From assembly GCF_039655875.1 (NCBI RefSeq), contig NZ_JBBYXK010000002.1, positions 930,001 to 994,000 on the forward strand: a stretch of 64,000 nt of DNA, in the 5' to 3' direction. This document shows, one piece after another, positions 1 through 64,000 of the stretch (the first letter of the stretch is position 1; each line of letters begins with the position of its first letter). The notes below the pieces were generated by a model, which saw nothing but the letters and a program-made list of their open reading frames with translations, made no database searches and had not been told where the DNA came from. The DNA comes from Emcibacter sp. SYSU 3D8. Lineage in GTDB: Bacteria; Pseudomonadota; Alphaproteobacteria; SMXS01. A program made the translations under genes and the position numbers.

Positions 1-1
1 C

Positions 2-526
2 CGCCGCAGGGGACTGCCGGTCGCACTCGCCATCCTCTATATCGAGACCGCGCGCCGCGCCGGCTGGAAGGCGTGGGGGCTGGATTTCCCCGGCCATTTC
101 GTGTTGCGACTCGACGGCGAGGGCGACCGGGTGATCCTGGACCCGTTCCATGCCGGCGTGACGGTGGAGCCGCCGGCGCTGCGCCAGTTGCTGAAGACCT
201 ATGTGGGGCCGGACGCCGAGTTGGAGCCGAAATATTACGAGCCCATGTCCGACCGCTCGATCCTGCTGCGCCTGCTCAATAACATCCGGGGCCGAGCCTT
301 GCAGGGGGGCAACCAGGCGCGCGGGCTGCAGATCATGCAGCGCATGCTGCTGATCGCCCCGGCCGATGCACGGCTGTGGCTCGAAAGCGCGGCGATACAG
401 GCCAAGTCAGGCCAGCTCAAGGGCGCGCGGGAGGCGCTGGAGACGTGCCTGGGCCTGGAGCCGGAGGCGGCGATCCAGCGGCAGGCGGCAAAGCTGATGG
501 AAACACTGCGCCGTGACCTGAACTAG
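2..526 (+). CDS. SirB1-family transglutaminase-like/TPR protein, 3' part
   Basis: The gene enters from the left edge, so its start is not visible. The reading frame is open from base 2. The visible N-terminal part reads as the SirB1 family core, with GLPVALAILYIETARRAG followed by FPGHFVLRL and a VILDPF motif. These match the transglutaminase-like fold found in this family. The C-terminal half (about residues 95-170) is helical with alternating small and large residues, as expected for the tetratricopeptide-like tail. The molecular function of the family is not established; in enterobacteria sirB1 lies next to prfA/hemK, which cannot be checked here. The stop is a clean TAG. The family call is good; the role is unknown. 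Confidence 0.85.
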   Translation, partial: RRRGLPVALAILYIETARRAGWKAWGLDFPGHFVLRLDGEGDRVILDPFHAGVTVEPPALRQLLKTYVGPDAELEPKYYEPMSDRSILLRLLNNIRGRALQGGNQARGLQIMQRMLLIAPADARLWLESAAIQAKSGQLKGAREALETCLGLEPEAAIQRQAAKLMETLRRDLN

Positions 527-568
527 GGAACCAACACCCTGTTCCCGTCATTTACCGCTGGTTACACT

Positions 569-3526
569 ATGGGGCATGGGTGGGATGGTGTGATCGGTAC
601 GCAACAGGCATCGAACGGCATGGCCGCGCGAATCGGCGCCTTCGACTGGTCGCGGACTGCGCTCGGGACGCCAGAAGGCTGGCCGGCGCCGCTCAGGACG
701 CTGGTTTCCCTGATGCACGATTCCCACCAGCCCATCTTCATGGCGTGGGGAACCGATCGCACCTGGCTCTACAACGACGCGTTCGCGCCGATCCTCGGCC
801 GCAAGCATCCCGGCGCCCTCGGGCGACCCAGCGAGGAAGTCTGGGGCGAGGCGTGGGACGAGCTGGGGCCGCTGTTCGACCGGGTATTCGCCGGCGAGCC
901 GGTGCACATGAACGACATCAGCCTGATGCTCGACCGGGACGGCCAGCTTGAGGAATCGCATTTCTCGTTCTCATACACGCCGGTGCGTGGCGAACGCGGT
1001 ACCGTCGAAGGCCTGTTCGGAGTCTGTATCGAGACCACGTCCCAGGTGCTGGCGCTGCGCCGCGAGGCCGCGGCGCAGGAGCGGCGGCGCCGGCTGTTCG
1101 AGAATGCGCCGGGTTTCATCGCCATTCTCAACGGCCCCGACCACGTCTACGAGTTCGTCAATACGGCCTATAGACGGCTGCTCGGCGGCCGCGAGCTGCT
1201 GGGCAAGACGGTCCGCGAGGCGGTTCCCGAGCTGGCGGACCAGGGCTTCTACGACCTGCTCGACCGCACCTATGCCAGCGGCGAGCGTTACGTCGCACAC
1301 CATGTGCCCGTGCGCCTGCGGCCGTCGCCGTCGGATCCGCCCGAGACGCGGTTCCTTGACTTCATCTACGAACCGATCATCGACGAGGGCGGCGCCGTCA
1401 CCGGAATCTTCGTCGAAGGCTACGATGTCACCTCGGTCCAGGCCGCTCAGGAAGGATTGCGCGCCAACGAGCGGCGCCAGGCATTGCTGTTCGAGCTGAG
1501 CGACCGCTTTCGCGACAAATCGGACCTGGCCGATCTGTCCCACGAAGCTGGTGAGCTACTGGGCAAGGCGCTGGGCGTGGACCGGGTCGGCTACGGCACC
1601 GTCGATCCGATTGCCGAAACCATCACCATCGAGCGGGACTGGAACGCGCCGGGCATCAGCAGTCTCGCGGGCGTGCTGCACTTTCGTGACTATGGGTCCT
1701 ATATCGAGGATCTCAAGCGGGGTGAAACGGTGGTGTTCGCCAACGCCGAGACCGACCCGCGCACCGCCGCCACGGCCAGTGCGCTCAAGGCGATCAGCGC
1801 CCAGTCGGTCGTCAACATGCCGGTTACCGAGCATGGCGGGCTGGTGGCGCTGCTTTATTTGAACCATTCCACGGCCCGCGAATGGACTGACGACGAGCTG
1901 GCGCTGATCCGCGATGTGGCCGATCGCACGCGCGTCGTCATCGAGCGCCGCCGCGCCGAACGGGAGCTGCAGGCGCTGGCGTCGTCGCTGGAGCGGCAGG
2001 TGGAGGCGCGCACCGCCGAGCGCGACCGGGTCTGGCGCAACTCTCGCGGCTTGCTGGCGGTCCTTGGGCTGGATGGCCGGTTGCGTGCGGCAAACCCCGC
2101 CTGGCGCCCGATTCTGGGGTATGAACCGGCGCAGATAGCGGGCCGGCTGTACCGGGATTTCGCCCTGCCCGAGGACATCGCCGATGTGGACGCGGCGTTT
2201 GCCGCTGCGGCGGGCGGACCGCATGCAAGCTTCGATACCAGGCTGCGCCACGCCGACGGATCGCCGCGCTGGATCTCGTGGCAGACCGCGCAGGAAGGCC
2301 AGCTGATCTATTGCTATGGGCGCGACATCACGGTGGAGAGGGAACAGGCCGAGGCGCTTCGCCTGGCCGAGGAACAGCTTCGCCAGGCGCAGAAGATGGA
2401 AGCGGTCGGCCAGCTGACGGGCGGTCTTGCCCATGATTTCAACAATCTGCTGACCGGCATCTCCGGCAGCCTGGAGCTGTTGCAGACGCGGGTCGCGCAG
2501 GGCCGCTACAAGGAAATCGAGCGTTATGTGGCGGCGGCCCAGGGGTCGGCCAAACGGGCGGCGGCGCTCACCCACCGGCTGCTTGCCTTCTCGCGCCGCC
2601 AGACGCTCGATCCCCGGCCGGTCAACGTCAACCGGCTGATCACCGGCATGGAAGACCTGGTCCGCCGCACGGTCGGCCCGGAGATCACGGTCGAGGTGGT
2701 CTGTGCCGGCGGCCTTTGGACCACGTTCGCCGATACCAACCAGCTCGAGAACGCGTTGCTCAATCTGTGCATCAATGCCCGCGACGCCATGCCCCAAGGC
2801 GGCCGCCTGACCATCGAGACCGCCAATCGGTGGCTCGACGGACGCGGCGCGCGCGAGCGCGACCTGGCGCCGGGCCAATATATCTCCCTGTGCGTGTCCG
2901 ATACGGGCACCGGCATGGCGCCCGAGGTGATCGCCCGCGCCTTCGATCCGTTCTACACCACCAAGCCGCTGGGCGCGGGCACCGGGCTGGGCCTGTCGAT
3001 GATCTATGGCTTTGCCCGGCAGTCGGGCGGCCAGGCCCGCATCTATTCCGAAGAGGGCCAGGGCGCCACGGTGTGCCTCTATCTGCCCCGGCACCTGGGC
3101 GAAGACCCGCCGGATGAGCCAGGCGAGCCGGTCGCCGGGATCGCGCCGGCCGGCGATGGCGAAACGGTGCTGGTCGTCGATGACGAGCCGACAGTGCGCA
3201 TGCTGGTGCTCGAGGTGCTGGAAGAACTCGGCTACCATTCGCTGGAGGCCGTCGACGGCGCCACGGCGCTGAAAATCATCGAATCCGATGCCCGCATCGA
3301 CCTGATGGTGACCGATGTGGGCTTGCCCGGCGGCATGAACGGGCGCCAGATTGCGGATGCGGGCCGCCAGATCCGGCCGGCGCTGAAGGTGCTGTTCATC
3401 ACCGGTTACGCCGAGAATGCTGTGGTCGGGAACGGCCAGCTGGAGCCGGGCATGGAATTGCTGACCAAGCCATTCGCCATGGAAGATCTGGCCGCGCGCA
3501 TCAGGGACCTGGTCGCCAGACCCTAG
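569..3526 (+). CDS. PAS/GAF hybrid sensor histidine kinase with receiver domain
   Basis: This 985-residue protein has no membrane segments and is probably a cytoplasmic sensor. In order I see a PAS domain (about 30-160, beginning with the [15 protein letters not shown] type of start), a second PAS (about 175-285), a GAF domain (about 300-460), a third PAS (about 490-590), a HisKA dimerisation domain with phospho-acceptor His622 in [10 protein letters not shown], an HATPase domain with N-box [10 protein letters not shown] and G-boxes SDTGTGM and GTGLGLSM, and a C-terminal receiver (about 866-983) with acidic pair Asp871/Asp872, phospho-acceptor Asp916 and Lys in LLTKPF. The HisKA type is the NtrB-like GLAHDFNN class common in alphaproteobacterial hybrid kinases. 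No response regulator or output gene adjoins it, so it is an orphan. The ATG has no clear Shine-Dalgarno; an in-frame ATG at 620 is an alternative start. Confidence 0.92.
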
Positions 3527-3770
3527 CCCGCACCAGGCGTGTCGGGCGGGCCAGGTTGCATATGGAAAGCGCAGTCGCGGACACCGTGCCGCCGGACCCG
3601 AGTTTTTCCGCCGTAATCCCCGGCTCGTCGTTACAATGCGGGAACGAGCGCTGCCAAGGCGCCGTTAAGCAAGCGGGAAGGTTTTCCTGATTATCAGACG
3701 TGCGCTGGCGTGTTTTGCGCCCGCGCATTGCGCCGTTTCGATCGGGTTCTGCGATCGGGTCTCAACCCGT

Positions 3771-3799
3771 TTGACAGCAACGCGGAGGCGGCGTTAGAG
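3771..3799 (+). promoter_or_regulatory. Candidate sigma70-type promoter for the Nudix-DUF47/pit operon
   Basis: A perfect TTGACA -35 (3771-3776) is followed after 17 bp by a weak TTAGAG -10 (3794-3799). The predicted transcript would begin only about a dozen bases before the TTG start at 3819. The rest of the 292-bp gap 3527-3818 shows nothing else I can support. Confidence 0.35.
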
Positions 3800-3818
3800 C
3801 AGTCGCGAATTTTTAACA

Positions 3819-4952
3819 TTGGGGTTTACCATCAAGCAGATCGCCGCATTACCGTACAGGGCCACATCGGACGCGCTCGACGCGCCCGTGAGCATCCTGC
3901 TGGTCACGTCCATCGAGACGAAGCGGTGGGTGCTGCCCAAGGGCAATCTGGTGAAGGGCCTGTCCGCGCATGCCTCGGCCGCGCACGAGGCCGAGGAGGA
4001 AGCGGGCATCCTCGGCGCGGCATGCCCCACGTCGATCGGCGCCTACCGGTACCGCAAGAAGCGCAACAACGGCGCCTCGCTGATGGTGGACGTGGACGTG
4101 TTTCCCATCGCCGTCACCGACGAACTGGACGAGTGGAAAGAGCAGGACCGCCGCGAGCGGCGGTGGTTCACGCTGGTCGATGCCGCCGAGGCGGTCGACG
4201 AACCCGAGTTGAAGGATATCATCCGCAGCTTCAAGGCAAGTGAAGTCAATCGCGCCATCAAGGCCGGCCCCCTGGCGAGCGTCAGGGGCGTGGGGAGGGG
4301 ATTTCGGATGTTTCACTGGTTCCAGGCGCTGTTACCGCGCCAGGGCAATTTCTTCGCCCTGTTCGAGGCCCACGCGGTCACCCTCAACGCGGGCAGCGAC
4401 GCATTGGTACGGCTGCTCCAGGGCGGACCGGGCATGCAGGACCACATCACGGAGATCGTCGAGCGCGAGAACGAGGCCGACGACATCATCCGCGAGGTGA
4501 TGCAGACCGTCCGGCGCACCTTTCTCACGCCGTTCGATCGCAGCGCCATCATCAGCCTGATCAGCGCCATGGACGACGCCCTCGACCAGATGCAGCAGAC
4601 CGCCCAGGCGATCAGTCTCTACGAGGTCAAGGAATTCGATCAGGAGATGAAGGATATTGCGGCGATCATCGTCGACGCATCGCGGCTGATCGCCGAGGCG
4701 CTGCCATTGCTGCGCAATATCGGCGACAACGGCGTGCGGCTGCACGAATTGACCGAGCGGCTGGTGAAGATGGAAGGCCAGTCCGACGATATCCATGCAG
4801 CCGGGCTGAAGGCGCTGTTCAAGGCGCACGGCAAGAGCAACACGCTGCACTTCATCGTGGCGCGCGAGATCTACAGCCATCTGGAACGCGTCGTCGACCG
4901 GTTCGAGGACGTGGCGAACGAGATTGACGGACTTGTGATCGATCACGCCTGA
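3819..4952 (+). CDS. Nudix hydrolase fused to DUF47/PhoU-like phosphate transport regulator
   Basis: One uninterrupted frame of 377 codons encodes two full-length domains. Residues 1-140 are a Nudix hydrolase with ILLVTS and VLPKGNLVKGL followed by HEAEEEAGI. The catalytic EE-x-G part of the Nudix box is intact, although the usual first Glu and Arg are Leu and His. The LLVTS...PKG style resembles the diphosphoinositol/diadenosine polyphosphate subfamily. Residues 164-377 are a complete DUF47 protein (MFHWFQALLP, FFALFEAHA), a helical PhoU relative that normally stands alone and accompanies Pit transporters. The next gene is pit, with a one-base TGATG overlap, so a role in phosphate uptake control is very likely. 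The start is TTG without a good ribosome site. An internal in-frame ATG at 4308 has a strong one, so DUF47 may also be made separately. A sequencing frameshift that removed a stop cannot be excluded. Confidence 0.85.
   Translation: MGFTIKQIAALPYRATSDALDAPVSILLVTSIETKRWVLPKGNLVKGLSAHASAAHEAEEEAGILGAACPTSIGAYRYRKKRNNGASLMVDVDVFPIAVTDELDEWKEQDRRERRWFTLVDAAEAVDEPELKDIIRSFKASEVNRAIKAGPLASVRGVGRGFRMFHWFQALLPRQGNFFALFEAHAVTLNAGSDALVRLLQGGPGMQDHITEIVERENEADDIIREVMQTVRRTFLTPFDRSAIISLISAMDDALDQMQQTAQAISLYEVKEFDQEMKDIAAIIVDASRLIAEALPLLRNIGDNGVRLHELTERLVKMEGQSDDIHAAGLKALFKAHGKSNTLHFIVAREIYSHLERVVDRFEDVANEIDGLVIDHA
4293..4310 (+). promoter_or_regulatory. Internal ribosome binding site and ATG at the DUF47 boundary
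   Basis: A purine run GGGGAGGGG lies seven bases before an in-frame ATG (4308-4310), exactly at the conserved start of the DUF47 domain. It is much stronger than anything before the annotated TTG start at 3819. It suggests that a free DUF47 protein of 214 residues is translated from the same message. Confidence 0.6.
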
Positions 4953-5956
4953 TGGAAACGACCATCATCGCCCTGCCGTTGCTGGTGGCGCTCGTTGCGC
5001 TGGCGCTGGCCTTCGACTTCCTCAACGGACTGCACGATGCGGCCAACTCCATCGCCACAGTGGTATCGACGCGCCTTTTGTCGCCGGTGCATGCGGTGGT
5101 GTTCGCCGCGATCTTCAACTTCGCCGCCTATTTCGTGTTCGGGCTGAAAGTCGCCGAGACCGTCGGCAAGGGCATCATCGACAAGGACATCGTCGATCCC
5201 CAGGTGATCTTCGGGGCGCTTATCGGCGCGATGTTCTGGAATGTGGTGACCTGGTGGCGCGGTATTCCGTCGTCGTCCAGCCATGCGCTGATCGGCGGAC
5301 TGATCGGCGCCGGCGTCGCCCGGGCCGGGCTCGACGGCATCGTCTGGCCCGGTGTGATCAAGACCGCCTCGGCCATCATGCTGTCGCCCATGATGGGCCT
5401 GTTCCTGTCGATGTTCCTGGTGCTGGCGACGTCATGGCTGTTCATGCGGGCCACGGCGCGGTCGGCCGAAGGCATCTTCCGCAAGCTGCATCTGGTGTCG
5501 TCGGCAGCCTATTCGCTGGGCCACGGCGCCAACGACGCCCAGAAGACCATGGGCATCATCACCGTGCTGCTCTACTCCCAGGGCATGCTGCAGGGCGAGT
5601 TCCACGTGCCGCATTGGGTAGTGCTCAGCTGCTACCTGGCGATCGCGCTCGGCACGCTGTCGGGCGGCTGGAAGATCATCGAGACCATGGGCACGCGAAT
5701 CACCAAGCTGTCGCACCACCAGGGCTTTTGCGCCTCGGCCGGCGGCTCGGTGATGCTGTTCGCCGCCTCGGCCTTCGGGATTCCGGTCTCGACCACTCAC
5801 ACCATCACCGGCTGCGTCGTCGGCGTCGGCGCGGCGCGGCGGGCATCGGCGGTACGCTGGGGCGTCGCCGGCCGCATCGTCGTCGCCTGGCTGATCACCA
5901 TCCCGGCATCGGCGGCAGTGGGCGCGGTCTTCTATCTTCTGACCAGACTTTTCTAG
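4952..5956 (+). CDS. pit: Pit-family low-affinity inorganic phosphate transporter
   Basis: A 334-residue polytopic inner-membrane protein of the PiT family, which imports phosphate (usually as a metal-phosphate complex) with protons or sodium. The two inverted PiT signature repeats are both present: GLHDAANSIATVVSTR near residue 28 and GHGANDAQKTMG near residue 191. Conserved SSSHA and STTHT motifs follow each half. About ten hydrophobic segments can be counted. It shares a TGATG overlap with the upstream Nudix-DUF47 gene, so it is translationally coupled to its likely regulator. The length is on the short side for the family but the protein is complete. Confidence 0.95.
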   Translation: METTIIALPLLVALVALALAFDFLNGLHDAANSIATVVSTRLLSPVHAVVFAAIFNFAAYFVFGLKVAETVGKGIIDKDIVDPQVIFGALIGAMFWNVVTWWRGIPSSSSHALIGGLIGAGVARAGLDGIVWPGVIKTASAIMLSPMMGLFLSMFLVLATSWLFMRATARSAEGIFRKLHLVSSAAYSLGHGANDAQKTMGIITVLLYSQGMLQGEFHVPHWVVLSCYLAIALGTLSGGWKIIETMGTRITKLSHHQGFCASAGGSVMLFAASAFGIPVSTTHTITGCVVGVGAARRASAVRWGVAGRIVVAWLITIPASAAVGAVFYLLTRLF

Positions 5957-5996
5957 CGCAGCCGGCAGGAAACCGGCAGCGTCCGGATATGCATTT

Positions 5997-6020
5997 GTTG
6001 CTCTTGCAACTCGTTATCAA
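5997..6020 (+). promoter_or_regulatory. Possible iron-regulator (Fur-like) operator before the TonB receptor
   Basis: About 50 bp before the receptor start there is an inverted repeat GTTGC-TCTT-GCAAC (5997-6010). It overlaps TTGCAACTCGTTATCAA (6004-6020), which has TTG...CAA ends and the length of an alphaproteobacterial Fur box. The match is imperfect. The location in front of an iron-uptake-type gene is the main support. Confidence 0.3.
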
Positions 6021-6068
6021 AAACCGTAATACAGTCGGCACCCACCAACAGGCCGACTGGACGAAACC

Positions 6069-8207
6069 TTGAGCAACGCCCCTTCCATCACCCTCGTCGC
6101 CCTCGTCTGCGCGGTGCTGAATGCGCCTGCGACCCTGGCTCAGGAAGCCGGTCCGGCGGACACGGCGCCCGATGCCGCGGGCGACACGGTTGTCGTCACC
6201 GCCACACGCACGGTGCTGCCGCCCAATGCCTTGCCCATGACCATCGATGTCATCGACGCGGTCACCCTCGAGCAGCAGGTGCTCATCAGCGGCTCGATCA
6301 TCGACGCGGTGTCGGCCCTGTCGCCCTCGTTCTCGCCGACCCGGCAGAAGCTGTCCGGATCGGGCGAAACCCTGCGCGGGCGTTCGCCGCTCTACGCCAT
6401 CAACGGCATTCCGCAGTCGACCCCGATTCGCGACGGGTCACGCGATGGCTACACCATCGACCCCTTCTTCATCGACAGGGTGGAGCTGATATACGGCTCG
6501 AATGCCTTGCAGGGCATTGGCGCGACGGGCGGCGTGGTCAACCAGGTGACGGTGGGCGCGCCACGGGAAGACGGCTTCACCGGCCGGATCCTGCTTCAGG
6601 GTACGGCCGACAACGGCTTTTCGGGCGACGGCCTCGGCGGCAAGACCGGCGCGCTGGTAAGCTGGAAAACCGGCCGGTTCGACGCCACGATCGGCGGCAC
6701 CTACGAGACGCGGGGCGCGTTTTATGACGGCAAGGGCAACCGCATCGGCGTCGACGGCACCCAGGGCGAGGTGCAGGATTCCGAAAGCTGGTCGGTGTTC
6801 GGCCGGCTCGGCTTCCAGATCGACGACAGCGCCCGTCTCGAGCTGATCGCCAACCGCTTCGAACTGGCGGGTGACGGTGATTACATCGTCGTGCCCGGCG
6901 ACCGGACCATGGGCATTCCAGCCACCAGCATGCGCGGCAAGCAACCGGGCGTGCCGCCGGTCAATCAGGTCGAGACCGTGGCCCTGTCGTTCATCGATGA
7001 CGACCTGGCCGGCGGCAATTTCGTCGCCCAGCTGTTCTACAACCATTCCGAGGATGTCTTTGGCGGCGGTACTTTCGGCACCTTCCAGGATGCGTCCATC
7101 GCGCCGTTGGGTACGCTGTTCGACCAATCCGCCAACCGCTCGCGCAAATATGGCGGCAAGTTCACCTACGAACGCACCATTGCCGGTGGTCTGCGGGGCA
7201 CCATCGGATTCGACGCGTTGTTCGATCGCACCGAGCAGGTTCTCGCGCTGACCGACCGGGCCTGGGTGCCGCCGACCGAATTTCGAAGCCTGGCGCCGTT
7301 CGGCCAGCTCAACCTGGCGCTGTTCGATGAAACGCTGCGGCTGTCCGGCGGCGTGCGCTGGGAGAACGTACAGCTGAAGGTGGACGATTTCACCACGCTC
7401 GCATTCTACGGCGCGCGGCAGGTCTCGGGCGGGTCGCCCAGCTTCGACGAGCCGCTGCTCAATGGCGGCGTTGTCTACGAGCCCTGGAAGGGCATCCGCG
7501 GCTACGTGTCCTATGCCGAAGGCTATACCGTCGCCGATGTGGGCCGGATCCTGCGCGGCATCACCCAGGAAAATGTCGAAATCGACACCTTCCTCGACAT
7601 CAATCCCGTGGTCTCCAACAACCGGGAAGTGGGCATCGAGGTGGACCGTGGGCCGATCACGGCAAGCGCCACCTATTTCTGGTCGAGCAGCAAGAACGGC
7701 AGCCTGCTAGTGCTGAATGCGGGCGGTGTCTACGATGTCCAGCGCCAGCGCGTCGCCATCAAGGGGCTGGAGCTGAACCTGAAGGCGCGGACACCGGTTC
7801 CGGGCCTGGAAGTGTCCGTCGGCTATGCCCATCTGCGCGGGCGCACCGACAGCGACGGCGACGACATTCTCGATATCGACCTGGACGGCGCCAACATCTC
7901 ACCGGACCGGGTCAACCTGTCCGCGTCATACCGCGACGGCCGGTTCAGCGCGTTGGTGCAGGGCCAGATCTACCTGGCCCGCGATTTCCAGGGCGGCGAC
8001 CCGCGCAACAGTTTCGACGGCTACACACTGGTCGACGCGGCGGTGCGCTATGAGACCGACTTCGGCGGCGTATCGCTCAGCATCCAGAACCTGCTGGACC
8101 GGCAATACATCACCTATTACTCGGACACGACGCGGCCGACCGACGACACCCTGTTCTTTGCCGGACGGGGCCGGACGATCACGCTGGCCTGGGACTACCG
8201 GTTCTGA
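6069..8207 (+). CDS. TonB-dependent outer-membrane receptor, siderophore type
   Basis: A 712-residue outer-membrane receptor. A Sec signal peptide (cleavage likely after ATLA, about residue 24) is followed by a TonB-box-like DTVVVTATR and an N-terminal plug domain (about 45-160) with LRGRSPLYAINGIPQ and VELIYGSNALQG. A beta-barrel of about 550 residues follows, with SVGYAHLRG-like strands and a C-terminal SIQNLLDRQYITYYS...WDYRF, where the last residue is the aromatic expected for BAM targeting. Coupling by one overlapping base to a PepSY-TM protein suggests uptake of a ferric siderophore or similar chelate that is then reduced; the actual ligand cannot be told. The TTG start gives the full signal peptide. 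Confidence 0.93.
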   Translation: MSNAPSITLVALVCAVLNAPATLAQEAGPADTAPDAAGDTVVVTATRTVLPPNALPMTIDVIDAVTLEQQVLISGSIIDAVSALSPSFSPTRQKLSGSGETLRGRSPLYAINGIPQSTPIRDGSRDGYTIDPFFIDRVELIYGSNALQGIGATGGVVNQVTVGAPREDGFTGRILLQGTADNGFSGDGLGGKTGALVSWKTGRFDATIGGTYETRGAFYDGKGNRIGVDGTQGEVQDSESWSVFGRLGFQIDDSARLELIANRFELAGDGDYIVVPGDRTMGIPATSMRGKQPGVPPVNQVETVALSFIDDDLAGGNFVAQLFYNHSEDVFGGGTFGTFQDASIAPLGTLFDQSANRSRKYGGKFTYERTIAGGLRGTIGFDALFDRTEQVLALTDRAWVPPTEFRSLAPFGQLNLALFDETLRLSGGVRWENVQLKVDDFTTLAFYGARQVSGGSPSFDEPLLNGGVVYEPWKGIRGYVSYAEGYTVADVGRILRGITQENVEIDTFLDINPVVSNNREVGIEVDRGPITASATYFWSSSKNGSLLVLNAGGVYDVQRQRVAIKGLELNLKARTPVPGLEVSVGYAHLRGRTDSDGDDILDIDLDGANISPDRVNLSASYRDGRFSALVQGQIYLARDFQGGDPRNSFDGYTLVDAAVRYETDFGGVSLSIQNLLDRQYITYYSDTTRPTDDTLFFAGRGRTITLAWDYRF

Positions 8208-9313
8208 TGGACACGCTGGCGCTCGCCCATCGCTGGGCCGGCGGGTTCATCGGCCTGCTGCTGGCGGTGCTCGGGCTCTCGGGCACCTTGCTGATCTACG
8301 AGGATGCCTGGGTGCGGGCGACGGTGCCGCATGCCGCCGATACCCAGGTGACCGACACGGCGGCCATCGCCGCGTCGGTCGGGCAGCTGCTGGCCGATCC
8401 CGACACCCGGCCCAGTTCGATTGTTCTCTCCAGCGCCGGGAACGGCGTGCACCGGCTCTATTACGGCGGCGAGGCGGGCGCCTATGCGAGCCAGGCGGGC
8501 GAGGTGGTCACGCGGTGGACCAGCAAGTGGGACCGCGTCGAGGTCTGGCTGTTCGACCTGCATCACCACCTGCTGGCCGGCGAGACGGGCGAGGCGGTGG
8601 CCGGGGCGGCCGCGCTGGCGGGGCTGGTGTTCGTCGTCACCGGGCTGGTTCTGTGGTGGCGCACATGGCGCCTCTTTTCCCCGCGGCCATGGCCGCGCTC
8701 GCTGTCGCGTCTTGCCATCGTCCAGCATCACAGGGACATGGGCGCGTTGGCGGCGCCCCTGCTGTTCCTGGCGCTTTTGACCGGGGCGATGATGACCATG
8801 CGGCCGGTCTCCGACTTCGTGCTGTCCCCGCTGTCTTCCGCCGCGCAGATGCGCGCGGCGACGGCGCCGCCCACGGTCGAGGGCGGCCCGTTGGCCGAGC
8901 GCCTCGACTGGCCGGCGATGCTGGGCGCCGCCCGCGCGCGGTTCCCCGATGCGGAATTCCGAACCATCGGCCTGCCGAGAAAGCCGGGCGGGCTGATTTC
9001 CCTGCGCATGCGGCAGCCGGCCGAATGGCTGCCGAACGGCCGCACCAATGTGTGGTTCGAGCCGTCCACCGGCGAGATCGTGGCCGTGCGTGACGCGCTG
9101 CGCCTGCCGACCGGCAGCAAGGCATCCAATATGGTCTATCCGCTCCATGCCGCCAAGGTGGGCGGCCTTGTCTATACGGCCCTGATGACGGTGACCGGAC
9201 TGGTCCTGACGTTGCTGGGCACGCTGGCGGTTTTCAGTTTCTGGTTCGCCAGCGGAAGCGCGATCCGGTGGCGCCGCCGCGCCGCCGCACGGGAGCGCAT
9301 GGCGGGAGAATGA
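8207..9313 (+). CDS. PepSY-associated TM protein (iron-uptake partner)
   Basis: A 368-residue inner-membrane protein of the PepSY_TM family. It has an N-terminal segment starting ALAHRWAGGFIGLLLAVLGLSG, a periplasmic PepSY-like part containing the FDLHHHLLAGETG motif, further membrane segments (GLVFVVTGLVLWWRTWR), the conserved QHHRDMGALAAPLLFL motif, and a C-terminal pair of helices with YPLHAAKVGG. The conserved histidines (LAHR, LHHHLL, HHRDMG, PLHAAK) fit haem-binding or electron transfer as proposed for family members next to siderophore receptors. The start codon overlaps the receptor stop (TGATG), so the two are one operon. Ferric-siderophore reduction is an inference from context. Confidence 0.9.
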   Translation: MDTLALAHRWAGGFIGLLLAVLGLSGTLLIYEDAWVRATVPHAADTQVTDTAAIAASVGQLLADPDTRPSSIVLSSAGNGVHRLYYGGEAGAYASQAGEVVTRWTSKWDRVEVWLFDLHHHLLAGETGEAVAGAAALAGLVFVVTGLVLWWRTWRLFSPRPWPRSLSRLAIVQHHRDMGALAAPLLFLALLTGAMMTMRPVSDFVLSPLSSAAQMRAATAPPTVEGGPLAERLDWPAMLGAARARFPDAEFRTIGLPRKPGGLISLRMRQPAEWLPNGRTNVWFEPSTGEIVAVRDALRLPTGSKASNMVYPLHAAKVGGLVYTALMTVTGLVLTLLGTLAVFSFWFASGSAIRWRRRAAARERMAGE

Positions 9314-9332
9314 CCGGAGGCCGGCCGGTCAT
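9310..9332. terminator. Hairpin spanning the stop codons of two convergent genes
   Basis: ATGACCGG (9310-9317) and CCGGTCAT (9325-9332) form a perfect 8-bp stem with a 7-base loop. Each arm carries the TGA stop of one of the convergent genes 8207-9313 and 9329-10027. There is no T-run, so intrinsic termination is uncertain. Confidence 0.4.
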
Positions 9333-10027
9333 GCAGCCGGGCTGATCTTGGGGGGCAGCGGAAACAGGGTGACGAAGCGGTTGGCGATGGTCCTGTAGCC
9401 TTCGAGTTGCAGCGCGCCGTCCGCCTCCAGCGCCGCAATCGGCACGCCGCCATAGACCGCGGCCGCGACGGCGCCCGGCGTGCCGGTGAACGTCACGTCG
9501 GGGCTTTCGATGGGCGTGCGCTGTGCATCGATGCGGCCCTTCCGGATCTGCACCATGTAGTCTTCGCCGTCGAGGCGGAAGCCGATCCGTGCTTCGAAGT
9601 CGCCGGCGAGGTCGGCGGCGAACATGGTGCGGAACGACAGCATCAGCGACACCGGACTGAGCGGCAGCATGGGATCATGCAAGGGCGAGCGCGTGGCCCA
9701 GCGGCCCAGCGCCTGCATGATCGGCTCGGCTTCGTATCCCCACGGCGTCAGTTCGTAGACCTGTGAGGCGGCTGGCGGTGCCAGCTTGCGACGCACCAGC
9801 GCCCCGATCCCTTCGAGACCCTGCAGCCGCTGCGTGAGAACATTGGCCGAGATTCCCGGCAAGGCTGCCCGCAGATCGCTGAAGCGCAGCGGTCCCAGCA
9901 TCAACTCGCGCATCACCAGAATGGCCCAGCGCTCGCCGATAAGGTCGAGACCGTGTGCGGCGCCGCAGGCGTCGTCATAGCTTCGGCCGGGTAACGAAAG
10001 GCCGGCCGTAGTTTTTGTTAACTTCAT
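9329..10027 (-). CDS. HxlR-family transcriptional regulator with C-terminal SCP2-like domain
   Basis: A 232-residue DNA-binding protein. Residues 15-115 are an HxlR winged helix: the conserved Cys (DDACGAAHGLDLIGERW), LVMRELMLGPLRFSDLR, and the recognition part ISANVLTQRLQGLEGIGALVRR followed by YELTPWG. The C-terminal about 100 residues (GFRLDGEDYMVQIRKGRID...DVTFTGTPGAVAAAVYGG...) look like an SCP2 sterol-carrier-type ligand pocket, a fusion seen in some HxlR proteins. It is divergent from the DUF1428/VOC operon, which it probably controls, along with itself. A palindrome abuts its start codon. The Cys near the N-terminus is the redox or electrophile-sensing position in studied HxlR members; sensing here is inferred. 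Confidence 0.88.
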   Translation of the reverse strand: MKLTKTTAGLSLPGRSYDDACGAAHGLDLIGERWAILVMRELMLGPLRFSDLRAALPGISANVLTQRLQGLEGIGALVRRKLAPPAASQVYELTPWGYEAEPIMQALGRWATRSPLHDPMLPLSPVSLMLSFRTMFAADLAGDFEARIGFRLDGEDYMVQIRKGRIDAQRTPIESPDVTFTGTPGAVAAAVYGGVPIAALEADGALQLEGYRTIANRFVTLFPLPPKISPAA

Positions 10028-10045
10028 AGTTGTTTTTTATAACTA
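10027..10045. promoter_or_regulatory. Candidate HxlR operator
   Basis: TAGTT (10027-10031) and AACTA (10041-10045) form an inverted repeat with a 9-base AT-rich spacer immediately before the regulator start. HxlR dimers bind such short dyads. An AT-rich island in otherwise GC-rich DNA supports a promoter or operator here. Confidence 0.35.
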
Positions 10046-10067
10046 TAATGGTAAAGCTGTCAAGCCG

Positions 10068-10119
10068 CAACGGGGACCGAGTCGCATGCCCAGCATGATC
10101 CTCATCAGGGTCTCCGTTG
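10068..10119 (+). promoter_or_regulatory. Structured leader upstream of the DUF1428/VOC operon
   Basis: CAACGGGGACC (10068-10078) pairs with GGTCTCCGTTG (10109-10119) over 11 positions with one G-T wobble. Within the loop CATGC-CCA-GCATG (10085-10097) forms a second 5-bp hairpin. The pair of nested stems lies between the divergent promoters. It could be a cis-regulatory RNA of the operon, an extended operator or a terminator; none of these is proven. Confidence 0.35.
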
Positions 10120-10227
10120 CCCGCCGACAGCAGGCGGCGCCGTCGCAAGTGACGTTTGCCTGAGGGACGGCACGCAATCGAGGCCAGAGGAACCGCGGCC
10201 AGGCCGCACAACCCGAGGAGAGACCCG

Positions 10228-10587
10228 ATGAGTTATGTTGACGGATTCGTTATTCCCGTGCCGGAAGATCAGAAGGATGCATACCGCAAGATGGCCGAGG
10301 AGGCCGCCGTGCTGTTCCGTGAAGCCGGCGCCACGCACGTTGTCGAGTGCTGGGGCAACGACGTGCCGGAAGGCAAGGTAACCGACTTTCATGGCGCCGT
10401 GAAAGCCGAGCCTGGCGAGAACGTGGTGTTTTCCTGGATCACCTGGCCGTCGAAGGAGGCCCGCGACGAGGGCAACCGGAAGGTAATGGCCGATCCACGC
10501 ATGAAGATGCCCGACGTGATGCCGTTCAATCCCCAGCGCATGATTTTCGCCGGTTTCGAGGTGATCGTCGAAGCGGGGGAAAAGTGA
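10228..10587 (+). CDS. DUF1428 family protein
   Basis: A 119-residue protein that is full length for DUF1428 (YbaA type). MSYVDGFVIPVP opens the protein, followed by ATHVVECWGNDVPEGKVTDFHGAVKA, WPSKEARDEGNRKVMADPRM and the conserved C-terminal PFNPQRMIFAGFEVIV. The fold is a ferredoxin-like dimeric alpha/beta barrel; no biochemical role is established. It starts at ATG 10228 behind a GAGGAGAG ribosome site. The next gene overlaps its stop by one base, so it is the first gene of a three-gene operon with two VOC proteins. It is divergent from an HxlR regulator. Confidence 0.93.
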   Translation: MSYVDGFVIPVPEDQKDAYRKMAEEAAVLFREAGATHVVECWGNDVPEGKVTDFHGAVKAEPGENVVFSWITWPSKEARDEGNRKVMADPRMKMPDVMPFNPQRMIFAGFEVIVEAGEK

Positions 10588-11066
10588 TGTCCAGGATTTC
10601 CACCTGCCTGTGGTTCGACAGGGACGGCGAGGCGGCGGCGCGGTTCTACACCTCGCTGCTGCCCAACTCGCGGATCGACAAGGTGACGCCCTACAAGGCG
10701 GACACGCCCGGCGGCAAGACGGGCGACACCATGATCGTCGACTTCACCCTCGACGGCCAGCGCTACCAGGCGCTCAACGGTGGCCCGGTATTCAAGCATT
10801 CTGCCGCCGCCTCGATCATTGTCCTCACCGAGGACCAGGCCGAAACCGATCGGCTGTGGCATGCCTTTCTCGATGGCGGCGGGACGCCGGTGCAGTGCGG
10901 CTGGCTTACCGACCGCTGGGGCCTGTCTTGGCAGATCATGCCCCGGCGTCTGGTCGAGCTGACGATTGACGCGGATGGTGACAGCGCCCGCCGCGCCACC
11001 GAAGCCATGCTCGGCCAGATCAAGATCGACATTGCTGAGATCGAACGCGCTGCCGCCAGCGCCTGA
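10587..11066 (+). CDS. VOC superfamily protein (PhnB-like)
   Basis: A 159-residue vicinal-oxygen-chelate protein of the PhnB/3-demethylubiquinone methyltransferase-like family, although it has no methyltransferase domain. It opens with ISTCLWFDRDGEAAARFYTSLLPNS and continues with VDFTLDGQRYQALNGGPVF and CGWLTDRWGLSWQIMP. These are the family hallmarks, forming the paired beta-alpha-beta-beta-beta modules of a metal or ligand pocket. The ATG at 10587 overlaps the DUF1428 stop, which fixes the start; the same frame is open further upstream but without family similarity. The likely role is binding or conversion of a small electrophile, inferred from the neighbouring VOC protein and regulator. 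Confidence 0.9.
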   Translation: MSRISTCLWFDRDGEAAARFYTSLLPNSRIDKVTPYKADTPGGKTGDTMIVDFTLDGQRYQALNGGPVFKHSAAASIIVLTEDQAETDRLWHAFLDGGGTPVQCGWLTDRWGLSWQIMPRRLVELTIDADGDSARRATEAMLGQIKIDIAEIERAAASA

Positions 11067-11079
11067 ACGGAGACCGACC

Positions 11080-11841
11080 GTGACCCAACCCTTCTTCTGG
11101 TACGAATTGATGACATCCGACCCCAAGGCGGCCACTGCATTCTATGCCGACGTAGTCGGCTGGACTCCGCAGGGAATTGGCGGGGACCGCGACTACACGG
11201 TCCTGAATGTGGCCGAGCGTGGTATCGGCGGCGTCATGGTGCTTCCGCCCGACGCGAAGACCCAGCCGCCCTGCTGGGTGGGCTACATCCACTCGGCCGA
11301 TATTGACGCCGATGTGCAGCGGTTAAAGGATGGCGGCGGCGCCGTCCACGTTCCGCCGGCCGAGATTCCCCAGGTGGGCCGCTTCGCCGTGCTCGCCGAT
11401 CCGGGCGGCGCCATGTTCATGATGCTGCAGCCCTCCACCACCGGCGAGATGCCACCGCTGGGCAACGAGACGGCGGGCAATGTGGGCTGGCGCGAGTTGT
11501 ATGCGGCCGACGGCGAGAAGGCAGCGGATTTCTATGCCGGCCTGTTCGGCTGGAAACAGGTGGACGCCATGGACATGGGCGCCATGGGCAAGTACCGGCT
11601 GTGTTCCATGGACGATACGGGTCTTGCCATCGGCGCCATCATGAACAAGCCCGAACAGGTGACCACGCCGTGCTGGCAGTTCTACTTCAACGTCCCGGCC
11701 ATGGATTCAGCCGTTAACCGGGTGAAACGGGGCGGCGGCAAGGTGCTGATGGGGCCGCACCAGGTGCCGGGCGGCAACTGGATCGTCAATGCCGTCGATC
11801 CGCAGGGTGCCTATTTCGCGCTCCTCGCACCCTTTCGTTGA
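11080..11841 (+). CDS. Tandem VOC-domain protein (glyoxalase/bleomycin-resistance type)
   Basis: A 253-residue protein made of two VOC domains. The first (about 1-120) starts FFWYELMTSDPKAATAFYADVVGW and ends RFAVLADPGGAMFMMLQP. The second (about 130-253) starts VGWRELYAADGEKAADFYAGLFGW and ends GNWIVNAVDPQGAYFALL. The repeats are recognisably similar, as in the family of YtqA/27-kDa antigen-like double glyoxalases. The start is GTG 11080 behind ACGGAG. It lies 13 bp after the PhnB-like gene and is the last gene of the operon. The substrate is unknown; detoxification of a reactive carbonyl or epoxide is a reasonable inference. Confidence 0.9.
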   Translation: MTQPFFWYELMTSDPKAATAFYADVVGWTPQGIGGDRDYTVLNVAERGIGGVMVLPPDAKTQPPCWVGYIHSADIDADVQRLKDGGGAVHVPPAEIPQVGRFAVLADPGGAMFMMLQPSTTGEMPPLGNETAGNVGWRELYAADGEKAADFYAGLFGWKQVDAMDMGAMGKYRLCSMDDTGLAIGAIMNKPEQVTTPCWQFYFNVPAMDSAVNRVKRGGGKVLMGPHQVPGGNWIVNAVDPQGAYFALLAPFR

Positions 11842-11940
11842 GTTCTCCCCGACGCGCCGTTCCCGGCCGCCCGCTGCGGCGACGGGAACGGCGATTCCTG
11901 TCGCGGCGAGCGCCGACGCGGTGCTGCTCGGGGCGGCCTG

Positions 11941-12990
11941 TCAGGGACGCAGTACCACGCGGCCGGTGATCCTGCCGTTGCGCAGGTCGTCCAGGGTGGC
12001 GCTGGCCTGGTCCAGCGGCCGCTCGGCAACCGGGATCGGATCGACTGCGCCGCGCTTGACCATGTCCAGCATCTCCTTCGTCTCGGCCAGCGAGCCGACG
12101 AACGAGCCCTTGAGCTGCATGGAGGTGAACGGAAACATGGGGATCGGCATGCTGAACGCGCCGCCGAACAGGCCGACGACCACGGCGGTGCCGCCCTTGC
12201 GAAGGCTGTTGCGGGCCAGCGCGAACGAGCTTTCCGATCCGACGAAATCGATGGCCGCGAACACGCCGCCGCCGGTATCGGTCTTGATCTGGCGGACGAT
12301 CTTGGCGTCGGCGGCGTCATAGGCCGCGCCGGCGCCCGCCTTCTGGGCTGCGGCCATGCGGTCGGCGCTGATATCGGCGACCAGCGGCGCCTTGCCGAAC
12401 AGGGCCTTGGCGAACTGCACCCCCATCATGCCCACGCCGCCGACGCCGACGATCAGGATCGCGTCATCCGGCCCGGGCTGGTCGATTTTCTTCAGGGCGG
12501 AGAATGCGGTCAGGCCCGAGCACATATAGGTGGCGGCGAGGCCTTCGGGGATCCCGGCGTAGTCGAGCAGGTATTTCTCGTCCGGCACCAGCACGTGGTC
12601 GGCATAGCCGCCGGCGATATTGACGCCCAATTGGCGCGGCGCGTTGCACAGATGTTCGTCGCCGCGGGCGCAGATCGGGCAATTGCCGCAGCCGATCCAT
12701 GGAAACGCAACGCGCCGATCGCCCACCTTCGCCGTCTTCGCGTCGGGCCCGACGGCGACGACGACGCCCTCGATCTCGTGGCCCAGAGTGAACGGCAACT
12801 GGATGCCGCGGGTCATGTCCAGTTTGTTACCGCCGCCCATGTCGAAGTGGCCATCGTGGATGTGCACGTCGGAATGGCAGACGCCGCAATGGGTGACCTT
12901 GAGAACCACCTCGGCGCCCTGCGGCAGGGGAGTCTCGCCGGTGACTTCCTCAAGAGGCTGGCCGAACGCGGTGATCGCCTGGCTTTTCAT
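11941..12990 (-). CDS. Zinc-dependent alcohol dehydrogenase (MDR family)
   Basis: A 349-residue NAD(P)-dependent alcohol dehydrogenase of the medium-chain family. Catalytic zinc ligands are seen in CGVCHSDVH and LGHEIEGVV. The structural zinc loop is CGNCPICARGDEHLC with all four cysteines. The Rossmann motif is VGVGGVGMMGVQFAKAL. It reads toward the VOC operon (convergent, about 100 bp apart), so it belongs to a different transcript. It ends in ITGRVVLRP as expected, so it is complete. The substrate range cannot be read from sequence; an aldehyde reductase role would fit the neighbours. Confidence 0.93.
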   Translation of the reverse strand: MKSQAITAFGQPLEEVTGETPLPQGAEVVLKVTHCGVCHSDVHIHDGHFDMGGGNKLDMTRGIQLPFTLGHEIEGVVVAVGPDAKTAKVGDRRVAFPWIGCGNCPICARGDEHLCNAPRQLGVNIAGGYADHVLVPDEKYLLDYAGIPEGLAATYMCSGLTAFSALKKIDQPGPDDAILIVGVGGVGMMGVQFAKALFGKAPLVADISADRMAAAQKAGAGAAYDAADAKIVRQIKTDTGGGVFAAIDFVGSESSFALARNSLRKGGTAVVVGLFGGAFSMPIPMFPFTSMQLKGSFVGSLAETKEMLDMVKRGAVDPIPVAERPLDQASATLDDLRNGRITGRVVLRP

Positions 12991-13059
12991 GGTGCTGCTC
13001 CTCGAAGGCTGGAATTGGCGGGCATTAGGCGGCGGGTCCGCCGCCGTGTCAATCGCCGC

Positions 13060-14472
13060 TCAGGGGGCGGGCGGCGCATCGCCGGGAGGCGGCGTATCCG
13101 GCGCGTCGATCAGCGACCGGATGGTCCTGCCACGCAGAACGACGTCGCGCGCCCGTTCGGACTCCTCGATCAGACCATTGGCCTGAGGGTCCTCGGGTGG
13201 TTTGAGCCGCGACGGCCGGCCCGTCGAATCGGCGTCGCGCAGCACCGCCACCATTTCCGCCAGGGTGACGACCGACGGATCCTTGGCCAGCATCAGCCGC
13301 GTCGGCTTCTCGCCGCTCTCGAACAGCAGTCCGCCTTCGAGCAGTGCGCACACGGTCCATTCCACGGCCGGGTCCGGCGCGTCGATGCGCTTGGCGAGGG
13401 CGGCCACGGTCCAACCGGGCGCGCCCGTCTTGAAATGGTTGGCGATCTCGCGCATCACCGCGATGGCGATGATCTCGCGGGCGCGGGCGCTGAGCTTGAG
13501 CGCGTCGGGCTCGACGGTGGCGTATTGCGGATGCTGGATGTAGCAGGCGATGGACGAGCCCAGGAGCAGGATGAGCCAGCTGCCGTAGAGCCAGAACATG
13601 AAGATGAACAAGGTGGCGAAGGCGGCGTAGATGGCATAGCCCGCCGAGTTGGCAAGGAACGCCGCGAACATCCAGCCCCACAGCTCCCACAGCGCCGCCG
13701 AGATCGCCGCGCCGATCAGGGCCGGCTTGAACCGGACCCCGGTGTTCGGGACCATCATGTAGATGAAGGTGAAGGCGACCACCAGGATCACATAGGGCAC
13801 GAACTGGCCGCCCCAGGCGATCACCGTCTCCATGCCGGACTGATGCGTCACCCACTCGATCAGGCTGTCGGAGGCAAGCGCCGAGATCACGCTGATGGCC
13901 CCGAACACCAGCAACGGCCCGATCAGCAGCACGCTCAGATAGACGGCGAAGGTCTGGCGCAGGCTCCGGCCTCGCTTGATGTGCCAGGTATAGTTGAGCG
14001 CGTCCTCGATCTTCTGCATCAGCAGCAGAACCGTGTAGATCAGCATCAGCAGGCCGACGCCGCCAAGCAGGCCGACCTTGACGTTGTCGACGAAGCCGAT
14101 GATCTGGTCGGCCAGTTCGTGGGCCTTTTCCCATCCCAGCGGCCGCAGCACGTTGTAGAGCAGCGGCTGCACCTGGTTGTGGACACCGAAGCCCTTCAGC
14201 ACGGAGAAGCTCACCGCGAGCAGCGGCACCAGCGACAGCAGCGTGGTGTAGACCAGACTCATGGCCTGCAGGCTGAGATGGCCGTGCACCAGATCGCGCC
14301 AGCTTGCGCGCAGCACCCGCAACACCAGCGCCCGCCGCCGGACGCCTTCCGGCAGCCAGCGCAGCGGCGCCGGCCCGGTCAGTGTCAGCCAGTGCCGCTT
14401 TGCCGATGCCGCGCGCCGCCTGATCCAGGATGGCGGCTTGCTTTCGGCTTTCCAGGGTTTGCTCGACTGCAC
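13060..14472 (-). CDS. YihY/BrkB-family inner-membrane protein with C-terminal winged-helix-like domain
   Basis: A 470-residue protein. Residues 50-330 form the YihY/BrkB module (formerly and wrongly called ribonuclease BN) with six hydrophobic segments and hallmarks AMSLVYTTLLSLVPLLAV, LALWELWGWMFAAFL-like helices and ANSAGYAIYAAFATLFIFM. The C-terminal about 130 residues (LKLSARAREIIAIAVMREIA...GWTVAALAKRIDAPDPAVEWTVCALLEGGLLFES) look like a winged-helix domain followed by a disordered proline-rich tail. The start is GTG with GGAG about 13 bases upstream. The function of the family is unsettled. It stands between a dehydrogenase and an RND pump, all on the minus strand but separated by gaps. 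Confidence 0.9.
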   Translation of the reverse strand: MQSSKPWKAESKPPSWIRRRAASAKRHWLTLTGPAPLRWLPEGVRRRALVLRVLRASWRDLVHGHLSLQAMSLVYTTLLSLVPLLAVSFSVLKGFGVHNQVQPLLYNVLRPLGWEKAHELADQIIGFVDNVKVGLLGGVGLLMLIYTVLLLMQKIEDALNYTWHIKRGRSLRQTFAVYLSVLLIGPLLVFGAISVISALASDSLIEWVTHQSGMETVIAWGGQFVPYVILVVAFTFIYMMVPNTGVRFKPALIGAAISAALWELWGWMFAAFLANSAGYAIYAAFATLFIFMFWLYGSWLILLLGSSIACYIQHPQYATVEPDALKLSARAREIIAIAVMREIANHFKTGAPGWTVAALAKRIDAPDPAVEWTVCALLEGGLLFESGEKPTRLMLAKDPSVVTLAEMVAVLRDADSTGRPSRLKPPEDPQANGLIEESERARDVVLRGRTIRSLIDAPDTPPPGDAPPAP

Positions 14473-14594
14473 GTCTGTGCGTCACTCCGTTGCCGCGAAA
14501 GAAATTCCGTTGTTTCTGTCATAGCTTATCAACGCGGGACGGCGCTGGTAACGACTTTCACGGCAACGCGGCTGCGACCGTTGGGTTCCGGTGC

Positions 14595-17500
14595 TCAGGG
14601 CGTGGCGGGATGAGGCTGTGCCGCGCGGGCGCGGTCGCGCTGGTCGCGCGCCAGGACGACATATACCGTCGGCACCACGAAAAGCGTGAACAGGGTGCCG
14701 ATGCCAAGGCCTGTGCTGATGACGAGACCAATGTCGAAGCGGCTTTCGGCGCCCGGACCGTCGGCCAGCAGCAGCGGCACCATGGCGAAGATCATGGCGA
14801 CCGTGGTCATCAGGATCGGCCGCAGGCGCACGCCGGCCGCCTTGAGCACGGCGGCGCGCTTGTCCAGGCCTTCCTTGATCTGCAGGTTGTTGGCGAAGTC
14901 GACGATCAGGATGCCGTTCTTGGCGATCAGGCCGATCAGCGTGATCAGCCCCACCTGGGTGTAGATGTTGATGGTGGCCGCGCCCAGGGTCAGGAAGATC
15001 AGCGCGCCGGCAATGGACATGGGCACCGACACCAGGATGATGATCGGATCGCGCCAGCTTTCGAACTGGGCCGCGAGCACCAGATAAATCACCAGGATCG
15101 ACAGGAAGAAGGTAGCGATCAGCGCATTGCCTTCCTGGGCATATTGCCGCGACTGGCCGGTATAGTCGTAATGATAACCCGCGCTGAAACGCGTGTCGGC
15201 GATGCCGCGCAGCGTCTCGAGCGCCTCGCCAAGGGTGGTGCCCATGGCGGGCACGCCTTCCAGGGTCACTGCATTGAGCTGCTGGAACTGGGTGCGCTTG
15301 CTGGGCTCGACCGATTCCTTGAACCGGACGATGGACGATAACGGCACCAGCTGGCCGCTGCCGGCGCGGATGTAATAGGAATCGAGCAGCTCGTGATTGG
15401 CCCGGAAATCACGCGATACCTGGGGGATCACCTCATAGGATCGGCCGCCCAGGCTGAACCGGTTGACGTAGCCGCCGCCCAGCATGGCCGACAGATTGGC
15501 GCCGACCTCTTTCATGTCGATGCCCAGCTGGGCCGCCCGGTCGCGGTCGATTTCCAGCGTGGTGCGCGGCCGGCTGAACTCGGTGGACTTGCGCAGGAAC
15601 ATGAATTTTCCGGAGGCCATGGCGTCGCCCAGAATCTCCGTGGCCATCTGGTCCATCTCGGTAAAGTCGTGGGCCGAGGTGAGAACGAACTGGACCGGAA
15701 ACCCGCCGCCGCTGCCCGGCAGGCTCGGCCGCGGCGCCATGTTTATCTGCACGCCGGGAATTTTCGACACCTTGCCCTGGATTTCCGGATAGACGTCGAA
15801 CACCGAGCGTTCGCGCTCGGTCGATGGCAGCATCTTGAACCCGCCGAAGCTCAGGCTGGGGCTGCCGCTGCCGCCCAGCATCAGGAAGCTGTGCTTGTAT
15901 TCGGGGATCGTCTCGAACTGCTTCACCATCTCCTTGGCATAGGTCTGCACGTAATCGATAGTCGCGGTCTGCGGCGCGGCCATCTGCACGAACAGGATGC
16001 CCTGGTCCTCGGTCGGGGCCAGCTCGGTCTTGGTGGTCACGAACATGAAATAGATGCTGGCCAGGACGATGACGGCGAAGGTCATCGTCACCGCCAGGTG
16101 ATCCAGCACGCTCGACAGCAGCGTCTGGTAGCGGTCGGCGAGACGCTGGAAGAAGTGCTGCACCGCCGCTTCCATGCGGCCGTGCCCGGTCGCCGGCTTC
16201 AGGATACGCGAGGACAGCATGGGCGACAGGGTCAGCGCGATGACGCCCGAGATCAGCACCGAGCCCGCCAGCGCGAAGGCGAATTCAACGAACAGATTGC
16301 CCACGAGGCCGCCCATGAAGCCGATCGGCACATAGACGGCGACCAGGGTCGTGGTCATGGAAATGATGGGCACCACGAGTTCGCGGCCGCTGTTGATGGC
16401 GGCCTGGAACGGCGTCTGTCCCTCGAAGATGTGCCGGTCCACGTTCTCGACGACCACGATGGCATCGTCGACGACGAGGCCGATGGCCAGCAGCATGGCC
16501 AGCAGGGTCAGCAGGTTGATAGAGAAACCCATCACCAGCATCATGAAGCAGCAGCCGACCAGCGCCAGCGGCACCACCACGCTGGGGATCACCGCGGCGC
16601 GCAGCGATCCCAGCGAGATCAGCACCACCAGCAGCACGATCACCACGGTCTCGCCCAGGGTCCAGAACACCTCGGCGATGGACTCGCTGATATATTCGCT
16701 GAAGTCGACGGCCAGATCCATATTCAGGCCTGTGGGCAGCTGCGACTCGATGTCCGGCAGCAGTCCCAGCACCTCCTTGGACACGGTCAGCGGGTTGGCG
16801 CCCGGCGTCTGCTCGACGGCGAGGAACATGGTGGTCTTGCCGTTGTACCAGGTGGTCATCTCGTAATTGCGCGCGCCCAGTTCCACGTCGGCCACGTCGC
16901 GCAACCTGACCAGCGTGTCCTGGTCGCGGCGGATCACCATGTTGCGGAACGCCTCGGGATCCTGGATGTCGGTCTCGGCGCTCATGTCGATGGACACCGA
17001 GGCGCCCTTGGTCTGTCCCACGGCGGCCAGGTAGTTGTTGGCCCGCAGCGCCGACGCCACGTCATCGGCGGTCATGCCCAGTGACGCCAGCCGCTTGGGG
17101 TCGAGCCAGACCCGCAGCGCGAAGGTCTTGTCGCCCATCAAAGTCGCCTTGGCGACGCCCGGAATGGCCTGGATGCGCGGCTGGACGGTGCGCATCAGAT
17201 AATCGTTGATCTGCGACGGCGACATGGCGTCGCTGAAGAACGCCACATAGACCAGCGCCATGTTCTCGCCGGTGGTTGCACTGATTACCGGGTCCTGGGC
17301 GTCCTGCGGCAGCTGGCTGCGCTGGCTGCCCACCTTGGCCTGGATCTCCGCCACGGCGGCATTGGGGTCGTAGTTGAGCCGCATATGGGCCTCGATCACC
17401 GAGGTGCCCTGCGTGCTGGTCGAGGCTATGTAGTCGATGCCCTCGGCTTCAGCGACGGCCTGCTGCAGCGGCGTCGTCACGTAGCCCTGGATGGATTCGG

Positions 17501-17666
17501 CGCTGGCGCCGGGATAGGCCGTGCGGATCGAGACGACGGTGGACTTGGTCTCGGGATATTCGCGCAATTCCATCATGAAGATGGAGCGCAGGCCGATCAG
17601 CAGGATCAGCAGGCTGATCACGCTCGCCAGCACGGGCCGGCGGACGAATATGTCCGTGAATCTCAC
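14595..17666 (-). CDS. RND-family efflux pump, inner-membrane permease (HAE1 type)
   Basis: A 1023-residue proton-driven permease that exports hydrophobic compounds from the inner membrane or periplasm. It begins MRFTDIFVRRPVLASVISLL, the classic start for this family. The TM4 proton-relay acidic pair is present in GLVVDDAIVVVENVDRH. The two large periplasmic loops follow TM1 and TM7, and the C-terminal half has YLVLAAQFESWRDPIIIL and ARNGILIVDF-type (here KNGILIVDFANNL) motifs. The start overlaps the adaptor gene by 4 bp. No TolC-like gene adjoins, so an outer-membrane channel must come from elsewhere. It is complete and of normal length; substrate is unknown, drug/solvent class rather than heavy-metal class by sequence. 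Confidence 0.95.
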   Translation of the reverse strand: MRFTDIFVRRPVLASVISLLILLIGLRSIFMMELREYPETKSTVVSIRTAYPGASAESIQGYVTTPLQQAVAEAEGIDYIASTSTQGTSVIEAHMRLNYDPNAAVAEIQAKVGSQRSQLPQDAQDPVISATTGENMALVYVAFFSDAMSPSQINDYLMRTVQPRIQAIPGVAKATLMGDKTFALRVWLDPKRLASLGMTADDVASALRANNYLAAVGQTKGASVSIDMSAETDIQDPEAFRNMVIRRDQDTLVRLRDVADVELGARNYEMTTWYNGKTTMFLAVEQTPGANPLTVSKEVLGLLPDIESQLPTGLNMDLAVDFSEYISESIAEVFWTLGETVVIVLLVVLISLGSLRAAVIPSVVVPLALVGCCFMMLVMGFSINLLTLLAMLLAIGLVVDDAIVVVENVDRHIFEGQTPFQAAINSGRELVVPIISMTTTLVAVYVPIGFMGGLVGNLFVEFAFALAGSVLISGVIALTLSPMLSSRILKPATGHGRMEAAVQHFFQRLADRYQTLLSSVLDHLAVTMTFAVIVLASIYFMFVTTKTELAPTEDQGILFVQMAAPQTATIDYVQTYAKEMVKQFETIPEYKHSFLMLGGSGSPSLSFGGFKMLPSTERERSVFDVYPEIQGKVSKIPGVQINMAPRPSLPGSGGGFPVQFVLTSAHDFTEMDQMATEILGDAMASGKFMFLRKSTEFSRPRTTLEIDRDRAAQLGIDMKEVGANLSAMLGGGYVNRFSLGGRSYEVIPQVSRDFRANHELLDSYYIRAGSGQLVPLSSIVRFKESVEPSKRTQFQQLNAVTLEGVPAMGTTLGEALETLRGIADTRFSAGYHYDYTGQSRQYAQEGNALIATFFLSILVIYLVLAAQFESWRDPIIILVSVPMSIAGALIFLTLGAATINIYTQVGLITLIGLIAKNGILIVDFANNLQIKEGLDKRAAVLKAAGVRLRPILMTTVAMIFAMVPLLLADGPGAESRFDIGLVISTGLGIGTLFTLFVVPTVYVVLARDQRDRARAAQPHPATP

Positions 17667-18763
17667 GGCAGGTCCACCGCCTGCGGCGGCGCCACCCGAT
17701 TGTCAACGGCCACGGTCTGGCCGCTGCGCAGCTTGTTCTGTCCGACAGACACGACCTGGTCGCCCTCTTTGAGCCCGCCCGTGATCTCGATCATACCGCC
17801 GCGGGTCTCGCCCGTCTGTACCGGCGTGGCCACGGCGGTGCGCTCGCCGCCCTTTTCGGCGATCGCGAAGACCGAATTGCCGTAGGGATTATAGGTCACC
17901 GCCGACAGCGGCAGGGTCAGCACGCTGCGCTCGGACGGCAGGCCCACGATCATCTGGGCGAACATGCCCGGCCTCAGCGCCCTGTCGGCGTTCTCGACGG
18001 TTGCCTGCATCGCGATGCTGCGGGTGGCGCTGTCGACCCGCGGGCTGACCGCCGTGACCTTGCCGGTGAAGGTCTTGCCCGGGAAGGCGGCGACGCTGAA
18101 GCTGACGGTCTGACCGGGACCCAGCGCATCGATATAGCGCTCGGGCAGGGTGAAGTCGGCGTAGATGGGGTCAAGCTGCTGCAGGTCGACCATGGGCGTG
18201 CCGGCCTGCACATATTGGCCCAGACTGACCTTGCGGATGCCGAGGCGGCCGGGGAACGGCGCCGCGATCACCTTCTTGGCGATCATCGCCCGCTGCTCGT
18301 CGGCCTGCGCCAACAGGCTGTCCAGGCTGCTCTTGGTCGCATCGAGCCGGGCCTGCGATACGTGGCCCTGATTGATCAGCTTGGTGTCACGCTCGAAATT
18401 GCTCCGGGCCAGCGCCACTTCCGCCTGCAGCGATTTCAGGCGGGCTTCCTCGGCGGTGGTGTCGAGCCGCACCAGCGGCGCTCCCTTGGCGACTTCGGTG
18501 CCGGATTCGAACAGGATCTGGCGCACGGTGCCGGCCACTTCGGTGGCAAGGTCGACGCTCTGGACTGCGCGCAGGGTGCCGACGGATGTCAGCTCGGACC
18601 GCCAGACCTGCCGGGTGACGACCGCCGACGACACGACGGCCGGCGGCGGCTTCATCGTCGCCATGTATTCCGCTGTCTTCATGCTCACGAAGGCCTTCCA
18701 GCCGAAAACGCCGCCGAGAACGACGAAAACGGCCGCAAGCATGATGATCATCCGCTTGTTCAT
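17663..18763 (-). CDS. RND efflux periplasmic adaptor (membrane fusion protein)
   Basis: A 366-residue adaptor that links the RND permease to an outer-membrane channel. An uncleaved N-terminal anchor (MIIMLAAVFVVLGGVFGWKAF) is followed by a split lipoyl domain (SVDLATEVAGTVRQILFESG and KVIAAPFPGRLGIRKVSLG), a helical hairpin (TAEEARLKSLQAEVALARSN...), a beta-barrel domain (PIYADFTLPERYIDALGPG) and a membrane-proximal domain. I chose ATG 18763; the frame is open to a TTG at 18793 but neither has a strong ribosome site. It overlaps the permease start by 4 bp, so the two are translationally coupled. Confidence 0.93.
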   Translation of the reverse strand: MNKRMIIMLAAVFVVLGGVFGWKAFVSMKTAEYMATMKPPPAVVSSAVVTRQVWRSELTSVGTLRAVQSVDLATEVAGTVRQILFESGTEVAKGAPLVRLDTTAEEARLKSLQAEVALARSNFERDTKLINQGHVSQARLDATKSSLDSLLAQADEQRAMIAKKVIAAPFPGRLGIRKVSLGQYVQAGTPMVDLQQLDPIYADFTLPERYIDALGPGQTVSFSVAAFPGKTFTGKVTAVSPRVDSATRSIAMQATVENADRALRPGMFAQMIVGLPSERSVLTLPLSAVTYNPYGNSVFAIAEKGGERTAVATPVQTGETRGGMIEITGGLKEGDQVVSVGQNKLRSGQTVAVDNRVAPPQAVDLP

Positions 18764-18826
18764 GGCTGCATCAGTGCCATTTCGCGCCCGCAACGTCGAG
18801 AGGCTTATTTCGACATACGGCGTGCA

Positions 18827-19246
18827 TTATTCCGCGCTCACGCTGGCGGTTTCCTCGATGCGTTCCATGTCTTCATCGGAGAAACCGAAATGGTGGCCGA
18901 TCTCGTGGATCAGTACATGGGCGATGATGTGGCGGATGGACTCGCTCCGTTCTTCTTCCTCCCAATAGTCCAGGATCGGCTCCCGGTAGAGGAAAATCAC
19001 GTCCGGCACGCCGTCGATCACGCCGGAGACCTTGTCCAGCATGTTGACGCCTTCATAGAGGCCCAGCAGGTCCCAGGGGCTTTCCAGCTCCATGTCCTCG
19101 CAGACCTCGTCGTCGGGGAAATCCTCGACGCGGATGGCGACGCCTTCGCAGTGGGTGCGGAAATGGGCGGGCAGGCGCGCAAAGACCTCCCGCGCGATCT
19201 CCTCGAAGTCCTCAATGGACGGATAGTCGTCGTCTTCAGTCAACAA
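18827..19246 (-). CDS. Zincin-like metallopeptidase family protein
   Basis: A 139-residue protein of the small family formerly called DUF1025. The zinc motif HEIGHHFGFSDEDM is intact (two His, a catalytic Glu and the downstream His/Asp), preceded by RHIIAHVLI. The middle has IRVEDFPDDEVCEDMELESPWDLLGLYEG. These proteins have a minimal zincin fold; substrates are unknown and proteolytic activity is unproven. The start is one of two adjacent TTG codons (19246 or 19243) and no ATG is available. It is transcribed toward the efflux adaptor but 63 bp from it. Confidence 0.88.
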   Translation of the reverse strand: MLTEDDDYPSIEDFEEIAREVFARLPAHFRTHCEGVAIRVEDFPDDEVCEDMELESPWDLLGLYEGVNMLDKVSGVIDGVPDVIFLYREPILDYWEEEERSESIRHIIAHVLIHEIGHHFGFSDEDMERIEETASVSAE

Positions 19247-19380
19247 AAGCCGGCCCCACCTGCGCGCCTGTCAACATTCAGGCCTGAATGCCCTATGCCC
19301 CTTGTGCGGGCGCACGTCAACCGCCCTTGGCCCGCGCGGTGGAACAACGCTATGGTGGCGCGGCCCAACGGAGACCAACG

Positions 19381-19806
19381 ATGAAGCCACTTCTGACCCT
19401 TGCGTTCGCCATCGCCGCGCTGTCGCTCGCTGCCTGTGCCTCGGACAAGGGAGCGGGGCCAGGCGATCCCGAGGACGCGCTGGGCAAACCCTCGTCGGTC
19501 ACCATTCCGGCGGCCTCCTCGGCCATCGGCCAGGGTGATGGCAACGCGGTGATCTGCGATACCGTGGCCGGCTTCGCCTGCCCTGATGGCCAGTACTGCA
19601 AGTTCGACGGCGGCAGCTGCGGCATCGAGAAGAAGACCGGTGTTTGCGTGGCGAAGCCGCAGATGTGCACCAGGGAATACCGGCCCCAATGCGGCTGCGA
19701 CGGCAAGACCTACGGCAATTCGTGCGATGCCGCGGCGGCCGGCAAGAACGTGGATTTCGAGGGGGAGTGTCCGCCGGCCGGAGACGCGCCCGCGCCGGAC
19801 AGATAA
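19381..19806 (+). CDS. Lipoprotein with Kazal-type protease-inhibitor domain
   Basis: A 141-residue exported protein. A lipoprotein signal ends in the lipobox LSLAAC (Cys19). After a low-complexity linker comes a first cysteine group (ICDTVAGFACPDGQYC, CGIEKKTGVC). A Kazal-like domain follows: C-REYRPQ-CGCDGKTYGNSC...GEC (about residues 97-132), which carries the family core CGCDGxTYxNxC. The protein would sit in the outer membrane facing the periplasm or the surface. Bacterial Kazal proteins may inhibit serine proteases, possibly of predators, hosts or the cell itself; this is inference. It starts at ATG 19381 after GGAGACC. It is not operonic with either neighbour. Confidence 0.85.
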   Translation: MKPLLTLAFAIAALSLAACASDKGAGPGDPEDALGKPSSVTIPAASSAIGQGDGNAVICDTVAGFACPDGQYCKFDGGSCGIEKKTGVCVAKPQMCTREYRPQCGCDGKTYGNSCDAAAAGKNVDFEGECPPAGDAPAPDR

Positions 19807-19812
19807 TCGGCG

Positions 19813-21390
19813 CTAGATCAGCATTTTCTCCAGCAGCGCCAGTTCGTCCGCTTCCCTGGGCGGCTTGTCCCACCGGATCCGGTTGATCCTCGGAAACCGC
19901 ATGGCGACGCCTGACTTGTGCCGGCTCGAACGCTGCAATCCCTCGAAGGCCACTTCCAGCACGAGGCCCTTGTCGGGTTCGTGGGTCACCTCGCGGACCG
20001 GACCGAAACTGTTGATGGTGTTGGCGCGCACGAACCTGTCGAGCTGCTTCAGCTCGTCATCGGTGAAGCCGAAATAGGCCTTGCCCACGGGCACCAGCGC
20101 GCCGTCCTTCCAGACGCCGAAGGTGAAGTCGGAATAGAACGATGAACGGCGGCCGCTGCCGCGCTGGGCGTAGAGCAACACGGCATCCACCAGGTACGGG
20201 TCGCGCTTCCATTTCCACCAATATCCTTTCGGCCGCCCGGCGAGATACGGGCTGTCGCCCCGCTTGAGCATGACGCCCTCGATGCTCTCGGCCTCGGTAT
20301 GGCCGCGCAGGCCGGCGAGGTCTTCGAATGCGGCGAAGGGTATCAACGGCGACAGGCCGATGCGCGCCTCGCCCTGCCGCGCGGCCCAAATCTCCAGCCG
20401 CGCGCGGCGTTCGTCGAAGGGCAGCGGGCGCAGATCTTCGCCATCCTCGACCAGCAGGTCGTAGACACGCAGGCCGGCGGGAAAACCGGAGAGCTGCTTT
20501 TTGCTGACGGTCTTGCGGTTGAGCCGCTGCTGCAGGTCGGAGAAGGGCGCGACCGCGCCGTCGCGGATCACCAGCAACTCACCGTCGATGGCGGCCTCGA
20601 AGTGCATGGCCTCGATCAGGTCGGGGAACGCGCCGGAAATATCCTCGCCGGTACGGCTGTAGAGCCGCTTCACGCCGCCTTCCGACACAGCCTGTACCCT
20701 GATGCCATCCCATTTCCATTCGGCCCGGTAGTCGGCCGGGTCCATCCGGGCGAAATTCGCCTCCTCGACCGGATGGGACAGCATCACCGGCCGGAACGGC
20801 GCCAGCGCGCCATGTTCCGGTCGTTCCGCCGCGCCATCCGCCCAGGCGAACAGGTCGAGATAGGGCGGCTCCAGTCCGTGCCAGACTTCTTCCACCTCGG
20901 CGATGTCGAGGTTGCCGTACTGGGCCAGCGCCTGCTTGGCGAGGCGGGCCGAGACGCCGATCCGCATGGCGCCGGTGATCAGCTTCAGCAGCGCCCAGCG
21001 CCCGGTCTCGTCGAGCGCGTCGAGCCAGCCGGCGATGCGCCCCGGCATGTCCAGCTTGGAGGTGCGGTCCAGTTCCTCGACGATCTCGGACAGATCGGGC
21101 ACCCGGTTGACGCCGCGGCGTGCCGGCCACATCAGCGCGATGGTCTCGGCGGTGTCGCCCACATAGTCGCGGGACCAGCGGAACAGGGCCGGGTCGGTGC
21201 GTTCCTCGATCAGGCCGCGGATCATGGCCGGCTTGGCGTGCTTGAAGTCGAGCGTGCCGGTCATGGCGGCCAGCGCATAGCCCCGGTCCGGATCTGGCAC
21301 GTGCCGGAAATAATCGACCATCAGCGCCAGCTTGTCGTTGCGGCCGGGCGTGTAGGACAGCCGGTCGAGCAGCTCGGCGAACCGGTTCAT
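19813..21390 (-). CDS. ATP-dependent DNA ligase of the ligase-associated damage-response cluster
   Basis: A 525-residue DNA ligase that seals nicks using ATP. The N-terminal about 190 residues are the helical DNA-binding domain. The nucleotidyltransferase domain has motif I EWKWDGIRVQ with the adenylated Lys226, motif III-like LYSRTGEDIS, motif IV AAIDGELLV and motif V EGVMLKRGDSPYLAGRPKGYWWKWKR-type residues. The C-terminal OB domain ends with RFPRINRIRWDKPPREAD. This is the stand-alone bacterial ligase that occurs with an MBL exonuclease, an Lhr-type helicase and PdeM. It overlaps the exonuclease gene by 4 bp (ATGA), so they are co-translated. Regulation through the LexA-type site at 22497 is likely. 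Confidence 0.95.
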   Translation of the reverse strand: MNRFAELLDRLSYTPGRNDKLALMVDYFRHVPDPDRGYALAAMTGTLDFKHAKPAMIRGLIEERTDPALFRWSRDYVGDTAETIALMWPARRGVNRVPDLSEIVEELDRTSKLDMPGRIAGWLDALDETGRWALLKLITGAMRIGVSARLAKQALAQYGNLDIAEVEEVWHGLEPPYLDLFAWADGAAERPEHGALAPFRPVMLSHPVEEANFARMDPADYRAEWKWDGIRVQAVSEGGVKRLYSRTGEDISGAFPDLIEAMHFEAAIDGELLVIRDGAVAPFSDLQQRLNRKTVSKKQLSGFPAGLRVYDLLVEDGEDLRPLPFDERRARLEIWAARQGEARIGLSPLIPFAAFEDLAGLRGHTEAESIEGVMLKRGDSPYLAGRPKGYWWKWKRDPYLVDAVLLYAQRGSGRRSSFYSDFTFGVWKDGALVPVGKAYFGFTDDELKQLDRFVRANTINSFGPVREVTHEPDKGLVLEVAFEGLQRSSRHKSGVAMRFPRINRIRWDKPPREADELALLEKMLI

Positions 21391-22439
21391 CCGGCGGAGT
21401 CCGTGGCTGTCGCGGCCTCGTTCGCCGGCGCCTCGCCGTCTTCATCGTCATAGCCTGCCAGGTGCAGCGGCCTGGCCTTCAGGCCGTTCAGGCCGGCCCA
21501 GTGCACCAGCGGTTCCTCGCGGCCGTGCGTCACCCAGACCTCCTGCGGCGACAGCTCGTGCAAGGTGCCGGTCAGCTCGTCCCAATCCGCGTGGTCGGAG
21601 ATCACCAGCGGCAGCTCGATGCCGCCCTGGCGCGCCCGGGCGCGCACCCGCATCCAGCCGCTGGCGAAGGCGCCAATCGGCTCGGGCAGCCGCCGGCTCC
21701 AGCGGTCGCCCAGCGCCGAGGGCGGCGCGACGATCACCCGGCCCATCATCTCGTCCCGTGTGGCGTCCTTGGCGAGGCGCAGATCGCCCAGGTCCACGCC
21801 CAGTTCCCCATAGAGCGCGCAGAGCTTCTCCATCGCGCCGTGGATATAGACCGGCGCGCCGTGACCCGCCTGGCGCAGCAGCGCGATGATCCGCTGCGCC
21901 TTGCCCAGCGCATAGGCGCCGACCAGCACGCAGCGTTCGGGGAACACGTCCAGCATGTGGAGGACCTTGTCCACCTCCCGCGCGGCATCGGGATGGCGGA
22001 AGACCGGCAGGCCGAAGGTCGCCTCGGTGATGAAAACGTCGCACGGCACCGGCTCGAACGGCGCACAGGTCGGATCGGGCCGCCTTTTGTAGTCGCCGGA
22101 CACGACAATGCGCCGTCCATGCGCCTCGATCACCGCCTGGGCGCTGCCCAGCACATGCCCGGCCGGTACCAGCCAGACCGTGGCGTCGCCGATCCGGTGT
22201 TTTTCGCCATACCGGGCAACCTGCTGCGACGGCGTGAAGTCGGCGCCATAGCGCGAGCCCATGATCGCCAGCGTTTCCCTGGTCGCCAGGACAGAGCCGT
22301 GACCGGCGCGGGCATGGTCGGAGTGGCCATGCGTCACCACCGCCCGGGGCGAGGCACGCGTCGGGTCGATGTAGAAATCTCCCGGCGGGCAGTAGAGGCC
22401 CTTCGGCGTCGGGCAGACGATGTCGGTGAAGGCAGTCAT
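21387..22439 (-). CDS. Ligase-associated DNA exonuclease (metallo-beta-lactamase fold)
   Basis: A 350-residue MBL/beta-CASP-type nuclease of the ligase-associated cluster. The metal-binding motif THGHSDHAR is intact, followed by VPAGHVLGSAQAVIE, VVSGDYKRRPDPTCAPFEPVPCD, the ITEATFGLPVFRHP motif and a late VISDHADWDEL and VTHGREEP. It probably resects or cleans DNA ends before ligation. I chose ATG 22439; a GTG at 22460 is possible but has no family-like residues and no ribosome site. It is the first gene of the left arm, immediately divergent from the helicase, with a shared regulatory region. Confidence 0.93.
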   Translation of the reverse strand: MTAFTDIVCPTPKGLYCPPGDFYIDPTRASPRAVVTHGHSDHARAGHGSVLATRETLAIMGSRYGADFTPSQQVARYGEKHRIGDATVWLVPAGHVLGSAQAVIEAHGRRIVVSGDYKRRPDPTCAPFEPVPCDVFITEATFGLPVFRHPDAAREVDKVLHMLDVFPERCVLVGAYALGKAQRIIALLRQAGHGAPVYIHGAMEKLCALYGELGVDLGDLRLAKDATRDEMMGRVIVAPPSALGDRWSRRLPEPIGAFASGWMRVRARARQGGIELPLVISDHADWDELTGTLHELSPQEVWVTHGREEPLVHWAGLNGLKARPLHLAGYDDEDGEAPANEAATATDSAG

Positions 22440-22496
22440 GGAGACAAGAACATCAGGCACCGCGGTTTCGTTTCAAGGGATGGGCATAAACCTCCT

Positions 22497-22511
22497 GTTC
22501 CCATTCTGTTC
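22497..22511. promoter_or_regulatory. LexA (SOS) box, alphaproteobacterial direct-repeat type
   Basis: GTTC-CCATTCT-GTTC is a perfect match to the GTTC-N7-GTTC LexA operator known in alphaproteobacteria. It lies in the 91-bp divergent gap, 19 bp before the helicase ATG and 57 bp from the exonuclease start. Both arms encode DNA-damage enzymes, which makes the match meaningful. Confidence 0.7.
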
Positions 22512-22530
22512 CATTCCGCTAGATTAGGCC

Positions 22531-25071
22531 ATGGATTCGTCGCACCCGCTCCCGGTATCCCTGCCGCCCGTCTTCCGGGACTGGTTCGGCGCGCGCGGCT
22601 GGGCGATCCGGCGGCACCAGCAGGAATTGCTCGATCTGGCCCAGGCGGGCCGCTCGGCGCTGCTGGTCGCGCCGACCGGCGCGGGCAAGACGCTGGCCGG
22701 CTTCCTGCCGCCGCTGATCGAGCTCTACCACGAGATGCAGGGTCCGCCAGCCGAGCGAAGACGGGGCCTGCACACGCTCTACATCTCGCCGCTCAAGGCG
22801 CTGGCCGTCGATATCGCCCGCAACCTGGAGACGCCGTCGGCGGAAATGAAACTGGGCGCGCGGATCGAAACACGCACCGGCGACACGCCCACCGAGAAGC
22901 GCGCGCGCCAGCGCCGCGATCCGCCGGACATCCTGCTGACCACGCCGGAACAGCTCGCCCTGCTGTTGTCGCACAAGGACGCGGGCGACCTGTTCGGCGG
23001 CCTGCGCACCATCGTGCTCGACGAGCTGCACGCCATCGAGAACACCAAGCGCGGCGACCTGCTGGCGCTGGGTCTTGGCCGGCTGGCGCGCATCGCGCCG
23101 GGGGCGCGGCGCGTGGGCCTGTCGGCCACCGTCGCCGATCCGGACCGCCTGCGGCGCTATCTGGTGCCTCAAGTCGCCGGGCAGGCCCGCATGGCCGAAC
23201 TGGTGGTGGCCGATCCGGGTGCGCCGCCCGACGTGGCCATCCTGCGCACCCGCGAGCGGATTCCGTGGGCCGGCCACCGCGGCGCCTACGCCATGGCGGA
23301 CATCATGGCGGCGATCAAGGCGGTGCGCTCGGCGCTGCTGTTCGTGAACACGCGCTCGCAGGCCGAGGCCAGCTTCCAGGCGCTGTGGCAGCTGAATGAC
23401 GAGAACCTGCCCATCGCGCTGCATCACGGCTCGCTGTCGGTCGAGCAGCGCCGCCGGGTCGAACAGGCCATGACCCTGGGCAAGCTGCGCGCGGTGGTCT
23501 GCACCTCGACGCTGGAGCTTGGCGTCGACTGGGGTGCGATCGATCTGGTGATCCAGCTCGGTGCGCCGAAAGGCTCGTCGCGGATGATGCAGCGGATCGG
23601 CCGATCCAACCACCGGCTGGACGAGCCGTCGCAGGCGCTGTTCGTGCCCACCAACCGGTTCGAGGTGCTGGAATGCGTGGCGGCCAAGCAGGCGATCATG
23701 GACGGCATCCAGGACGGCGACCTGCCGCGTCCCGGCGGCCTCGACGTGCTGGCCCAGCACCTGGTCGGCCGCGGCTGCGCCGAGCCGTTCGACATGGCGA
23801 CGCTCTACGAAGAGGTCACCGCCGCCGCGCCCTATGCCCATCTGGACCGCGAAACCGTCGAGCGGGTCGTCGATTTCGCGGCAACCGGCGGCTATGCGCT
23901 CCAGCGCTACGAGCAATATCACAAGCTGGAGCGGCTGCAGGACGGGCGCTTCACCATCGCCTCGCGCAAGGCGGCGCAGCAATACCGGCTGAATGTGGGC
24001 ACCATCGTCGAGGCGCCGATGATCAAGCTGCGCTCGATCCGGCGCGGCGGGCGAGGGCGCAAGGCCGGCGCCGCGCCGGCGGTGACCCATGTGGCGGGAA
24101 AGCCTGTCGGCCGCGCCGGGTTCCATATCGGCGAGGTCGAGGAATGGTTCATCGAGCAGCTTCGACCCGGCGACACCTTCCTGTTCGCCGGCCAGGTCTG
24201 GCGCTTCGAGGGCCTGGCCGAGAACGAGGCCTATGCCTCGAAGACCGAGGAGAAGGAGCCGATGGTGCCGTCGTACCAGGGCGGCAAATTCCCGCTGTCG
24301 ACCTTTCTCGCCGAACGGGTGCGCGCCCTGCTGGCCGATCCGTCGCAGTGGCGCTTCCTGCCCGGGCAGGTGAACTGGTGGCTCGATCTCCAGCGCGCCA
24401 AATCGTCGATCCCCGGCGCCGATCAGATGCTGGTCGAGACGTTCCCCCGCGGCTCTCGTCACTACATGGCGTGCTATCCGTTCGAGGGACGCCTCGCCCA
24501 CCAGACCCTCGGCATGCTGCTGACCCAGCGGCTGGAAAAGATGCGGTTGCGGCCCATGGGCTTCATGGCCAACGATTACGCGCTGGCGGTCTGGTCCCTG
24601 GGCGATATGTCTACGGTCGACATGGGCGCGCTGTTCTCGGACGAAGGCGTGGGCGACGGGCTCGATGCGTGGATGGCCGAGTCCAACCTGCTGAAGCGCA
24701 CCTTCCGCACCTGCGCCACCATTGCCGGCCTGATCGACCGGCGCTATCCGGGCCATGAGAAAAGCGGCCGCCAGATGATGGTCAATTCGGACCTGATCTA
24801 CGATGTACTGGGGCGGCACGAGCCTGACCATATCCTGTTGCAGGCGACCCGCGAGGACGTCTCGTCCGGCCTGCTGGACCTGGCGCGCATGCGCCGGCTG
24901 CTCGAGCGGATACGGCCTGCGGGGCGCATCCTGCACCGCAGGCTGGCGCAGATTTCGCCGCTGGCCGTGCCGTTGATGATGGAGATCGGCAAGGAGTCGA
25001 TCGCCGGCGAGGCGAACGAGGACCTGCTGTCCGAGGTGGCCGATGAGTTCATGGAGATACTGAATGGCTGA
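22531..25071 (+). CDS. Ligase-associated DEXH-box helicase (Lhr-type)
   Basis: An 846-residue superfamily-2 3'-5' DNA helicase of the Lhr-Core type. Motif I APTGAGKT has Lys53; motif Ia is LYISPLKALAVDI; motif II is DELH (164-167); motif III is LSATVADP; motif IV region LLFVNTRSQAE; motif V STLELGVDWGAIDLVIQLG; motif VI QRIGRSNHR. The C-terminal part (about 420-846) contains the winged-helix and Lhr-specific domains. It overlaps PdeM by 8 bp. In this cluster the helicase is thought to act with the exonuclease, phosphoesterase and ligase in a repair pathway. A LexA-type box lies 19 bp before the ATG. Confidence 0.95.
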   Translation: MDSSHPLPVSLPPVFRDWFGARGWAIRRHQQELLDLAQAGRSALLVAPTGAGKTLAGFLPPLIELYHEMQGPPAERRRGLHTLYISPLKALAVDIARNLETPSAEMKLGARIETRTGDTPTEKRARQRRDPPDILLTTPEQLALLLSHKDAGDLFGGLRTIVLDELHAIENTKRGDLLALGLGRLARIAPGARRVGLSATVADPDRLRRYLVPQVAGQARMAELVVADPGAPPDVAILRTRERIPWAGHRGAYAMADIMAAIKAVRSALLFVNTRSQAEASFQALWQLNDENLPIALHHGSLSVEQRRRVEQAMTLGKLRAVVCTSTLELGVDWGAIDLVIQLGAPKGSSRMMQRIGRSNHRLDEPSQALFVPTNRFEVLECVAAKQAIMDGIQDGDLPRPGGLDVLAQHLVGRGCAEPFDMATLYEEVTAAAPYAHLDRETVERVVDFAATGGYALQRYEQYHKLERLQDGRFTIASRKAAQQYRLNVGTIVEAPMIKLRSIRRGGRGRKAGAAPAVTHVAGKPVGRAGFHIGEVEEWFIEQLRPGDTFLFAGQVWRFEGLAENEAYASKTEEKEPMVPSYQGGKFPLSTFLAERVRALLADPSQWRFLPGQVNWWLDLQRAKSSIPGADQMLVETFPRGSRHYMACYPFEGRLAHQTLGMLLTQRLEKMRLRPMGFMANDYALAVWSLGDMSTVDMGALFSDEGVGDGLDAWMAESNLLKRTFRTCATIAGLIDRRYPGHEKSGRQMMVNSDLIYDVLGRHEPDHILLQATREDVSSGLLDLARMRRLLERIRPAGRILHRRLAQISPLAVPLMMEIGKESIAGEANEDLLSEVADEFMEILNG

Positions 25072-25759
25072 CGCGGCCCCGAACGAAACGGCGATGGCCT
25101 CGGTGAACGGCGCCGCGCTGGTATTCGACCGCTCGGGCGCGGCGTGGTGGCCGGAGGAGCGGTTGCTGGCTGTCGCCGACCTGCACTTCGAAAAGGGCTC
25201 GTCCTTCGCGGCGCGGCGCGGCGTGCTGTTGCCGCCCTATGACACGCGCGAGACCTTGCAACGGCTGGAGGCGGCCTGCGCCTATTACCGGCCCAGAACG
25301 GTCATCGCCCTTGGCGACAGTTTCCACGATCTGGGCGCGGCGGGCAGGCTGTCGGCGGGGGACGTGGCCCGTATCCGCGCGCTGACCGCCGGACACGAAT
25401 GGTACTGGATCGAGGGCAACCACGATCCCCAGCCGCCGGAGGGTCTGGGCGGCTGGTGCGCCGCCTCGCTGGCCTGCGGTCCGTTGCTGTTCCGGCATCT
25501 GCCGCAGCCAGGCACACAGCCGGGGGAGGTGGCGGGCCATCTGCATCCCGCGGCCAGGGTGGTGGTGCGCGGCCGGGGGCTGCGGCGGCGTTGCTTCGCT
25601 ACCGACGGCCGGCGGCTGATCCTGCCGTCCTTTGGCGCCTATACGGGCGGCCTCGATGTGCTCGACCGGGCGTACGGGTCCCTGTTCACGGAATCGTTTC
25701 ATGCGTGGATGATCGGCCAGGACCGGGTCTATCCGGTGGCGAGCGGAAAACTCTCGTAA
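25064..25759 (+). CDS. pdeM: Ligase-associated phosphoesterase/endonuclease PdeM
   Basis: A 231-residue calcineurin-like metallophosphoesterase. All binuclear-metal motifs are present: DLHFEKG (about 45), GDSFHD (about 86), GNHDPQ (about 121) and the late GHLHP (about 160). It is the fourth member of the ligase-associated cluster; homologues have been described as Mn-dependent phosphodiesterase/nuclease. It overlaps the helicase end by 8 bp, which implies translational coupling. The product should trim or open damaged DNA ends. The length is typical. Confidence 0.93.
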   Translation: MADAAPNETAMASVNGAALVFDRSGAAWWPEERLLAVADLHFEKGSSFAARRGVLLPPYDTRETLQRLEAACAYYRPRTVIALGDSFHDLGAAGRLSAGDVARIRALTAGHEWYWIEGNHDPQPPEGLGGWCAASLACGPLLFRHLPQPGTQPGEVAGHLHPAARVVVRGRGLRRRCFATDGRRLILPSFGAYTGGLDVLDRAYGSLFTESFHAWMIGQDRVYPVASGKLS

Positions 25760-25828
25760 CGGTTGAATCCGCGCGGCCTGTCCGGTCTTAATGATCGCAG
25801 GTTCAACGGGCCGGAGGGCGACGACGGA

Positions 25829-26827
25829 GTGACTGGTCGGGAAACAGTCCGCCAGAAGGGCGAATCGCGCATCAGTGAACGGGCCGCGGCGATGGGCGCA
25901 CTGAAACAGCGGCTGGGTGCGCTGGTCGATGCGATCCCGGCAGATGCGCCGGTGATCTACCTCGACATTCCCATTCACCTGAACGTGGGCGACCTGCTGA
26001 TCTTCGCCGGGACCGAGCGCCTTCTCGCCCGGCACATGCGGCAGGTGACCCACCGCTTCAGTTCCAAGGATTATGCGCGGTTTCTGGATGCGGTCACCGA
26101 TCGCCACGTGCTGTTGATGCATGGCGGCGGCAATCTTGGCGATCTGTGGCCGGAACACGAATCGGTCAGGCAGGATATCCTGCGGCGATTCCCGCATAAC
26201 CGGGTCGTGGTCTTTCCCCAGACAGTGCACTTCCGGGACATGGGGAACGCCGCCGCTTGCGGCGCGGCGTACCGGGATCACCCCGATTGCATCCTGTTCG
26301 TGCGCGACGAGACATCGCGCAAGGTGGCCGAGCGGCACATGGGCGTGCCCTGCCGGACCGCACCGGATGCCGCGCATCATCTCTGGCGGTCGGGAGATAT
26401 TTACCGAGCCGACGCCGGCGGACGGGGGGAACTCGTTTTGCGCCGTACGGACCAGGAGGCCGCGGAATCCGAGCGGGCGCCCGACGGGATCGACTGGCAG
26501 GACATCATTACGCCGGCGGACCGGGCGATCTTCCGGATGCAAAAGCATGCCATCAGGCTCAATTCCAGCGTGCCGCTGCAAGCCCTGCTGATGGGCTCCT
26601 GGCGCGGCCACCGGGACCGGGTGATCCGCCGGGCCTCGACCCATTTCAGGACGAGATCACGCATTCGGACCGACCGGCTTCACGCGGTCATTCTGGGGTG
26701 CCTGCTCGGCAAGGAGGTAATCATGGAGGACAACAATTACGGCAAGCTGTCGGCCTATTTCGATACCTGGATGCCGGAGCTGATTCCGCGGGGCAGGGTG
26801 CACCCCGATCCGGCCTCTCGCGCGTAG
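25829..26827 (+). CDS. Polysaccharide pyruvyl transferase family protein
   Basis: A 332-residue protein with the PF04230 fold: IYLDIPIHLNVGDLLIFAGTERLL, then HVLLMHGGGNLGDLWPEH, VVVFPQTVHF, and C-terminal RIRTDRLHAVILGCLLGKEVI with NNYGKLSAYFDTW. These are the hallmark motifs of enzymes that add pyruvate ketals from phosphoenolpyruvate to sugars of surface polysaccharides. I chose GTG 25829 with GGAGGG about ten bases upstream; a TTG at 25763 and ATG at 25892 are also possible. No glycosyltransferase or export gene adjoins, so it is an orphan of the pathway. It follows pdeM by about 70 bp and may be partly co-transcribed with it. Confidence 0.88.
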   Translation: MTGRETVRQKGESRISERAAAMGALKQRLGALVDAIPADAPVIYLDIPIHLNVGDLLIFAGTERLLARHMRQVTHRFSSKDYARFLDAVTDRHVLLMHGGGNLGDLWPEHESVRQDILRRFPHNRVVVFPQTVHFRDMGNAAACGAAYRDHPDCILFVRDETSRKVAERHMGVPCRTAPDAAHHLWRSGDIYRADAGGRGELVLRRTDQEAAESERAPDGIDWQDIITPADRAIFRMQKHAIRLNSSVPLQALLMGSWRGHRDRVIRRASTHFRTRSRIRTDRLHAVILGCLLGKEVIMEDNNYGKLSAYFDTWMPELIPRGRVHPDPASRA

Positions 26828-26829
26828 GT

Positions 26830-27057
26830 TCAGAAGCCGTGCGCGTGGCCGCCGAGGATAACCGCATCGGTGCCGGGCTGGTCCGTCATCCGCCAGGCCC
26901 GCTCATGGAAGAAGAACACCACCGTGTTGATTGCCGGCTCGACCAGCGCCACGCCGGTGGCGACGGCGACCGAGCCGGTGAAGGCATAGGTCACGGCGAA
27001 TCCCACCAGGAAATGCAGGACAGCGAAGGTGGCGGTCTTGATCAGATCTCTCGGCAT
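26830..27057 (-). CDS. DUF2061 small membrane protein
   Basis: A 75-residue protein with two membrane helices, starting MPRDLIKTATFAVLHFLVGF and continuing VALVEPAINTVVFFFHERAW. The PxxN and FFHERAW motifs are typical of DUF2061, whose function is unknown. I chose ATG 27057 with AAAGGGTG upstream; an earlier TTG/ATG frame runs through the regulatory region and is not credible. The promoter region carries a Fur-like dyad across the -10/start point and an Irr-like dyad upstream of the -35, so iron control is likely. The C-terminus ends in a Gly/His-rich GGHAHGF, which could bind metal. It converges with the pyruvyl transferase. Confidence 0.85.
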   Translation of the reverse strand: MPRDLIKTATFAVLHFLVGFAVTYAFTGSVAVATGVALVEPAINTVVFFFHERAWRMTDQPGTDAVILGGHAHGF

Positions 27058-27071
27058 GGCGGCACCCTTTG

Positions 27072-27088
27072 TTGCGAATGACTCGCAA
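27072..27088 (-). promoter_or_regulatory. Fur-like operator before the DUF2061 gene
   Basis: TTGCGAATGACTCGCAA contains a perfect 6-bp dyad, TTGCGA and TCGCAA, with a 5-bp centre. It is close to Fur boxes of many proteobacteria. It overlaps the predicted -10 and start site of the minus-strand promoter, the usual place for a repressor. Confidence 0.6.
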
Positions 27089-27115
27089 GATAGGGCATGG
27101 CGCACCGCAAGGCAA
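27087..27115 (-). promoter_or_regulatory. Promoter of the DUF2061 gene
   Basis: On the minus strand a TTGCCT -35 (27110-27115) is followed by a 17-bp spacer and a TATCTT -10 (27087-27092). Spacing is optimal and both hexamers are close to consensus. The Fur-like box begins inside the -10, and the Irr-like box lies just upstream of the -35. Confidence 0.5.
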
Positions 27116-27120
27116 GTTAA

Positions 27121-27137
27121 ATTAGAATTATTCTAAA
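27121..27137. promoter_or_regulatory. Irr/ICE-like iron control element
   Basis: ATTAGAATTATTCTAAA contains a perfect 15-bp palindrome and matches the alphaproteobacterial iron control element (TTTAGAA-N3-TTCTAAA) at all but the first base. It sits one base before the P450 stop and about 65-80 bp upstream of the DUF2061 ATG, directly before that gene's -35. This AT-only block stands out in GC-rich DNA. Confidence 0.6.
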
Positions 27138-28385
27138 CTATCCATCCGTCAGCACATAGCGTATCGGCAGGCGCTTCAGGCCGCTGACGAAACTGGATTG
27201 GACCCATGCGGGATAACCGTCCAGTTCCACATGCTCCAGCCGGGGAACAAGCTCGGTGAACAGCGCGCGCATTTCCATCTTGGCGAGGTACTGGCCGAGG
27301 CAAAGATGCGGACCATAACCGAAGGCGATGTGGCGGTTGGGCGAGCGGTCCACGCGGAACTCGTTGGGCGCCTCGAACACCTCCTCGTCCCGATTGGCGG
27401 CGTGGTAGAGCAGCATCAGCGCATCGCCCTTGCGGATATTCTGGCCGCGCAACGTGTAGTCCTCGGTGGCGGTGCGCATGAAATGCTTCACCGGGGTGGT
27501 CCAGCGGAACATCTCATCGACCGCCGACGGGATCAGCGCCGGATCGTCCCGCAATCTGGCCAACTGCCACGGGTTGCGCATCAGCGCCAGCAGGCCGCCC
27601 GAGGTGGCCGAACTGGTGGTGTCATGCCCGGCCGTGGCGATGATGATGTAATAGGACATGGCCTCCAGATGACCAATCGGTCGGCCGTCGATGGTGGCGT
27701 TGGCGATCACGGTCGCCACGTCGTCCCGGGGGTTGGCGCGGCGGGCGTCGGTCATGGCGGAGAAATAGGCGAAGAACTGCTGCACCGTCCCCATGTCGGG
27801 CGCGTCGGCCTCCTGCCGCTGCATGTCCGGGTCCTGCGGCCCGAACAATTCCTGGGTCAGCTTCAACAGCAGCGGCTCGTCGGATTCCGGCGCGCCGAGA
27901 ATCATCATGATGACTTGCAGCGGGTACCAGACCGCGACGTCGGCGACAAAGTCGCAGTACTTGCTCTGCGCCATCCGGTCCACGGTACGCTTCGCCAGCT
28001 CGGTAATGCGCTGCTGCAGCTTGCCCAGGCTGCGCGGCTGGAACCATTCCTGGGTCATGGCGCGGAATATTCGGTGGTCCGGGTTGTCCATGTGGATCAG
28101 GGTGCGCAGCAACTGGTCGCTGCCGCCGGTGAAGGCACGGACCGCCTCTTCCTGGTCGATGCTCTGCAGCACCGCGCGCGGACCGTTCAGGAAGCGGTCG
28201 CTCTGGCGCTCCAGTTCCATGATATCGGCGTGGCGCGAGATTGCCCAGAACGGCCGGAATCCGGGGGGCTCCACCCAGGCGACCGGCGCGTTCCGGCGCA
28301 TGTCGTCGAGCAGGGCCAGCAGCCCCCGCTCGTCGGCCCAGATGCTTGGGTCGGCGATTGCGCAATAGTCGATCATCGTGCTCAT
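27138..28385 (-). CDS. Cytochrome P450
   Basis: A 415-residue soluble bacterial P450 monooxygenase. The I-helix has ATAGHDTTSS; the K-helix has DEMFRWTTPVKHFMRTA with the Glu-x-x-Arg pair; the haem-binding loop is FGYGPHLCLGQYL with the thiolate Cys362. It would take electrons from a ferredoxin and reductase that are not encoded nearby. The substrate is not evident; the actinobacterial/alphaproteobacterial class of this shape often hydroxylates terpenoids, steroids or fatty acids. It lies 59 bp after an OsmC gene in the same direction with a GGGAGGG ribosome site inside a possible hairpin arm. Confidence 0.94.
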   Translation of the reverse strand: MSTMIDYCAIADPSIWADERGLLALLDDMRRNAPVAWVEPPGFRPFWAISRHADIMELERQSDRFLNGPRAVLQSIDQEEAVRAFTGGSDQLLRTLIHMDNPDHRIFRAMTQEWFQPRSLGKLQQRITELAKRTVDRMAQSKYCDFVADVAVWYPLQVIMMILGAPESDEPLLLKLTQELFGPQDPDMQRQEADAPDMGTVQQFFAYFSAMTDARRANPRDDVATVIANATIDGRPIGHLEAMSYYIIIATAGHDTTSSATSGGLLALMRNPWQLARLRDDPALIPSAVDEMFRWTTPVKHFMRTATEDYTLRGQNIRKGDALMLLYHAANRDEEVFEAPNEFRVDRSPNRHIAFGYGPHLCLGQYLAKMEMRALFTELVPRLEHVELDGYPAWVQSSFVSGLKRLPIRYVLTDG

Positions 28386-28394
28386 GAAATCCCT

Positions 28395-28441
28395 CCCGCC
28401 GGCAAGTATGGGGAAGGATACGGTAATTCGCTACCGGCGGG
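28395..28441 (-). promoter_or_regulatory. Intergenic inverted repeat next to the P450 ribosome site
   Basis: On the minus strand CCCGCCGG (28434-28441) and CCGGCGGG (28395-28402) can pair over 8 bp across a 31-base loop. The 3' arm runs directly into the GGGAGGG ribosome binding site. The 5' arm begins three bases after the OsmC stop. It may modulate P450 translation or mark an mRNA processing site. Confidence 0.3.
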
Positions 28442-28444
28442 TCA

Positions 28445-28864
28445 TCACGAGGCCTCGATGACCTCGAAATCATGGGTGATGGCCACGGCTCTCGCCAGCA
28501 TCGCCGAGGCCGAACAGTATTTTTCTGCCGACAGGGCGATGGCGCGTTCCACCTTCGCCGGGTTCAGCCCCGCGCCTGTCACCACGAAGTGCAGATGAAT
28601 CTTCGTGAACACCTTGGGGTCTTCGCCGGCGCGCTCGGCGTCGATTTCCAGGTTGCAGCTGGACACCGTCTGGCGGCCCTTTTCGAGGATGTGCACCACG
28701 TCATAGGAGGTGCAGCCGCCCAGTCCCAACAGGATCAGCTCCATGGGAGTCGGCGCGATGGCGACGCCTGTCTTGCCGCCCATGCTGCCCATGACCACCG
28801 CATGGCCGGTATCGGACTCGCCCAGGAAGTTGCGGTCCTCGATCCATTTGACGCGTGCTTTCAT
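28445..28864 (-). CDS. OsmC-family protein (two-cysteine)
   Basis: A 139-residue OsmC/Ohr-superfamily protein. It has the conserved helix with LLGLGGCTSYDVVHIL and a second cysteine in AEKYCSASAML, the pair used for hydroperoxide reduction in this superfamily. The start is ATG 28864 with an excellent GAAGGAGG site. It is followed by the P450 gene in the same direction, so the pair may be one transcript. It is of the YhfA-like branch rather than classic Ohr, so the physiological substrate is unsure. Confidence 0.9.
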   Translation of the reverse strand: MKARVKWIEDRNFLGESDTGHAVVMGSMGGKTGVAIAPTPMELILLGLGGCTSYDVVHILEKGRQTVSSCNLEIDAERAGEDPKVFTKIHLHFVVTGAGLNPAKVERAIALSAEKYCSASAMLARAVAITHDFEVIEAS

Positions 28865-29012
28865 CGGCGTGGCCTCCTTCGGGTGCGCGCAATCTAGCCG
28901 CAGGCGGCTGCGTGGCAAACTCTTTCGGCGCTGGCACCGCTGCCTGCGCCGGATCGAACACGGATAACACGGCGGCTGATCCGGTCTTGCAGCCTGGATC
29001 GGCGCCCGTGCG

Positions 29013-29444
29013 TCACGGCCGCGTTCGCAGGCCGGACAGATACAGCCGGTAGGCCTCGGGAAAGCCGTGATGGAGGGCGGCTTCTTCCAGCGATTCCAGA
29101 TAGCCTTCGCGCGGGAGCGAGGGCTCGGCATTGCTGGCGATATAGATCAGCGCCGGCTCCAGCACCTCGAAATCCGCGACCGGCCGCGCCGTGGCGCGGC
29201 GGTAACTGCCGCGCGCCACGCCCTCGATCTCGTCGAGCGCCGCCTCGCAGGCCTGTGTCAGCCGCCACAGCACGCCGTGCACGGTGGCGCCCGCCTCGGG
29301 CACCACCGTGCTGACGCCGCGGATGTTGATCAGCAACCGGTAATCCGGCAGCGAGGCCGCTCCGATGAAGCCAGCCGCCGGACAGCGCTGCGCCATGATG
29401 ACGGGATGCATGTTGCGGCCATAGGCGAAGTAGAGGCGGGTCAT
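29013..29444 (-). CDS. Gamma-glutamylcyclotransferase-fold protein
   Basis: A 143-residue protein of the GGCT/AIG2-like fold. It begins with LYFAYGRNMHPVIM, the YGSNM-type substrate loop, and continues ATVHGVLWRLTQACEAALDEIEGVARGSYRR, where the Glu of DEIEG is in the catalytic position. These enzymes act on gamma-glutamyl peptides or amines, releasing 5-oxoproline. It overlaps the luciferase-like gene upstream by 4 bp and is translationally coupled to it. The particular substrate is unknown. Confidence 0.88.
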   Translation of the reverse strand: MTRLYFAYGRNMHPVIMAQRCPAAGFIGAASLPDYRLLINIRGVSTVVPEAGATVHGVLWRLTQACEAALDEIEGVARGSYRRATARPVADFEVLEPALIYIASNAEPSLPREGYLESLEEAALHHGFPEAYRLYLSGLRTRP

Positions 29445-30355
29445 GGCAGCCGCTTAGCCACGTTTTCGTTCACCCAGCGCACGTCCTCGATGCTGGAGCA
29501 GGACACGGTTACTTCGGTGCAGCCCACTTCCTTGAACCGGCCGAGCTGTTCCAGCATGGCGTCGCCGTCGCCGTGGAGCACGCCGCCCACGCCCCAGTCG
29601 GTGACCGACTCCTTCCTGCCCCAGCCGCGCGCCATGTCGCGGATGCGGTGGGCGAGCTGCTCGGCGCCGCGCTCATCGGCGCCGCGCGCCATCACCACGT
29701 CGCAGGTGATCGCCACGTCCTCCGGCTTGCGGCCGGCTTTTTCGACCGCCTCCTTCAGCGGCCCGGCGATCTCCCGCACCTGGGCGGGCGACAGCTGCCA
29801 TGTGTTGACGGCGTCGGCGTGGCGCGCCGCCACCTGCAGGGCGAGGCCCGCCTTGTTGAGGCCGATCCAGATCGGCACGGAGCCGTTCACCGGCACCGGG
29901 GCGAACTCGGCCTCGCCCTCATAGGTGTGAAACTTGCCGTCAAAACCATCGATCTTGCCGGTGAACAGCTGTTTGAGGATGACGATGGTTTCCTCGAGGA
30001 GCTCGACCCGGTCGCTGAAGCCGGGCATGGGAAAGCCGTAAGGCCTGAAGTCGGCCACCTCGTAGGCGGTGCCGATGCCAAGAATCACCCGGCCGTTCGA
30101 CAGCGCATCGACGCTCGCCACCTGCTTGGCGAGGCGGGTCGGATGATAGAACGGTGCGCCGGTTACATGGGTGCCGAGTTTGATCCGGCTTGTCCTGGCC
30201 GCGGCATAGGCCAGCCAGGTCCAGGATTCCGTGACCGGGAACGAGGGATGGTCGGCGATATAGAGCCCGTGCAGTGCGGTGGCGTCGATCTCGGCCAGGT
30301 GCGGCGTTGCCCAGTCCTGGCTGGTGATGATCACGCTCAGTTTCAGATCGCTCAA
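29441..30355 (-). CDS. LLM-class (luciferase-like) flavin-dependent oxidoreductase
   Basis: A 304-residue TIM-barrel oxidoreductase of the bacterial luciferase/F420-dependent family. It shows GLYIADHPSFPVTESWTWLAYAA, RIKLGTHVTGAPFYHPTRLAKQVASVDALSNGRVILGIGTAY-type core motifs, and VPIWIGLNKAGLALQVAARHADAVNTW. Whether it uses FMN or F420 cannot be told; F420-type names are common for this subfamily. The start is TTG 30355 behind GGGGAGAAG. It forms a coupled pair with the GGCT-fold gene. It is divergent from the SnoaL-like gene, with about 100 bp between them. It is probably catabolic. Confidence 0.9.
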   Translation of the reverse strand: MSDLKLSVIITSQDWATPHLAEIDATALHGLYIADHPSFPVTESWTWLAYAAARTSRIKLGTHVTGAPFYHPTRLAKQVASVDALSNGRVILGIGTAYEVADFRPYGFPMPGFSDRVELLEETIVILKQLFTGKIDGFDGKFHTYEGEAEFAPVPVNGSVPIWIGLNKAGLALQVAARHADAVNTWQLSPAQVREIAGPLKEAVEKAGRKPEDVAITCDVVMARGADERGAEQLAHRIRDMARGWGRKESVTDWGVGGVLHGDGDAMLEQLGRFKEVGCTEVTVSCSSIEDVRWVNENVAKRLP

Positions 30356-30462
30356 TTAATGCTTCTCCCCGGTCCCCAACGCAGTCATCCTAATCAACTG
30401 GGGAAGACGAGGGAACGCCATTGGGAAGAACGGCGTTCTCGCTCAAGTTCTGGGGAGGACGC

Positions 30463-31017
30463 ATGAGCACGACGACCTACGATATCGAGGCCATGGCGCG
30501 GCGCCTTGCCGAACTCGACGACCTGCAGGCCATTCGCGACCAGCAGGTGCGCTACGGCAGGGCGCTGGATTGGGACGACGAGCCTCTGCTGGCCCAGGTG
30601 TTCTGGCCCGACGCCGACATTGACTACGGCTTTTTCTGCGGCCGGGGTGACGAGTTCGTGAAGGTGCTGATCACCATCAGCCGGGAATCGGGCTGCCGGC
30701 CGTGGCACGCCATCTCGGGCCAGAGCGTCAGCCTGACCGGCGCAAACTCGGCCAAGGCCGAATGCTACTTCCTCGGCGGCAGCACCACCCTGAACATCGC
30801 CGGCGACACCGAGGTCCAGTTCATCGGTGGCCGGTACCTCGATGATTTCGAGAAGCGCGGCGGCGAGTGGCGGGTGGCCAGGCGGGTGCTGATCTGCGAT
30901 TTCCGCTATTCGGACATCACCCGCACCGAGACCGTCGAAGGCTTCGCTGCAGCACTCAACGATCGCGGCAAGCTGGGTCCCGATCACCCGCTTTACTGGC
31001 AGTTCACCCGCCGCTGA
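30463..31017 (+). CDS. SnoaL-like/NTF2-fold protein (ring-hydroxylating small-subunit type)
   Basis: A 184-residue protein of the SnoaL_4 kind. It starts with a long helix MARRLAELDDLQAIRDQQVRYGRALDWDDEPLLAQVFWPDADIDYG-like motif, then has HAISGQSVSLTG and FIGGRYLDDFEKRGGEWRVARRVLICDF. This is the cone-shaped NTF2 fold seen in isomerases, dehydratases and dioxygenase beta subunits. Many members occur in xenobiotic or steroid degradation clusters. The ATG 30463 has GGGGAGGA upstream. It is convergent with the NAT gene, only 3 bp apart. The substrate is unknown. Confidence 0.85.
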   Translation: MSTTTYDIEAMARRLAELDDLQAIRDQQVRYGRALDWDDEPLLAQVFWPDADIDYGFFCGRGDEFVKVLITISRESGCRPWHAISGQSVSLTGANSAKAECYFLGGSTTLNIAGDTEVQFIGGRYLDDFEKRGGEWRVARRVLICDFRYSDITRTETVEGFAAALNDRGKLGPDHPLYWQFTRR

Positions 31018-31020
31018 CGC

Positions 31021-31836
31021 TCAGACGGTGAAGTCGGCGCCCTGGCCGGCGATCGGCTTGATCTCCTCGTAGCGGACTCCCAGGTCGATCCCGAAATTCT
31101 CCCTCAGGGCCGCCAGATAGGGCTCGCCCTCCTCGAGACAGGTGACGGTTTCCTGTCCGCCCGCCACCTTGCGCAGCGTGTAGTCCATCAGCGACACCCG
31201 GCCATCGGGCGTGGGACGCGTCGCCACCCGCGCCCAGGTGAAGAATGAGGCCGGATGGGTCGAGGTGAAATGGTTGCCCAGGACCCGGTCGCTGTCGATC
31301 ACATGGCCCATGTCGAAGCTGTAGAGGTTCGACCAGCCTTCCTCGCCGCGCATCTGCAGGATGATGCCGTAGACGTCGTTGGCCACGTAGCGCCGCACCG
31401 ACCCGTTCAGGTCCTGCTCGACGTCAAGCGACAGCCGCATGGGCGCCAGCGCCGTGCCGCTGCCGAAGCCCACATCGGCGATCCAGTCCTCGCCGCCGAT
31501 CCGCACCAGACTCAGCTGGTGGGTGCGGCCGCCTACCGGCCCGGCAATGTGCACCCGCCCCAGCAGGGCACGGGCCTCGAAACCGAATGCCTGCAGCGCC
31601 GCGAGGAACAGGCTGTTCACCTCGAAGCAATAGCCGCCGCGCGGGCGCCGCACCAGCTTGTCGAAAATCGTGGCGGGATCGAGCGATATGCCGCGGCCCA
31701 GCAGGATGTCGAAATTCTCGAACGGGATGGCGAGGGGTTGGGCCCGCTGCAAGCTGCGGAGCCCGTCAACACTCGGTGTGGGTGCCGCCGCCAGGCCGAT
31801 CCGCTTCAGGTATGCCTCGGTATCGAATTCGGTCAT
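31021..31836 (-). CDS. nat: Arylamine N-acetyltransferase
   Basis: A 271-residue NAT that transfers an acyl group from acetyl-CoA (or another CoA) to arylamines or hydrazines. The catalytic triad is visible: Cys70 in RPRGGYCFEVN, His in GGRTHQLSLV and Asp in WIADVGFGSG. The N-terminal helices (DTEAYLKRIGL...QLRSLQRAQPLAIPFENFDILLG-type) and the NHFTSTHPASFFTW motif also match. I chose ATG 31836 because GGAGGAG is correctly spaced for it; the upstream TTG at 31842 is too close to that site. In mycobacteria NAT belongs to cholesterol breakdown, which is suggestive for this catabolic region, not proof. Confidence 0.94.
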   Translation of the reverse strand: MTEFDTEAYLKRIGLAAAPTPSVDGLRSLQRAQPLAIPFENFDILLGRGISLDPATIFDKLVRRPRGGYCFEVNSLFLAALQAFGFEARALLGRVHIAGPVGGRTHQLSLVRIGGEDWIADVGFGSGTALAPMRLSLDVEQDLNGSVRRYVANDVYGIILQMRGEEGWSNLYSFDMGHVIDSDRVLGNHFTSTHPASFFTWARVATRPTPDGRVSLMDYTLRKVAGGQETVTCLEEGEPYLAALRENFGIDLGVRYEEIKPIAGQGADFTV

Positions 31837-31959
31837 GTGCAAACTCCTCCGGCAACCGGATCATATGATCGGGCCGTCCTGCGTCAATCCGGCTTTCAAT
31901 GGCGGGGAGCGGATGATTAGATGCGCCTCCCGACCTGTGACGATATGGAGTGCCGCGCT

Positions 31960-32730
31960 GTGACCATGCATGACCGATTTCGCCTCGACGGCAAGGTGGC
32001 ACTCGTGACCGGTGGCGGTCGCGGCATCGGCCGAGGCATCGCGCTGGCGCTGGCCGAATGCGGCGCCGACGTCGCCGTGCTGGCGCGGCGGCAGGCCGAC
32101 GTGGACGCCGTCGCCCGCGAGATCGGGGACCGCGGCCGTCGCGGTCTGGGACTGACCGGCGACATCATGTTGACCGAAACCCTGCCCGAAGCGCTTGACG
32201 CGGTGGTCGCCCATTTCGGTCGCATCGACATCATGGTGAACAACGCCGGCGGCAATACGGACCGGCGCGGCTATTCGCTCGACGAGATCACCATGGAGAA
32301 ATGGGACGAGCAGATCGGACTCAACATGCGCCACAAATTCCAGGGCGCCCGGGAGGCGGCGAAGCGCATGGGCGATGGCGGCCGGATCATCAATGTGGTG
32401 TCGATCGCCGCGCTACGGCCCTATCCGGGATTTGGCGCCTACGGAACGGGCAATGCCGGCATCATCGGCATGAGCAGGACGCTCGCGGTGGAACTGGCGC
32501 CCCGCAAGATCACCGTGAACTGCATCGCCCCGGGCGAAATCTATACTGACCTGCTGACCGAGTCGCTGGGTTGGGACGAGAAAGCCGCCCAGGACTATGC
32601 CGACACCGCCATCCCGCTGGGCCGGATCGGCTATCCCGAGGACGTGGCGGCCGTTGCCGCGTTCTTCGCCTCGCCCGCCGCCGAATGGACGACCGGGCAA
32701 TGGGTCGAAGTGTCGGGCGGCCGCAGCTAG
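31960..32730 (+). CDS. SDR-family protein lacking the catalytic lysine
   Basis: A 256-residue classical short-chain dehydrogenase fold. The nucleotide motif is GGGRGIGRGIA, followed by NNAGG and the Ser of VVSIAALRP. The active-site Tyr is present in GAYGTGNAG, but the lysine of the Tyr-x-x-x-Lys motif is Asn, and the usual small serine before it is Gly. The C-terminal IAPGEIYTDLL and WTTGQWVEVSGGRS are normal. Activity may be reduced or altered, or another residue may substitute. GTG 31960 is chosen for the GGAG spacing; ATG 31966 is also possible. Its stop overlaps the stop of the convergent OsmC gene (CTAG). Confidence 0.9.
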   Translation: MTMHDRFRLDGKVALVTGGGRGIGRGIALALAECGADVAVLARRQADVDAVAREIGDRGRRGLGLTGDIMLTETLPEALDAVVAHFGRIDIMVNNAGGNTDRRGYSLDEITMEKWDEQIGLNMRHKFQGAREAAKRMGDGGRIINVVSIAALRPYPGFGAYGTGNAGIIGMSRTLAVELAPRKITVNCIAPGEIYTDLLTESLGWDEKAAQDYADTAIPLGRIGYPEDVAAVAAFFASPAAEWTTGQWVEVSGGRS

Positions 32731-33215
32731 TCGGTCCCGGGGCTGACGGCGGGCGGGTCGCTCGCCGGAAAGCTTTCCTCCAGCGCCTCGTCCAGCCGTT
32801 CGCTCAGATGCGCGGGGCTTTCTTCCGCCGGCGCCAGTGTCGTCTCGATGTTCGCGCCGTCCCTGAGGGTCAGGGTGACCGGCGTGCGTTCGGCGATATC
32901 GGCAAGGCGGGCGCGCTGCTCGGCGTCCAGATCGCCTTTCAGATGCAGCCGGCGGCTGATCTGAGACCGTTTTTCCTCGAGGCTGTGGGACAGGTCGACG
33001 GTCACCTCCTCGAGCGGCCAGCCCTTGCGTGCCGCATACATGCGCAGGGTGATCGCCGTGCAGGCGCCCAGCCCGCCCAGGATCAGGTCATAGGGCGCGG
33101 GACCTGCGTCACCGCCTCCCATGCCGTGCGGTTCGTCGCCGGCGATGCTGTGCCGGCCGGCCTTGATCTCGACCTGATGCGGGGTGGGCTTGGTGATGAC
33201 ATGCACGCGGGCCAT
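32727..33215 (-). CDS. OsmC-family protein with one cysteine and an acidic C-terminal tail
   Basis: A 162-residue OsmC-superfamily protein. The first conserved cysteine is in LGGLGACTAITLRMYAARK. The second, normally in a CPV motif, is replaced by Thr in ERTPVTLTL, so it cannot use the usual two-cysteine cycle. After the domain comes a tail with LDEALEESFPASDPPAV, a short motif I recognise from the ends of other alphaproteobacterial small proteins, whose role is unknown to me. ATG 33215 has AAGGAGA upstream. It shares stop-codon bases with the SDR gene. It lies 36 bp after an AAA ATPase gene in the same direction. Confidence 0.88.
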   Translation of the reverse strand: MARVHVITKPTPHQVEIKAGRHSIAGDEPHGMGGGDAGPAPYDLILGGLGACTAITLRMYAARKGWPLEEVTVDLSHSLEEKRSQISRRLHLKGDLDAEQRARLADIAERTPVTLTLRDGANIETTLAPAEESPAHLSERLDEALEESFPASDPPAVSPGTD

Positions 33216-33250
33216 GGGGGTCTCCTTGATGCGGGCGGGCATGATGGCAC

Positions 33251-34417
33251 TCACTCATCCTCGTCGTCCACCTCGCCCAGTGTGGTGATCCCGTCGATCA
33301 GGGTTTCGCCAGTCCGCTTGTAGACCCGGCGCGGCCGGACCCCTGCGGCTGACTCGAGCGTATCGGCCAGGATCTGCGAGTGGGTAACGACCCAGACCTG
33401 GGTCCGTTCCGCGGCCCGGGCGATCAGCCGGCCGAGCGGCGGCAGCAGATCCGGGTGCAGGCTGGTCTCCGGCTCGTTGAGCGCCACCAATGGCGGCAGC
33501 CGGTATCCCAGCAGCGCGCCCGCCAGCGCCAGAAAGCGCAGCGTGCCGTCCGATAGCTCGGCCGCACCGAAGACGCGATTGGGAAATTCAGCATAGGTCA
33601 TGCCGAACGACGCGGTCTGTCCCGGCTCGGGCACGATCAGCCGCGCGCCGGGAAAGGCGTCGGCCACGGTCTCGTCCAGATCGACCGTGTCCTCGCGGAT
33701 ATGAGTGAGCGTGGCGAAAACCGCCGCCAGGTCTGAAGCGTCCGAGGACAGGGTCGGCGTGGTGACGGCAAGGCACGGATGCCGCAGCGGCGAGGCCGGA
33801 TCGGTACGGAAGGCGTGATAGAAACGCCAGCCCAGCATGGCCGCGCGCACCAGATGCAGGTCGGGGAACTGGCCCGGATGGTTGAGGCTGCCCAGCGCAG
33901 TCTCGCTGGGCAGCAGGTCCTCGTCCAGGTCGTGGCGTTTGCCTTCCTCGTCGCGGGCGAAGCCGTGCGGTCCACGGCGCTCCAGCATGGTTACCGGCCG
34001 CCGGCCTCCCACGAAGGCCAGCGACTCCGTCTTGATCTGCGGCTCGAGGAGGAAGCCCGCGCCGGTGGGCATGCGAAGCCCCACTCCGACTTCGTATTGC
34101 TGGACCAGCCCGGTTTCGGCGGTATAGGCGTAATCGGCTCCCATCGCGCCCAGTTCGGCGCGGAGCTTGATCCGCGCCCGCTCGTTCTTCTTGCGGGGCC
34201 CGGCCCACAGGGCGCTTTCCATGCCGCCTTCGGCCGCGAGCTCGCGGGTCAGCGTGCCGGACGCGGCCGCCTGTACCAGCTGCAGGCCGCGATAGAGGTT
34301 GGTCTTGCCGACGCCGTTCTCTCCGATGAAGACGTTCAGGCGCCGGAGCGGAAAACGCAGTCGCCTGACACTGCGATAGCCTTCAATGCCGACCGACCAG
34401 ACCTGCATGGACATCAT
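33251..34417 (-). CDS. AAA-family ATPase (RecF/OLD-like, AAA_21)
   Basis: A 388-residue SMC-like ATPase. Walker A is FIGENGVGKTNLYRGL, the ABC-type signature is ELSDGTLRFLAL, Walker B is PPLVALNEPETSLHPDLLPP and the H-loop is VTHSQIL. The middle lacks a long coiled coil, and no TOPRIM or nuclease domain follows, so it is not a full OLD nuclease. Stand-alone proteins of this kind have no fixed function; some are parts of defence or toxin systems, but no partner gene is visible here. The neighbouring OsmC and ABM genes look unrelated. Confidence 0.88.
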   Translation of the reverse strand: MMSMQVWSVGIEGYRSVRRLRFPLRRLNVFIGENGVGKTNLYRGLQLVQAAASGTLTRELAAEGGMESALWAGPRKKNERARIKLRAELGAMGADYAYTAETGLVQQYEVGVGLRMPTGAGFLLEPQIKTESLAFVGGRRPVTMLERRGPHGFARDEEGKRHDLDEDLLPSETALGSLNHPGQFPDLHLVRAAMLGWRFYHAFRTDPASPLRHPCLAVTTPTLSSDASDLAAVFATLTHIREDTVDLDETVADAFPGARLIVPEPGQTASFGMTYAEFPNRVFGAAELSDGTLRFLALAGALLGYRLPPLVALNEPETSLHPDLLPPLGRLIARAAERTQVWVVTHSQILADTLESAAGVRPRRVYKRTGETLIDGITTLGEVDDEDE

Positions 34418-34450
34418 TCCCGCTGACAGAGTCCCGCGAGATTAGGAACA

Positions 34451-34738
34451 TTAGTAGAACGCTTCAAGCGTCTCGTAGACCGGGTCGCCATCAAGGCAGG
34501 CCATGATCGCCGGCGCCGCATTCCGGTGATAGGGCGCATCGGCATAATTCTGGTACGCGCCGGCCTCGGGGAACGAGATGAAGTAGACATAGCTGAGCGG
34601 CTCGGCGCCCCGGCGCACCTCGTAGGTCTTCGGCTCGGGCTCGTTGGCGCGGATATTGGCCACCAGGGTCGAAACGAGCGCCTCGAATTCCGCCACCTTG
34701 TCGTGTTTCACCTTCAGTCTGATCAATTGCCCGAACAT
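34451..34738 (-). CDS. ABM/EthD-like dimeric alpha-beta barrel protein
   Basis: A 95-residue protein of the antibiotic-biosynthesis-monooxygenase-like fold: FGQLIRLKVKHDKVAEFEALVSTL, then PKTYEVRRGAEPLSYVYFISFPEAGAYQNY and APAIMACL. Such small proteins act as cofactor-free monooxygenases or as decarboxylase-like enzymes. The start ATG 34738 has a strong AAGGGAGG site. It is transcribed in the same direction as the following 104-residue hypothetical gene but separated by about 40 bp. The substrate is unknown. Confidence 0.85.
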   Translation of the reverse strand: MFGQLIRLKVKHDKVAEFEALVSTLVANIRANEPEPKTYEVRRGAEPLSYVYFISFPEAGAYQNYADAPYHRNAAPAIMACLDGDPVYETLEAFY

Positions 34739-34779
34739 CGCATCCTCCCTTGTCGTGAGGGCGGGAGCCTAGACCAGTT

Positions 34780-35094
34780 CTAACCCTTGCGGAAATAATC
34801 CCGGGCGGTGTCGAGGAACAGATCGTAGACGCGGCGGGCATATTGCATCGCTTCGTCGTCGCTCAACCGGTCCAGACTGGCGCCGACCTGGTCACGGCCC
34901 GCATTGTCCACGCCCAGCGCCTTCATCAGATAGGCGAATTTGTGCCGGGTTTCCTCCGAGGAGAAGTCCGACGCCTCCAGCTCGTGGAACTCCAGTAGCG
35001 CCGAGCGCAGCCGGTCCTGGATGGTGCCCGTATCGGCTACCAGCAGGCCCACGCCCACCATCAGCAGTTCATACGCCTGAGCATTGCCGGTCAT
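34780..35094 (-). CDS. Small helical hypothetical protein
   Basis: A 104-residue acidic, wholly helical protein with no signal peptide. It begins MTGNAQAYELLMVGVGLLVADTG and has EASDFSSEETRHKFAYLMKALGVD and DEAMQYARRVYDLFLDTARDYF. I do not recognise a family. ATG 35094 with GGGAGAA is preferred to an upstream GTG at 35121. It is divergent from the aldehyde dehydrogenase. Confidence 0.7.
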   Translation of the reverse strand: MTGNAQAYELLMVGVGLLVADTGTIQDRLRSALLEFHELEASDFSSEETRHKFAYLMKALGVDNAGRDQVGASLDRLSDDEAMQYARRVYDLFLDTARDYFRKG

Positions 35095-35224
35095 GTCCGC
35101 ATTCTCCCGAGTCGCCTTCACAGTTTACGCCAAATGGCGGAAAGCGGTGGGCGCTTTGGTGGCTTGCCGCGTTTTACTTCCCGGTAACATCGCGTAGAAT
35201 GACAGCCGAGCCAAGGAGACTGCG

Positions 35225-36631
35225 ATGAACCGACCGATCGGCGACGTCCTCGACCTGCAGCGCAAGGCGTTCCTGCGCGACGGACCTCCAAGCCTGGCAG
35301 ACCGCAAGGCGCATCTGGCGGCGCTCGCGGGCCAAGTGCGCAAGTACCGCGACCCGATGGGCGAGGCGGTCAGCGAGGACTTCGGCAACCGGAGCCGGCA
35401 CGAGACCTTGCTGGCCGAGACCATGGCCACGATCATGTCGCTGAAGCACTCGGGGAAACACCTTGCGTCGTGGATGGCGCCGTCCAACCGCCCGCTGAAC
35501 CGCCTGCAGCACCCCTTCGCCAGCGCGCGGGTGCATTACCAGCCGCTCGGCGTTGTCGGCATCATGGCGCCCTGGAACTATCCCTTCCAGCTGTCGCTGG
35601 TGCCGGTGGGCCAGGCACTGGCGGCAGGCAACCGGGTGATGCTGAAACCGTCCGAGTTTACGCCCGGCGTTGCCGCGCTGCTGGCGCGGATGCTGGCCGA
35701 GGTGTTCGGCGAGGAACGCGTGGCGGTGGTCGAGAGCGGCCCCGACGTGGCGGCCGAGTTCAGCCGCCAGAAATTCGATCACCTGATGTTCACCGGCTCC
35801 ACCGCCACTGGCCGGCGCGTGATGATGGCCGCCGCCGAGAACCTGGTGCCGGTGACACTGGAACTGGGCGGCAAGTCGCCGGTCATCGTCGGCGGCGACT
35901 ACGACCTGGGCAAGGCCGCCGGCTCCATCGCGCTGGGCAAGATGCTCAATGCCGGCCAGACCTGCATCGCGCCCGACTATGCCTTCGTGCCGGCCGGCAA
36001 GGCCGAATCGTTCGGCCGTGCCCTGTCGGACCAGATCGCCACCATGTATCCCACGTTGGCCGCGAATCCCGACTACACCTCCATCGTCGCCGACCGGCAT
36101 TTCGAGCGGATCAACGGCCTGATTGACGATGCCCGCGCCAAGGGCGCCCGGATCGAGCAGATCAATCCCGGCGGCGAGGAACTGGGCAACCAGCGCAAGA
36201 TCGCCCCCACCCTGATCTTCGATCCCACCGATGACATGAAGGTGATGCAGGAAGAAATCTTCGGCCCGGTGCTGCCGGTGATGACTTACGGCGACCTGAG
36301 CGAGGCCATCGATTACGTCAACGCCCACGACCGGCCGCTTGCCCTCTATCATTTCAGCAATGACGCGTCCGCACAGCGCCGGGTGATCGAGCGCACCACG
36401 GCGGGCGGCATGACGGTGAACGACACGCTGCTGCATGTGGCGGTGGAGGAACTGCCGTTCGGTGGCGTCGGCCCCAGCGGCATCGGCGCCTATCACGGCG
36501 AGGCGGGCTTCCGGACGTTCAGCCACGCCAAATCGGTGTTGAAGCAGTCGGCACTGAATTTCGGCGGCGCGCTGCGTCCGCCGTTCGGCTCGCGCCTGGA
36601 GAAAATTGCCGCCATGATGATCGGGAAGTAG
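35225..36631 (+). CDS. Coniferyl-aldehyde-dehydrogenase-type ALDH
   Basis: A 468-residue NAD(P)-dependent aldehyde dehydrogenase. The general base is Glu213 in LELGGKSPV and the nucleophile is Cys247 in AGQTCIAPDY, with the cofactor loop FTGSTATGRRVM. The N-terminus (IGDVLDLQRKAFLRDGPPSLADRKAHL) and APWNYPFQL motif match the CalB-like coniferyl aldehyde dehydrogenase branch, which lacks the long N-terminal extension of other ALDHs. The C-terminal hydrophobic anchor of the fatty-aldehyde type is absent. AAGGAGA precedes the ATG. It probably oxidises an aromatic or aliphatic aldehyde. Confidence 0.93.
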   Translation: MNRPIGDVLDLQRKAFLRDGPPSLADRKAHLAALAGQVRKYRDPMGEAVSEDFGNRSRHETLLAETMATIMSLKHSGKHLASWMAPSNRPLNRLQHPFASARVHYQPLGVVGIMAPWNYPFQLSLVPVGQALAAGNRVMLKPSEFTPGVAALLARMLAEVFGEERVAVVESGPDVAAEFSRQKFDHLMFTGSTATGRRVMMAAAENLVPVTLELGGKSPVIVGGDYDLGKAAGSIALGKMLNAGQTCIAPDYAFVPAGKAESFGRALSDQIATMYPTLAANPDYTSIVADRHFERINGLIDDARAKGARIEQINPGGEELGNQRKIAPTLIFDPTDDMKVMQEEIFGPVLPVMTYGDLSEAIDYVNAHDRPLALYHFSNDASAQRRVIERTTAGGMTVNDTLLHVAVEELPFGGVGPSGIGAYHGEAGFRTFSHAKSVLKQSALNFGGALRPPFGSRLEKIAAMMIGK

Positions 36632-36672
36632 ACTAGAAGAACCTGACCGGAAATCGCATCGGAAGCGCTATC

Positions 36673-36879
36673 ATGTCCGAAACCGCCATCGACCGCGCCG
36701 CCATGGGCCGCCTTGCCAAGGCGCTGACCTTTCTTCTCAGCGCCGCGCATCCGACGGTGGTGGCGTTGCGCACTGCGTCGGAAACCGGCGATGCGGGCGA
36801 CATCAGAAAGGCGCGCACCCTGTTCCTGAAACTGAAGCCCGGCGAGCGCCAGGGCGCCATGAACATGCTGAAGGATTGA
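36673..36879 (+). CDS. Small hypothetical protein
   Basis: A 68-residue helical protein with a basic C-terminus (TLFLKLKPGERQGAMNMLKD). It sits between the aldehyde dehydrogenase and the CorA-type gene with no overlap. No family is recognised and the ribosome site is weak, but codon use resembles real genes and no better frame exists. Confidence 0.55.
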   Translation: MSETAIDRAAMGRLAKALTFLLSAAHPTVVALRTASETGDAGDIRKARTLFLKLKPGERQGAMNMLKD

Positions 36880-36952
36880 CCGGGAGAAACTGTCGCCAGG
36901 CGGCACCCTCCGGTCCAGGACCCGCCATCGGCGTGGGAGAAGGAGGCGTGGT

Positions 36953-37918
36953 TTGGCCAAGGCACAATTGTTCGATCCGGTGACAGGCACCCGCTTCGGT
37001 GGACTGGAACTGATCGACGAATGGCGTGCTGCGCCCGGTTCGCTGATCTGGGTGGACCTTGCCGAGCCATCGCCCGAGGAAGACGCCGCCGCGCTGCGCC
37101 AATTCGGGATTCACTCCACCGCCATCGAGGATGCCCTGTCGCCGCGCCATCCGCCCAAGTCCGAGGCGTTCGACGATCATACCTTCCTGCTCATCAAGGG
37201 GCTGGACGCGAAAACCCGCGATATCGCCTTCGGCACGATCCAGATCGCCATATTCATCGGCGAGCGGTTTCTGGTGACGCGCCACAGCGCGTTCTCGCCC
37301 AGCATCGACAAGCTGTGGAACGCGACCCTGGAGGAAACCTCCATGTTGGGCAAGGGCGCCGCCGTGACGGCGCTGCGGCTCGTGGATATCGTCATGAACC
37401 GGTTCCTCGGGATTCTGCTGGCCGTGGAAGAGCGGCTGGAATGGCTTGAAAAGGAAGTGACGGACGACCCCCGCGACGCGCTGCTGGCCGAACTGATGGC
37501 GCTGAAGTCCAATCTTACCCGGATGCGGCGCATTGCCACCTATCACGCGCAGATGTTCGTCGAGTTGGCCAAGGATCCGCCGCCAGGCATCCCGGCGAAA
37601 CTCAAGCACGAATTGCGGGACATGCTCGAGAAGCTGGAGCGTCTGTCGAGCCTCACCGGCCTCTATTACGACCTGTCCTCCGACATGGTCGAGGGCTACA
37701 TCTCGCTGGCGTCGCACCGCCTGAACAAGATCATGAAGGTGCTGACCATCGTGGCGTCGATCTTCATCCCGCTGACGTTCCTGGCGGGCATCTACGGCAT
37801 GAATTTCCAGAACATTCCGGAATTGCAGTATCGTTACAGCTATTACGTCCTGTTGGGCATCATGGTGGTGGTGGGCGCTGGACTGCTGGTGTTGTTCAAG
37901 CGGAAAGGCTGGCTCTAG
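36953..37918 (+). CDS. CorA-family magnesium/cobalt (or zinc) transporter
   Basis: A 321-residue protein of the CorA metal-ion transporter superfamily. The long N-terminal cytoplasmic domain is followed by a helical stalk (RMRRIATYHAQMFVELAKD) and two C-terminal membrane helices. The pore signature YGMNF is present in LAGIYGMNFQNIPEL, and the C-terminal basic cap is KRKGWL. The start is TTG 36953 with AAGGAGG six bases upstream. The stop is directly followed by the MscS-type gene, so the two are co-transcribed. CorA versus ZntB specificity cannot be assigned. Confidence 0.93.
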   Translation: MAKAQLFDPVTGTRFGGLELIDEWRAAPGSLIWVDLAEPSPEEDAAALRQFGIHSTAIEDALSPRHPPKSEAFDDHTFLLIKGLDAKTRDIAFGTIQIAIFIGERFLVTRHSAFSPSIDKLWNATLEETSMLGKGAAVTALRLVDIVMNRFLGILLAVEERLEWLEKEVTDDPRDALLAELMALKSNLTRMRRIATYHAQMFVELAKDPPPGIPAKLKHELRDMLEKLERLSSLTGLYYDLSSDMVEGYISLASHRLNKIMKVLTIVASIFIPLTFLAGIYGMNFQNIPELQYRYSYYVLLGIMVVVGAGLLVLFKRKGWL

Positions 37919-38857
37919 GTGGACCAAGTCTGGCACGTTCTCGAACTGAGCTGGCACTGGCTGTCGTATCTGGCCACGGCCACCTTGTTCAAGGTCAACC
38001 GGGTCGAGGTGACGAGCCTGGGACTGATCCAGGTCATCGTCGTCCTTTGCGCCGCATGGTGGCTGTCGCGGCTGCTGCAGCGGACCCTGCTCCGTTTCGC
38101 CACCGGCAACCGAAGCATCAGCCCGGCATCGCTCTATACACTCGGCCGGCTGATTCACTACGTCATCATCGCGCTGAGCCTCCTGCTCGGCCTGTCGATG
38201 CTCGGGCTCGACTTCTCCAATCTGGCGTTCATGGCCGGCGCCATCGGTGTCGGCCTGGGCTTCGGCCTGCAGACCCTGGTGAGCAATTTCGTCTCGGGCA
38301 TCATGCTGCTGGTCGAGCGCAGCCTGAAGGTGGGGGACTTCGTCGAACTGGAATCCGGGATTACCGGCGAAGTGAAGGAGATCAACATCCGCAGCACGCT
38401 GATCACCACCAACGACAACGTCGATATCCTGGTCCCCAATTCCGAGTTCGTCAGCGGCCGCATGACCAACTGGACCCTGCGCGAGGACTACCGCCGCCTG
38501 CGCGTGCCCTTCGGCGTGGCCTATGGTACCGAGAAGGAACTGGTAAAGAAGGCGGGCATCGAGGCCGCCAGATCCGTGGAGCACACCATGGACGACAAAG
38601 GCAGGGATCCGGACGTGTGGATGGTGGGATTCGGCGACAGCAGCGTCGATTACGAGCTGGTGGTCTGGCTCAAGCCGCCGGCGGTGAAACGGCCCGGCCG
38701 GGTGCGGGCCGACTATCTTTGGGCGCTGGATACGGCGCTCAAGAAATACGACATCGAAATTCCGTTCCCGCAGCGGGATCTGCACCTGCGCAGCGGGTTC
38801 GAGGCGTTGCGGTCGCCCTCGTCCAGTGTGCGTAAGCAGGAAGACGAGGACGCCTGA
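37919..38857 (+). CDS. MscS-family mechanosensitive channel
   Basis: A 312-residue small-conductance mechanosensitive channel. N-terminal helices (VIVVLCAAWWLSRLL and LIHYVIIALSLLLGLSMLGL) are followed by the pore-lining TM3 with FMAGAIGVGLGFGLQTLVSNFVSG, then the beta domain VGDFVELESGITGEVKEINIRST and the C-terminal cage. It opens under membrane tension to release solutes. The GTG start follows the CorA stop with no gap, so it is translationally coupled to an ion transporter. Confidence 0.94.
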   Translation: MDQVWHVLELSWHWLSYLATATLFKVNRVEVTSLGLIQVIVVLCAAWWLSRLLQRTLLRFATGNRSISPASLYTLGRLIHYVIIALSLLLGLSMLGLDFSNLAFMAGAIGVGLGFGLQTLVSNFVSGIMLLVERSLKVGDFVELESGITGEVKEINIRSTLITTNDNVDILVPNSEFVSGRMTNWTLREDYRRLRVPFGVAYGTEKELVKKAGIEAARSVEHTMDDKGRDPDVWMVGFGDSSVDYELVVWLKPPAVKRPGRVRADYLWALDTALKKYDIEIPFPQRDLHLRSGFEALRSPSSSVRKQEDEDA

Positions 38858-38904
38858 GCGACTCGTTCAGTCAAGGCTCCGGCATGCCGCATGTTCATGC
38901 AGCG

Positions 38905-40332
38905 TCAGGATCTGGGCCGCATGATCTGGTAATCGGCCACCGGGCTCTGCTCCACCCGGTAGTATCGCAGCATGGCGTCGACCGAGGGCTGGGGGAACAC
39001 GGGCCGGTCGTCGGCGCCGAACATCTCTTTGGCCACCAGGATCAGGCGCAGCCGGCGGCTGGCAAGCAACGCCTCGAAGTCCCCGGGGCTGGCGACGCCG
39101 GCATATAGACGTTCGCCGTAATTGAAGAAGTCGAGTTCGAAGCCCTTGCCGGCCCAATAGCACACCGCCAGCCGCTCGCAGGCGACGGGACCGGGTTCGG
39201 CATCGACGGCGGCGCGCAGTGCCTGCCAATGCTGCAGGTTCTCCGGCAGGTGCGCCAGCCGCGCCGGCGCCTTGGCGAGCATCAGTCCGGCCTGCTGCGC
39301 AAGCGGCAGGAACAGCATCAGGACCAGTGCCCGGCGCAGCCAGGCCGGGCGCGGCCAGCGGACGCCGTCAGCCTCCAGCGTCGCCATGCCCGCACCGGCG
39401 GCGATGGTCAGGGCGACGAACATTTCGAACTGGGCATTGTAGGCGACGCCTTCGCCCAGCCGCTGGAACGCGCCCCACAATCCGGCAATGACGGCGAATA
39501 TCAGCACCAGCCGGATGCGCGGGTCGGCGCGGCGTCGCAGCAGCACCAGCGCGCCCACGCCGACCGGCAGCAGCGCGCGCTGCTCCCAGGGCAGGAAGAT
39601 CACATTGGCAAGCCGCATGGCGCGGTGATGGTCCGCCACGCTGGCGAAGACGTCGGTGCCATACATGGCGTACAACAGCGCCAGAATGCCGCAAGCGCCG
39701 GCAATGCCCGCCACCAGCCAGATCGCCAGGCGCCGTCTGTCATGCCAGGCGAGCCACAGGGTCGTCGCCGCAGGCAAAGCCAGCAGATTGTGCTTGATCA
39801 GGCCCGCCGCCAGCATCAGCAGGCACGCCGCGACGATGTCGCGGCCGGGCAATGCCGAAACGGGCCGGCGCAGCAGCAGCACCAGCGCCGGCGTGGCCAC
39901 GGCATGGGCGAGCCATTGCGGATCGGCCATGGCGAAATAATCCCGGAACACGCTGACGCCGTAGAACAGGAACAGCATGCCGGCCGCCAGCGCCCAGCGC
40001 CGGGAGCCCGACAGCAGGAAAACCGCACGCCAGACGCAGACGGTGACGGCCAGATACGAGACCAGTGCGATCAGCCGCAGAGCGATGACGTGGTCGCCGA
40101 CCAGAGGGCTGAGCGCACCGACGATGTAGAACGACAGCGGCGGATAATTGTTGGAGATGAAGGCGCCGGGCGGCGGGTAAAGGGCGCCGCCAGACAGGGC
40201 GATGTCGGTGAACAGCGCACCCCAGCCCTCGTTGTAGTTGCGCTGGATGTGCAAGGGCAGCAGCGCCAGCGGCTCGGCCGCCAGGCAGACGATGGCGATT
40301 CCGGCGAGTACCAGAAATGCGGTCGGCGGCAT
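38905..40332 (-). CDS. GT39-like/ArnT-type membrane glycosyltransferase
   Basis: A 475-residue polytopic protein with about eleven hydrophobic segments and a small C-terminal soluble domain. Near the N-terminus RNYNEGWGALFTDIAL carries the acidic residue where GT-C enzymes (ArnT, PMT) hold theirs. The next loop reads NNYPPLSFYIVGAL. These features suggest a lipid-linked sugar transferase, probably modifying an envelope molecule; the acceptor is unknown. I take ATG 40332; a GTG at 40362 is an alternative and the frame is open far upstream. It is divergent from the amidohydrolase gene. Confidence 0.8.
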   Translation of the reverse strand: MPPTAFLVLAGIAIVCLAAEPLALLPLHIQRNYNEGWGALFTDIALSGGALYPPPGAFISNNYPPLSFYIVGALSPLVGDHVIALRLIALVSYLAVTVCVWRAVFLLSGSRRWALAAGMLFLFYGVSVFRDYFAMADPQWLAHAVATPALVLLLRRPVSALPGRDIVAACLLMLAAGLIKHNLLALPAATTLWLAWHDRRRLAIWLVAGIAGACGILALLYAMYGTDVFASVADHHRAMRLANVIFLPWEQRALLPVGVGALVLLRRRADPRIRLVLIFAVIAGLWGAFQRLGEGVAYNAQFEMFVALTIAAGAGMATLEADGVRWPRPAWLRRALVLMLFLPLAQQAGLMLAKAPARLAHLPENLQHWQALRAAVDAEPGPVACERLAVCYWAGKGFELDFFNYGERLYAGVASPGDFEALLASRRLRLILVAKEMFGADDRPVFPQPSVDAMLRYYRVEQSPVADYQIMRPRS

Positions 40333-40486
40333 GCGGGCAACGCCCGGTTGGCTGGTTCGCACCAGGGCGGACCTCGCTGCGGAAAGGTGAGCGGCAACTA
40401 TTGCCTTCCGGGACGATACGGCACAAGCCGGATACCGCCGAGGCCGAAAGCGCATTAGCATCAAGGAAGATCCGGGGAGATGCCTC

Positions 40487-41380
40487 ATGCCGCGTCCAAC
40501 GTCGATTGCCGCCATCGACCTGATGGTGTCCTTGCCGCTCGGCGAGGGCCAACCGTGGAGCAGCCGGCTGGCGTCGCCGGTGAAGGATGCGCCGGCCAAG
40601 GGCAGTCCGGTCGAATATCTGTTCGGCGACGGCGGCGGCCGGAAGGACGAGGCCAGGGATCCGGCGCGGGTCGTTGCCGCCATGGACGCGAACCATGTGG
40701 GGATTTCGCAGATCAGGATCGACCCGGACAATCCCGAACCGGCGCTGGCGCTGTTCGAGCGTTGGCCGGACCGGTTCATCGGCGAGGTGTGGATCGACTG
40801 CAACCGGGGCATGGATGCAGTGCGCGCCATCGAACGGGCGGCGGCGCTTCACCGCAATGTGAAATCGGTCACGGTTGCGCCCGGCTTCATCAACCCGCCC
40901 GCTGCCATCGACGACAAGAAATGGTACCCGGTCTATGCCAAGTGCATCGAGCTGGGACTTCCGGTCAATGTGTTCGTCGGCGTGCCGGGGCCGCGGGTGC
41001 CCTACAAATATCAGCATCCGGGCCTGCTCGATGAAATCGCCTGGTTCTTTCCCGAGCTGAAGGTGGTGATGCGCCACGGCGGCGAACCGTGGACCGGACT
41101 GGTGTGCAAGCTGCTGCTGAAATGGCCGAATCTGTTCTATTCGACTTCGGCCTTCGCGCCGAAATATTACCCGCGCGACGTGATCGATTTCTGCAACAAG
41201 CGCGCGCCGGGGAAATTGCTCTTCGCCGGCTATTACCCGCTGCTGGGTTGGGACCGGGTTTTCGCCGAGATGGACGACCTGCCCCTGCGCGATGCGCTAT
41301 GGGCGCCGTTTCTGCGCGACAACGCGGTGGCGGTTTACGGGCTGGCCGATATGATCGCGGCCAGCAACAAGGGAGAGTGA
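40487..41380 (+). CDS. Amidohydrolase-2-fold protein without the usual metal motif
   Basis: A 297-residue TIM-barrel protein related to the Amidohydrolase_2 family (gamma-resorcylate decarboxylase type). The middle reads VVAAMDANHVGISQIRID, RWPDRFIGEVWIDCNRG and LGLPVNVFVGVPGPR. ELKVVMRHGGEPWTGL keeps a late histidine. The N-terminal metal motif (normally His-x-His) is AIDLMVSLP, with no histidines, and the usual late Asp motif is AGYYPLLGW. So the metal site is missing or altered. It overlaps nothing; the MDR gene begins one base after its stop, so they form an operon. Confidence 0.82.
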   Translation: MPRPTSIAAIDLMVSLPLGEGQPWSSRLASPVKDAPAKGSPVEYLFGDGGGRKDEARDPARVVAAMDANHVGISQIRIDPDNPEPALALFERWPDRFIGEVWIDCNRGMDAVRAIERAAALHRNVKSVTVAPGFINPPAAIDDKKWYPVYAKCIELGLPVNVFVGVPGPRVPYKYQHPGLLDEIAWFFPELKVVMRHGGEPWTGLVCKLLLKWPNLFYSTSAFAPKYYPRDVIDFCNKRAPGKLLFAGYYPLLGWDRVFAEMDDLPLRDALWAPFLRDNAVAVYGLADMIAASNKGE

Positions 41381-41381
41381 G

Positions 41382-42407
41382 ATGGCGACGATGCGCGCGT
41401 GGGTGTCCGAGGAGCCGGGCTGGGAGAACCTGAAGCTGGTGGAGCGGGACATCCCCAAACCGGGACCCGGACAGGTGCTGCTGAAGATGAAGGCGGCCAG
41501 CCTCAATTACCGCGACACCGCCGTGGTGAAAGGCCAGTACGCCGCGCCGCGCCTGCCGGCCGTGGTGCCGTGCTCGGACGGCTGCGGCGAGGTGATCGAG
41601 ATCGGCGACGGCGTGACCCGGGTGAAGGTGGGCGACCGGGTGGCGCCGATGTTCTTCCAGGATTGGCTGACCGGGCCGCGCAAGGGCGACTATGTCAACA
41701 CCGCGCTGGGCGCGGGCCTCGACGGCTGCCTGCAGGAATATATGTGCCTTGCCGAGCGCGGCGTGTCGAAGGTGCCGTCGCATCTGACCGACGCCGAAGT
41801 GGCGACGCTTCCCTGTGCGGCGCTCACCGCCTGGAACACCCTGTTCTGCACCGGCACGCTGAAGGCGGGCGACACGGTGGTGGTCCAGGGCACCGGCGGC
41901 GTCTCCATGTTCGCGCTGCAGTTCGCCCGCATGGCCGGCGCAAAAGTCGTGGCGACCTCGTCGTCGGACGAGAAGCTGCAGAAGGCGAAGCAACTGGGCG
42001 CCACCCAGCTGATCAATTACAGGACCACGCCCAAATGGGGCTCGGAGGTCCAGAAGCTCACCAAGGGCGGCGGCGCCGACATCGTCGTCGAGGTGGGCGG
42101 CGTCGGCACCATGCTGGAATCGCTGAAGGCCATCCGCATCGGCGGTTTCATCGGTGTGATCGGGGTGCTGACCGGCGGCTCGGGCGGCGAGATGCCGACG
42201 GCCTACATCATGGGCAAGAGCGCGCATGTAAACGGCATCTCGGTGGGCAGCCGCGACTGGTTCGAGGACATGTGCGAGGCGATCGAGGCGGCCAGACTCC
42301 AGCCGGTGATCGGGGCCAGCTTCGGCTTCGACCAGGCGAAGGACGCCTTCGCGGCCATGACAGCGCAGACCGTCGTCGGCAAGATTGTCGTCGATTTCTC
42401 CAGGTAG
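41382..42407 (+). CDS. MDR-family oxidoreductase (quinone reductase-like)
   Basis: A 341-residue medium-chain dehydrogenase/reductase. It has LLKMKAASLNYRDTAVVKGQY, PCSDGCGEVIEIG, GAGLDGCLQEYMCLAERGVSKVPS and the cofactor motif VVVQGTGGVSMFALQFARMAG. No structural zinc loop is present, so it belongs to the zinc-free or reductase side, probably NADPH-dependent, acting on enones or alcohols. It is in operon with the amidohydrolase-fold gene (one-base spacing). Substrate unknown. Confidence 0.9.
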   Translation: MATMRAWVSEEPGWENLKLVERDIPKPGPGQVLLKMKAASLNYRDTAVVKGQYAAPRLPAVVPCSDGCGEVIEIGDGVTRVKVGDRVAPMFFQDWLTGPRKGDYVNTALGAGLDGCLQEYMCLAERGVSKVPSHLTDAEVATLPCAALTAWNTLFCTGTLKAGDTVVVQGTGGVSMFALQFARMAGAKVVATSSSDEKLQKAKQLGATQLINYRTTPKWGSEVQKLTKGGGADIVVEVGGVGTMLESLKAIRIGGFIGVIGVLTGGSGGEMPTAYIMGKSAHVNGISVGSRDWFEDMCEAIEAARLQPVIGASFGFDQAKDAFAAMTAQTVVGKIVVDFSR

Positions 42408-42515
42408 GCCCAGAGACGAGTCCGGCCGGCCGTGGTATCATCCCGGCCGGGGAGGAGGCGCCGACCTCCAGGCGGCCATGGGGCCCTCGTCGGCGCGAGA
42501 GGCTGGGGGAGAGCA

Positions 42516-43130
42516 ATGGGCTTTTATGAGTCGCGTATTCTGCCGAAGCTGCTGAACTGTTGCATGTCCATGGGCGTCATCGCCGAGGAACGCGCCCGAC
42601 TGGTGCCGCGCGCCCACGGCAAGGTCCTCGAGATCGGCATCGGCTCCGGTCTCAACCTGCCCCATTACGGCCCGGGCGTGGAAAGCGTCACCGGAGTCGA
42701 TCCGTCCGTGGAACTGGGCGAGATGGCGGCAAGGCAGGCCTCGCTGGTGGCGTTCCCCGTTCATTTCGAGCAGATATCGGGCGAGAGCCTGCCCTTCGGC
42801 GACGCCAGCTTCGACTGCGCCGTCATCACCTGGACCCTGTGCACCATTCCGGATCCCTCGGCCGCGCTGCGCGAGGTGCGCCGGGTATTGAAGCCGGGCG
42901 CCGAACTGTTCTTCGTCGAGCATGGCCACGCGCCCGATCCTGGCGTGGTGGTCTGGCAGAACCGGCTGAACAAGGTGTGGCCCGCCATTGCCGGCGGCTG
43001 CAACCTGAACCGCAAGATGGACCAGATCATCACTGCTGCCGGATTCCGGATCGACGAACTGGAGGCCAGCTACCGTCCCGGGCTGCGGCCCATGACCTAT
43101 TTCTACATGGGCGTGGCGCGGCCGGCCTGA
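42516..43130 (+). CDS. Class I SAM-dependent methyltransferase
   Basis: A 204-residue methyltransferase of the Methyltransf_11 type. Motif I is VLEIGIGSGLNLPHYG, followed by the acidic GVDPS, LPFGDASFDCAVITWTLCTI (motif IV) and VLKPGAELFFVEHG (motif VI). The family resembles METTL7-like proteins. ATG 42516 has GGGGGAGAG before it. Its last 28 bp overlap the convergent membrane-protein gene. The acceptor molecule is unknown. Confidence 0.9.
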   Translation: MGFYESRILPKLLNCCMSMGVIAEERARLVPRAHGKVLEIGIGSGLNLPHYGPGVESVTGVDPSVELGEMAARQASLVAFPVHFEQISGESLPFGDASFDCAVITWTLCTIPDPSAALREVRRVLKPGAELFFVEHGHAPDPGVVVWQNRLNKVWPAIAGGCNLNRKMDQIITAAGFRIDELEASYRPGLRPMTYFYMGVARPA

Positions 43131-43558
43131 CGGCGCGACAGCAGCGCGAACAGCACGCCGCCCAGCACGCCCGCCACGCATTGCGCGGCGAAGCCGGCCG
43201 GGGTGCGTGCGCCGGCCACCATGGTGATTCCCAGCGCCTCCCGCATGATCACCAGCATCACCGCCATGGCCGCGCCGCCGCCGATGGCGTAGCTGACGGT
43301 GCGCCCGAGGCCGATCCTGGGCCACAGCCAGCCGGTGATCAGGAACCCGAGCAGCAGCGCGGCGCCGATGAACATGGCATAGATCGGCGCCATGCCGAGC
43401 ACGTCGTGCAGCGTCATGTCGAGCGCCACACCGGCGCCGATCTCGGCGCCCAGGCCGCGCAATCCGGCCATGACAAACTGGCTGTGAAGCGCCACCGCCA
43501 CCGCCGCGGTGACCGGCACGGTGACCGCGAAGGCCAGGATGCGCCAGATAATCCCCAC
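43103..43558 (-). CDS. Four-helix hypothetical membrane protein
   Basis: A 151-residue protein with four hydrophobic segments, starting VGIIWRILAFAVTVPVTAAVAV and including GMAPIYAMFIGAALLLGFLITG and a GGGAAMAVMLVIM helix. GTG 43558 has an excellent GGGAGGAAC site and is preferred. I do not recognise the family, though it resembles unnamed alphaproteobacterial inner-membrane proteins. It is convergent with, and overlaps, the methyltransferase end; it is divergent from the sugar dehydrogenase. Confidence 0.75.
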   Translation of the reverse strand: MGIIWRILAFAVTVPVTAAVAVALHSQFVMAGLRGLGAEIGAGVALDMTLHDVLGMAPIYAMFIGAALLLGFLITGWLWPRIGLGRTVSYAIGGGAAMAVMLVIMREALGITMVAGARTPAGFAAQCVAGVLGGVLFALLSRRQAGRATPM

Positions 43559-43628
43559 CTCGTTCCTCCCGGTTCCCTTTTGTGTGCCATGCGGTAATGT
43601 GGGTCGATCTTTGGGGGTCGAGGGAAAG

Positions 43629-44750
43629 ATGTCCATGACAAACAGGAGACGGCGTTCACTTGTGGCCGTCATGGCCTGCTGCCTGATGGTCTGGATCGCA
43701 GGACCCTCGGCAGCGGCGAAGGAGTACGTCGTCGAGACGGTGCTCACCGGTCTCGACCGGCCCTGGAGCCTGACCTTTCTGCCCGACGGCGCCATGCTGC
43801 TGACCGGACACAAGGGCACGCTCCGGACCATCCGGGACGGCAGGATGTCGGCACCGATTTCAGGCGTTCCGGCGGTGGAATTTGACGGACAGGGCGGCCT
43901 GTTCGAGGCGCTGGCCCATCCCCGTTTCGCCGAGAACGGCCTTGTTTACCTGTCCTATGCCCACAAGGGCGAAGGCGGCAATACGCTGCGGGTGGCCAGG
44001 GCGCGGCTTGACCGGGAAGCGCTGAAGGATCTGAAGGTGGTGTTCGAGAGCAAGCCCGCGCACACCGCCGCCGTGCATTACGGCGGGCGCATGGTCTGGC
44101 TGCCAGACGGCACGCTCCTGATCACCAACGGCGATGGCTTCACATACCGCGAGCAGGCGCAGAATCTGGCCAGCGATTTCGGCAAGATCGTCCGGATCAA
44201 CGACGACGGCACCGTCCCCGCCGACAATCCCTTCGCCGGCCGCAAGGATGCCAGGCCCGAAATATGGACCTATGGCCACCGCAACCCGCAGGGCATGGTG
44301 CTCGACCCGGCGGACGGCGTTGTTTACGCGCATGAACATGGTCCGCGCGGCGGCGACGAACTCAACGTCATTGTGAAAGGCCGCAATTACGGTTGGCCGC
44401 TGGCCACGAAAGGCGTCGATTATTCGGGCGCCCACATTACGCCGTTCAAGGAATACAAGGGCACCGAGAACGCCATCATCGGCTGGACCCCGTCGATTGC
44501 ACCCTGTGGCCTGGCGATCTATCGCGGCGATGCGTTTCCGCAATGGGATGGCGATCTGTTTGTCGGCGCGCTCGCGGGGCGCAGCCTTCACCGGGTCGAC
44601 ATGCAAGGCGGCAAGGTCACCGGCGAGGAGGTCATGCTCAAGGACATGAAAAAGCGCATCCGCGACGTGCGAACCGGTCCCGACGGGTTGATCTATGTCC
44701 TCACGGACGGCGAAGGCGCCGCGCTGCTCAGGCTCAGGCCGCCCGCCTGA
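43629..44750 (+). CDS. PQQ-dependent soluble aldose sugar dehydrogenase family protein
   Basis: A 373-residue periplasmic beta-propeller of the Asd/YliI family. A Sec signal peptide (about 1-30, ending PSAAAKEYV) is followed by the family motifs TGLDRPWSLTFLPDGAMLLTGHKG, GLFEALAHPRF, LWLPDGTLLITNGDGF-type, RPEIWTYGHRNPQGMVLDP and HEHGPRGGDELNVI. The GHRNPQG and HEHGPRGGDE loops carry PQQ and calcium ligands. No PQQ biosynthesis genes are visible here. The start is ATG 43629 with GAGGGAAAG. Confidence 0.9.
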   Translation: MSMTNRRRRSLVAVMACCLMVWIAGPSAAAKEYVVETVLTGLDRPWSLTFLPDGAMLLTGHKGTLRTIRDGRMSAPISGVPAVEFDGQGGLFEALAHPRFAENGLVYLSYAHKGEGGNTLRVARARLDREALKDLKVVFESKPAHTAAVHYGGRMVWLPDGTLLITNGDGFTYREQAQNLASDFGKIVRINDDGTVPADNPFAGRKDARPEIWTYGHRNPQGMVLDPADGVVYAHEHGPRGGDELNVIVKGRNYGWPLATKGVDYSGAHITPFKEYKGTENAIIGWTPSIAPCGLAIYRGDAFPQWDGDLFVGALAGRSLHRVDMQGGKVTGEEVMLKDMKKRIRDVRTGPDGLIYVLTDGEGAALLRLRPPA

Positions 44751-44759
44751 CCGGCCGCG

Positions 44760-45185
44760 TCAGTTTTCCAGCGTCACGTCGAGCGTGATCTCGGCCTTCA
44801 GCAGTTTGGAGACCGGACAGCCGATCTTCGCCTTGCCGGCAAGTTCCTCGAACTTGGCCGGAGTGGCGCCGGGCACCTTGCCCGTCAGGGACAGGTGAAC
44901 GGCGGTGATGGCATAGCCGTCGTCCTGCTTGACCAGGGTTACATCGGCTTTCGTCTCCATGCGCTCGGCGGTGAAGCCTGCCTCGCCGAGAATCAGCGAC
45001 AACGCCATGGTGAAGCAGCCCGCATGGGCGGCGCCGATCAGTTCTTCGGGATTTGTGCCCGGCTTGCCCTCGAACCGGCTGGCGAAACCATAGGGGTAAT
45101 CACCCAGCGCCCCGCTTTTTGTCGAAATGGCGCCCTTGCCGTTCCGGATGCCGCCCTGCCACTTGGCTGTTCCATACGTGCTCAT
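44760..45185 (-). CDS. OsmC-type organic hydroperoxide reductase
   Basis: A 141-residue OsmC family protein, the closest in this window to true OsmC. It has the N-terminal AKWQGGIRNGKGAISTKSG and PEELIGAAHAGCFTMALS with the peroxidatic Cys, and the resolving Cys in KAKIGCPVSKLLKAEI. Both cysteines are present. It reduces organic hydroperoxides with a thiol donor. It is convergent with the sugar dehydrogenase. Confidence 0.94.
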   Translation of the reverse strand: MSTYGTAKWQGGIRNGKGAISTKSGALGDYPYGFASRFEGKPGTNPEELIGAAHAGCFTMALSLILGEAGFTAERMETKADVTLVKQDDGYAITAVHLSLTGKVPGATPAKFEELAGKAKIGCPVSKLLKAEITLDVTLEN

Positions 45186-45278
45186 GCCTGACTCCCTGCT
45201 TGGTGAAGAGGTTCCAGTGTGAGCGCTGTATATGGCGCGTCTGCGATGGCGGGCCAGCCAGCCGGGAGATTTTTCGGA

Positions 45279-46382
45279 TTATTCGGCGGCGGCGGGACGG
45301 TTGGCGCGTTCGCCGGGCCGGCCCTGGCGGGCCAGGAGCTCGCGCAGATCGCGGATGGCCGGGAATACCTCGTTGTTCCAGTCGGTCCCCTGGGCATCGT
45401 GGGCGGCCTGCTCAAGTTCCACGATGGCTTTGTCCTCGGCGAAGATGCGCTCGGTGAACCAGGTCACGAACGGCCATGCCACGTGGATCAGGCCCGGCAC
45501 CGGCGGCTTCATGACCGACAGGTAGCCGAAGGTCCGGTTGGTGCGCTGCTCCTTGTCCAGCGGTGTGTAGGCCAGCCACACATCGAGCACCGGGTCGCGG
45601 TCGCCGCCCAGTTCGCGGCCCACCCACACCTTCAGGCGCTGATACGGATATTGGGTGCGGATGGTCATCAGGTCGCCGAAGTCCTTCTTGTCGCCCTTGG
45701 CGCGGACAAGATCGACGATGACGGTTTCGCCCAGGCTGGCGCGGCCTTCGGTGCGGCTGAATGTGTAATCCACTTCGCACCAGTCGTCGCCGCTGCGCCG
45801 GTCCAGGCACTTCGCCTTGATGGTGCCCATGTTCCGGCGATGCAGGAACTGGTGGTTCATGTCGAACAGGTTCTCGTGCATGAACGTGTAGTGGCAGGCG
45901 ACTTCGCGGTTGAGTTTGCGGGTCTTGTAGCGGCGGTTCGTCGCCGATCCCAGCGCGGCGGGCGCCTGCTGGTCGGCAAGGGCAGGGTCGCCCGGGAACA
46001 CGAAGATCAGGCCGTCGATCTCCCGTGCCGGATAGGCGCACACGCCATTGGGCAGCTTGTCCATGCCGAAATAGGGGACATCGACGCACTTGCCCGAACA
46101 ATCGTAGGCCCAGCCGTGATAGCCGCATTGCAGCACGTCGCCGTCGACCACGCCGACGCTCAGCGGCACCTGCCGGTGGGCGCAGCGATCCTCCAGCGCG
46201 AAGACCGTGCCCGAGGCGCCGCGGTAGAGCACCACCGGCTCGCCCATCAGGCGTCGGCCCAACGTCTTGCCGGCGGCCAGTTCGTTGGACCATGCCAGCG
46301 GATACCAATGGTCGGGATGGGAATCGACCTTGCGCAGGTCAGGGGTGTCGCGCGCGGCGAGGGAATGTCGATCCTGGGCCAA
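45279..46382 (-). CDS. Rieske non-haem iron oxygenase (alpha subunit type)
   Basis: A 367-residue Rieske oxygenase. The Rieske cluster ligands are CAHRQVPLS and CGYHGWAYD (about residues 63-88). The mononuclear iron motif is ENLFDMNHQFLHRR, with the Asp, His and His in place. It belongs to the phenylpropionate/vanillate-demethylase-like single-subunit class, which usually demethylates or hydroxylates aromatic acids or steroids. No ferredoxin or reductase gene adjoins. I chose TTG 46382 with GGAGAAG; a TTG at 46409 is an alternative. Confidence 0.93.
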   Translation of the reverse strand: MAQDRHSLAARDTPDLRKVDSHPDHWYPLAWSNELAAGKTLGRRLMGEPVVLYRGASGTVFALEDRCAHRQVPLSVGVVDGDVLQCGYHGWAYDCSGKCVDVPYFGMDKLPNGVCAYPAREIDGLIFVFPGDPALADQQAPAALGSATNRRYKTRKLNREVACHYTFMHENLFDMNHQFLHRRNMGTIKAKCLDRRSGDDWCEVDYTFSRTEGRASLGETVIVDLVRAKGDKKDFGDLMTIRTQYPYQRLKVWVGRELGGDRDPVLDVWLAYTPLDKEQRTNRTFGYLSVMKPPVPGLIHVAWPFVTWFTERIFAEDKAIVELEQAAHDAQGTDWNNEVFPAIRDLRELLARQGRPGERANRPAAAE

Positions 46383-46488
46383 GCCGTCTTCTCCGATAGG
46401 GGGGTCCAAGGACCAATCCGGCCAACCCTAGCCTGCGCTCCGTCCGATTGGTAGGATTTCGCGCCGCGGCCACGGAACTCACCGCGGA

Positions 46489-46812
46489 TTACCTTGGCTC
46501 CCGCGTGGGTACGATCTCCGGAGCCGGCGCCGGTACGCCGACATCGGGCGGGACCGGTGACTCCATGCTGCTCCCGCGAGGGGGGACGTCTGCCTTGTCC
46601 TTCTCCGGCTGGTTCTTGAGCGATCTGGTGCCCTCGACACAGCCTGGATCATAGACCGTGACATCGTTGATCAGCGCCGGGTCGTCGGTGCAGGCGGATG
46701 TGCCGTCCGGCGAGGACAGGGGCTTGTGAATGTCGTCGCTGACGGCAAATGCCGGGCCGCCGGTGACCAGGGAAATCGCCGCCAGCGCGGCGAGCAGGTG
46801 GGTGCGGGGCAT
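46489..46812 (-). CDS. Exported hypothetical protein
   Basis: A 107-residue protein with a Sec signal peptide (cleavage after AFA, about residue 23) and a proline-rich C-terminus. Two cysteines (SACTDDPAL and DPGCVEG) could form a disulfide in the periplasm. No family recognised. Confidence 0.65.
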   Translation of the reverse strand: MPRTHLLAALAAISLVTGGPAFAVSDDIHKPLSSPDGTSACTDDPALINDVTVYDPGCVEGTRSLKNQPEKDKADVPPRGSSMESPVPPDVGVPAPAPEIVPTREPR

Positions 46813-46898
46813 GTCACGCTCCTGGAGCAGTCATGCACCCACAAAGCCCGTCCCGGGCGGAAGTTCCCTGAGGTGGATCAGGATCGGCCCGGCTGCGA

Positions 46899-47858
46899 TC
46901 AGCCCAGGTCGAATGTCTCGCCCAGCGTTGCCTCGGACAGCGCCCACAGGCGTGCCGCGCTGGCCGGATCCGTGGCATAGGCGAAGTAACCCGATGACGC
47001 CGCCGGACCGGATTTCAGCTCACCCACGTGACAATCCTCCAGATACAGCCCGCCCCGGCCTTCCAGCTCAGGCGACGTCGCCGCCCAGACGCTGGTCGCG
47101 GCGCCGGCCGGAATGGTCTTGAACTTGAACTCGCCGCTGCCCGCGTTGGTTTTCACCCGCGCCATCAGCGCCTCGATGTCGCTATCGGTCAGGTGGCGCC
47201 CCAGCTCGGTCTGGATGCCGCCGGGATGCACTGCATTGGCGGTAATGCCGTAGGGCGCCAGCCGCCGGGTCAACTCGACCGAGAACAGCACATTGGCGGT
47301 CTTCGACTGGCCGTAGGACGACCACTTGTCATAGTCGCGATGGTTGAAGTGCGGGTCGACGAAATTCACGTCGGCAAACCGGTGACCGGCCGAACTGAGA
47401 TTGACGATGCGGCCGGGCGCGCCGGCTTTCAGCGCGGGCGCCAGCAGGTTGGTCAGCAGGAAATGACCCAGATGGTTGGTGGCGAACTGCATCTCCCAGC
47501 CCTCGGCCGTCCGCGTCAGCGGACAGGCCATGACGCCGGCATTGTTGACCAGCAGGTGCAGCGGTCCGTGTCCGGCCAGCCACGTTTTCGCGCAGGCGCG
47601 GACGCTGTCGGGCACCGACAGCTCGACTTGCGCCACGTCGATGCCCTGGTTGCCGGTCACCTTGCGGATGCGCTCGGCGGCGGCCTCGCCCTTGGCTTTG
47701 TCGCGCACCGCCAGCGTCACCGCCGCGCCGGCCGAGGCCAGTGCCCGCGCCGTCTCCTCGCCGAGGCCGGTGGAGGCGCCGGTAACCAGCGCCTGCTTGC
47801 CCCTGAGGTCGATGCCGGCGATTACCTCGTCGGTTGTCGTGTCCGCGCCGAATGCCAT
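46899..47858 (-). CDS. SDR-family oxidoreductase (retinol dehydrogenase-like)
   Basis: A 319-residue short-chain dehydrogenase. The NAD(P) motif is TGASTGLGEETARAL. NNAGVMACP is followed by the catalytic NLSSAGHRF Ser and intact YGQSKTANV, where Tyr and Lys are both present. The C-terminal region is longer than in classical SDRs, typical of the WWOX/retinol-dehydrogenase-like group. ATG 47858 has GGGAGAC. The substrate is unknown. Confidence 0.92.
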   Translation of the reverse strand: MAFGADTTTDEVIAGIDLRGKQALVTGASTGLGEETARALASAGAAVTLAVRDKAKGEAAAERIRKVTGNQGIDVAQVELSVPDSVRACAKTWLAGHGPLHLLVNNAGVMACPLTRTAEGWEMQFATNHLGHFLLTNLLAPALKAGAPGRIVNLSSAGHRFADVNFVDPHFNHRDYDKWSSYGQSKTANVLFSVELTRRLAPYGITANAVHPGGIQTELGRHLTDSDIEALMARVKTNAGSGEFKFKTIPAGAATSVWAATSPELEGRGGLYLEDCHVGELKSGPAASSGYFAYATDPASAARLWALSEATLGETFDLG

Positions 47859-48010
47859 GAAAAGTCTCCCGGTTTCAATAGGCGCCCGTCCCCGCGGGCA
47901 ACGCCATCCTAGCGCAATGGCGGCGCGCTGGCACCGGCCATGCGGGCCTTGTTTCCGCCCGGGCCGTGGGGGCAGACTGGTAGATCGTCTGACTGCGTGA
48001 GAAGGTCGCC

Positions 48011-48691
48011 ATGCGCAACAGGGGCTTGAGCCACACGCGGCGGAACATGGGGATCTGTGCCGCGGGCGTCGCGCTGTCGGTGCTGTCGATCTGGTGGGGC
48101 TTGGCGGAGATGAACGCGCTGGGTCACGAGACAATGGCAAGCGGGCTGAAGATCGGCATCGCCATTCCGGTCGGCCTGATCTGTTTTTTCATGTTCTTCA
48201 ACTTCCTCTGGGGCGCGCGGCTGATCGCGGCGGCGCGGCGCGGCGAGAAGGATATTGGCCGCTGGATCGTGACCCCAGCCGAGGCCGAGGCATTCCGGCG
48301 CAACGACGAGCGGCGCGCCGGCCAGGGCTATTCCAATGACTACACGTTGCCCAGAACCATCCCGCCAGTGGGACTCGAGGTCATCTTCACCGACAATGCC
48401 CTGGTGGTGGGCGGCACCTATTTCGGCCTGGTCACCACCGGCATGTTCAGATTCGAAGGTGTCCAGATGCTGCCAGAGAACCCGCTCGCCATCGAATTCG
48501 GTACGGTGGTGACATCGGCATACAAGGTGACGATGGTGCGGATCGGCGTCTCCAGGGGCCTGCTGCGCGTGCCGGTCTCGCGAAGCGCGCGCGGTGAGGC
48601 GGCCAAGGTCCTGGCGCACTTCACCGCTGTCGACCAGCGCAAGCTGCTGGTCGATCCCGGCTTCTACAGGCGCCGCATGGCCTGGGGCTGA
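48011..48691 (+). CDS. Two-TM hypothetical membrane protein
   Basis: A 226-residue protein with two N-terminal membrane helices (ICAAGVALSVLSIWWGLAE and IGIAIPVGLICFFMFFNFLWG), then a soluble domain with repeated beta strands (VIFTDNALVVGGTYFGLV, TSAYKVTMVRIGVSRGLLRVPV). No family is recognised. Its TGA stop overlaps a possible CTG start of the small downstream frame. Confidence 0.75.
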   Translation: MRNRGLSHTRRNMGICAAGVALSVLSIWWGLAEMNALGHETMASGLKIGIAIPVGLICFFMFFNFLWGARLIAAARRGEKDIGRWIVTPAEAEAFRRNDERRAGQGYSNDYTLPRTIPPVGLEVIFTDNALVVGGTYFGLVTTGMFRFEGVQMLPENPLAIEFGTVVTSAYKVTMVRIGVSRGLLRVPVSRSARGEAAKVLAHFTAVDQRKLLVDPGFYRRRMAWG

Positions 48692-48867
48692 TCGCCGCGG
48701 CGGCATGCTTTCTAGTCGCCGCTGCCGGCTTTGCGCTCAACGATGCGGGCGTCGAGGGAAATGTCCCGTTATTGATGGCGGTTGCCGGCGCCATCGCCGG
48801 CATCGGCGGGCTGGTGCTGGCGTTCGTCGCCTGGACGCTGCATATGAAGCAGCGGACGCCGAGATAG
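48688..48867 (+). CDS. Possible small two-helix membrane protein, CTG start
   Basis: This 59-codon frame reads as two hydrophobic helices: LIAAAACFLVAAAGFAL and then LMAVAGAIAGIGGLVLAFVAW, followed by a short basic tail. It looks like a real membrane protein but has no ATG, GTG or TTG upstream of the first helix; the CTG overlaps the previous stop (CTGA). The C-terminal bases also lie opposite the YozE-like gene. It could be a coupled small gene, a frameshifted end of its neighbour, or chance. Confidence 0.35.
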   Translation: MIAAAACFLVAAAGFALNDAGVEGNVPLLMAVAGAIAGIGGLVLAFVAWTLHMKQRTPR

Positions 48868-49092
48868 CAGTGCGCGGCGCCGGGTCCGGCGCCGCTGGGC
48901 GCGGTAGCATTTCCACACCGACCGCGCCGAGTCGATGGCGCCGGGACAGGCGTCGCGCACTAGCAGATAAGCGCGCAGTTCTTCCCAGGTCGCTGCGTCC
49001 GGCAGATCGGCCGCCCGTTGCGCGTGTTCGATGAAATCGCCCTGCGGATTGGGCCCGCGCCGCCGCATCATCACATAAGCCTTGAACGACAT
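48769..49092 (-). CDS. YozE SAM-like small protein with Arg-rich tail
   Basis: A 107-residue protein. Residues 1-70 (MSFKAYVMMRRRGPNPQGDF, FIEHAQRAADLPDAATWEEL, YLLVRDACPGAIDSARSVW) resemble the short YozE_SAM_like domain. The ATG 49092 has a strong AAGGAGG. The last about 38 residues are Arg-rich and read opposite the small membrane-protein frame 48688-48867, so the true C-terminus is uncertain. Confidence 0.65.
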   Translation of the reverse strand: MSFKAYVMMRRRGPNPQGDFIEHAQRAADLPDAATWEELRAYLLVRDACPGAIDSARSVWKCYRAQRRRTRRRALLSRRPLLHMQRPGDERQHQPADAGDGAGNRHQ

Positions 49093-49223
49093 GGTCGCCT
49101 CCTTGCGGGGCGGACCATAGGACCGTCGCATGACAGGATCGTCTCAGCTTCGTGGCGATATGGCGGCATTGCGGTCCGCCCGGCCAATCGGCGCGCCGTG
49201 CCGCCGCAGGACCTGGGTATCCG

Positions 49224-49901
49224 TCAGTCGTCGAAACCGATGAAGACCGCGGCGTCCTCGACCGACTTGCGCTGAGAGACCACGGCATTCGCCGGAAACG
49301 AATCGTCGGGATAGCCCATGGCGACGCAGGTCATGATGACCTGGTCGTCGGGAATGCGGGCATGCTCGCGCACCACGGGAGACTGCATGATTCCCTGGCT
49401 GTTGATGACGCATCCCAGGCCGCGGGACCAGGCCGCATTGACCAGGGCGTTGGTGACCCCGCCGCAGTCGAACGGCCCGATGTCGCCGCCGTGGATCGAC
49501 CGATCGTAGGTGACGACAATGGAAACGGGCGCATCGAACTGGCGAAAGCCGCGCAGCACCCAGTCCTGGCGCTTTTCCTTGTCGTGGCGTTCGATGCCCA
49601 TGGCCGCGAAAAGCTGTTTCGCGATGCCGATCTGACGATCCCTGTGGGCGCCCTCGTATCCGCCATGCATGCGGAACTCGCGCGATTCCGGCACGCCGGC
49701 CAGAATCCGCTCGGTGTTTCCGGCCCGAATCCGGTCGAGCGGCGCGCCGGAGACCACATAGAAGTTCCACGGCTGCGTATTCAGGGAGGATGGCGCCCGC
49801 ATGGCCATCTCGATCACTTCCCTGATCAGTTCCCTGGCGACCGGAACGGGTTTGTAGCCGCGGATACTGCGGCGGCCATAGACAACGTCATCGTACTGCA
49901 T
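49224..49901 (-). CDS. Nitroreductase-family protein
   Basis: A 225-residue FMN-dependent reductase. The N-terminal RRSIRGYKPVPV is the FMN phosphate-binding motif, followed by APSSLNTQPWNFYVV, and the C-terminal MTCVAMGYPDDSFPANAVVSQRKSVED closes the fold. It reduces nitroaromatics, quinones or related compounds using NAD(P)H. ATG 49901 with GGGGAG is preferred to upstream in-frame options. It is complete and of family-typical length. Confidence 0.93.
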   Translation of the reverse strand: MQYDDVVYGRRSIRGYKPVPVARELIREVIEMAMRAPSSLNTQPWNFYVVSGAPLDRIRAGNTERILAGVPESREFRMHGGYEGAHRDRQIGIAKQLFAAMGIERHDKEKRQDWVLRGFRQFDAPVSIVVTYDRSIHGGDIGPFDCGGVTNALVNAAWSRGLGCVINSQGIMQSPVVREHARIPDDQVIMTCVAMGYPDDSFPANAVVSQRKSVEDAAVFIGFDD

Positions 49902-50128
49902 AACCGGATCTCCCCGTTGCACCGCCAGCTTTGCGCGCCGTGCCATCTTCCGTGCCCTGCCTTTACGAATGCTGACCCCGCAAGTCAACGCCCCGGCGTT
50001 GCGCGGCTGATCGGCAATGGCCGGGCGACCCTTGCCGGCCGGCGGCGACAGGCAGGCGGCGCCCAGGGTTTCCGCGCGCCGGCGGGACCGGCCGCGTTTC
50101 CGGGACCATCGATTCAGTCTGGGTTGAT

Positions 50129-50205
50129 TGGCGCACCCGACAGGATTCGAACCTGTGACCTCTGCCTTCGGAGGGCAGCACTCTATCCAGCTGAGCTACG
50201 GGTGC
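50129..50205 (-). tRNA. tRNA-Arg (anticodon CCG)
   Basis: The minus strand folds as a tRNA: acceptor GCACCCG pairs with CGGGTGC, D-arm has AGCTCAGCTGGATAGAG, the anticodon stem CTGCC/GGCAG encloses loop CTCCGAA with anticodon CCG (reads CGG), and the T-arm has ACAGG-TTCGAAT-CCTGT. CCA is encoded (50129-50131). It sits directly downstream of a good promoter. Confidence 0.97.
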
Positions 50206-50219
50206 CTTGATCGCGGCGG

Positions 50220-50248
50220 AGAATAGGGAAAGCCGAGGGTGCTGTAAA
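50220..50248 (-). promoter_or_regulatory. Promoter of tRNA-Arg(CCG)
   Basis: TTTACA (50243-50248) and TATTCT (50220-50225) on the minus strand are separated by 17 bp and end about 15 bp before the tRNA 5' end. Both boxes are near consensus. It lies between argB and the tRNA. Confidence 0.6.
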
Positions 50249-50250
50249 CC

Positions 50251-51153
50251 TCAGCTTTTGCCGATCAGCGTGCCCGCGCCAACCGAGGTGAACAGCTCGA
50301 GCAGCACGGCGTGCGACACCCGGCCGTCGAGGATGACGGCGGCATCGACGCCGCCCGTCACCGCGTCCACGCAGGTCTGGACCTTGGGGATCATGCCGCC
50401 GGAGACGGTGCCGTCGGCGATCATGGTCGCGACGGCCTCGGGCGACAGGTTGGTCATCAATTCGCCGTCCTTGCTGAGCACGCCCTTCACGTCGGTCAGC
50501 ATCAGCAGCCGGCGCGCGCCCAGCGCGGCGGCGACCGCGCCGGCGAAGGTGTCGGCGTTGATGTTGTAGGTCTCGCCGCCGTCGCCATAGGCGATCGGCG
50601 CGATCACCGGGATCAGGTCCGAGCGGGCCAGCACGTCGAGCACATGCGGGTTGACCGATTCGGGCTCGCCGACGAAGCCCATGTCGAGCTCGCGCTCGAT
50701 GTTGCTGTCGGGATCGCGCTGCTTCATCTTCACCTTGCGGCCGCGCACCATGTCGCAATCGCGGCCCGACAGGCCCACGGCGCCGCCGCCGGCCCGGTTG
50801 ATCGCCGCGACGATCTCCTTGTTGATGCGGCCCGACAGCACCATCTCGACCACTTCCATGGTCGCCTCGTCGGTCACCCGCAGGCCATTGACGAACTCGC
50901 TCTGGATGCGCAGGCGGCCCATCATTTCCTTGATCTGCGGGCCGCCGCCATGCACCACCACCGGGTTGATGCCCACCTGCTTCATCAGCACGATGTCGCG
51001 GGCGAACTCGTCGGCCAGGGTGCGGTCGCCCATGGCGTGGCCGCCATATTTGATCACGATGGTGGCGCCGGCATATTTGCGCATGAAGGGCAGCGCTTCC
51101 GACAGGGTCGTGGCGGTCAGCAATTCGCTGTATCCGGCGGGCAACTCGGCCAT
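50251..51153 (-). CDS. argB: Acetylglutamate kinase
   Basis: A 300-residue kinase for the second step of arginine synthesis, phosphorylating N-acetylglutamate. It has the YGGHAMGD and [10 protein letters not shown] motifs (ATP/substrate loops), [39 protein letters not shown] and [10 protein letters not shown]. It is the last gene of the engB-side block, in the order known for alphaproteobacteria. ATG 51153 is the family start. Confidence 0.96.
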
Positions 51154-51219
51154 GGGTTCTTTCTCCCGATTCCGGCGCGGTTTATAGCGGATGGACGTGA
51201 CGGGTGCCAGTGGGGCGAA

Positions 51220-51872
<653 letters not shown>

Positions 51873-51876
<4 letters not shown>

Positions 51877-53633
51877 GTGGATTCTTCGAACGCGCCGTGC
51901 CGCTTCATGATCACCCATTGCTGGGCGATGGTCAGCAGGTTGTTCCACGTCCAGTAGATCACCAGACCCACCGGGAAGCTGGCGAACAGGAAGATGAAGA
52001 TCAGCGGCAGGAACTGGAACACCTTGGCCTGGATCGGGTCCGGCGGCGGCGGGTTCAGCTGCTGCTGCACATACATGGTCACGCCCATGATCGCCGCCCA
52101 CAGGCCGATGGCGAGGAACGACGGCGGCTGCCACGGAATCAGGCCGAACAGGTTGGTGATCAGCAGCGGATCCTGGCCGGACAGATCGTGGACCCAGCCA
52201 TAGAACGGCGCGTGGCGCATCTCGATGGACACCATCAGCACCTGATAGAGCGCGATGAACACGGGGATCTGCACCAGGATCGGCAGGCAGCCGGCGACCG
52301 GATTGACCTTCTCGGTCTGGTACAGCTTCATCACCTCTTCGCGCTGCTTCACCGGGTCGTCCTTGAGGCGCTCGCGGATCGCCGTCATCTTCGGTGCCAG
52401 TTTGCGCATCTTGCCCATGGCGATGTAGGACTTGTTGGCGAGCTGGAAGAACGCCAGCTTGATGACCACGGTGATCGCCAGGATGGCGAGGCCGAAATTG
52501 CCCACCCAGCCCTTCAGCAGCTCCAGCAGCCAGAACACCGGACGGGCGAGGAAGTAGAACCAGCCCCAGTCGATGGCCCGGTCGAACATCACGATGCCAT
52601 ATTGTTCCTCGTAGGCGTCGATCAGCTTGGTTTCCTTGGCGCCGGCGAACAGGCGGCCCGCCGTCGAGGCCGAGCCGCCCGCAGGAACGACGGTCTGCGC
52701 GCCGGTATGGAGCGAGCGGAAGACGTCGCGGCCGCCCGCATTGCGGTAGTCGAACCAGCCGTTGAATGTCTGCTTCTGGTCGGGCACATAGGCCACCAGC
52801 CAGTATTTGTCGGTGATGCCCAGCCAGCCACCGGTGCTCGCCTTGCGGAAGGCCTGCCGGTCGTCCTTGAGCTTGCCTTCCTGGGCGTCTTCCTTGAGGT
52901 CGTCGTAGCTTTCATGCTCCAGCGTTTCGTGGAACACGCCCAGGAAACCCTCGTGCACGATGGCCGATTTGACGGTCTCCGGAATCCCGACCCGGTTGAT
53001 GGCGCCGTAGGGCTGCAGCGAGACCGCCGCGCCGGTGGTGTTCTCGACCGTGTCGGTGACCGAGATCATGTAATTATCGTCAACGGTGTAGATGCGGCTG
53101 AACACCAGGCCCTGGCCGTTATCCCAGGTCAGGGTCAGCGGCTTGCCGGGCGACAGCACATCGCCGCCGGCTTGCCAGACGGTGGTTGCATCCGGCACGG
53201 CCACACTGCCGCCCTGCACGTTCTGCCAGCCGAAATCCACGTAATACGGCGCCGCCGTGCCGGCAGGCGCGAGCAGGACGACGTCGGGCGAATCCTTCTT
53301 GATGGTCTGGCGGTAACCCACCAGCGTCAGGTCGTCGAGGCGCCCGCCTTCCAGCCGCACCGAGCCGTTCAGGCGCGGCGACTTGATGGTGACGCGGTCG
53401 CCCCGGGCCAGCACCGCTGTCCTGTCCTCGGGCACTGCCGCCGGTGCGGCACCCAGATCGGGGCCGGCGATGGCGGGAGCGGACGCCGAATCGGCGCCGG
53501 TGGCGACATTCTGCTGCGCGCGGGTGTCGGGCTGCGGGGCCACGTGCTTGGCGATCAGCAGTTGATAGCCGATCATCATCGCCAGGATGATGACGACGGC
53601 CAGCACGAGGTTCCTGGTGTCTTCGGACTGCAT
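51873..53633 (-). CDS. yidC: Membrane protein insertase YidC
   Basis: A 586-residue YidC/Oxa1/Alb3 insertase. An N-terminal anchor (NLVLAVVIILAMMIGYQLLI) is followed by a large periplasmic domain (about 60-340) and the conserved core with NFGLAILAITVVIKLAFF, KMRKLAPKMTAIRERLKDD, NPVAGCLPILVQIPVFIALYQVL and the final two helices. ATG 53633 overlaps the yidD stop by one base. It is the standard member of the rpmH-rnpA-yidD block. Confidence 0.96.
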
Positions 53634-53914
53634 CAGCTCGGCTGGCTCCCGTTTGGTGCATGATGGTGAGGGTGGCGGTCCTGCCCGGATCCGGCAGGGA
53701 CGGGATCGTGGCCGTGGCCGCCCCAGGGATGGCAGCGGCCCAGACGGCGCAGGGCGAGCCATGTGCCGCGGAACGGTCCGTGCAGCCGCAGCGCCTCCAG
53801 TGCATATTCCGAACAGGTCGGCGTATAGCGGCAACTCGGCGGCAGCAGCGGCGAGATGAAATAGCGGTAGAATTTCACCGGCAAGGCCAGCAGGGCGCTT
53901 AAGGCCGTTCTCAT
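53633..53914 (-). CDS. yidD: Membrane protein insertion efficiency factor YidD
   Basis: A 93-residue inner-membrane-associated protein. The hallmark [19 protein letters not shown] and [14 protein letters not shown] with two cysteines, and [17 protein letters not shown], are all present. ATG 53914 overlaps the rnpA end by 4 bp, and the stop overlaps yidC by one base, so three genes are coupled. Confidence 0.95.
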
Positions 53915-54285
53915 CGTGCGGTCTCGTCGATCCGGATGCGGCTGAGGGCGGTTTCGAGGTCGTGGATCAGCTGGGGCCACGAGCGGGTGAGCGTTGTATG
54001 CCTGCCAATCAGCACATAATCAATAGCGGGCCGCGCCGCGGCAGTCATGACCAGCCGCGCGGCCTCGCGCAAACGCCGCCGGGCGCGGTTGCGTTCGACC
54101 GAGCCGCCGACCTTGCGGCTGACGGTGAAACCGATGCGGGCGGCGGCCTGATCGCCGGCAGGACGCTTCGCGGCCTGCAGAATCAGTCCGGGTGCGACCC
54201 ATTTGGCGCCCCGGGCCACACGCAGGAAATCGCCCCGCCGCTTCAAGCGGTCCAGGGCGACCATTTCCGTGTCGGTGTCAGCCAT
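53911..54285 (-). CDS. rnpA: Ribonuclease P protein component
   Basis: A 124-residue basic protein with the RNR motif in [19 protein letters not shown] and [11 protein letters not shown]. It binds the RNase P RNA for tRNA maturation. It is downstream of rpmH by about 35 bp and coupled to yidD. Confidence 0.95.
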
Positions 54286-54320
54286 TGGGGGAAGGCCGGC
54301 GTAGCCGCCGGCCAGGCCAC

Positions 54321-54455
54321 TCAGGCGCTGAGGCGCTTGCGTCCCCGGGCGCGGCGCGCCTTCAGGACTTGGCGGCCGCCAACGGTGGCCATGCGCGCGC
54401 GAAAGCCGTGCCGCCGGGCGCGGACCAGCTTCGAAGGTTGGTAAGTGCGTTTCAT
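54321..54455 (-). CDS. rpmH: 50S ribosomal protein L34
   Basis: A 44-residue, strongly basic ribosomal protein with [20 protein letters not shown] and ARGRKRLSA, a canonical L34. ATG 54455 is 40 bp from the predicted -10. It opens the housekeeping operon. Confidence 0.97.
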
Positions 54456-54494
54456 GTCAACTCCGTATTCGTCCGCTGCCGGATTCGAAGGCGC

Positions 54495-54523
54495 TGTATA
54501 AGGGGTGACCTGAAGCAAGTCAA
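54495..54523 (-). promoter_or_regulatory. Promoter of the rpmH operon
   Basis: On the minus strand TTGACT (54518-54523) and TATACA (54495-54500) are separated by exactly 17 bp, close to perfect sigma70 consensus. It is about 40 bp before rpmH. Confidence 0.75.
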
Positions 54524-54639
54524 TCGCCCGGAGACGGGGGGCAACATCCTGCCGCGCTGCCGCCGGGGGTCAAGCGGCGCCTGAAGCGGCACCATGACGG
54601 GACCGCAGGGTATTGCGCTGTCGCAACGATTCCGGCAGG

Positions 54640-54664
54640 GCAACTGTAATTGCAGCGCAGTTGC
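54640..54664. promoter_or_regulatory. Inverted repeat upstream of the sensor kinase
   Basis: GCAACTG (54640-54646) and CAGTTGC (54658-54664) form a 7-bp dyad with 11-bp spacing, about 50 bp before the kinase start. It could be a regulator-binding site. The rest of 54456-54715 beyond this and the rpmH promoter shows nothing clear. Confidence 0.3.
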
Positions 54665-54715
54665 GAAATTCTGCTATCATACGAACGATTTAGTGGTGTG
54701 TTTCTGGGGGCCCGA

Positions 54716-56101
54716 ATGGTCCATAGCCTGTCGGCACGGCTGCTGGTGTTGACTGTTCTGTTCGTAGCATTTGTCGATGCGGTCATCGTTGTCGCGTCGG
54801 TCGCTGACTTTCGCCGCGACTGGCTGGACGACCGGCTGTGGGAATCGCAGATCGCCAGCCTTGCGGTCGCGGCGGCCTCGACCTCGGCGCTGCAACGGGA
54901 AGCGCTCGCCACCGCCATGATCGTGAGCGTCAGATACGAGCGCGGCGACGGCCGCGTGCTGGTACTGGGCAACGAGCCGGAAGGTCCGCTGGGCGCCTAT
55001 TACGACCTGCGCGCGTCCTCCCGGCTGGATCTGGTCCGGGACGGCTTGGCGACATATTTCGGCGGCAGCAAGGGCCTGGTCCGGACCACCGGGCCGGCCA
55101 GGAACGGGCCCGGCTTCGTCACCAGCGTTTTCGACGAGGCCCCGCTGGCGGCGGCGCTTGCCGTCCATGTCCGCCACCTGCTGCTGCTGTCGTTGCTGGT
55201 GTCGGCCTTCATGGTGGCGCTGGTCTATTTCACCCTGTTGCGCGTGCTCGTGCGGCCGCTCCAGGGCCTGGCGTCCCATGTGGCGGAGTTCAGCGCGGCG
55301 CCGGAGGACGTACGCCGCGTCATCGGGGAATCGCGTCGCCGGGACGAAATCGGCACGCTGCAGCGAAGCCTGCGCGCCATGGAAGAGCAGATTCGCCATG
55401 CGCTGGCGCAGCGGCAAGGCCTGGCCACGCTGGGTGAAGCCGTGGCCAAGGTGAATCACGACCTGCGCAATATCCTGGCCACCGCGCGTCTGGTGTCCGA
55501 CCGGCTGTCGCACAACGAAGACCCTGGCGTGCGCACCATCTCGGTGACGTTGATGCGCGCCATCGACCGCGCCATCGAACTCTGTACCGACACGCTCAGA
55601 TTCGGCCGGCCGCAGGAACTCGTGCCGCGCCCGGTGCGGTTCGCCCTGCAACCGCTGGCCGAGGAGGTCGGCCGGTCGGTGGGGCTGTCCGAGGATTCGA
55701 ATCCCATGTTCCTCAACCATGTCAGCCCGCACATGGAGGTGGATGGCGACCCCGAGCATCTGTTCCGTGCGCTGCAGAACCTGATGCGCAATTCCGTCGA
55801 GGCCATCGGCGACGGATTCGGCGAGATCGCCATCCGCTGCTACGACATGGGCGCCGAATCGGTCATCGAAGTCACCGATACCGGGCCGGGTCTGTCCGAG
55901 CACGCCCGCGAGAACCTGTTCAAACCTTTCAAGGGCAGCACCCACGCCCACGGCGCCGGGCTTGGCCTTGTCAACGTCCAGGAGATCGCCCACGCGCATG
56001 GCGGCGAGGTCCGGCTGGCCAAGTCCGATTCCGGCGGCACCATCTTCCGGCTGCATCTGCCGCTGCGCTCCGACGTTGCGCTGCGCCGTGCGACGGGCTG
56101 A
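54716..56101 (+). CDS. Membrane sensor histidine kinase
   Basis: A 461-residue sensor. TM1 (LLVLTVLFVAFVDAVIVVASV) and TM2 (LLLLSLLVSAFMVALVYFTLL) bound a periplasmic sensor of about 125 residues. A HAMP-like segment follows, then the dimerisation helix with VAKVNHDLRNILATARLVSD carrying His248, and an HATPase domain with NLMRNSVEAIGDG, VTDTGPGLSEHARENLFKPF and GAGLGLVNVQEIAHAHGG. No response regulator gene adjoins, so it is an orphan. ATG 54716 is chosen; the upstream open frame reads non-conserved sequence. Confidence 0.9.
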   Translation: MVHSLSARLLVLTVLFVAFVDAVIVVASVADFRRDWLDDRLWESQIASLAVAAASTSALQREALATAMIVSVRYERGDGRVLVLGNEPEGPLGAYYDLRASSRLDLVRDGLATYFGGSKGLVRTTGPARNGPGFVTSVFDEAPLAAALAVHVRHLLLLSLLVSAFMVALVYFTLLRVLVRPLQGLASHVAEFSAAPEDVRRVIGESRRRDEIGTLQRSLRAMEEQIRHALAQRQGLATLGEAVAKVNHDLRNILATARLVSDRLSHNEDPGVRTISVTLMRAIDRAIELCTDTLRFGRPQELVPRPVRFALQPLAEEVGRSVGLSEDSNPMFLNHVSPHMEVDGDPEHLFRALQNLMRNSVEAIGDGFGEIAIRCYDMGAESVIEVTDTGPGLSEHARENLFKPFKGSTHAHGAGLGLVNVQEIAHAHGGEVRLAKSDSGGTIFRLHLPLRSDVALRRATG

Positions 56102-56127
56102 GACGGCCGGGCACTGCCGCGCCCATG

Positions 56128-56156
56128 TTGCAATGCAGCATAGCCTCGGCTAGAGT
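56128..56156 (+). promoter_or_regulatory. Candidate promoter of the ParA gene
   Basis: TTGCAA (56128-56133) and TAGAGT (56151-56156) with a 17-bp spacer lie about 32 bp upstream of the ParA ATG. Confidence 0.45.
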
Positions 56157-56188
56157 CCCCGGCTGGACAGTGTCCACGAGGAACATTC

Positions 56189-56821
56189 ATGGCCGCCAAG
56201 ACAATTGCCATTGCCCAGCAAAAGGGCGGTGCCGGCAAGACCACGCTGGCCGCGCATCTTGGCGTGGCGCTCGCCGGCATGGGCAAGACGGTGGCGTTGT
56301 TCGACGTCGATCCGCAAAAGAGTCTGACCGCCTGGTTCGAGATGCGCGAGCAGCTTCACGGCAAGCGGGAAGCGATCGGTTTCTCGAGTTTCGAGGGATG
56401 GAAGGCATCGAACGAAATCTCCCGTGCCAAGGGCACCGCCGACATCATCCTGATCGACAGCCCACCTCATGCCGAAACCGCGGCGCGGCTCGCGATCCGC
56501 GAGGCCGACCTGGTCGTGGTCCCGGTGCAACTCAGTCCCATGGATGTCTGGGCGATGCGCGCCACCCTGCAAATGGCCGAGCGCGAGAAGGCCAGGGTGC
56601 TGCTGGTGCTCAACCGGGTGCCGCCGCGCGGCAGGATGGCCGACGAAATGCGCATCCGGCTTCACCAGGACAAACTGCCGGTCGCCGGCACCAGCCTGGG
56701 CAACCGCATGGCGTTCGCCGCCAGCCTGCTGGACGGCCAGGGCGTTACCGAATCGCAGCCCTCCAGCGTCGCCGCCAGCGAGATCAGGTCGCTGGCGCAA
56801 GAGATCCTGCAGGCCCTGTAG
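56189..56821 (+). CDS. ParA/MinD-family ATPase (orphan)
   Basis: A 210-residue ParA-like ATPase. The deviant Walker A is QQKGGAGKTTLAAHL, followed by ALFDVDPQKSL and ILIDSPPHAETAARLAIREADLVVVPVQLSP. The protein is short, like ParA family members that position single cell structures (pole proteins, chemoreceptors or plasmids). No ParB or parS is recognisable nearby. Function must come from another partner. Confidence 0.9.
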   Translation: MAAKTIAIAQQKGGAGKTTLAAHLGVALAGMGKTVALFDVDPQKSLTAWFEMREQLHGKREAIGFSSFEGWKASNEISRAKGTADIILIDSPPHAETAARLAIREADLVVVPVQLSPMDVWAMRATLQMAEREKARVLLVLNRVPPRGRMADEMRIRLHQDKLPVAGTSLGNRMAFAASLLDGQGVTESQPSSVAASEIRSLAQEILQAL

Positions 56822-56824
56822 GCC

Positions 56825-58558
56825 TCAGTCGCCCGCTGCCGTGCCTTCTCGCCGCGGGTCGGCGCCGCCTTCCAGGGTCCGGCCGCCGTTGTCGTCGTAA
56901 TGGATCACGATACCGTGCAGGCCGCTGACAAGCGAACCCTCGCGCATCTGATAGCCCATGGCGGCCAGCGCATCCTTCTGCTGCCACAGGGCGCTGTCGC
57001 GCTCCATGATCAGGTTGCCCCCGAAATAGACCAGATTGGGCAGCGCGATGGCATCCTGGATATTCAGCTTCCAGTCCAGCACGCCCACCAGCGTCTTGGC
57101 GACAAAGCCGATGATCAACGGTCCGCCCGGCGAGCCAAGCGTCGCCACCGGCCGGCCTTCGGCGTCGAACACGATAGTGGGCGACATGGAACTCAGCGGC
57201 CGCTTGCCGCCCTGCACCCGGTTGGCGACCGGCTTGCCGCCGGCCTCGGGCGCGAAGCTGAAATCGGTCAGCTCGTTGTTCAGCAGGAAGCCGCGTACCA
57301 TCATCCGGTCGCCGAAGGCGTCCTCGATGCTCGCCGTCATGGCGACGGTGCCTCCCCAGCGGTCGACGATGGAAAAGTGGGTGGTCGCGGGGATTTCTGA
57401 CGGCTCCACGGTCCGGTATGCCTCCCGCGCGCCGGGCGGCAGGCCGGCGGGTGCATCCGGCATCACCGAACCGGGCGTGACCAGCGCGCGGCGGCTGGCG
57501 ATATAGCTGGGATCGATCAGTCCGGCGACCGGCACGTGGACGAAGTCGGTGTCGCCCAGCCAGGTGGCCCGATCGGCATAGGCCAGCCTGGCGGATTCCG
57601 CGAACAGGTTGACGGCTTCGGCGCTCATCGGCCGGACCTTGTCGATTCCCAGCCCTTCCAGGATGCCCAGCGTCTGGCCGACGGCAATGCCGCCCGACGA
57701 GGGCGGACCCATGCCACAGATTCTCCAGACCCGGTAGGGGACGCAGACCGGCTCACGCAGCCTGGGCTGATAGCCGGCAATGTCCTGTTCGGTCAGCTTG
57801 CCCGGATTGATCGGCGTGTTCTGGATGGCCGCGGCGATGTCGGCGGCGATGGGGCCGGTGTAGAACGCCTCCGGGTCGGCGGCGAGAATCTCCAGCGTGT
57901 TGGCCAGCGCCGGATTTTTCAGCACGGTGCCCGGCTGCACCGGCTCGCCTTTGGCGTCGAAGAAATAGGCGGCGGTCTCGGGGAATTTCTTCAGGTGCTT
58001 GTCGTTGCTGATCAGGTAGGTGAAGCGGGGCGAGACCACGAAGCCGTCCCGCGCCAGCTTGATCGCCGGCTGGAACAGTTCGGCCCAGCCCAGCCTGCCA
58101 TGCGCCTTGTGGGCCATGGCGAGCATGCGGACAACGCCGGGAACGCCGGCGGACTGGCCGCCGGGAACCGCGTCGCTCTTGCCGCGCGGGCCGCCGGACG
58201 CATCGAGGAACAGCGTCTCGTCGACGGCCGATGGCGCGGTCTCGCGTCCGTCATAGGCCTGTAGGGTCTTCGCCTGGTCATCCCAGTACAGCAGGAACGC
58301 GCCGCCGCCGATGCCCGACGATTGCGGCTCCACCAGGGTCAGCACCAGCTCTACAGCGATCGCCGCGTCGACGGCGCTGCCGCCGCGCCGCAGGATTTCG
58401 AGGCCGGCATCGGTGGCATAGGGATTGGCCGAGGCGACCATCTGCGTTGCCGCGTTCACCGGCGAACGGGCGGCGGGAGGATTGGCGGCGTCGGCGAGCG
58501 CCGAGAACGGCAGCAGCAGCAGGACGCCGGTCAGCAGGAAGCGGGCGGTCATGATCAT
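56825..58558 (-). CDS. ggt: Gamma-glutamyltranspeptidase
   Basis: A 577-residue periplasmic enzyme that cleaves glutathione and gamma-glutamyl compounds. It has a signal peptide (ending FSALADAA), the N-terminal subunit with GGSAVDAAIAVELVLTLVEPQSSGIGGGAFLLY, and the autoprocessing nucleophile Thr392 in IPATTHFSIVD. The small-subunit motif PLSSMSPTIVFD is also present. It would be cleaved into large and small subunits. It is convergent with the ParA gene and divergent from the S58 peptidase. Confidence 0.96.
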   Translation of the reverse strand: MIMTARFLLTGVLLLLPFSALADAANPPAARSPVNAATQMVASANPYATDAGLEILRRGGSAVDAAIAVELVLTLVEPQSSGIGGGAFLLYWDDQAKTLQAYDGRETAPSAVDETLFLDASGGPRGKSDAVPGGQSAGVPGVVRMLAMAHKAHGRLGWAELFQPAIKLARDGFVVSPRFTYLISNDKHLKKFPETAAYFFDAKGEPVQPGTVLKNPALANTLEILAADPEAFYTGPIAADIAAAIQNTPINPGKLTEQDIAGYQPRLREPVCVPYRVWRICGMGPPSSGGIAVGQTLGILEGLGIDKVRPMSAEAVNLFAESARLAYADRATWLGDTDFVHVPVAGLIDPSYIASRRALVTPGSVMPDAPAGLPPGAREAYRTVEPSEIPATTHFSIVDRWGGTVAMTASIEDAFGDRMMVRGFLLNNELTDFSFAPEAGGKPVANRVQGGKRPLSSMSPTIVFDAEGRPVATLGSPGGPLIIGFVAKTLVGVLDWKLNIQDAIALPNLVYFGGNLIMERDSALWQQKDALAAMGYQMREGSLVSGLHGIVIHYDDNGGRTLEGGADPRREGTAAGD

Positions 58559-58596
58559 CCTTTGATTGCCATCGGGCGGGGCGGTACGGTGGCGGC

Positions 58597-59586
58597 ATGA
58601 TAAGGCCTGGACCGCGTAATCTCATCACCGATCTGGACGGACTGAGAGTCGGCAACGCCGGCGACCTCGGCCTGCGCAGCGGCACCACCGTGCTGCTGCC
58701 CGACTGGCCCATGACCATGGCGGTCGATGTGCGCGGCGGCGCGCCCGGCACCCGCGACACCGAGGCGCTGGCCGCCGACACGCTGGTCGAGCGGTTCCAT
58801 GCGCTGGTGCTCAGCGGCGGCTCGGTATTCGGGCTTGCCGCCGCCGACGGCGTCACCGGCTGGCTGTCGGCGCAGGGCATCGGCCTGCCGCTGGGCCCGC
58901 GGGCCGTGCCGGTGGTGCCGTCCGCCATCCTGTTCGACCTGGCCAATGGCGGCGACAAGGACTGGGGCGAGGCCAATCCCTATCCGGCGCTGGGGCGCGC
59001 CGCCTGCGAGGCGGCCAGCCGGGATTTCCCGCTGGGCAATGTGGGCGCGGGCATCGGCGCCAAGGCCGGCTCGCTCAAGGGCGGGCTGGGCAGCGCCTCG
59101 GCGTTCGGCGGCGATGGATTGCAGGTCGGCGCCATCGTCGGGGCCAATCCGTTCGGCGAGATGGTGATGCCCGGCGGCACGTTCTGGGCCTGGGCGCTGG
59201 AGCTGGACGGCGAGTGGGGCGGCCGCGCGCCCGGCCGCATCGACGGCCCGCTGCCCGATGGCTTTCCGCCCGGACCGCCGCCGGTTTCCAACACGGTGAT
59301 CGCGGCGGTTGCCACCAATCTCGATCTCACCAAGGCGCAGGCGACACGGCTTGCCATGATGGCCCAGGACGGCATCGCCCGCGCGGTGCGCCCGGCGCAC
59401 ACGCCGTTCGATGGCGATACGGTGTTCGCGGTGGCGACCGGCACGCTGCGCCGCGAGGTAACGCCGCGCCTGCTGGCCGAAGCCGGCGCCATGGCCGCCG
59501 ATTGCCTGGCCCGCGCCATGGCCCGCGCGGTGTTCGCCGCCGGGCCGCTGGGCGACAAGCCGTCGTGGCGGCAGCTCTACGGCTGA
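58597..59586 (+). CDS. P1/S58-family peptidase (DmpA-like)
   Basis: A 329-residue Ntn-type autoprocessing peptidase of the DmpA/beta-peptidyl aminopeptidase family. It has TDLDGLRVGNAGD, LVLSGGSVFGLAAADGVTGWL, FPLGNVGAGIGAKAG and the processing region PPVSNTVIAAVATNLDL. By alignment to the following VATN motif the nucleophile is likely Thr233, or Ser231. It may act on beta-peptides, D-amino acid amides or small peptides. It is divergent from ggt, suggestive of peptide turnover. Confidence 0.9.
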   Translation: MIRPGPRNLITDLDGLRVGNAGDLGLRSGTTVLLPDWPMTMAVDVRGGAPGTRDTEALAADTLVERFHALVLSGGSVFGLAAADGVTGWLSAQGIGLPLGPRAVPVVPSAILFDLANGGDKDWGEANPYPALGRAACEAASRDFPLGNVGAGIGAKAGSLKGGLGSASAFGGDGLQVGAIVGANPFGEMVMPGGTFWAWALELDGEWGGRAPGRIDGPLPDGFPPGPPPVSNTVIAAVATNLDLTKAQATRLAMMAQDGIARAVRPAHTPFDGDTVFAVATGTLRREVTPRLLAEAGAMAADCLARAMARAVFAAGPLGDKPSWRQLYG

Positions 59587-59591
59587 GCGGT

Positions 59592-60608
59592 TTACCTGGG
59601 GTAGAGTTTGATGGCGGGCACTGCGCCGGCCGTGACCGGGGTGACGAACACGTCGCTGGGAATGTCGAGGCCCTTCAGCATGCCGCGCACCTTTCCCAGT
59701 TGGGCGGGCGGCGCGCCGACGGTCTCGATGTCGAACGCGATGTCCGGATATTGGGCGCGCACCTTGTCGATCAGACCGCGCAGCCTGGTCTCGAAATCCA
59801 GGTCCGGATCCTCGAATGTCAATGTCACCAGCGGTTGGCGGCCCTTGAAGCGGTCGCCGCTGTCGCGCGGCGCGCTGGCCTGTGCCGCGGCGGGCTTTTT
59901 CGGCCTGGGCTTGCGCACGCTGGGCCGCGCCGGTCCGGCGGCGGGCTCCATGGCGGTCTGCGCACCGGCAAGCGGTGGCGGCGCCTTGTCCAGGGTGGCG
60001 GCCTGCGCCGAGGACTTGTCCTGCCAGCGTGCCGTGGCTTCGGCGATGTCCCGGTCCAGCGCCCCCAATCCGGCCAGCACCCTGTCGAGCGCGGTGCGCA
60101 GGGTCTCGAGCCGGGCCTTGGCGGCGTCGTCCAGCGCGGCGCGGCCGGCGGGCTCCAGGTCGGCGACGATGCCGCCGCCGGCGGCGGCATCGGCGCCCAC
60201 ATCGGCGCGCAGGTCGCGCAAGGTGGCCACGTCGGCATTGAGCCGCGACAGGTCGGCCTGGGCCTTGCTCCAGCCATCGGCGGACGCGCCCTTGCCAGCG
60301 GCAATATCGGCATCGAGCAGCCCCGACTGGCTGGCCAGGTCGCGCTGTAACCGGGCGAAGCGGTCGCGGCGCTGGTCCAGCCTGATGCCAAGGTCGGTAA
60401 TCGCGTCCGCCGCGTTTGCCATGGCGGCCTGCGCCTCGTCGGTCGAGGCCGGCGGCGGCGGCGTGGGCGTCAGGGTTGACGCCTGCTGGAAGCCGGGCTT
60501 CACCTCGGGCGGGACATCGGCCAGGTTCGGCCACGGCCCGCCGCTTTCGCAGCTGGCGAGGATCAGGGCGGCCAGAACCACCAGGCAGCGGCTCATCGGA
60601 AGGGGCAT
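59592..60608 (-). CDS. Coiled-coil lipoprotein of unknown function
   Basis: A 338-residue protein with a lipoprotein signal (CLVVLAALILASC). A long helical region with heptads follows (about 60-200, many Ala, Asp, Arg), then a Pro/Lys-rich linker (PRPSVRKPRPKKPAAAQASA) and a C-terminal globular domain (LVTLTFEDPDLDFETRLRGL...). It looks like an envelope spacer. No family recognised. Starts at 60608 or 60596. Confidence 0.75.
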   Translation of the reverse strand: MPLPMSRCLVVLAALILASCESGGPWPNLADVPPEVKPGFQQASTLTPTPPPPASTDEAQAAMANAADAITDLGIRLDQRRDRFARLQRDLASQSGLLDADIAAGKGASADGWSKAQADLSRLNADVATLRDLRADVGADAAAGGGIVADLEPAGRAALDDAAKARLETLRTALDRVLAGLGALDRDIAEATARWQDKSSAQAATLDKAPPPLAGAQTAMEPAAGPARPSVRKPRPKKPAAAQASAPRDSGDRFKGRQPLVTLTFEDPDLDFETRLRGLIDKVRAQYPDIAFDIETVGAPPAQLGKVRGMLKGLDIPSDVFVTPVTAGAVPAIKLYPR

Positions 60609-60755
60609 GATACGGCTGGGGGAAGTTTCAAAGGTCCCGGCGATCTTAGGCATTCGCCCCGGCCCCCACAAGCATTCCCACCGCTCCATCGCCCTGCTCT
60701 CCCAATTCTTTTGCCAGAGGTCGGCCGCCGCGCAGCCGGTTCAAGAGCAATCGTT

Positions 60756-60804
60756 CCGACGCCCGGCGTCGGCGCTTGCAATGCCCGGACGATTTGAGTA
60801 GGTT
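60756..60804 (+). promoter_or_regulatory. tRNA-Arg(ACG) promoter with adjoining palindrome
   Basis: TTGCAA (60776-60781) and TAGGTT (60799-60804) have a 17-bp spacer, and the tRNA begins 16 bp after the -10. Just before the -35 a CCGACGC-CCG-GCGTCGG palindrome (60756-60772) may be a hairpin or operator. Confidence 0.5.
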
Positions 60805-60820
60805 CCGCCGCCTGAAGCAG

Positions 60821-60897
60821 GCGCCCGTAGCTCAGCTGGATAGAGCACCAGACTACGAATCTGGGGGTCGGGAGTTCGAATCTCTCCGGGCGCGCCA
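60821..60897 (+). tRNA. tRNA-Arg (anticodon ACG)
   Basis: Acceptor GCGCCCG pairs with CGGGCGC; D-arm AGCTCAGCTGGATAGAG; the anticodon stem CCAGA/TCTGG holds loop CTACGAA with anticodon ACG, which would be edited to ICG by TadA; T-arm has the TTCGAAT loop. CCA is encoded (60895-60897). Confidence 0.97.
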
Positions 60898-61046
60898 CTT
60901 CAACCGGTTCCCTGACGAACAGGCAACCCGCCGTACCCGGCCCATAGCGGCCTCTCCCTCCGCGTCACATCATCAGCCCATCGGGCAGCATGCCGAGCCG
61001 GCTGTCGGCACCGGCTGCCAATTCTCGGCGCATATGATAAGGGTGG

Positions 61047-61066
61047 TCCCCTGCAACCAAAGGGGA
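61047..61066 (+). promoter_or_regulatory. Hairpin covering the peroxiredoxin ribosome site
   Basis: TCCCCT (61047-61052) pairs with AGGGGA (61061-61066), loop GCAACCAA. The 3' arm is the Shine-Dalgarno before ATG 61073. It could lower or switch translation initiation. Confidence 0.4.
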
Positions 61067-61072
61067 TGAGCC

Positions 61073-61717
61073 ATGAGCCTGGATGAACAACTGGAATCGA
61101 TACGCGCCCGCGCGGCCTCGCTGCCCGAGGAGCGGCGCGCCATCATGGCGGCGGCAACCCGCGAGCTGATCGCGTCGGGCATCGCCGACAGCGCGCTCAA
61201 GGTGGGCGATACCGTGCCCGATTTCGAGCTGCCCAATCACCGGGGCGCTACCGTGAAATTTGCCGACCTGGTCGCGCAGGGGCCGGTGGTGATCAGCTTC
61301 TACCGGGGCGGCTGGTGCCCTTATTGCAACCTGGAAATGCGCGCCCTGCAGGAAAAGCTGCCCGAGATCACCGATCTGGGCGCCCGCCTTGTCGCCGTCT
61401 CGCCGGAATTGCCGGACACCGCCATGAGCACGGCCGAGAAGAACGCGATCAGCTTCGACGTGCTCAGCGACACCGGCAACAAGGTGGCGGCGGCTTTCGG
61501 CCTGGTATTCACGCTGACGCCGGCGCTGCAGGACCTCTACCGGTCGTTCGGGCTCGACCTGGCGCAGTTCAACGGCGACGACAGCATGACACTGCCGATA
61601 CCCGCCACCTATGTGGTCGATGCCGACCGCCGGGTGCTCCACGCCTTCGTCGATCCCGACTATACCAGGCGGCTTGAGCCGGACGCCGTCGTGGGCGCGC
61701 TGCGGTCGCCCTCATGA
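61073..61717 (+). CDS. AhpC/TSA-type peroxiredoxin-like protein
   Basis: A 214-residue thioredoxin-fold protein. It has VGDTVPDFELPNHRG and SFYRGGWCPYCNLEMRAL, a Cys82-Pro-Tyr-Cys85 pair in place of the single peroxidatic Cys, which is typical of the peroxiredoxin-like family. The last 4 bp overlap the DsbA-like gene (ATGA). It probably acts in thiol or peroxide metabolism. Confidence 0.92.
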   Translation: MSLDEQLESIRARAASLPEERRAIMAAATRELIASGIADSALKVGDTVPDFELPNHRGATVKFADLVAQGPVVISFYRGGWCPYCNLEMRALQEKLPEITDLGARLVAVSPELPDTAMSTAEKNAISFDVLSDTGNKVAAAFGLVFTLTPALQDLYRSFGLDLAQFNGDDSMTLPIPATYVVDADRRVLHAFVDPDYTRRLEPDAVVGALRSPS

Positions 61718-62364
61718 CCCTGTCGGTGGATGTCCACTGGTCGTTCCGCAGCCCGTATTCCTATCTGGCGACACGCCGCCTTGCCGAGCTGCGGCAACGC
61801 TACGACCTGGAGATCGTGTTCCGGCCGGTCTATCCGCTCGCGGTGCGCAAGGCGGACTTCTTCACCAGCGTCAATCCGGCCTGGGTGAAATACGTCCAGC
61901 GCGATGCGCCGAGGCTGGCCGAATTTCTGGGTCTGCCGTTTCGCTGGCCCAAGCCCGACCCCATCGTGCAGGACATGGCGACGCTGAAGATCGCCGAGGG
62001 CCAGCCCTATATCCGCCGCCTGACCCGCATGGGCCAGGCGGCCGCAGACAGCGGCCGCGGCATCGAGTTCGCCTATGAAGTTTCGGCGCTACTGTGGGGC
62101 GGCACGCGAGGCTGGAACGAGGGCGATCACCTGCGGGACGCGGTCCTGCGCGCCGGACTGGCGATCGAGGAACTGGACGCGGCGATCGATGCCGACCCCG
62201 AGGGCTACGATACGCGAATCGCCGCCAACCAGAATGCGCTCGAGGCGGCCGGGCACTGGGGCGTGCCGACCATGGTGTTCGAGGGCGAGCCGTTCTTCGG
62301 ACAGGACAGGATTGATCTTCTGGTCTGGCGGCTGAAGCAGCGCGGCCTCGCCGTCCGCAACTGA
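61714..62364 (+). CDS. 2-hydroxychromene-2-carboxylate isomerase-like (DsbA/kappa GST fold) protein
   Basis: A 216-residue DsbA-like protein of the HCCA isomerase/kappa-GST family. It has WSFRSPYSYLATRRLAEL in place of CxxC, KADFFTSVNPAWVKYVQRDAPRLAEFLG, and WGVPTMVFEGEPFFGQDRIDLL. It uses glutathione in aromatic degradation in known cases. It is coupled to the peroxiredoxin gene by a 4-bp overlap. The natural substrate is unknown. Confidence 0.9.
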   Translation: MTLSVDVHWSFRSPYSYLATRRLAELRQRYDLEIVFRPVYPLAVRKADFFTSVNPAWVKYVQRDAPRLAEFLGLPFRWPKPDPIVQDMATLKIAEGQPYIRRLTRMGQAAADSGRGIEFAYEVSALLWGGTRGWNEGDHLRDAVLRAGLAIEELDAAIDADPEGYDTRIAANQNALEAAGHWGVPTMVFEGEPFFGQDRIDLLVWRLKQRGLAVRN

Positions 62365-62408
62365 GGCTCAGGTCGACGGCTGCATATCTGTTGGCTGTCG
62401 GCGTCCGG

Positions 62409-63374
62409 TCAGGAAAGCAGCGTCGCAAGGCGGTCTGTAGCCGCGACCATGGCCTCGTTCATGCCGGGACTCCGCGTGTCATGACCGGCTCCGCCAATGA
62501 CCACCAGTTCACTGCCGGGCCACTTTCCGGCAAGGCGCCGTGCTGTGATCAGCGGACTGCCTATATCCATCAGGCCGTGGATCATGATGCCCGGTATGTT
62601 TGCGAGGGTGCTGGCTCCTCGCAACAGCACGCCGTCCTCAAGCCAGGCGGCATGCAGCCAGTAATGGGTCACCAGCCGCGCAAAGCCGAGCCGAAAGACC
62701 GGGCTGTCGTACCGGGGATGTGGCTCAAGGTCGGTGGCCGCCGCAAGCACGGCCTGCTCCCAGTCGCACCAGTCCCGCGCTGCCTTGTCGCAGGTTGCCG
62801 GATCCTGATCCACCAACAGCCGATGATAGTCCGCGATGACGTGGCCGGTGCGTTCCTGTGGGGGAATACCCTCCTGGAATCGCCTCCATGCGTCAGGGAT
62901 GAACCTGCCGACGCCTTGCGTGATCCGGTCGATTTCCGTTTGTGTCGTGGTGGTGACGCTACACAATATGAGAGCGCGAACGCGGGCAGGGTGCGTTTGG
63001 GCATAGGCCAGCGCCAGGGTTGATCCCCACGATCCGCCCCATACCAGCCAGCGTGCCACACCCAGGTGATTCCGAAGCGTCTCCATATCTGCAATCAGGT
63101 GGTCGGTCGTGTTGACCGACAGGTCGGCTTCGGATGCGCTGGCATGGGGGCGGCTTCGGCCACTGCCCCGCTGATCGAACAGGATGATCCTGTAGGCGTG
63201 CGGATCGAATATTCGACGCATGCCGGGGGTACATCCGGATCCGGGACCGCCATGCAGCATCACGGCGGGCCGACCCGACGGGTTGCCGCACGACTCCCAG
63301 TAGATTGACTGACCGTCGCCCACATCGAGCATGCCGCGGGCGTGGGGCTCGATGTCGGGATAGAGGGCCGTCAT
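62409..63374 (-). CDS. pip: Prolyl aminopeptidase (proline iminopeptidase)
   Basis: A 321-residue alpha/beta-hydrolase that removes N-terminal proline. It has HGGPGSGCTP, the nucleophile in VWGGSWGSTLALAYAQ, the late Asp region IHGLMDIGSPL and His in GGAGHDTRSP. ATG 63374 overlaps the upstream membrane protein by 4 bp (ATGA), so the pair is coupled. Confidence 0.95.
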   Translation of the reverse strand: MTALYPDIEPHARGMLDVGDGQSIYWESCGNPSGRPAVMLHGGPGSGCTPGMRRIFDPHAYRIILFDQRGSGRSRPHASASEADLSVNTTDHLIADMETLRNHLGVARWLVWGGSWGSTLALAYAQTHPARVRALILCSVTTTTQTEIDRITQGVGRFIPDAWRRFQEGIPPQERTGHVIADYHRLLVDQDPATCDKAARDWCDWEQAVLAAATDLEPHPRYDSPVFRLGFARLVTHYWLHAAWLEDGVLLRGASTLANIPGIMIHGLMDIGSPLITARRLAGKWPGSELVVIGGAGHDTRSPGMNEAMVAATDRLATLLS

Positions 63375-63991
63375 AGTCCGCCTGCGTGGTTCGGTTTCTC
63401 GATGCGGGTGAAATAGCCGGCCAGGTTCGATAGGGCGAATGCCGCGATCGACAGGATCAGGAACGGATTCAGCGTCGCCGCCGCCAGCACCCAGCTGGCG
63501 ATGGTGGCCAGGGTCAGCACCATGGGCGCGGCGGTGGTCAGGATGTCGGCAGCCCTTTGGCCCCGCACCAGGTCGGCGGCGGCGAAACACCCGCAGCCGA
63601 TAATGATGCAGCCGCCCAGCGCCAGTTGCGAGGCGCCTGCCCAGCCCGCCTGATCGCCGCGCCACGCCGCGTCGAGCAGCAGGCCGGCACCGTTCAGCGC
63701 CAGCATGGCGAAGCTGACGCCGATGGGCTTGACCCGCGCCCACTTCCTCAGCGCGTCGGGCAGGCCGGCCAGCAGGCGCTGGGCGCGGCCGCGCAGCGCC
63801 AGCACGATGACCGACAACCGTCCCTTTTCACCGGCGATATGGCGCGCCTGATCGTCGCCATAGGCCAGCAGGATGGTGTGGGCAAGGATGGTGAACAGGG
63901 CGCCGGCCAGCTTGGGCAGGCTTACCGCCTGTTCCGCATCGAAGGCGAAGCCCACATAGCACAGATCGCCGACGATATTGCACAGGGCCAT
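63371..63991 (-). CDS. Polytopic hypothetical membrane protein, start possibly beyond the window
   Basis: A 206-residue protein with about six hydrophobic segments: MALCNIVGDLCYVGFAF, ALFTILAHTILLAYG, SFAMLALNGAGLLLDAAW, LALGGCIIIGCGCFAAADL, ILTTAAPMVLTLATIASWVLAAA and FLILSIAAFALSNLAGYF. The frame stays open to the right edge, so the true start may be upstream of the window. No family recognised. Confidence 0.7.
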   Translation of the reverse strand: MALCNIVGDLCYVGFAFDAEQAVSLPKLAGALFTILAHTILLAYGDDQARHIAGEKGRLSVIVLALRGRAQRLLAGLPDALRKWARVKPIGVSFAMLALNGAGLLLDAAWRGDQAGWAGASQLALGGCIIIGCGCFAAADLVRGQRAADILTTAAPMVLTLATIASWVLAAATLNPFLILSIAAFALSNLAGYFTRIEKPNHAGGL

Positions 63992-64000
63992 CGTCGAGAA

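Follow-up and report, generated by a model that had tools for sequence, protein, structure and literature searches.

The window, a 64,000-nucleotide stretch of Emcibacter sp. SYSU 3D8 DNA, contains a gene in which a Nudix hydrolase domain is fused in frame to a DUF47 (PhoU-like) domain and which adjoins the gene for a Pit phosphate transporter. Comparison with relatives lends good support to two predicted features of this Pit-linked fusion: a conserved weak start at an isoleucine codon, and a conserved canonical start within the frame, ahead of the DUF47 half. We see about an even chance that the locus is a phosphate-transport operon making two forms of a PhoU-like (DUF47) regulator of Pit. 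Sequence comparison is the basis for the fusion and its conservation, the codon in the start column, both ribosome-site signals, the linkage of Nudix and Pit genes and the Pho-box-like sites of relatives.

The fusion lies in a frame of 377 codons without a stop (3819–4952, +). Pfam places a NUDIX match at residues 26–136 (E 6e-6; 26.7 bits, cut-off 21.1) and a PhoU_div/DUF47 match (PF01865) at residues 174–374 (E 4e-41; 141 bits, cut-off 24.4). From Pfam, conservation and fold, the Nudix domain extends over 3831–4241 (+), with its box at 3942–4010 and residues Glu57, Glu60 and Glu61 retained. It is followed by a variable linker (4242–4307, +): no alignment column reaches 95% conservation across residues 145–163, and pLDDT falls below 50 at model residues 146–157. 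The DUF47/PhoU_div domain (4308–4952, +), defined by Pfam, opens with its own in-frame ATG at 4308 and would constitute the proposed free DUF47 product. The gene on the 3' side is PHO4/Pit (4952–5956, +; Pfam E 2e-94), whose ATG at 4952 overlaps the fusion stop (TGA, 4950–4952) by one base. The sequence-only reading had recognized a complete Nudix domain in frame with a complete DUF47 protein next to Pit, and both points hold. The single interval it assigned, 3819–5956, does enclose fusion and Pit but covers two genes rather than one, because the DUF47 stop shares a base with the Pit ATG. The neighbours on either side are a PAS/GAF hybrid histidine kinase (569–3526) upstream and a TonB-dependent receptor (6069–8207) downstream of Pit.

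The fusion is real. The window's genome has a single such locus, and 397 genomes of the sphingomonad family that contains Blastomonas genome G394 gave matches in 152, of which 120 span both domains, 119 of them without an internal stop. A sequencing artefact or a stop lost in one genome is therefore excluded, and the two uniformly separate genes that the sequence-only reading had envisaged as the contrary outcome are not what these relatives carry. The other family matches comprise 20 with DUF47 only, one broken frame and a remainder that is mainly the Nudix part. NUDIX and DUF47 Pfam matches (E 0.001) are present in all 79 fused relatives of alignment A1, which holds 79 of the 89 listed references; distinct fused proteins number 126 in total, and a Pit match occurs at 125 of these loci, L003 being the exception. 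Identical proteins were excluded from the 126-row set, as were five loci lacking the N-terminal motif (L132, L141, L146, L147 and L176), and L174, with its broken frame, was never counted as fused with both ends.

In a sample of 385 genomes spread evenly over the class, 76 gave a match, and the spanning form was confined to the genus of the window, where all 4 of the 4 genomes sampled have it; a class-wide fusion was rejected, since Nudix and DUF47 are separate genes elsewhere in this sample. Order-level and family-level searches around the window's genus cover the same 10 genomes. Within the genus, five of seven genomes have the full fusion. G002 (84% complete) has no match, and G003 has the Nudix part only, running into the first DUF47 residues and a stop; DUF47 is otherwise missing, and so is Pit. 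G006 lacks most of Pit. These two losses are visible at L029:5001–5522 (DUF47 plus Pit) and L009:5750–5930 (most of Pit).

The fusion probably starts at ATC 3831 (3831–3833, +) and not at TTG 3819, the start used in the sequence-only reading, in which the probable non-AUG start was missed. A Shine-Dalgarno-like GGGG (3821–3824, +) lies 6 nt before this ATC. Aligned relatives share a conserved N-terminus, xRQIAALPYR, in which codon x is ATT in 53, ATC in 46, ATA in 4, ATG in 17, GTG in 1 and another codon in 5 of the 126 distinct relatives. Among the 103 ATH rows, 56 have no ATG, GTG or TTG between the upstream in-frame stop and codon x, and in 35 ATH rows there is in addition no CTG and the stop falls within 36 nt. 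Thus 56 of the 126 relatives combine an AUH start column and a ribosome site with no canonical alternative; the window itself also has TTG 3819.

Several properties of the start column set it apart from other isoleucine codons. ATT accounts for 53 of the 103 ATH codons at position x, compared with 343 among the 2988 Ile codons at other positions of those frames (Fisher P 4e-22, uncorrected for kinship). The duplex energy with the 16S end averages -6.7 in the 56 ATH rows without a canonical alternative and -6.5 in the other 47 (shuffled, -3.7 and -3.6), and it is -3.2 at 252 internal Ile codons; the 17 ATG-start rows give -5.5 against -4.6 when shuffled. A peak of G at positions -10 and -11 is found family-wide, reaching 83% at -10. 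Codon periodicity begins at codon x, with 1.60, 1.76 and 0.69 bits at the three codon positions over codons 2–10, compared with 0.14–0.24 upstream. In the AF2 model, counted from codon x, the first strand starts at residue 2. On the tree, ATT, ATC and ATA interchange 24 times, and ATH and ATG/GTG only three times. Four of the five rows with another codon at x have an ATG 2–5 codons upstream, and the fifth, L167 (GTC), has no obvious start. As a control, the Pit start is canonical in all 110 loci of the same set that were read, 16 of the 126 rows having no Pit motif.

An upstream canonical start (TTG 3819 here), with the ATH an ordinary internal isoleucine, appears quite improbable to us. It agrees with the presence of some canonical codon upstream in 47 of the 103 ATH rows, including the window (TTG at -12), and with the four basal rows L177–L180, which need no AUH start because a canonical codon lies 1–8 codons before the isoleucine. 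It provides no candidate in the 56 rows described above, and it is at odds with the absence of upstream conservation and periodicity and with the ATT excess. In the window, moreover, TTG 3819 overlaps the very GGGG that would have to serve as its ribosome site.

Apparent non-AUG starts were also seen by eye at infC in 28 Alphaproteobacteria genomes including that of the window (L191–L219; L208 could not be read in frame), with ATA in 24, ATC in 3, ATT in 1 and a GGAG-type site in front; downstream ATGs are not excluded in this count.

The sequence-only reading had also noted an internal ribosome site that might yield free DUF47, and the comparison is consistent with this proposal. A Shine-Dalgarno-like GGGGAGGGG (4292–4300, +; duplex energy -10.9 in L001) would serve ATG 4308. 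In 121 of 123 rows (three lacking the junction motif were left out) a canonical codon, ATG in 98, lies at most 8 residues before a conserved Trp. The mean energy at the internal start is -6.7, with 58% of rows at -6 or better, compared with -3.1 and 13% for 1011 other in-frame ATGs. Ten loci with DUF47 only read ATG at the same position as the start of the gene.

These signals could have a simpler origin. If the locus makes a single fused protein, the internal ATG is merely Met 164 and the Shine-Dalgarno match is a relic of a separate DUF47 gene, as would be expected because the two domains join precisely where free DUF47 begins. The exact Met 164 column is ATG in 91, GTG in 8 and TTG in 4 of the 126 rows, so that other codons do occur there, and the site is weak in some rows, such as the Blastomonas-type L019 and L073. 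Decay of a relic fits less well with a canonical codon kept within 8 residues in nearly all rows, with energies far above those of other in-frame ATGs, and with retention of the site across rows that are only 45–60% identical to the window. We regard the single-protein reading as somewhat unlikely.

The Nudix half retains the residues expected of metal ligands and departs from the family consensus at others. The canonical Nudix box is GX5EX7REUXEEXGU. Glu57 and Glu61 are present in all 126 rows, position 60 is Glu in 123 and Asp in 3, and Gly42 and Gly63 are also retained in the box. Residues 48 and 56, which we take to occupy the box Glu and box Arg positions, are Leu and His in the window; over the 126 rows the first column is Leu in 90 and Met in 18, and the second is His in 41, Gln in 25 and Leu in 14. 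The box of the fusion is thus not canonical. With both of these residues substituted, the domain may have little activity or none.

Nudix-type regulators provide a precedent for ligand sensing without catalysis, and the Nudix half might be such a sensor, without useful catalysis, that passes the state of a phosphate-rich ligand to DUF47 and Pit. The replacement of the box Arg by His, Gln, Leu and others and of the box Glu by Leu or Met would suit this role. Retention of the three Glu residues (with Asp in three rows at position 60) speaks against it: the matching DDP1 substitutions E80Q and E83A block catalysis and leave binding intact, as described in a passage of PMC8064635, and a domain that only sensed its ligand would have no need of them. 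On balance we find a purely sensory Nudix half rather doubtful.

The nearest solved relatives by sequence are diphosphoinositol polyphosphate phosphohydrolases, 16 of 17 PDB sequences (E 0.001 or better) being DIPP or DDP1 and the other MS0616. The AF2 model (pLDDT 89.7, pTM 0.87) places the Nudix half among structures with best Z-scores of 16–18, in which DIPP (17.8 and 17.2), MutT1 (17.0) and Ap6A hydrolase (16.7) are tied. An NCBIfam search returned no Nudix equivalog above its cut-off. The assignment to a polyphosphate/inositol-pyrophosphate-like branch in the sequence-only reading is thus borne out by the nearest sequences, but the fold ties the domain equally to MutT1 and the ApnA hydrolases. 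The excerpted account in PMC8064635 has DDP1 cleaving PP-InsP, polyP and ApnA and names Arg10, Lys18 and Arg20 as substrate residues of DIPP. In the fold comparison, residue 1 of the model falls opposite DIPP1 residue 18, so the fusion appears to lack the part of DIPP before it; residue 3 is Gln in all 126 rows. For the DUF47 half, the best fold is that of the PhoU-like protein 3l39 (BT4638), with Z 30.6 and an rmsd of 1.8 over 207 residues.

Gene content suggests that polyphosphate is a likelier substrate than inositol pyrophosphate. PPK1 was found in 11 of 11 genomes and PPK2 in 12 of 13, so polyphosphate should be available in the hosts examined; PhoU was found in 13 of 13. An IPK-family kinase was found in none of 11 genomes, in a search whose control gave a match in 1 of 14, and inositol pyrophosphate is less likely as the substrate for this reason.

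The association of the Nudix domain with Pit extends beyond the fusion. We collected Nudix relatives (E 1e-3 or better) outside the window's genus, 60 in 55 genomes of the class, together with 60 typed Pit rows, among the matches listed. Among these matches, PHO4 is present in 41 of the 55 Nudix-bearing genomes and absent from 14, and the two genes lie within 3 kb of each other in 34 of the 41 (within 1 kb in 33), the remaining 7 being unlinked. The 34 listed pairs comprise 16 with Nudix then Pit, 11 convergent, 6 with Pit then Nudix and 1 divergent. Four relative orientations, with 11 of 34 listed pairs convergent, indicate that the linkage is not one inherited operon. From the 34 linked cases among the 41 listed, Pit appears to be the general partner of this Nudix group and the DUF47 fusion its sphingomonad form. 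An ordinary house-cleaning Nudix enzyme that plays no part in signalling and came to lie next to Pit through a chance operon arrangement would be compatible with the 7 unlinked cases and the 14 genomes without PHO4 among the matches listed, and clustering alone proves no function. The frequency of linkage and the variety of orientations in the same listed matches make this explanation improbable.

Pho-box-like sites are common upstream of the fusion in relatives. We scanned for two half sites 11 nt apart at a threshold of 10, using a weight table of our own making from the known consensus. A score of at least 10 was reached upstream in 78 of 126 rows, compared with 1% of shuffles (both strands, 150 nt), and the count for one strand is 49 of 126, compared with 0.3% in shuffled sequence and 0 of 126 within the frames themselves. 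The window has a weak site, CAGTCGC-GAAT-TTTTAAC (3800–3817, +), that scores 5.8, below threshold, 31 nt before the proposed start; its siblings score 11.7 at the same place (L002, -31) and 17.3 at -33 (L005). A consensus promoter scan found nothing at 3770–3800. In S. meliloti, phosphate starvation represses orfA-pit, which has a PHO box immediately before the translation start, according to a passage in PMC3131613 that cites Bardin 1998. By analogy, the Pho-box-like sites of most relatives are probably PhoB repression sites. The tie between the Nudix domain and phosphate import advanced in the sequence-only reading is therefore supported beyond this gene by the Pit linkage and by these sites.

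The fusion in the window's genus was probably acquired by horizontal transfer. In an IF3 tree the genus falls outside all 14 sphingomonads included (100/99) and next to G001 (84/91), and its IF3 is 61–68% identical to those of sphingomonads. Its fusion shares 77–78% and its Pit 88–89% identity with the counterparts in Sphingobium arseniciresistens, Aquisediminimonas and UBA6174. When the 126 fused proteins are placed on a tree, the genus nests in a sphingomonad group (97, SH-aLRT only). An IF3 outside the family together with a fusion nested within it is most simply read as horizontal transfer. In the tree of fused proteins L005 stands apart from L001–L004, and no starred branch demands two origins. 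Phage and plasmid origins were considered and rejected, with no intact fusion in the rows examined from 8 phage and 405 plasmid records. Two plasmid records cover 80% of the query. That from R. leguminosarum has DUF47-Pit with no adjoining annotated Nudix gene. That from Lichenicola cladoniae (L221:2471–3796) has a separate NUDIX gene, DUF47 annotated in two pieces, IS110 and IS5 genes nearby and no annotated Pit in the stretch shown.

Other arrangements were observed in the sphingomonad family and related searches. At L186:569–2729 (G530, sphingomonad family), one of the ten loci with DUF47 only, unfused Nudix, DUF47 and Pit genes stand in a row; the separate Nudix gene has its own ATG and a box Arg and lies 45 nt before DUF47, likely a picture of the pre-fusion state. 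At L222:987–2213 (G313), the first half of Nudix is in frame with a Pit lacking its N-terminus at a contig end, either a deletion fusion or an assembly fault. In L223 (G124, contig 119, 17531–20449), two PHO4 matches share one open frame of 1123 codons, possibly a double-Pit protein.

Together, these features suggest how the operon could work. We infer that both starts are used. The first form would be the whole Nudix-DUF47 protein, initiated at a weak codon other than AUG (AUC here; AUU, AUC or AUA in most relatives) and hence probably made in small amounts. The second would be free DUF47 from the internal AUG at 4308, with Pit next in the overlapping frame. DUF47 would act on Pit, and the Nudix half may adjust phosphate import by cleaving a phosphoanhydride close to the transporter, for example polyphosphate or a dinucleotide polyphosphate, with the operon probably repressed by PhoB through the Pho-box-like sites in most relatives. 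Counting against two forms are the non-independence of related rows and the two genomes of the genus that have lost DUF47 and/or most of Pit. More tentatively, the arrangement could be a programmed device, spread across sphingomonads, in which selection has kept the weak AUH start ever since the fusion arose and initiation-factor state sets a small Nudix-tagged share of DUF47, most of it being free. Through the tagged form, phosphoanhydride cleavage would be brought to Pit. This would parallel, in bacteria, the DIPP-dependent phosphate signalling of eukaryotes, the messenger being polyphosphate or a dinucleotide polyphosphate.

Should the non-AUG start be correct, gene callers restricted to ATG, GTG and TTG misplace the start of the fusion across many species, and the survival of a weak start through 24 third-base changes offers a rare natural test of why poor initiation codons persist. 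The Pit-linked Nudix provides an entry to the question of whether bacteria couple a cleavable phosphate-rich ligand to phosphate import. In the open-licence literature searched, we found no report of a Nudix-DUF47 fusion, of Nudix-Pit linkage or of a non-AUG start for the fusion; a conserved non-AUG start is of a known kind, and the present instance is new as far as that literature goes.

The operon resembles S. meliloti orfA-pit in the order DUF47 then Pit and, in most relatives, in a Pho-box-like site near the translation start; it differs in the fused Nudix domain, the probable non-AUG start and the weakness of the window's own Pho box. DIPP and DDP1 are the nearest solved sequences and are among the best folds, and the fusion shares their metal-ligand Glu residues, but it has an altered Nudix box and occurs in genomes of which none of 11 has an IPK-family kinase. 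The DUF47 half is PhoU-like, as is 3l39 (BT4638), which has no Nudix domain. Among bacterial genes, pcnB also has an AUU/AUA/AUC-type start. In S. aureus, non-AUG starts of infC (AUA), cvfC1 (AUU) and ccpN (AUA) are kept in evolution and work at about 10% of AUG, or up to 30% for ccpN in rich medium, as an excerpt of PMC13009471 reports. Like infC, pcnB, cvfC1 and ccpN, the fusion appears to retain a weak start behind a strong ribosome site. Unlike them, it belongs to another pathway, and its weak start opens a frame of two joined domains, within which lies a further start of canonical type.
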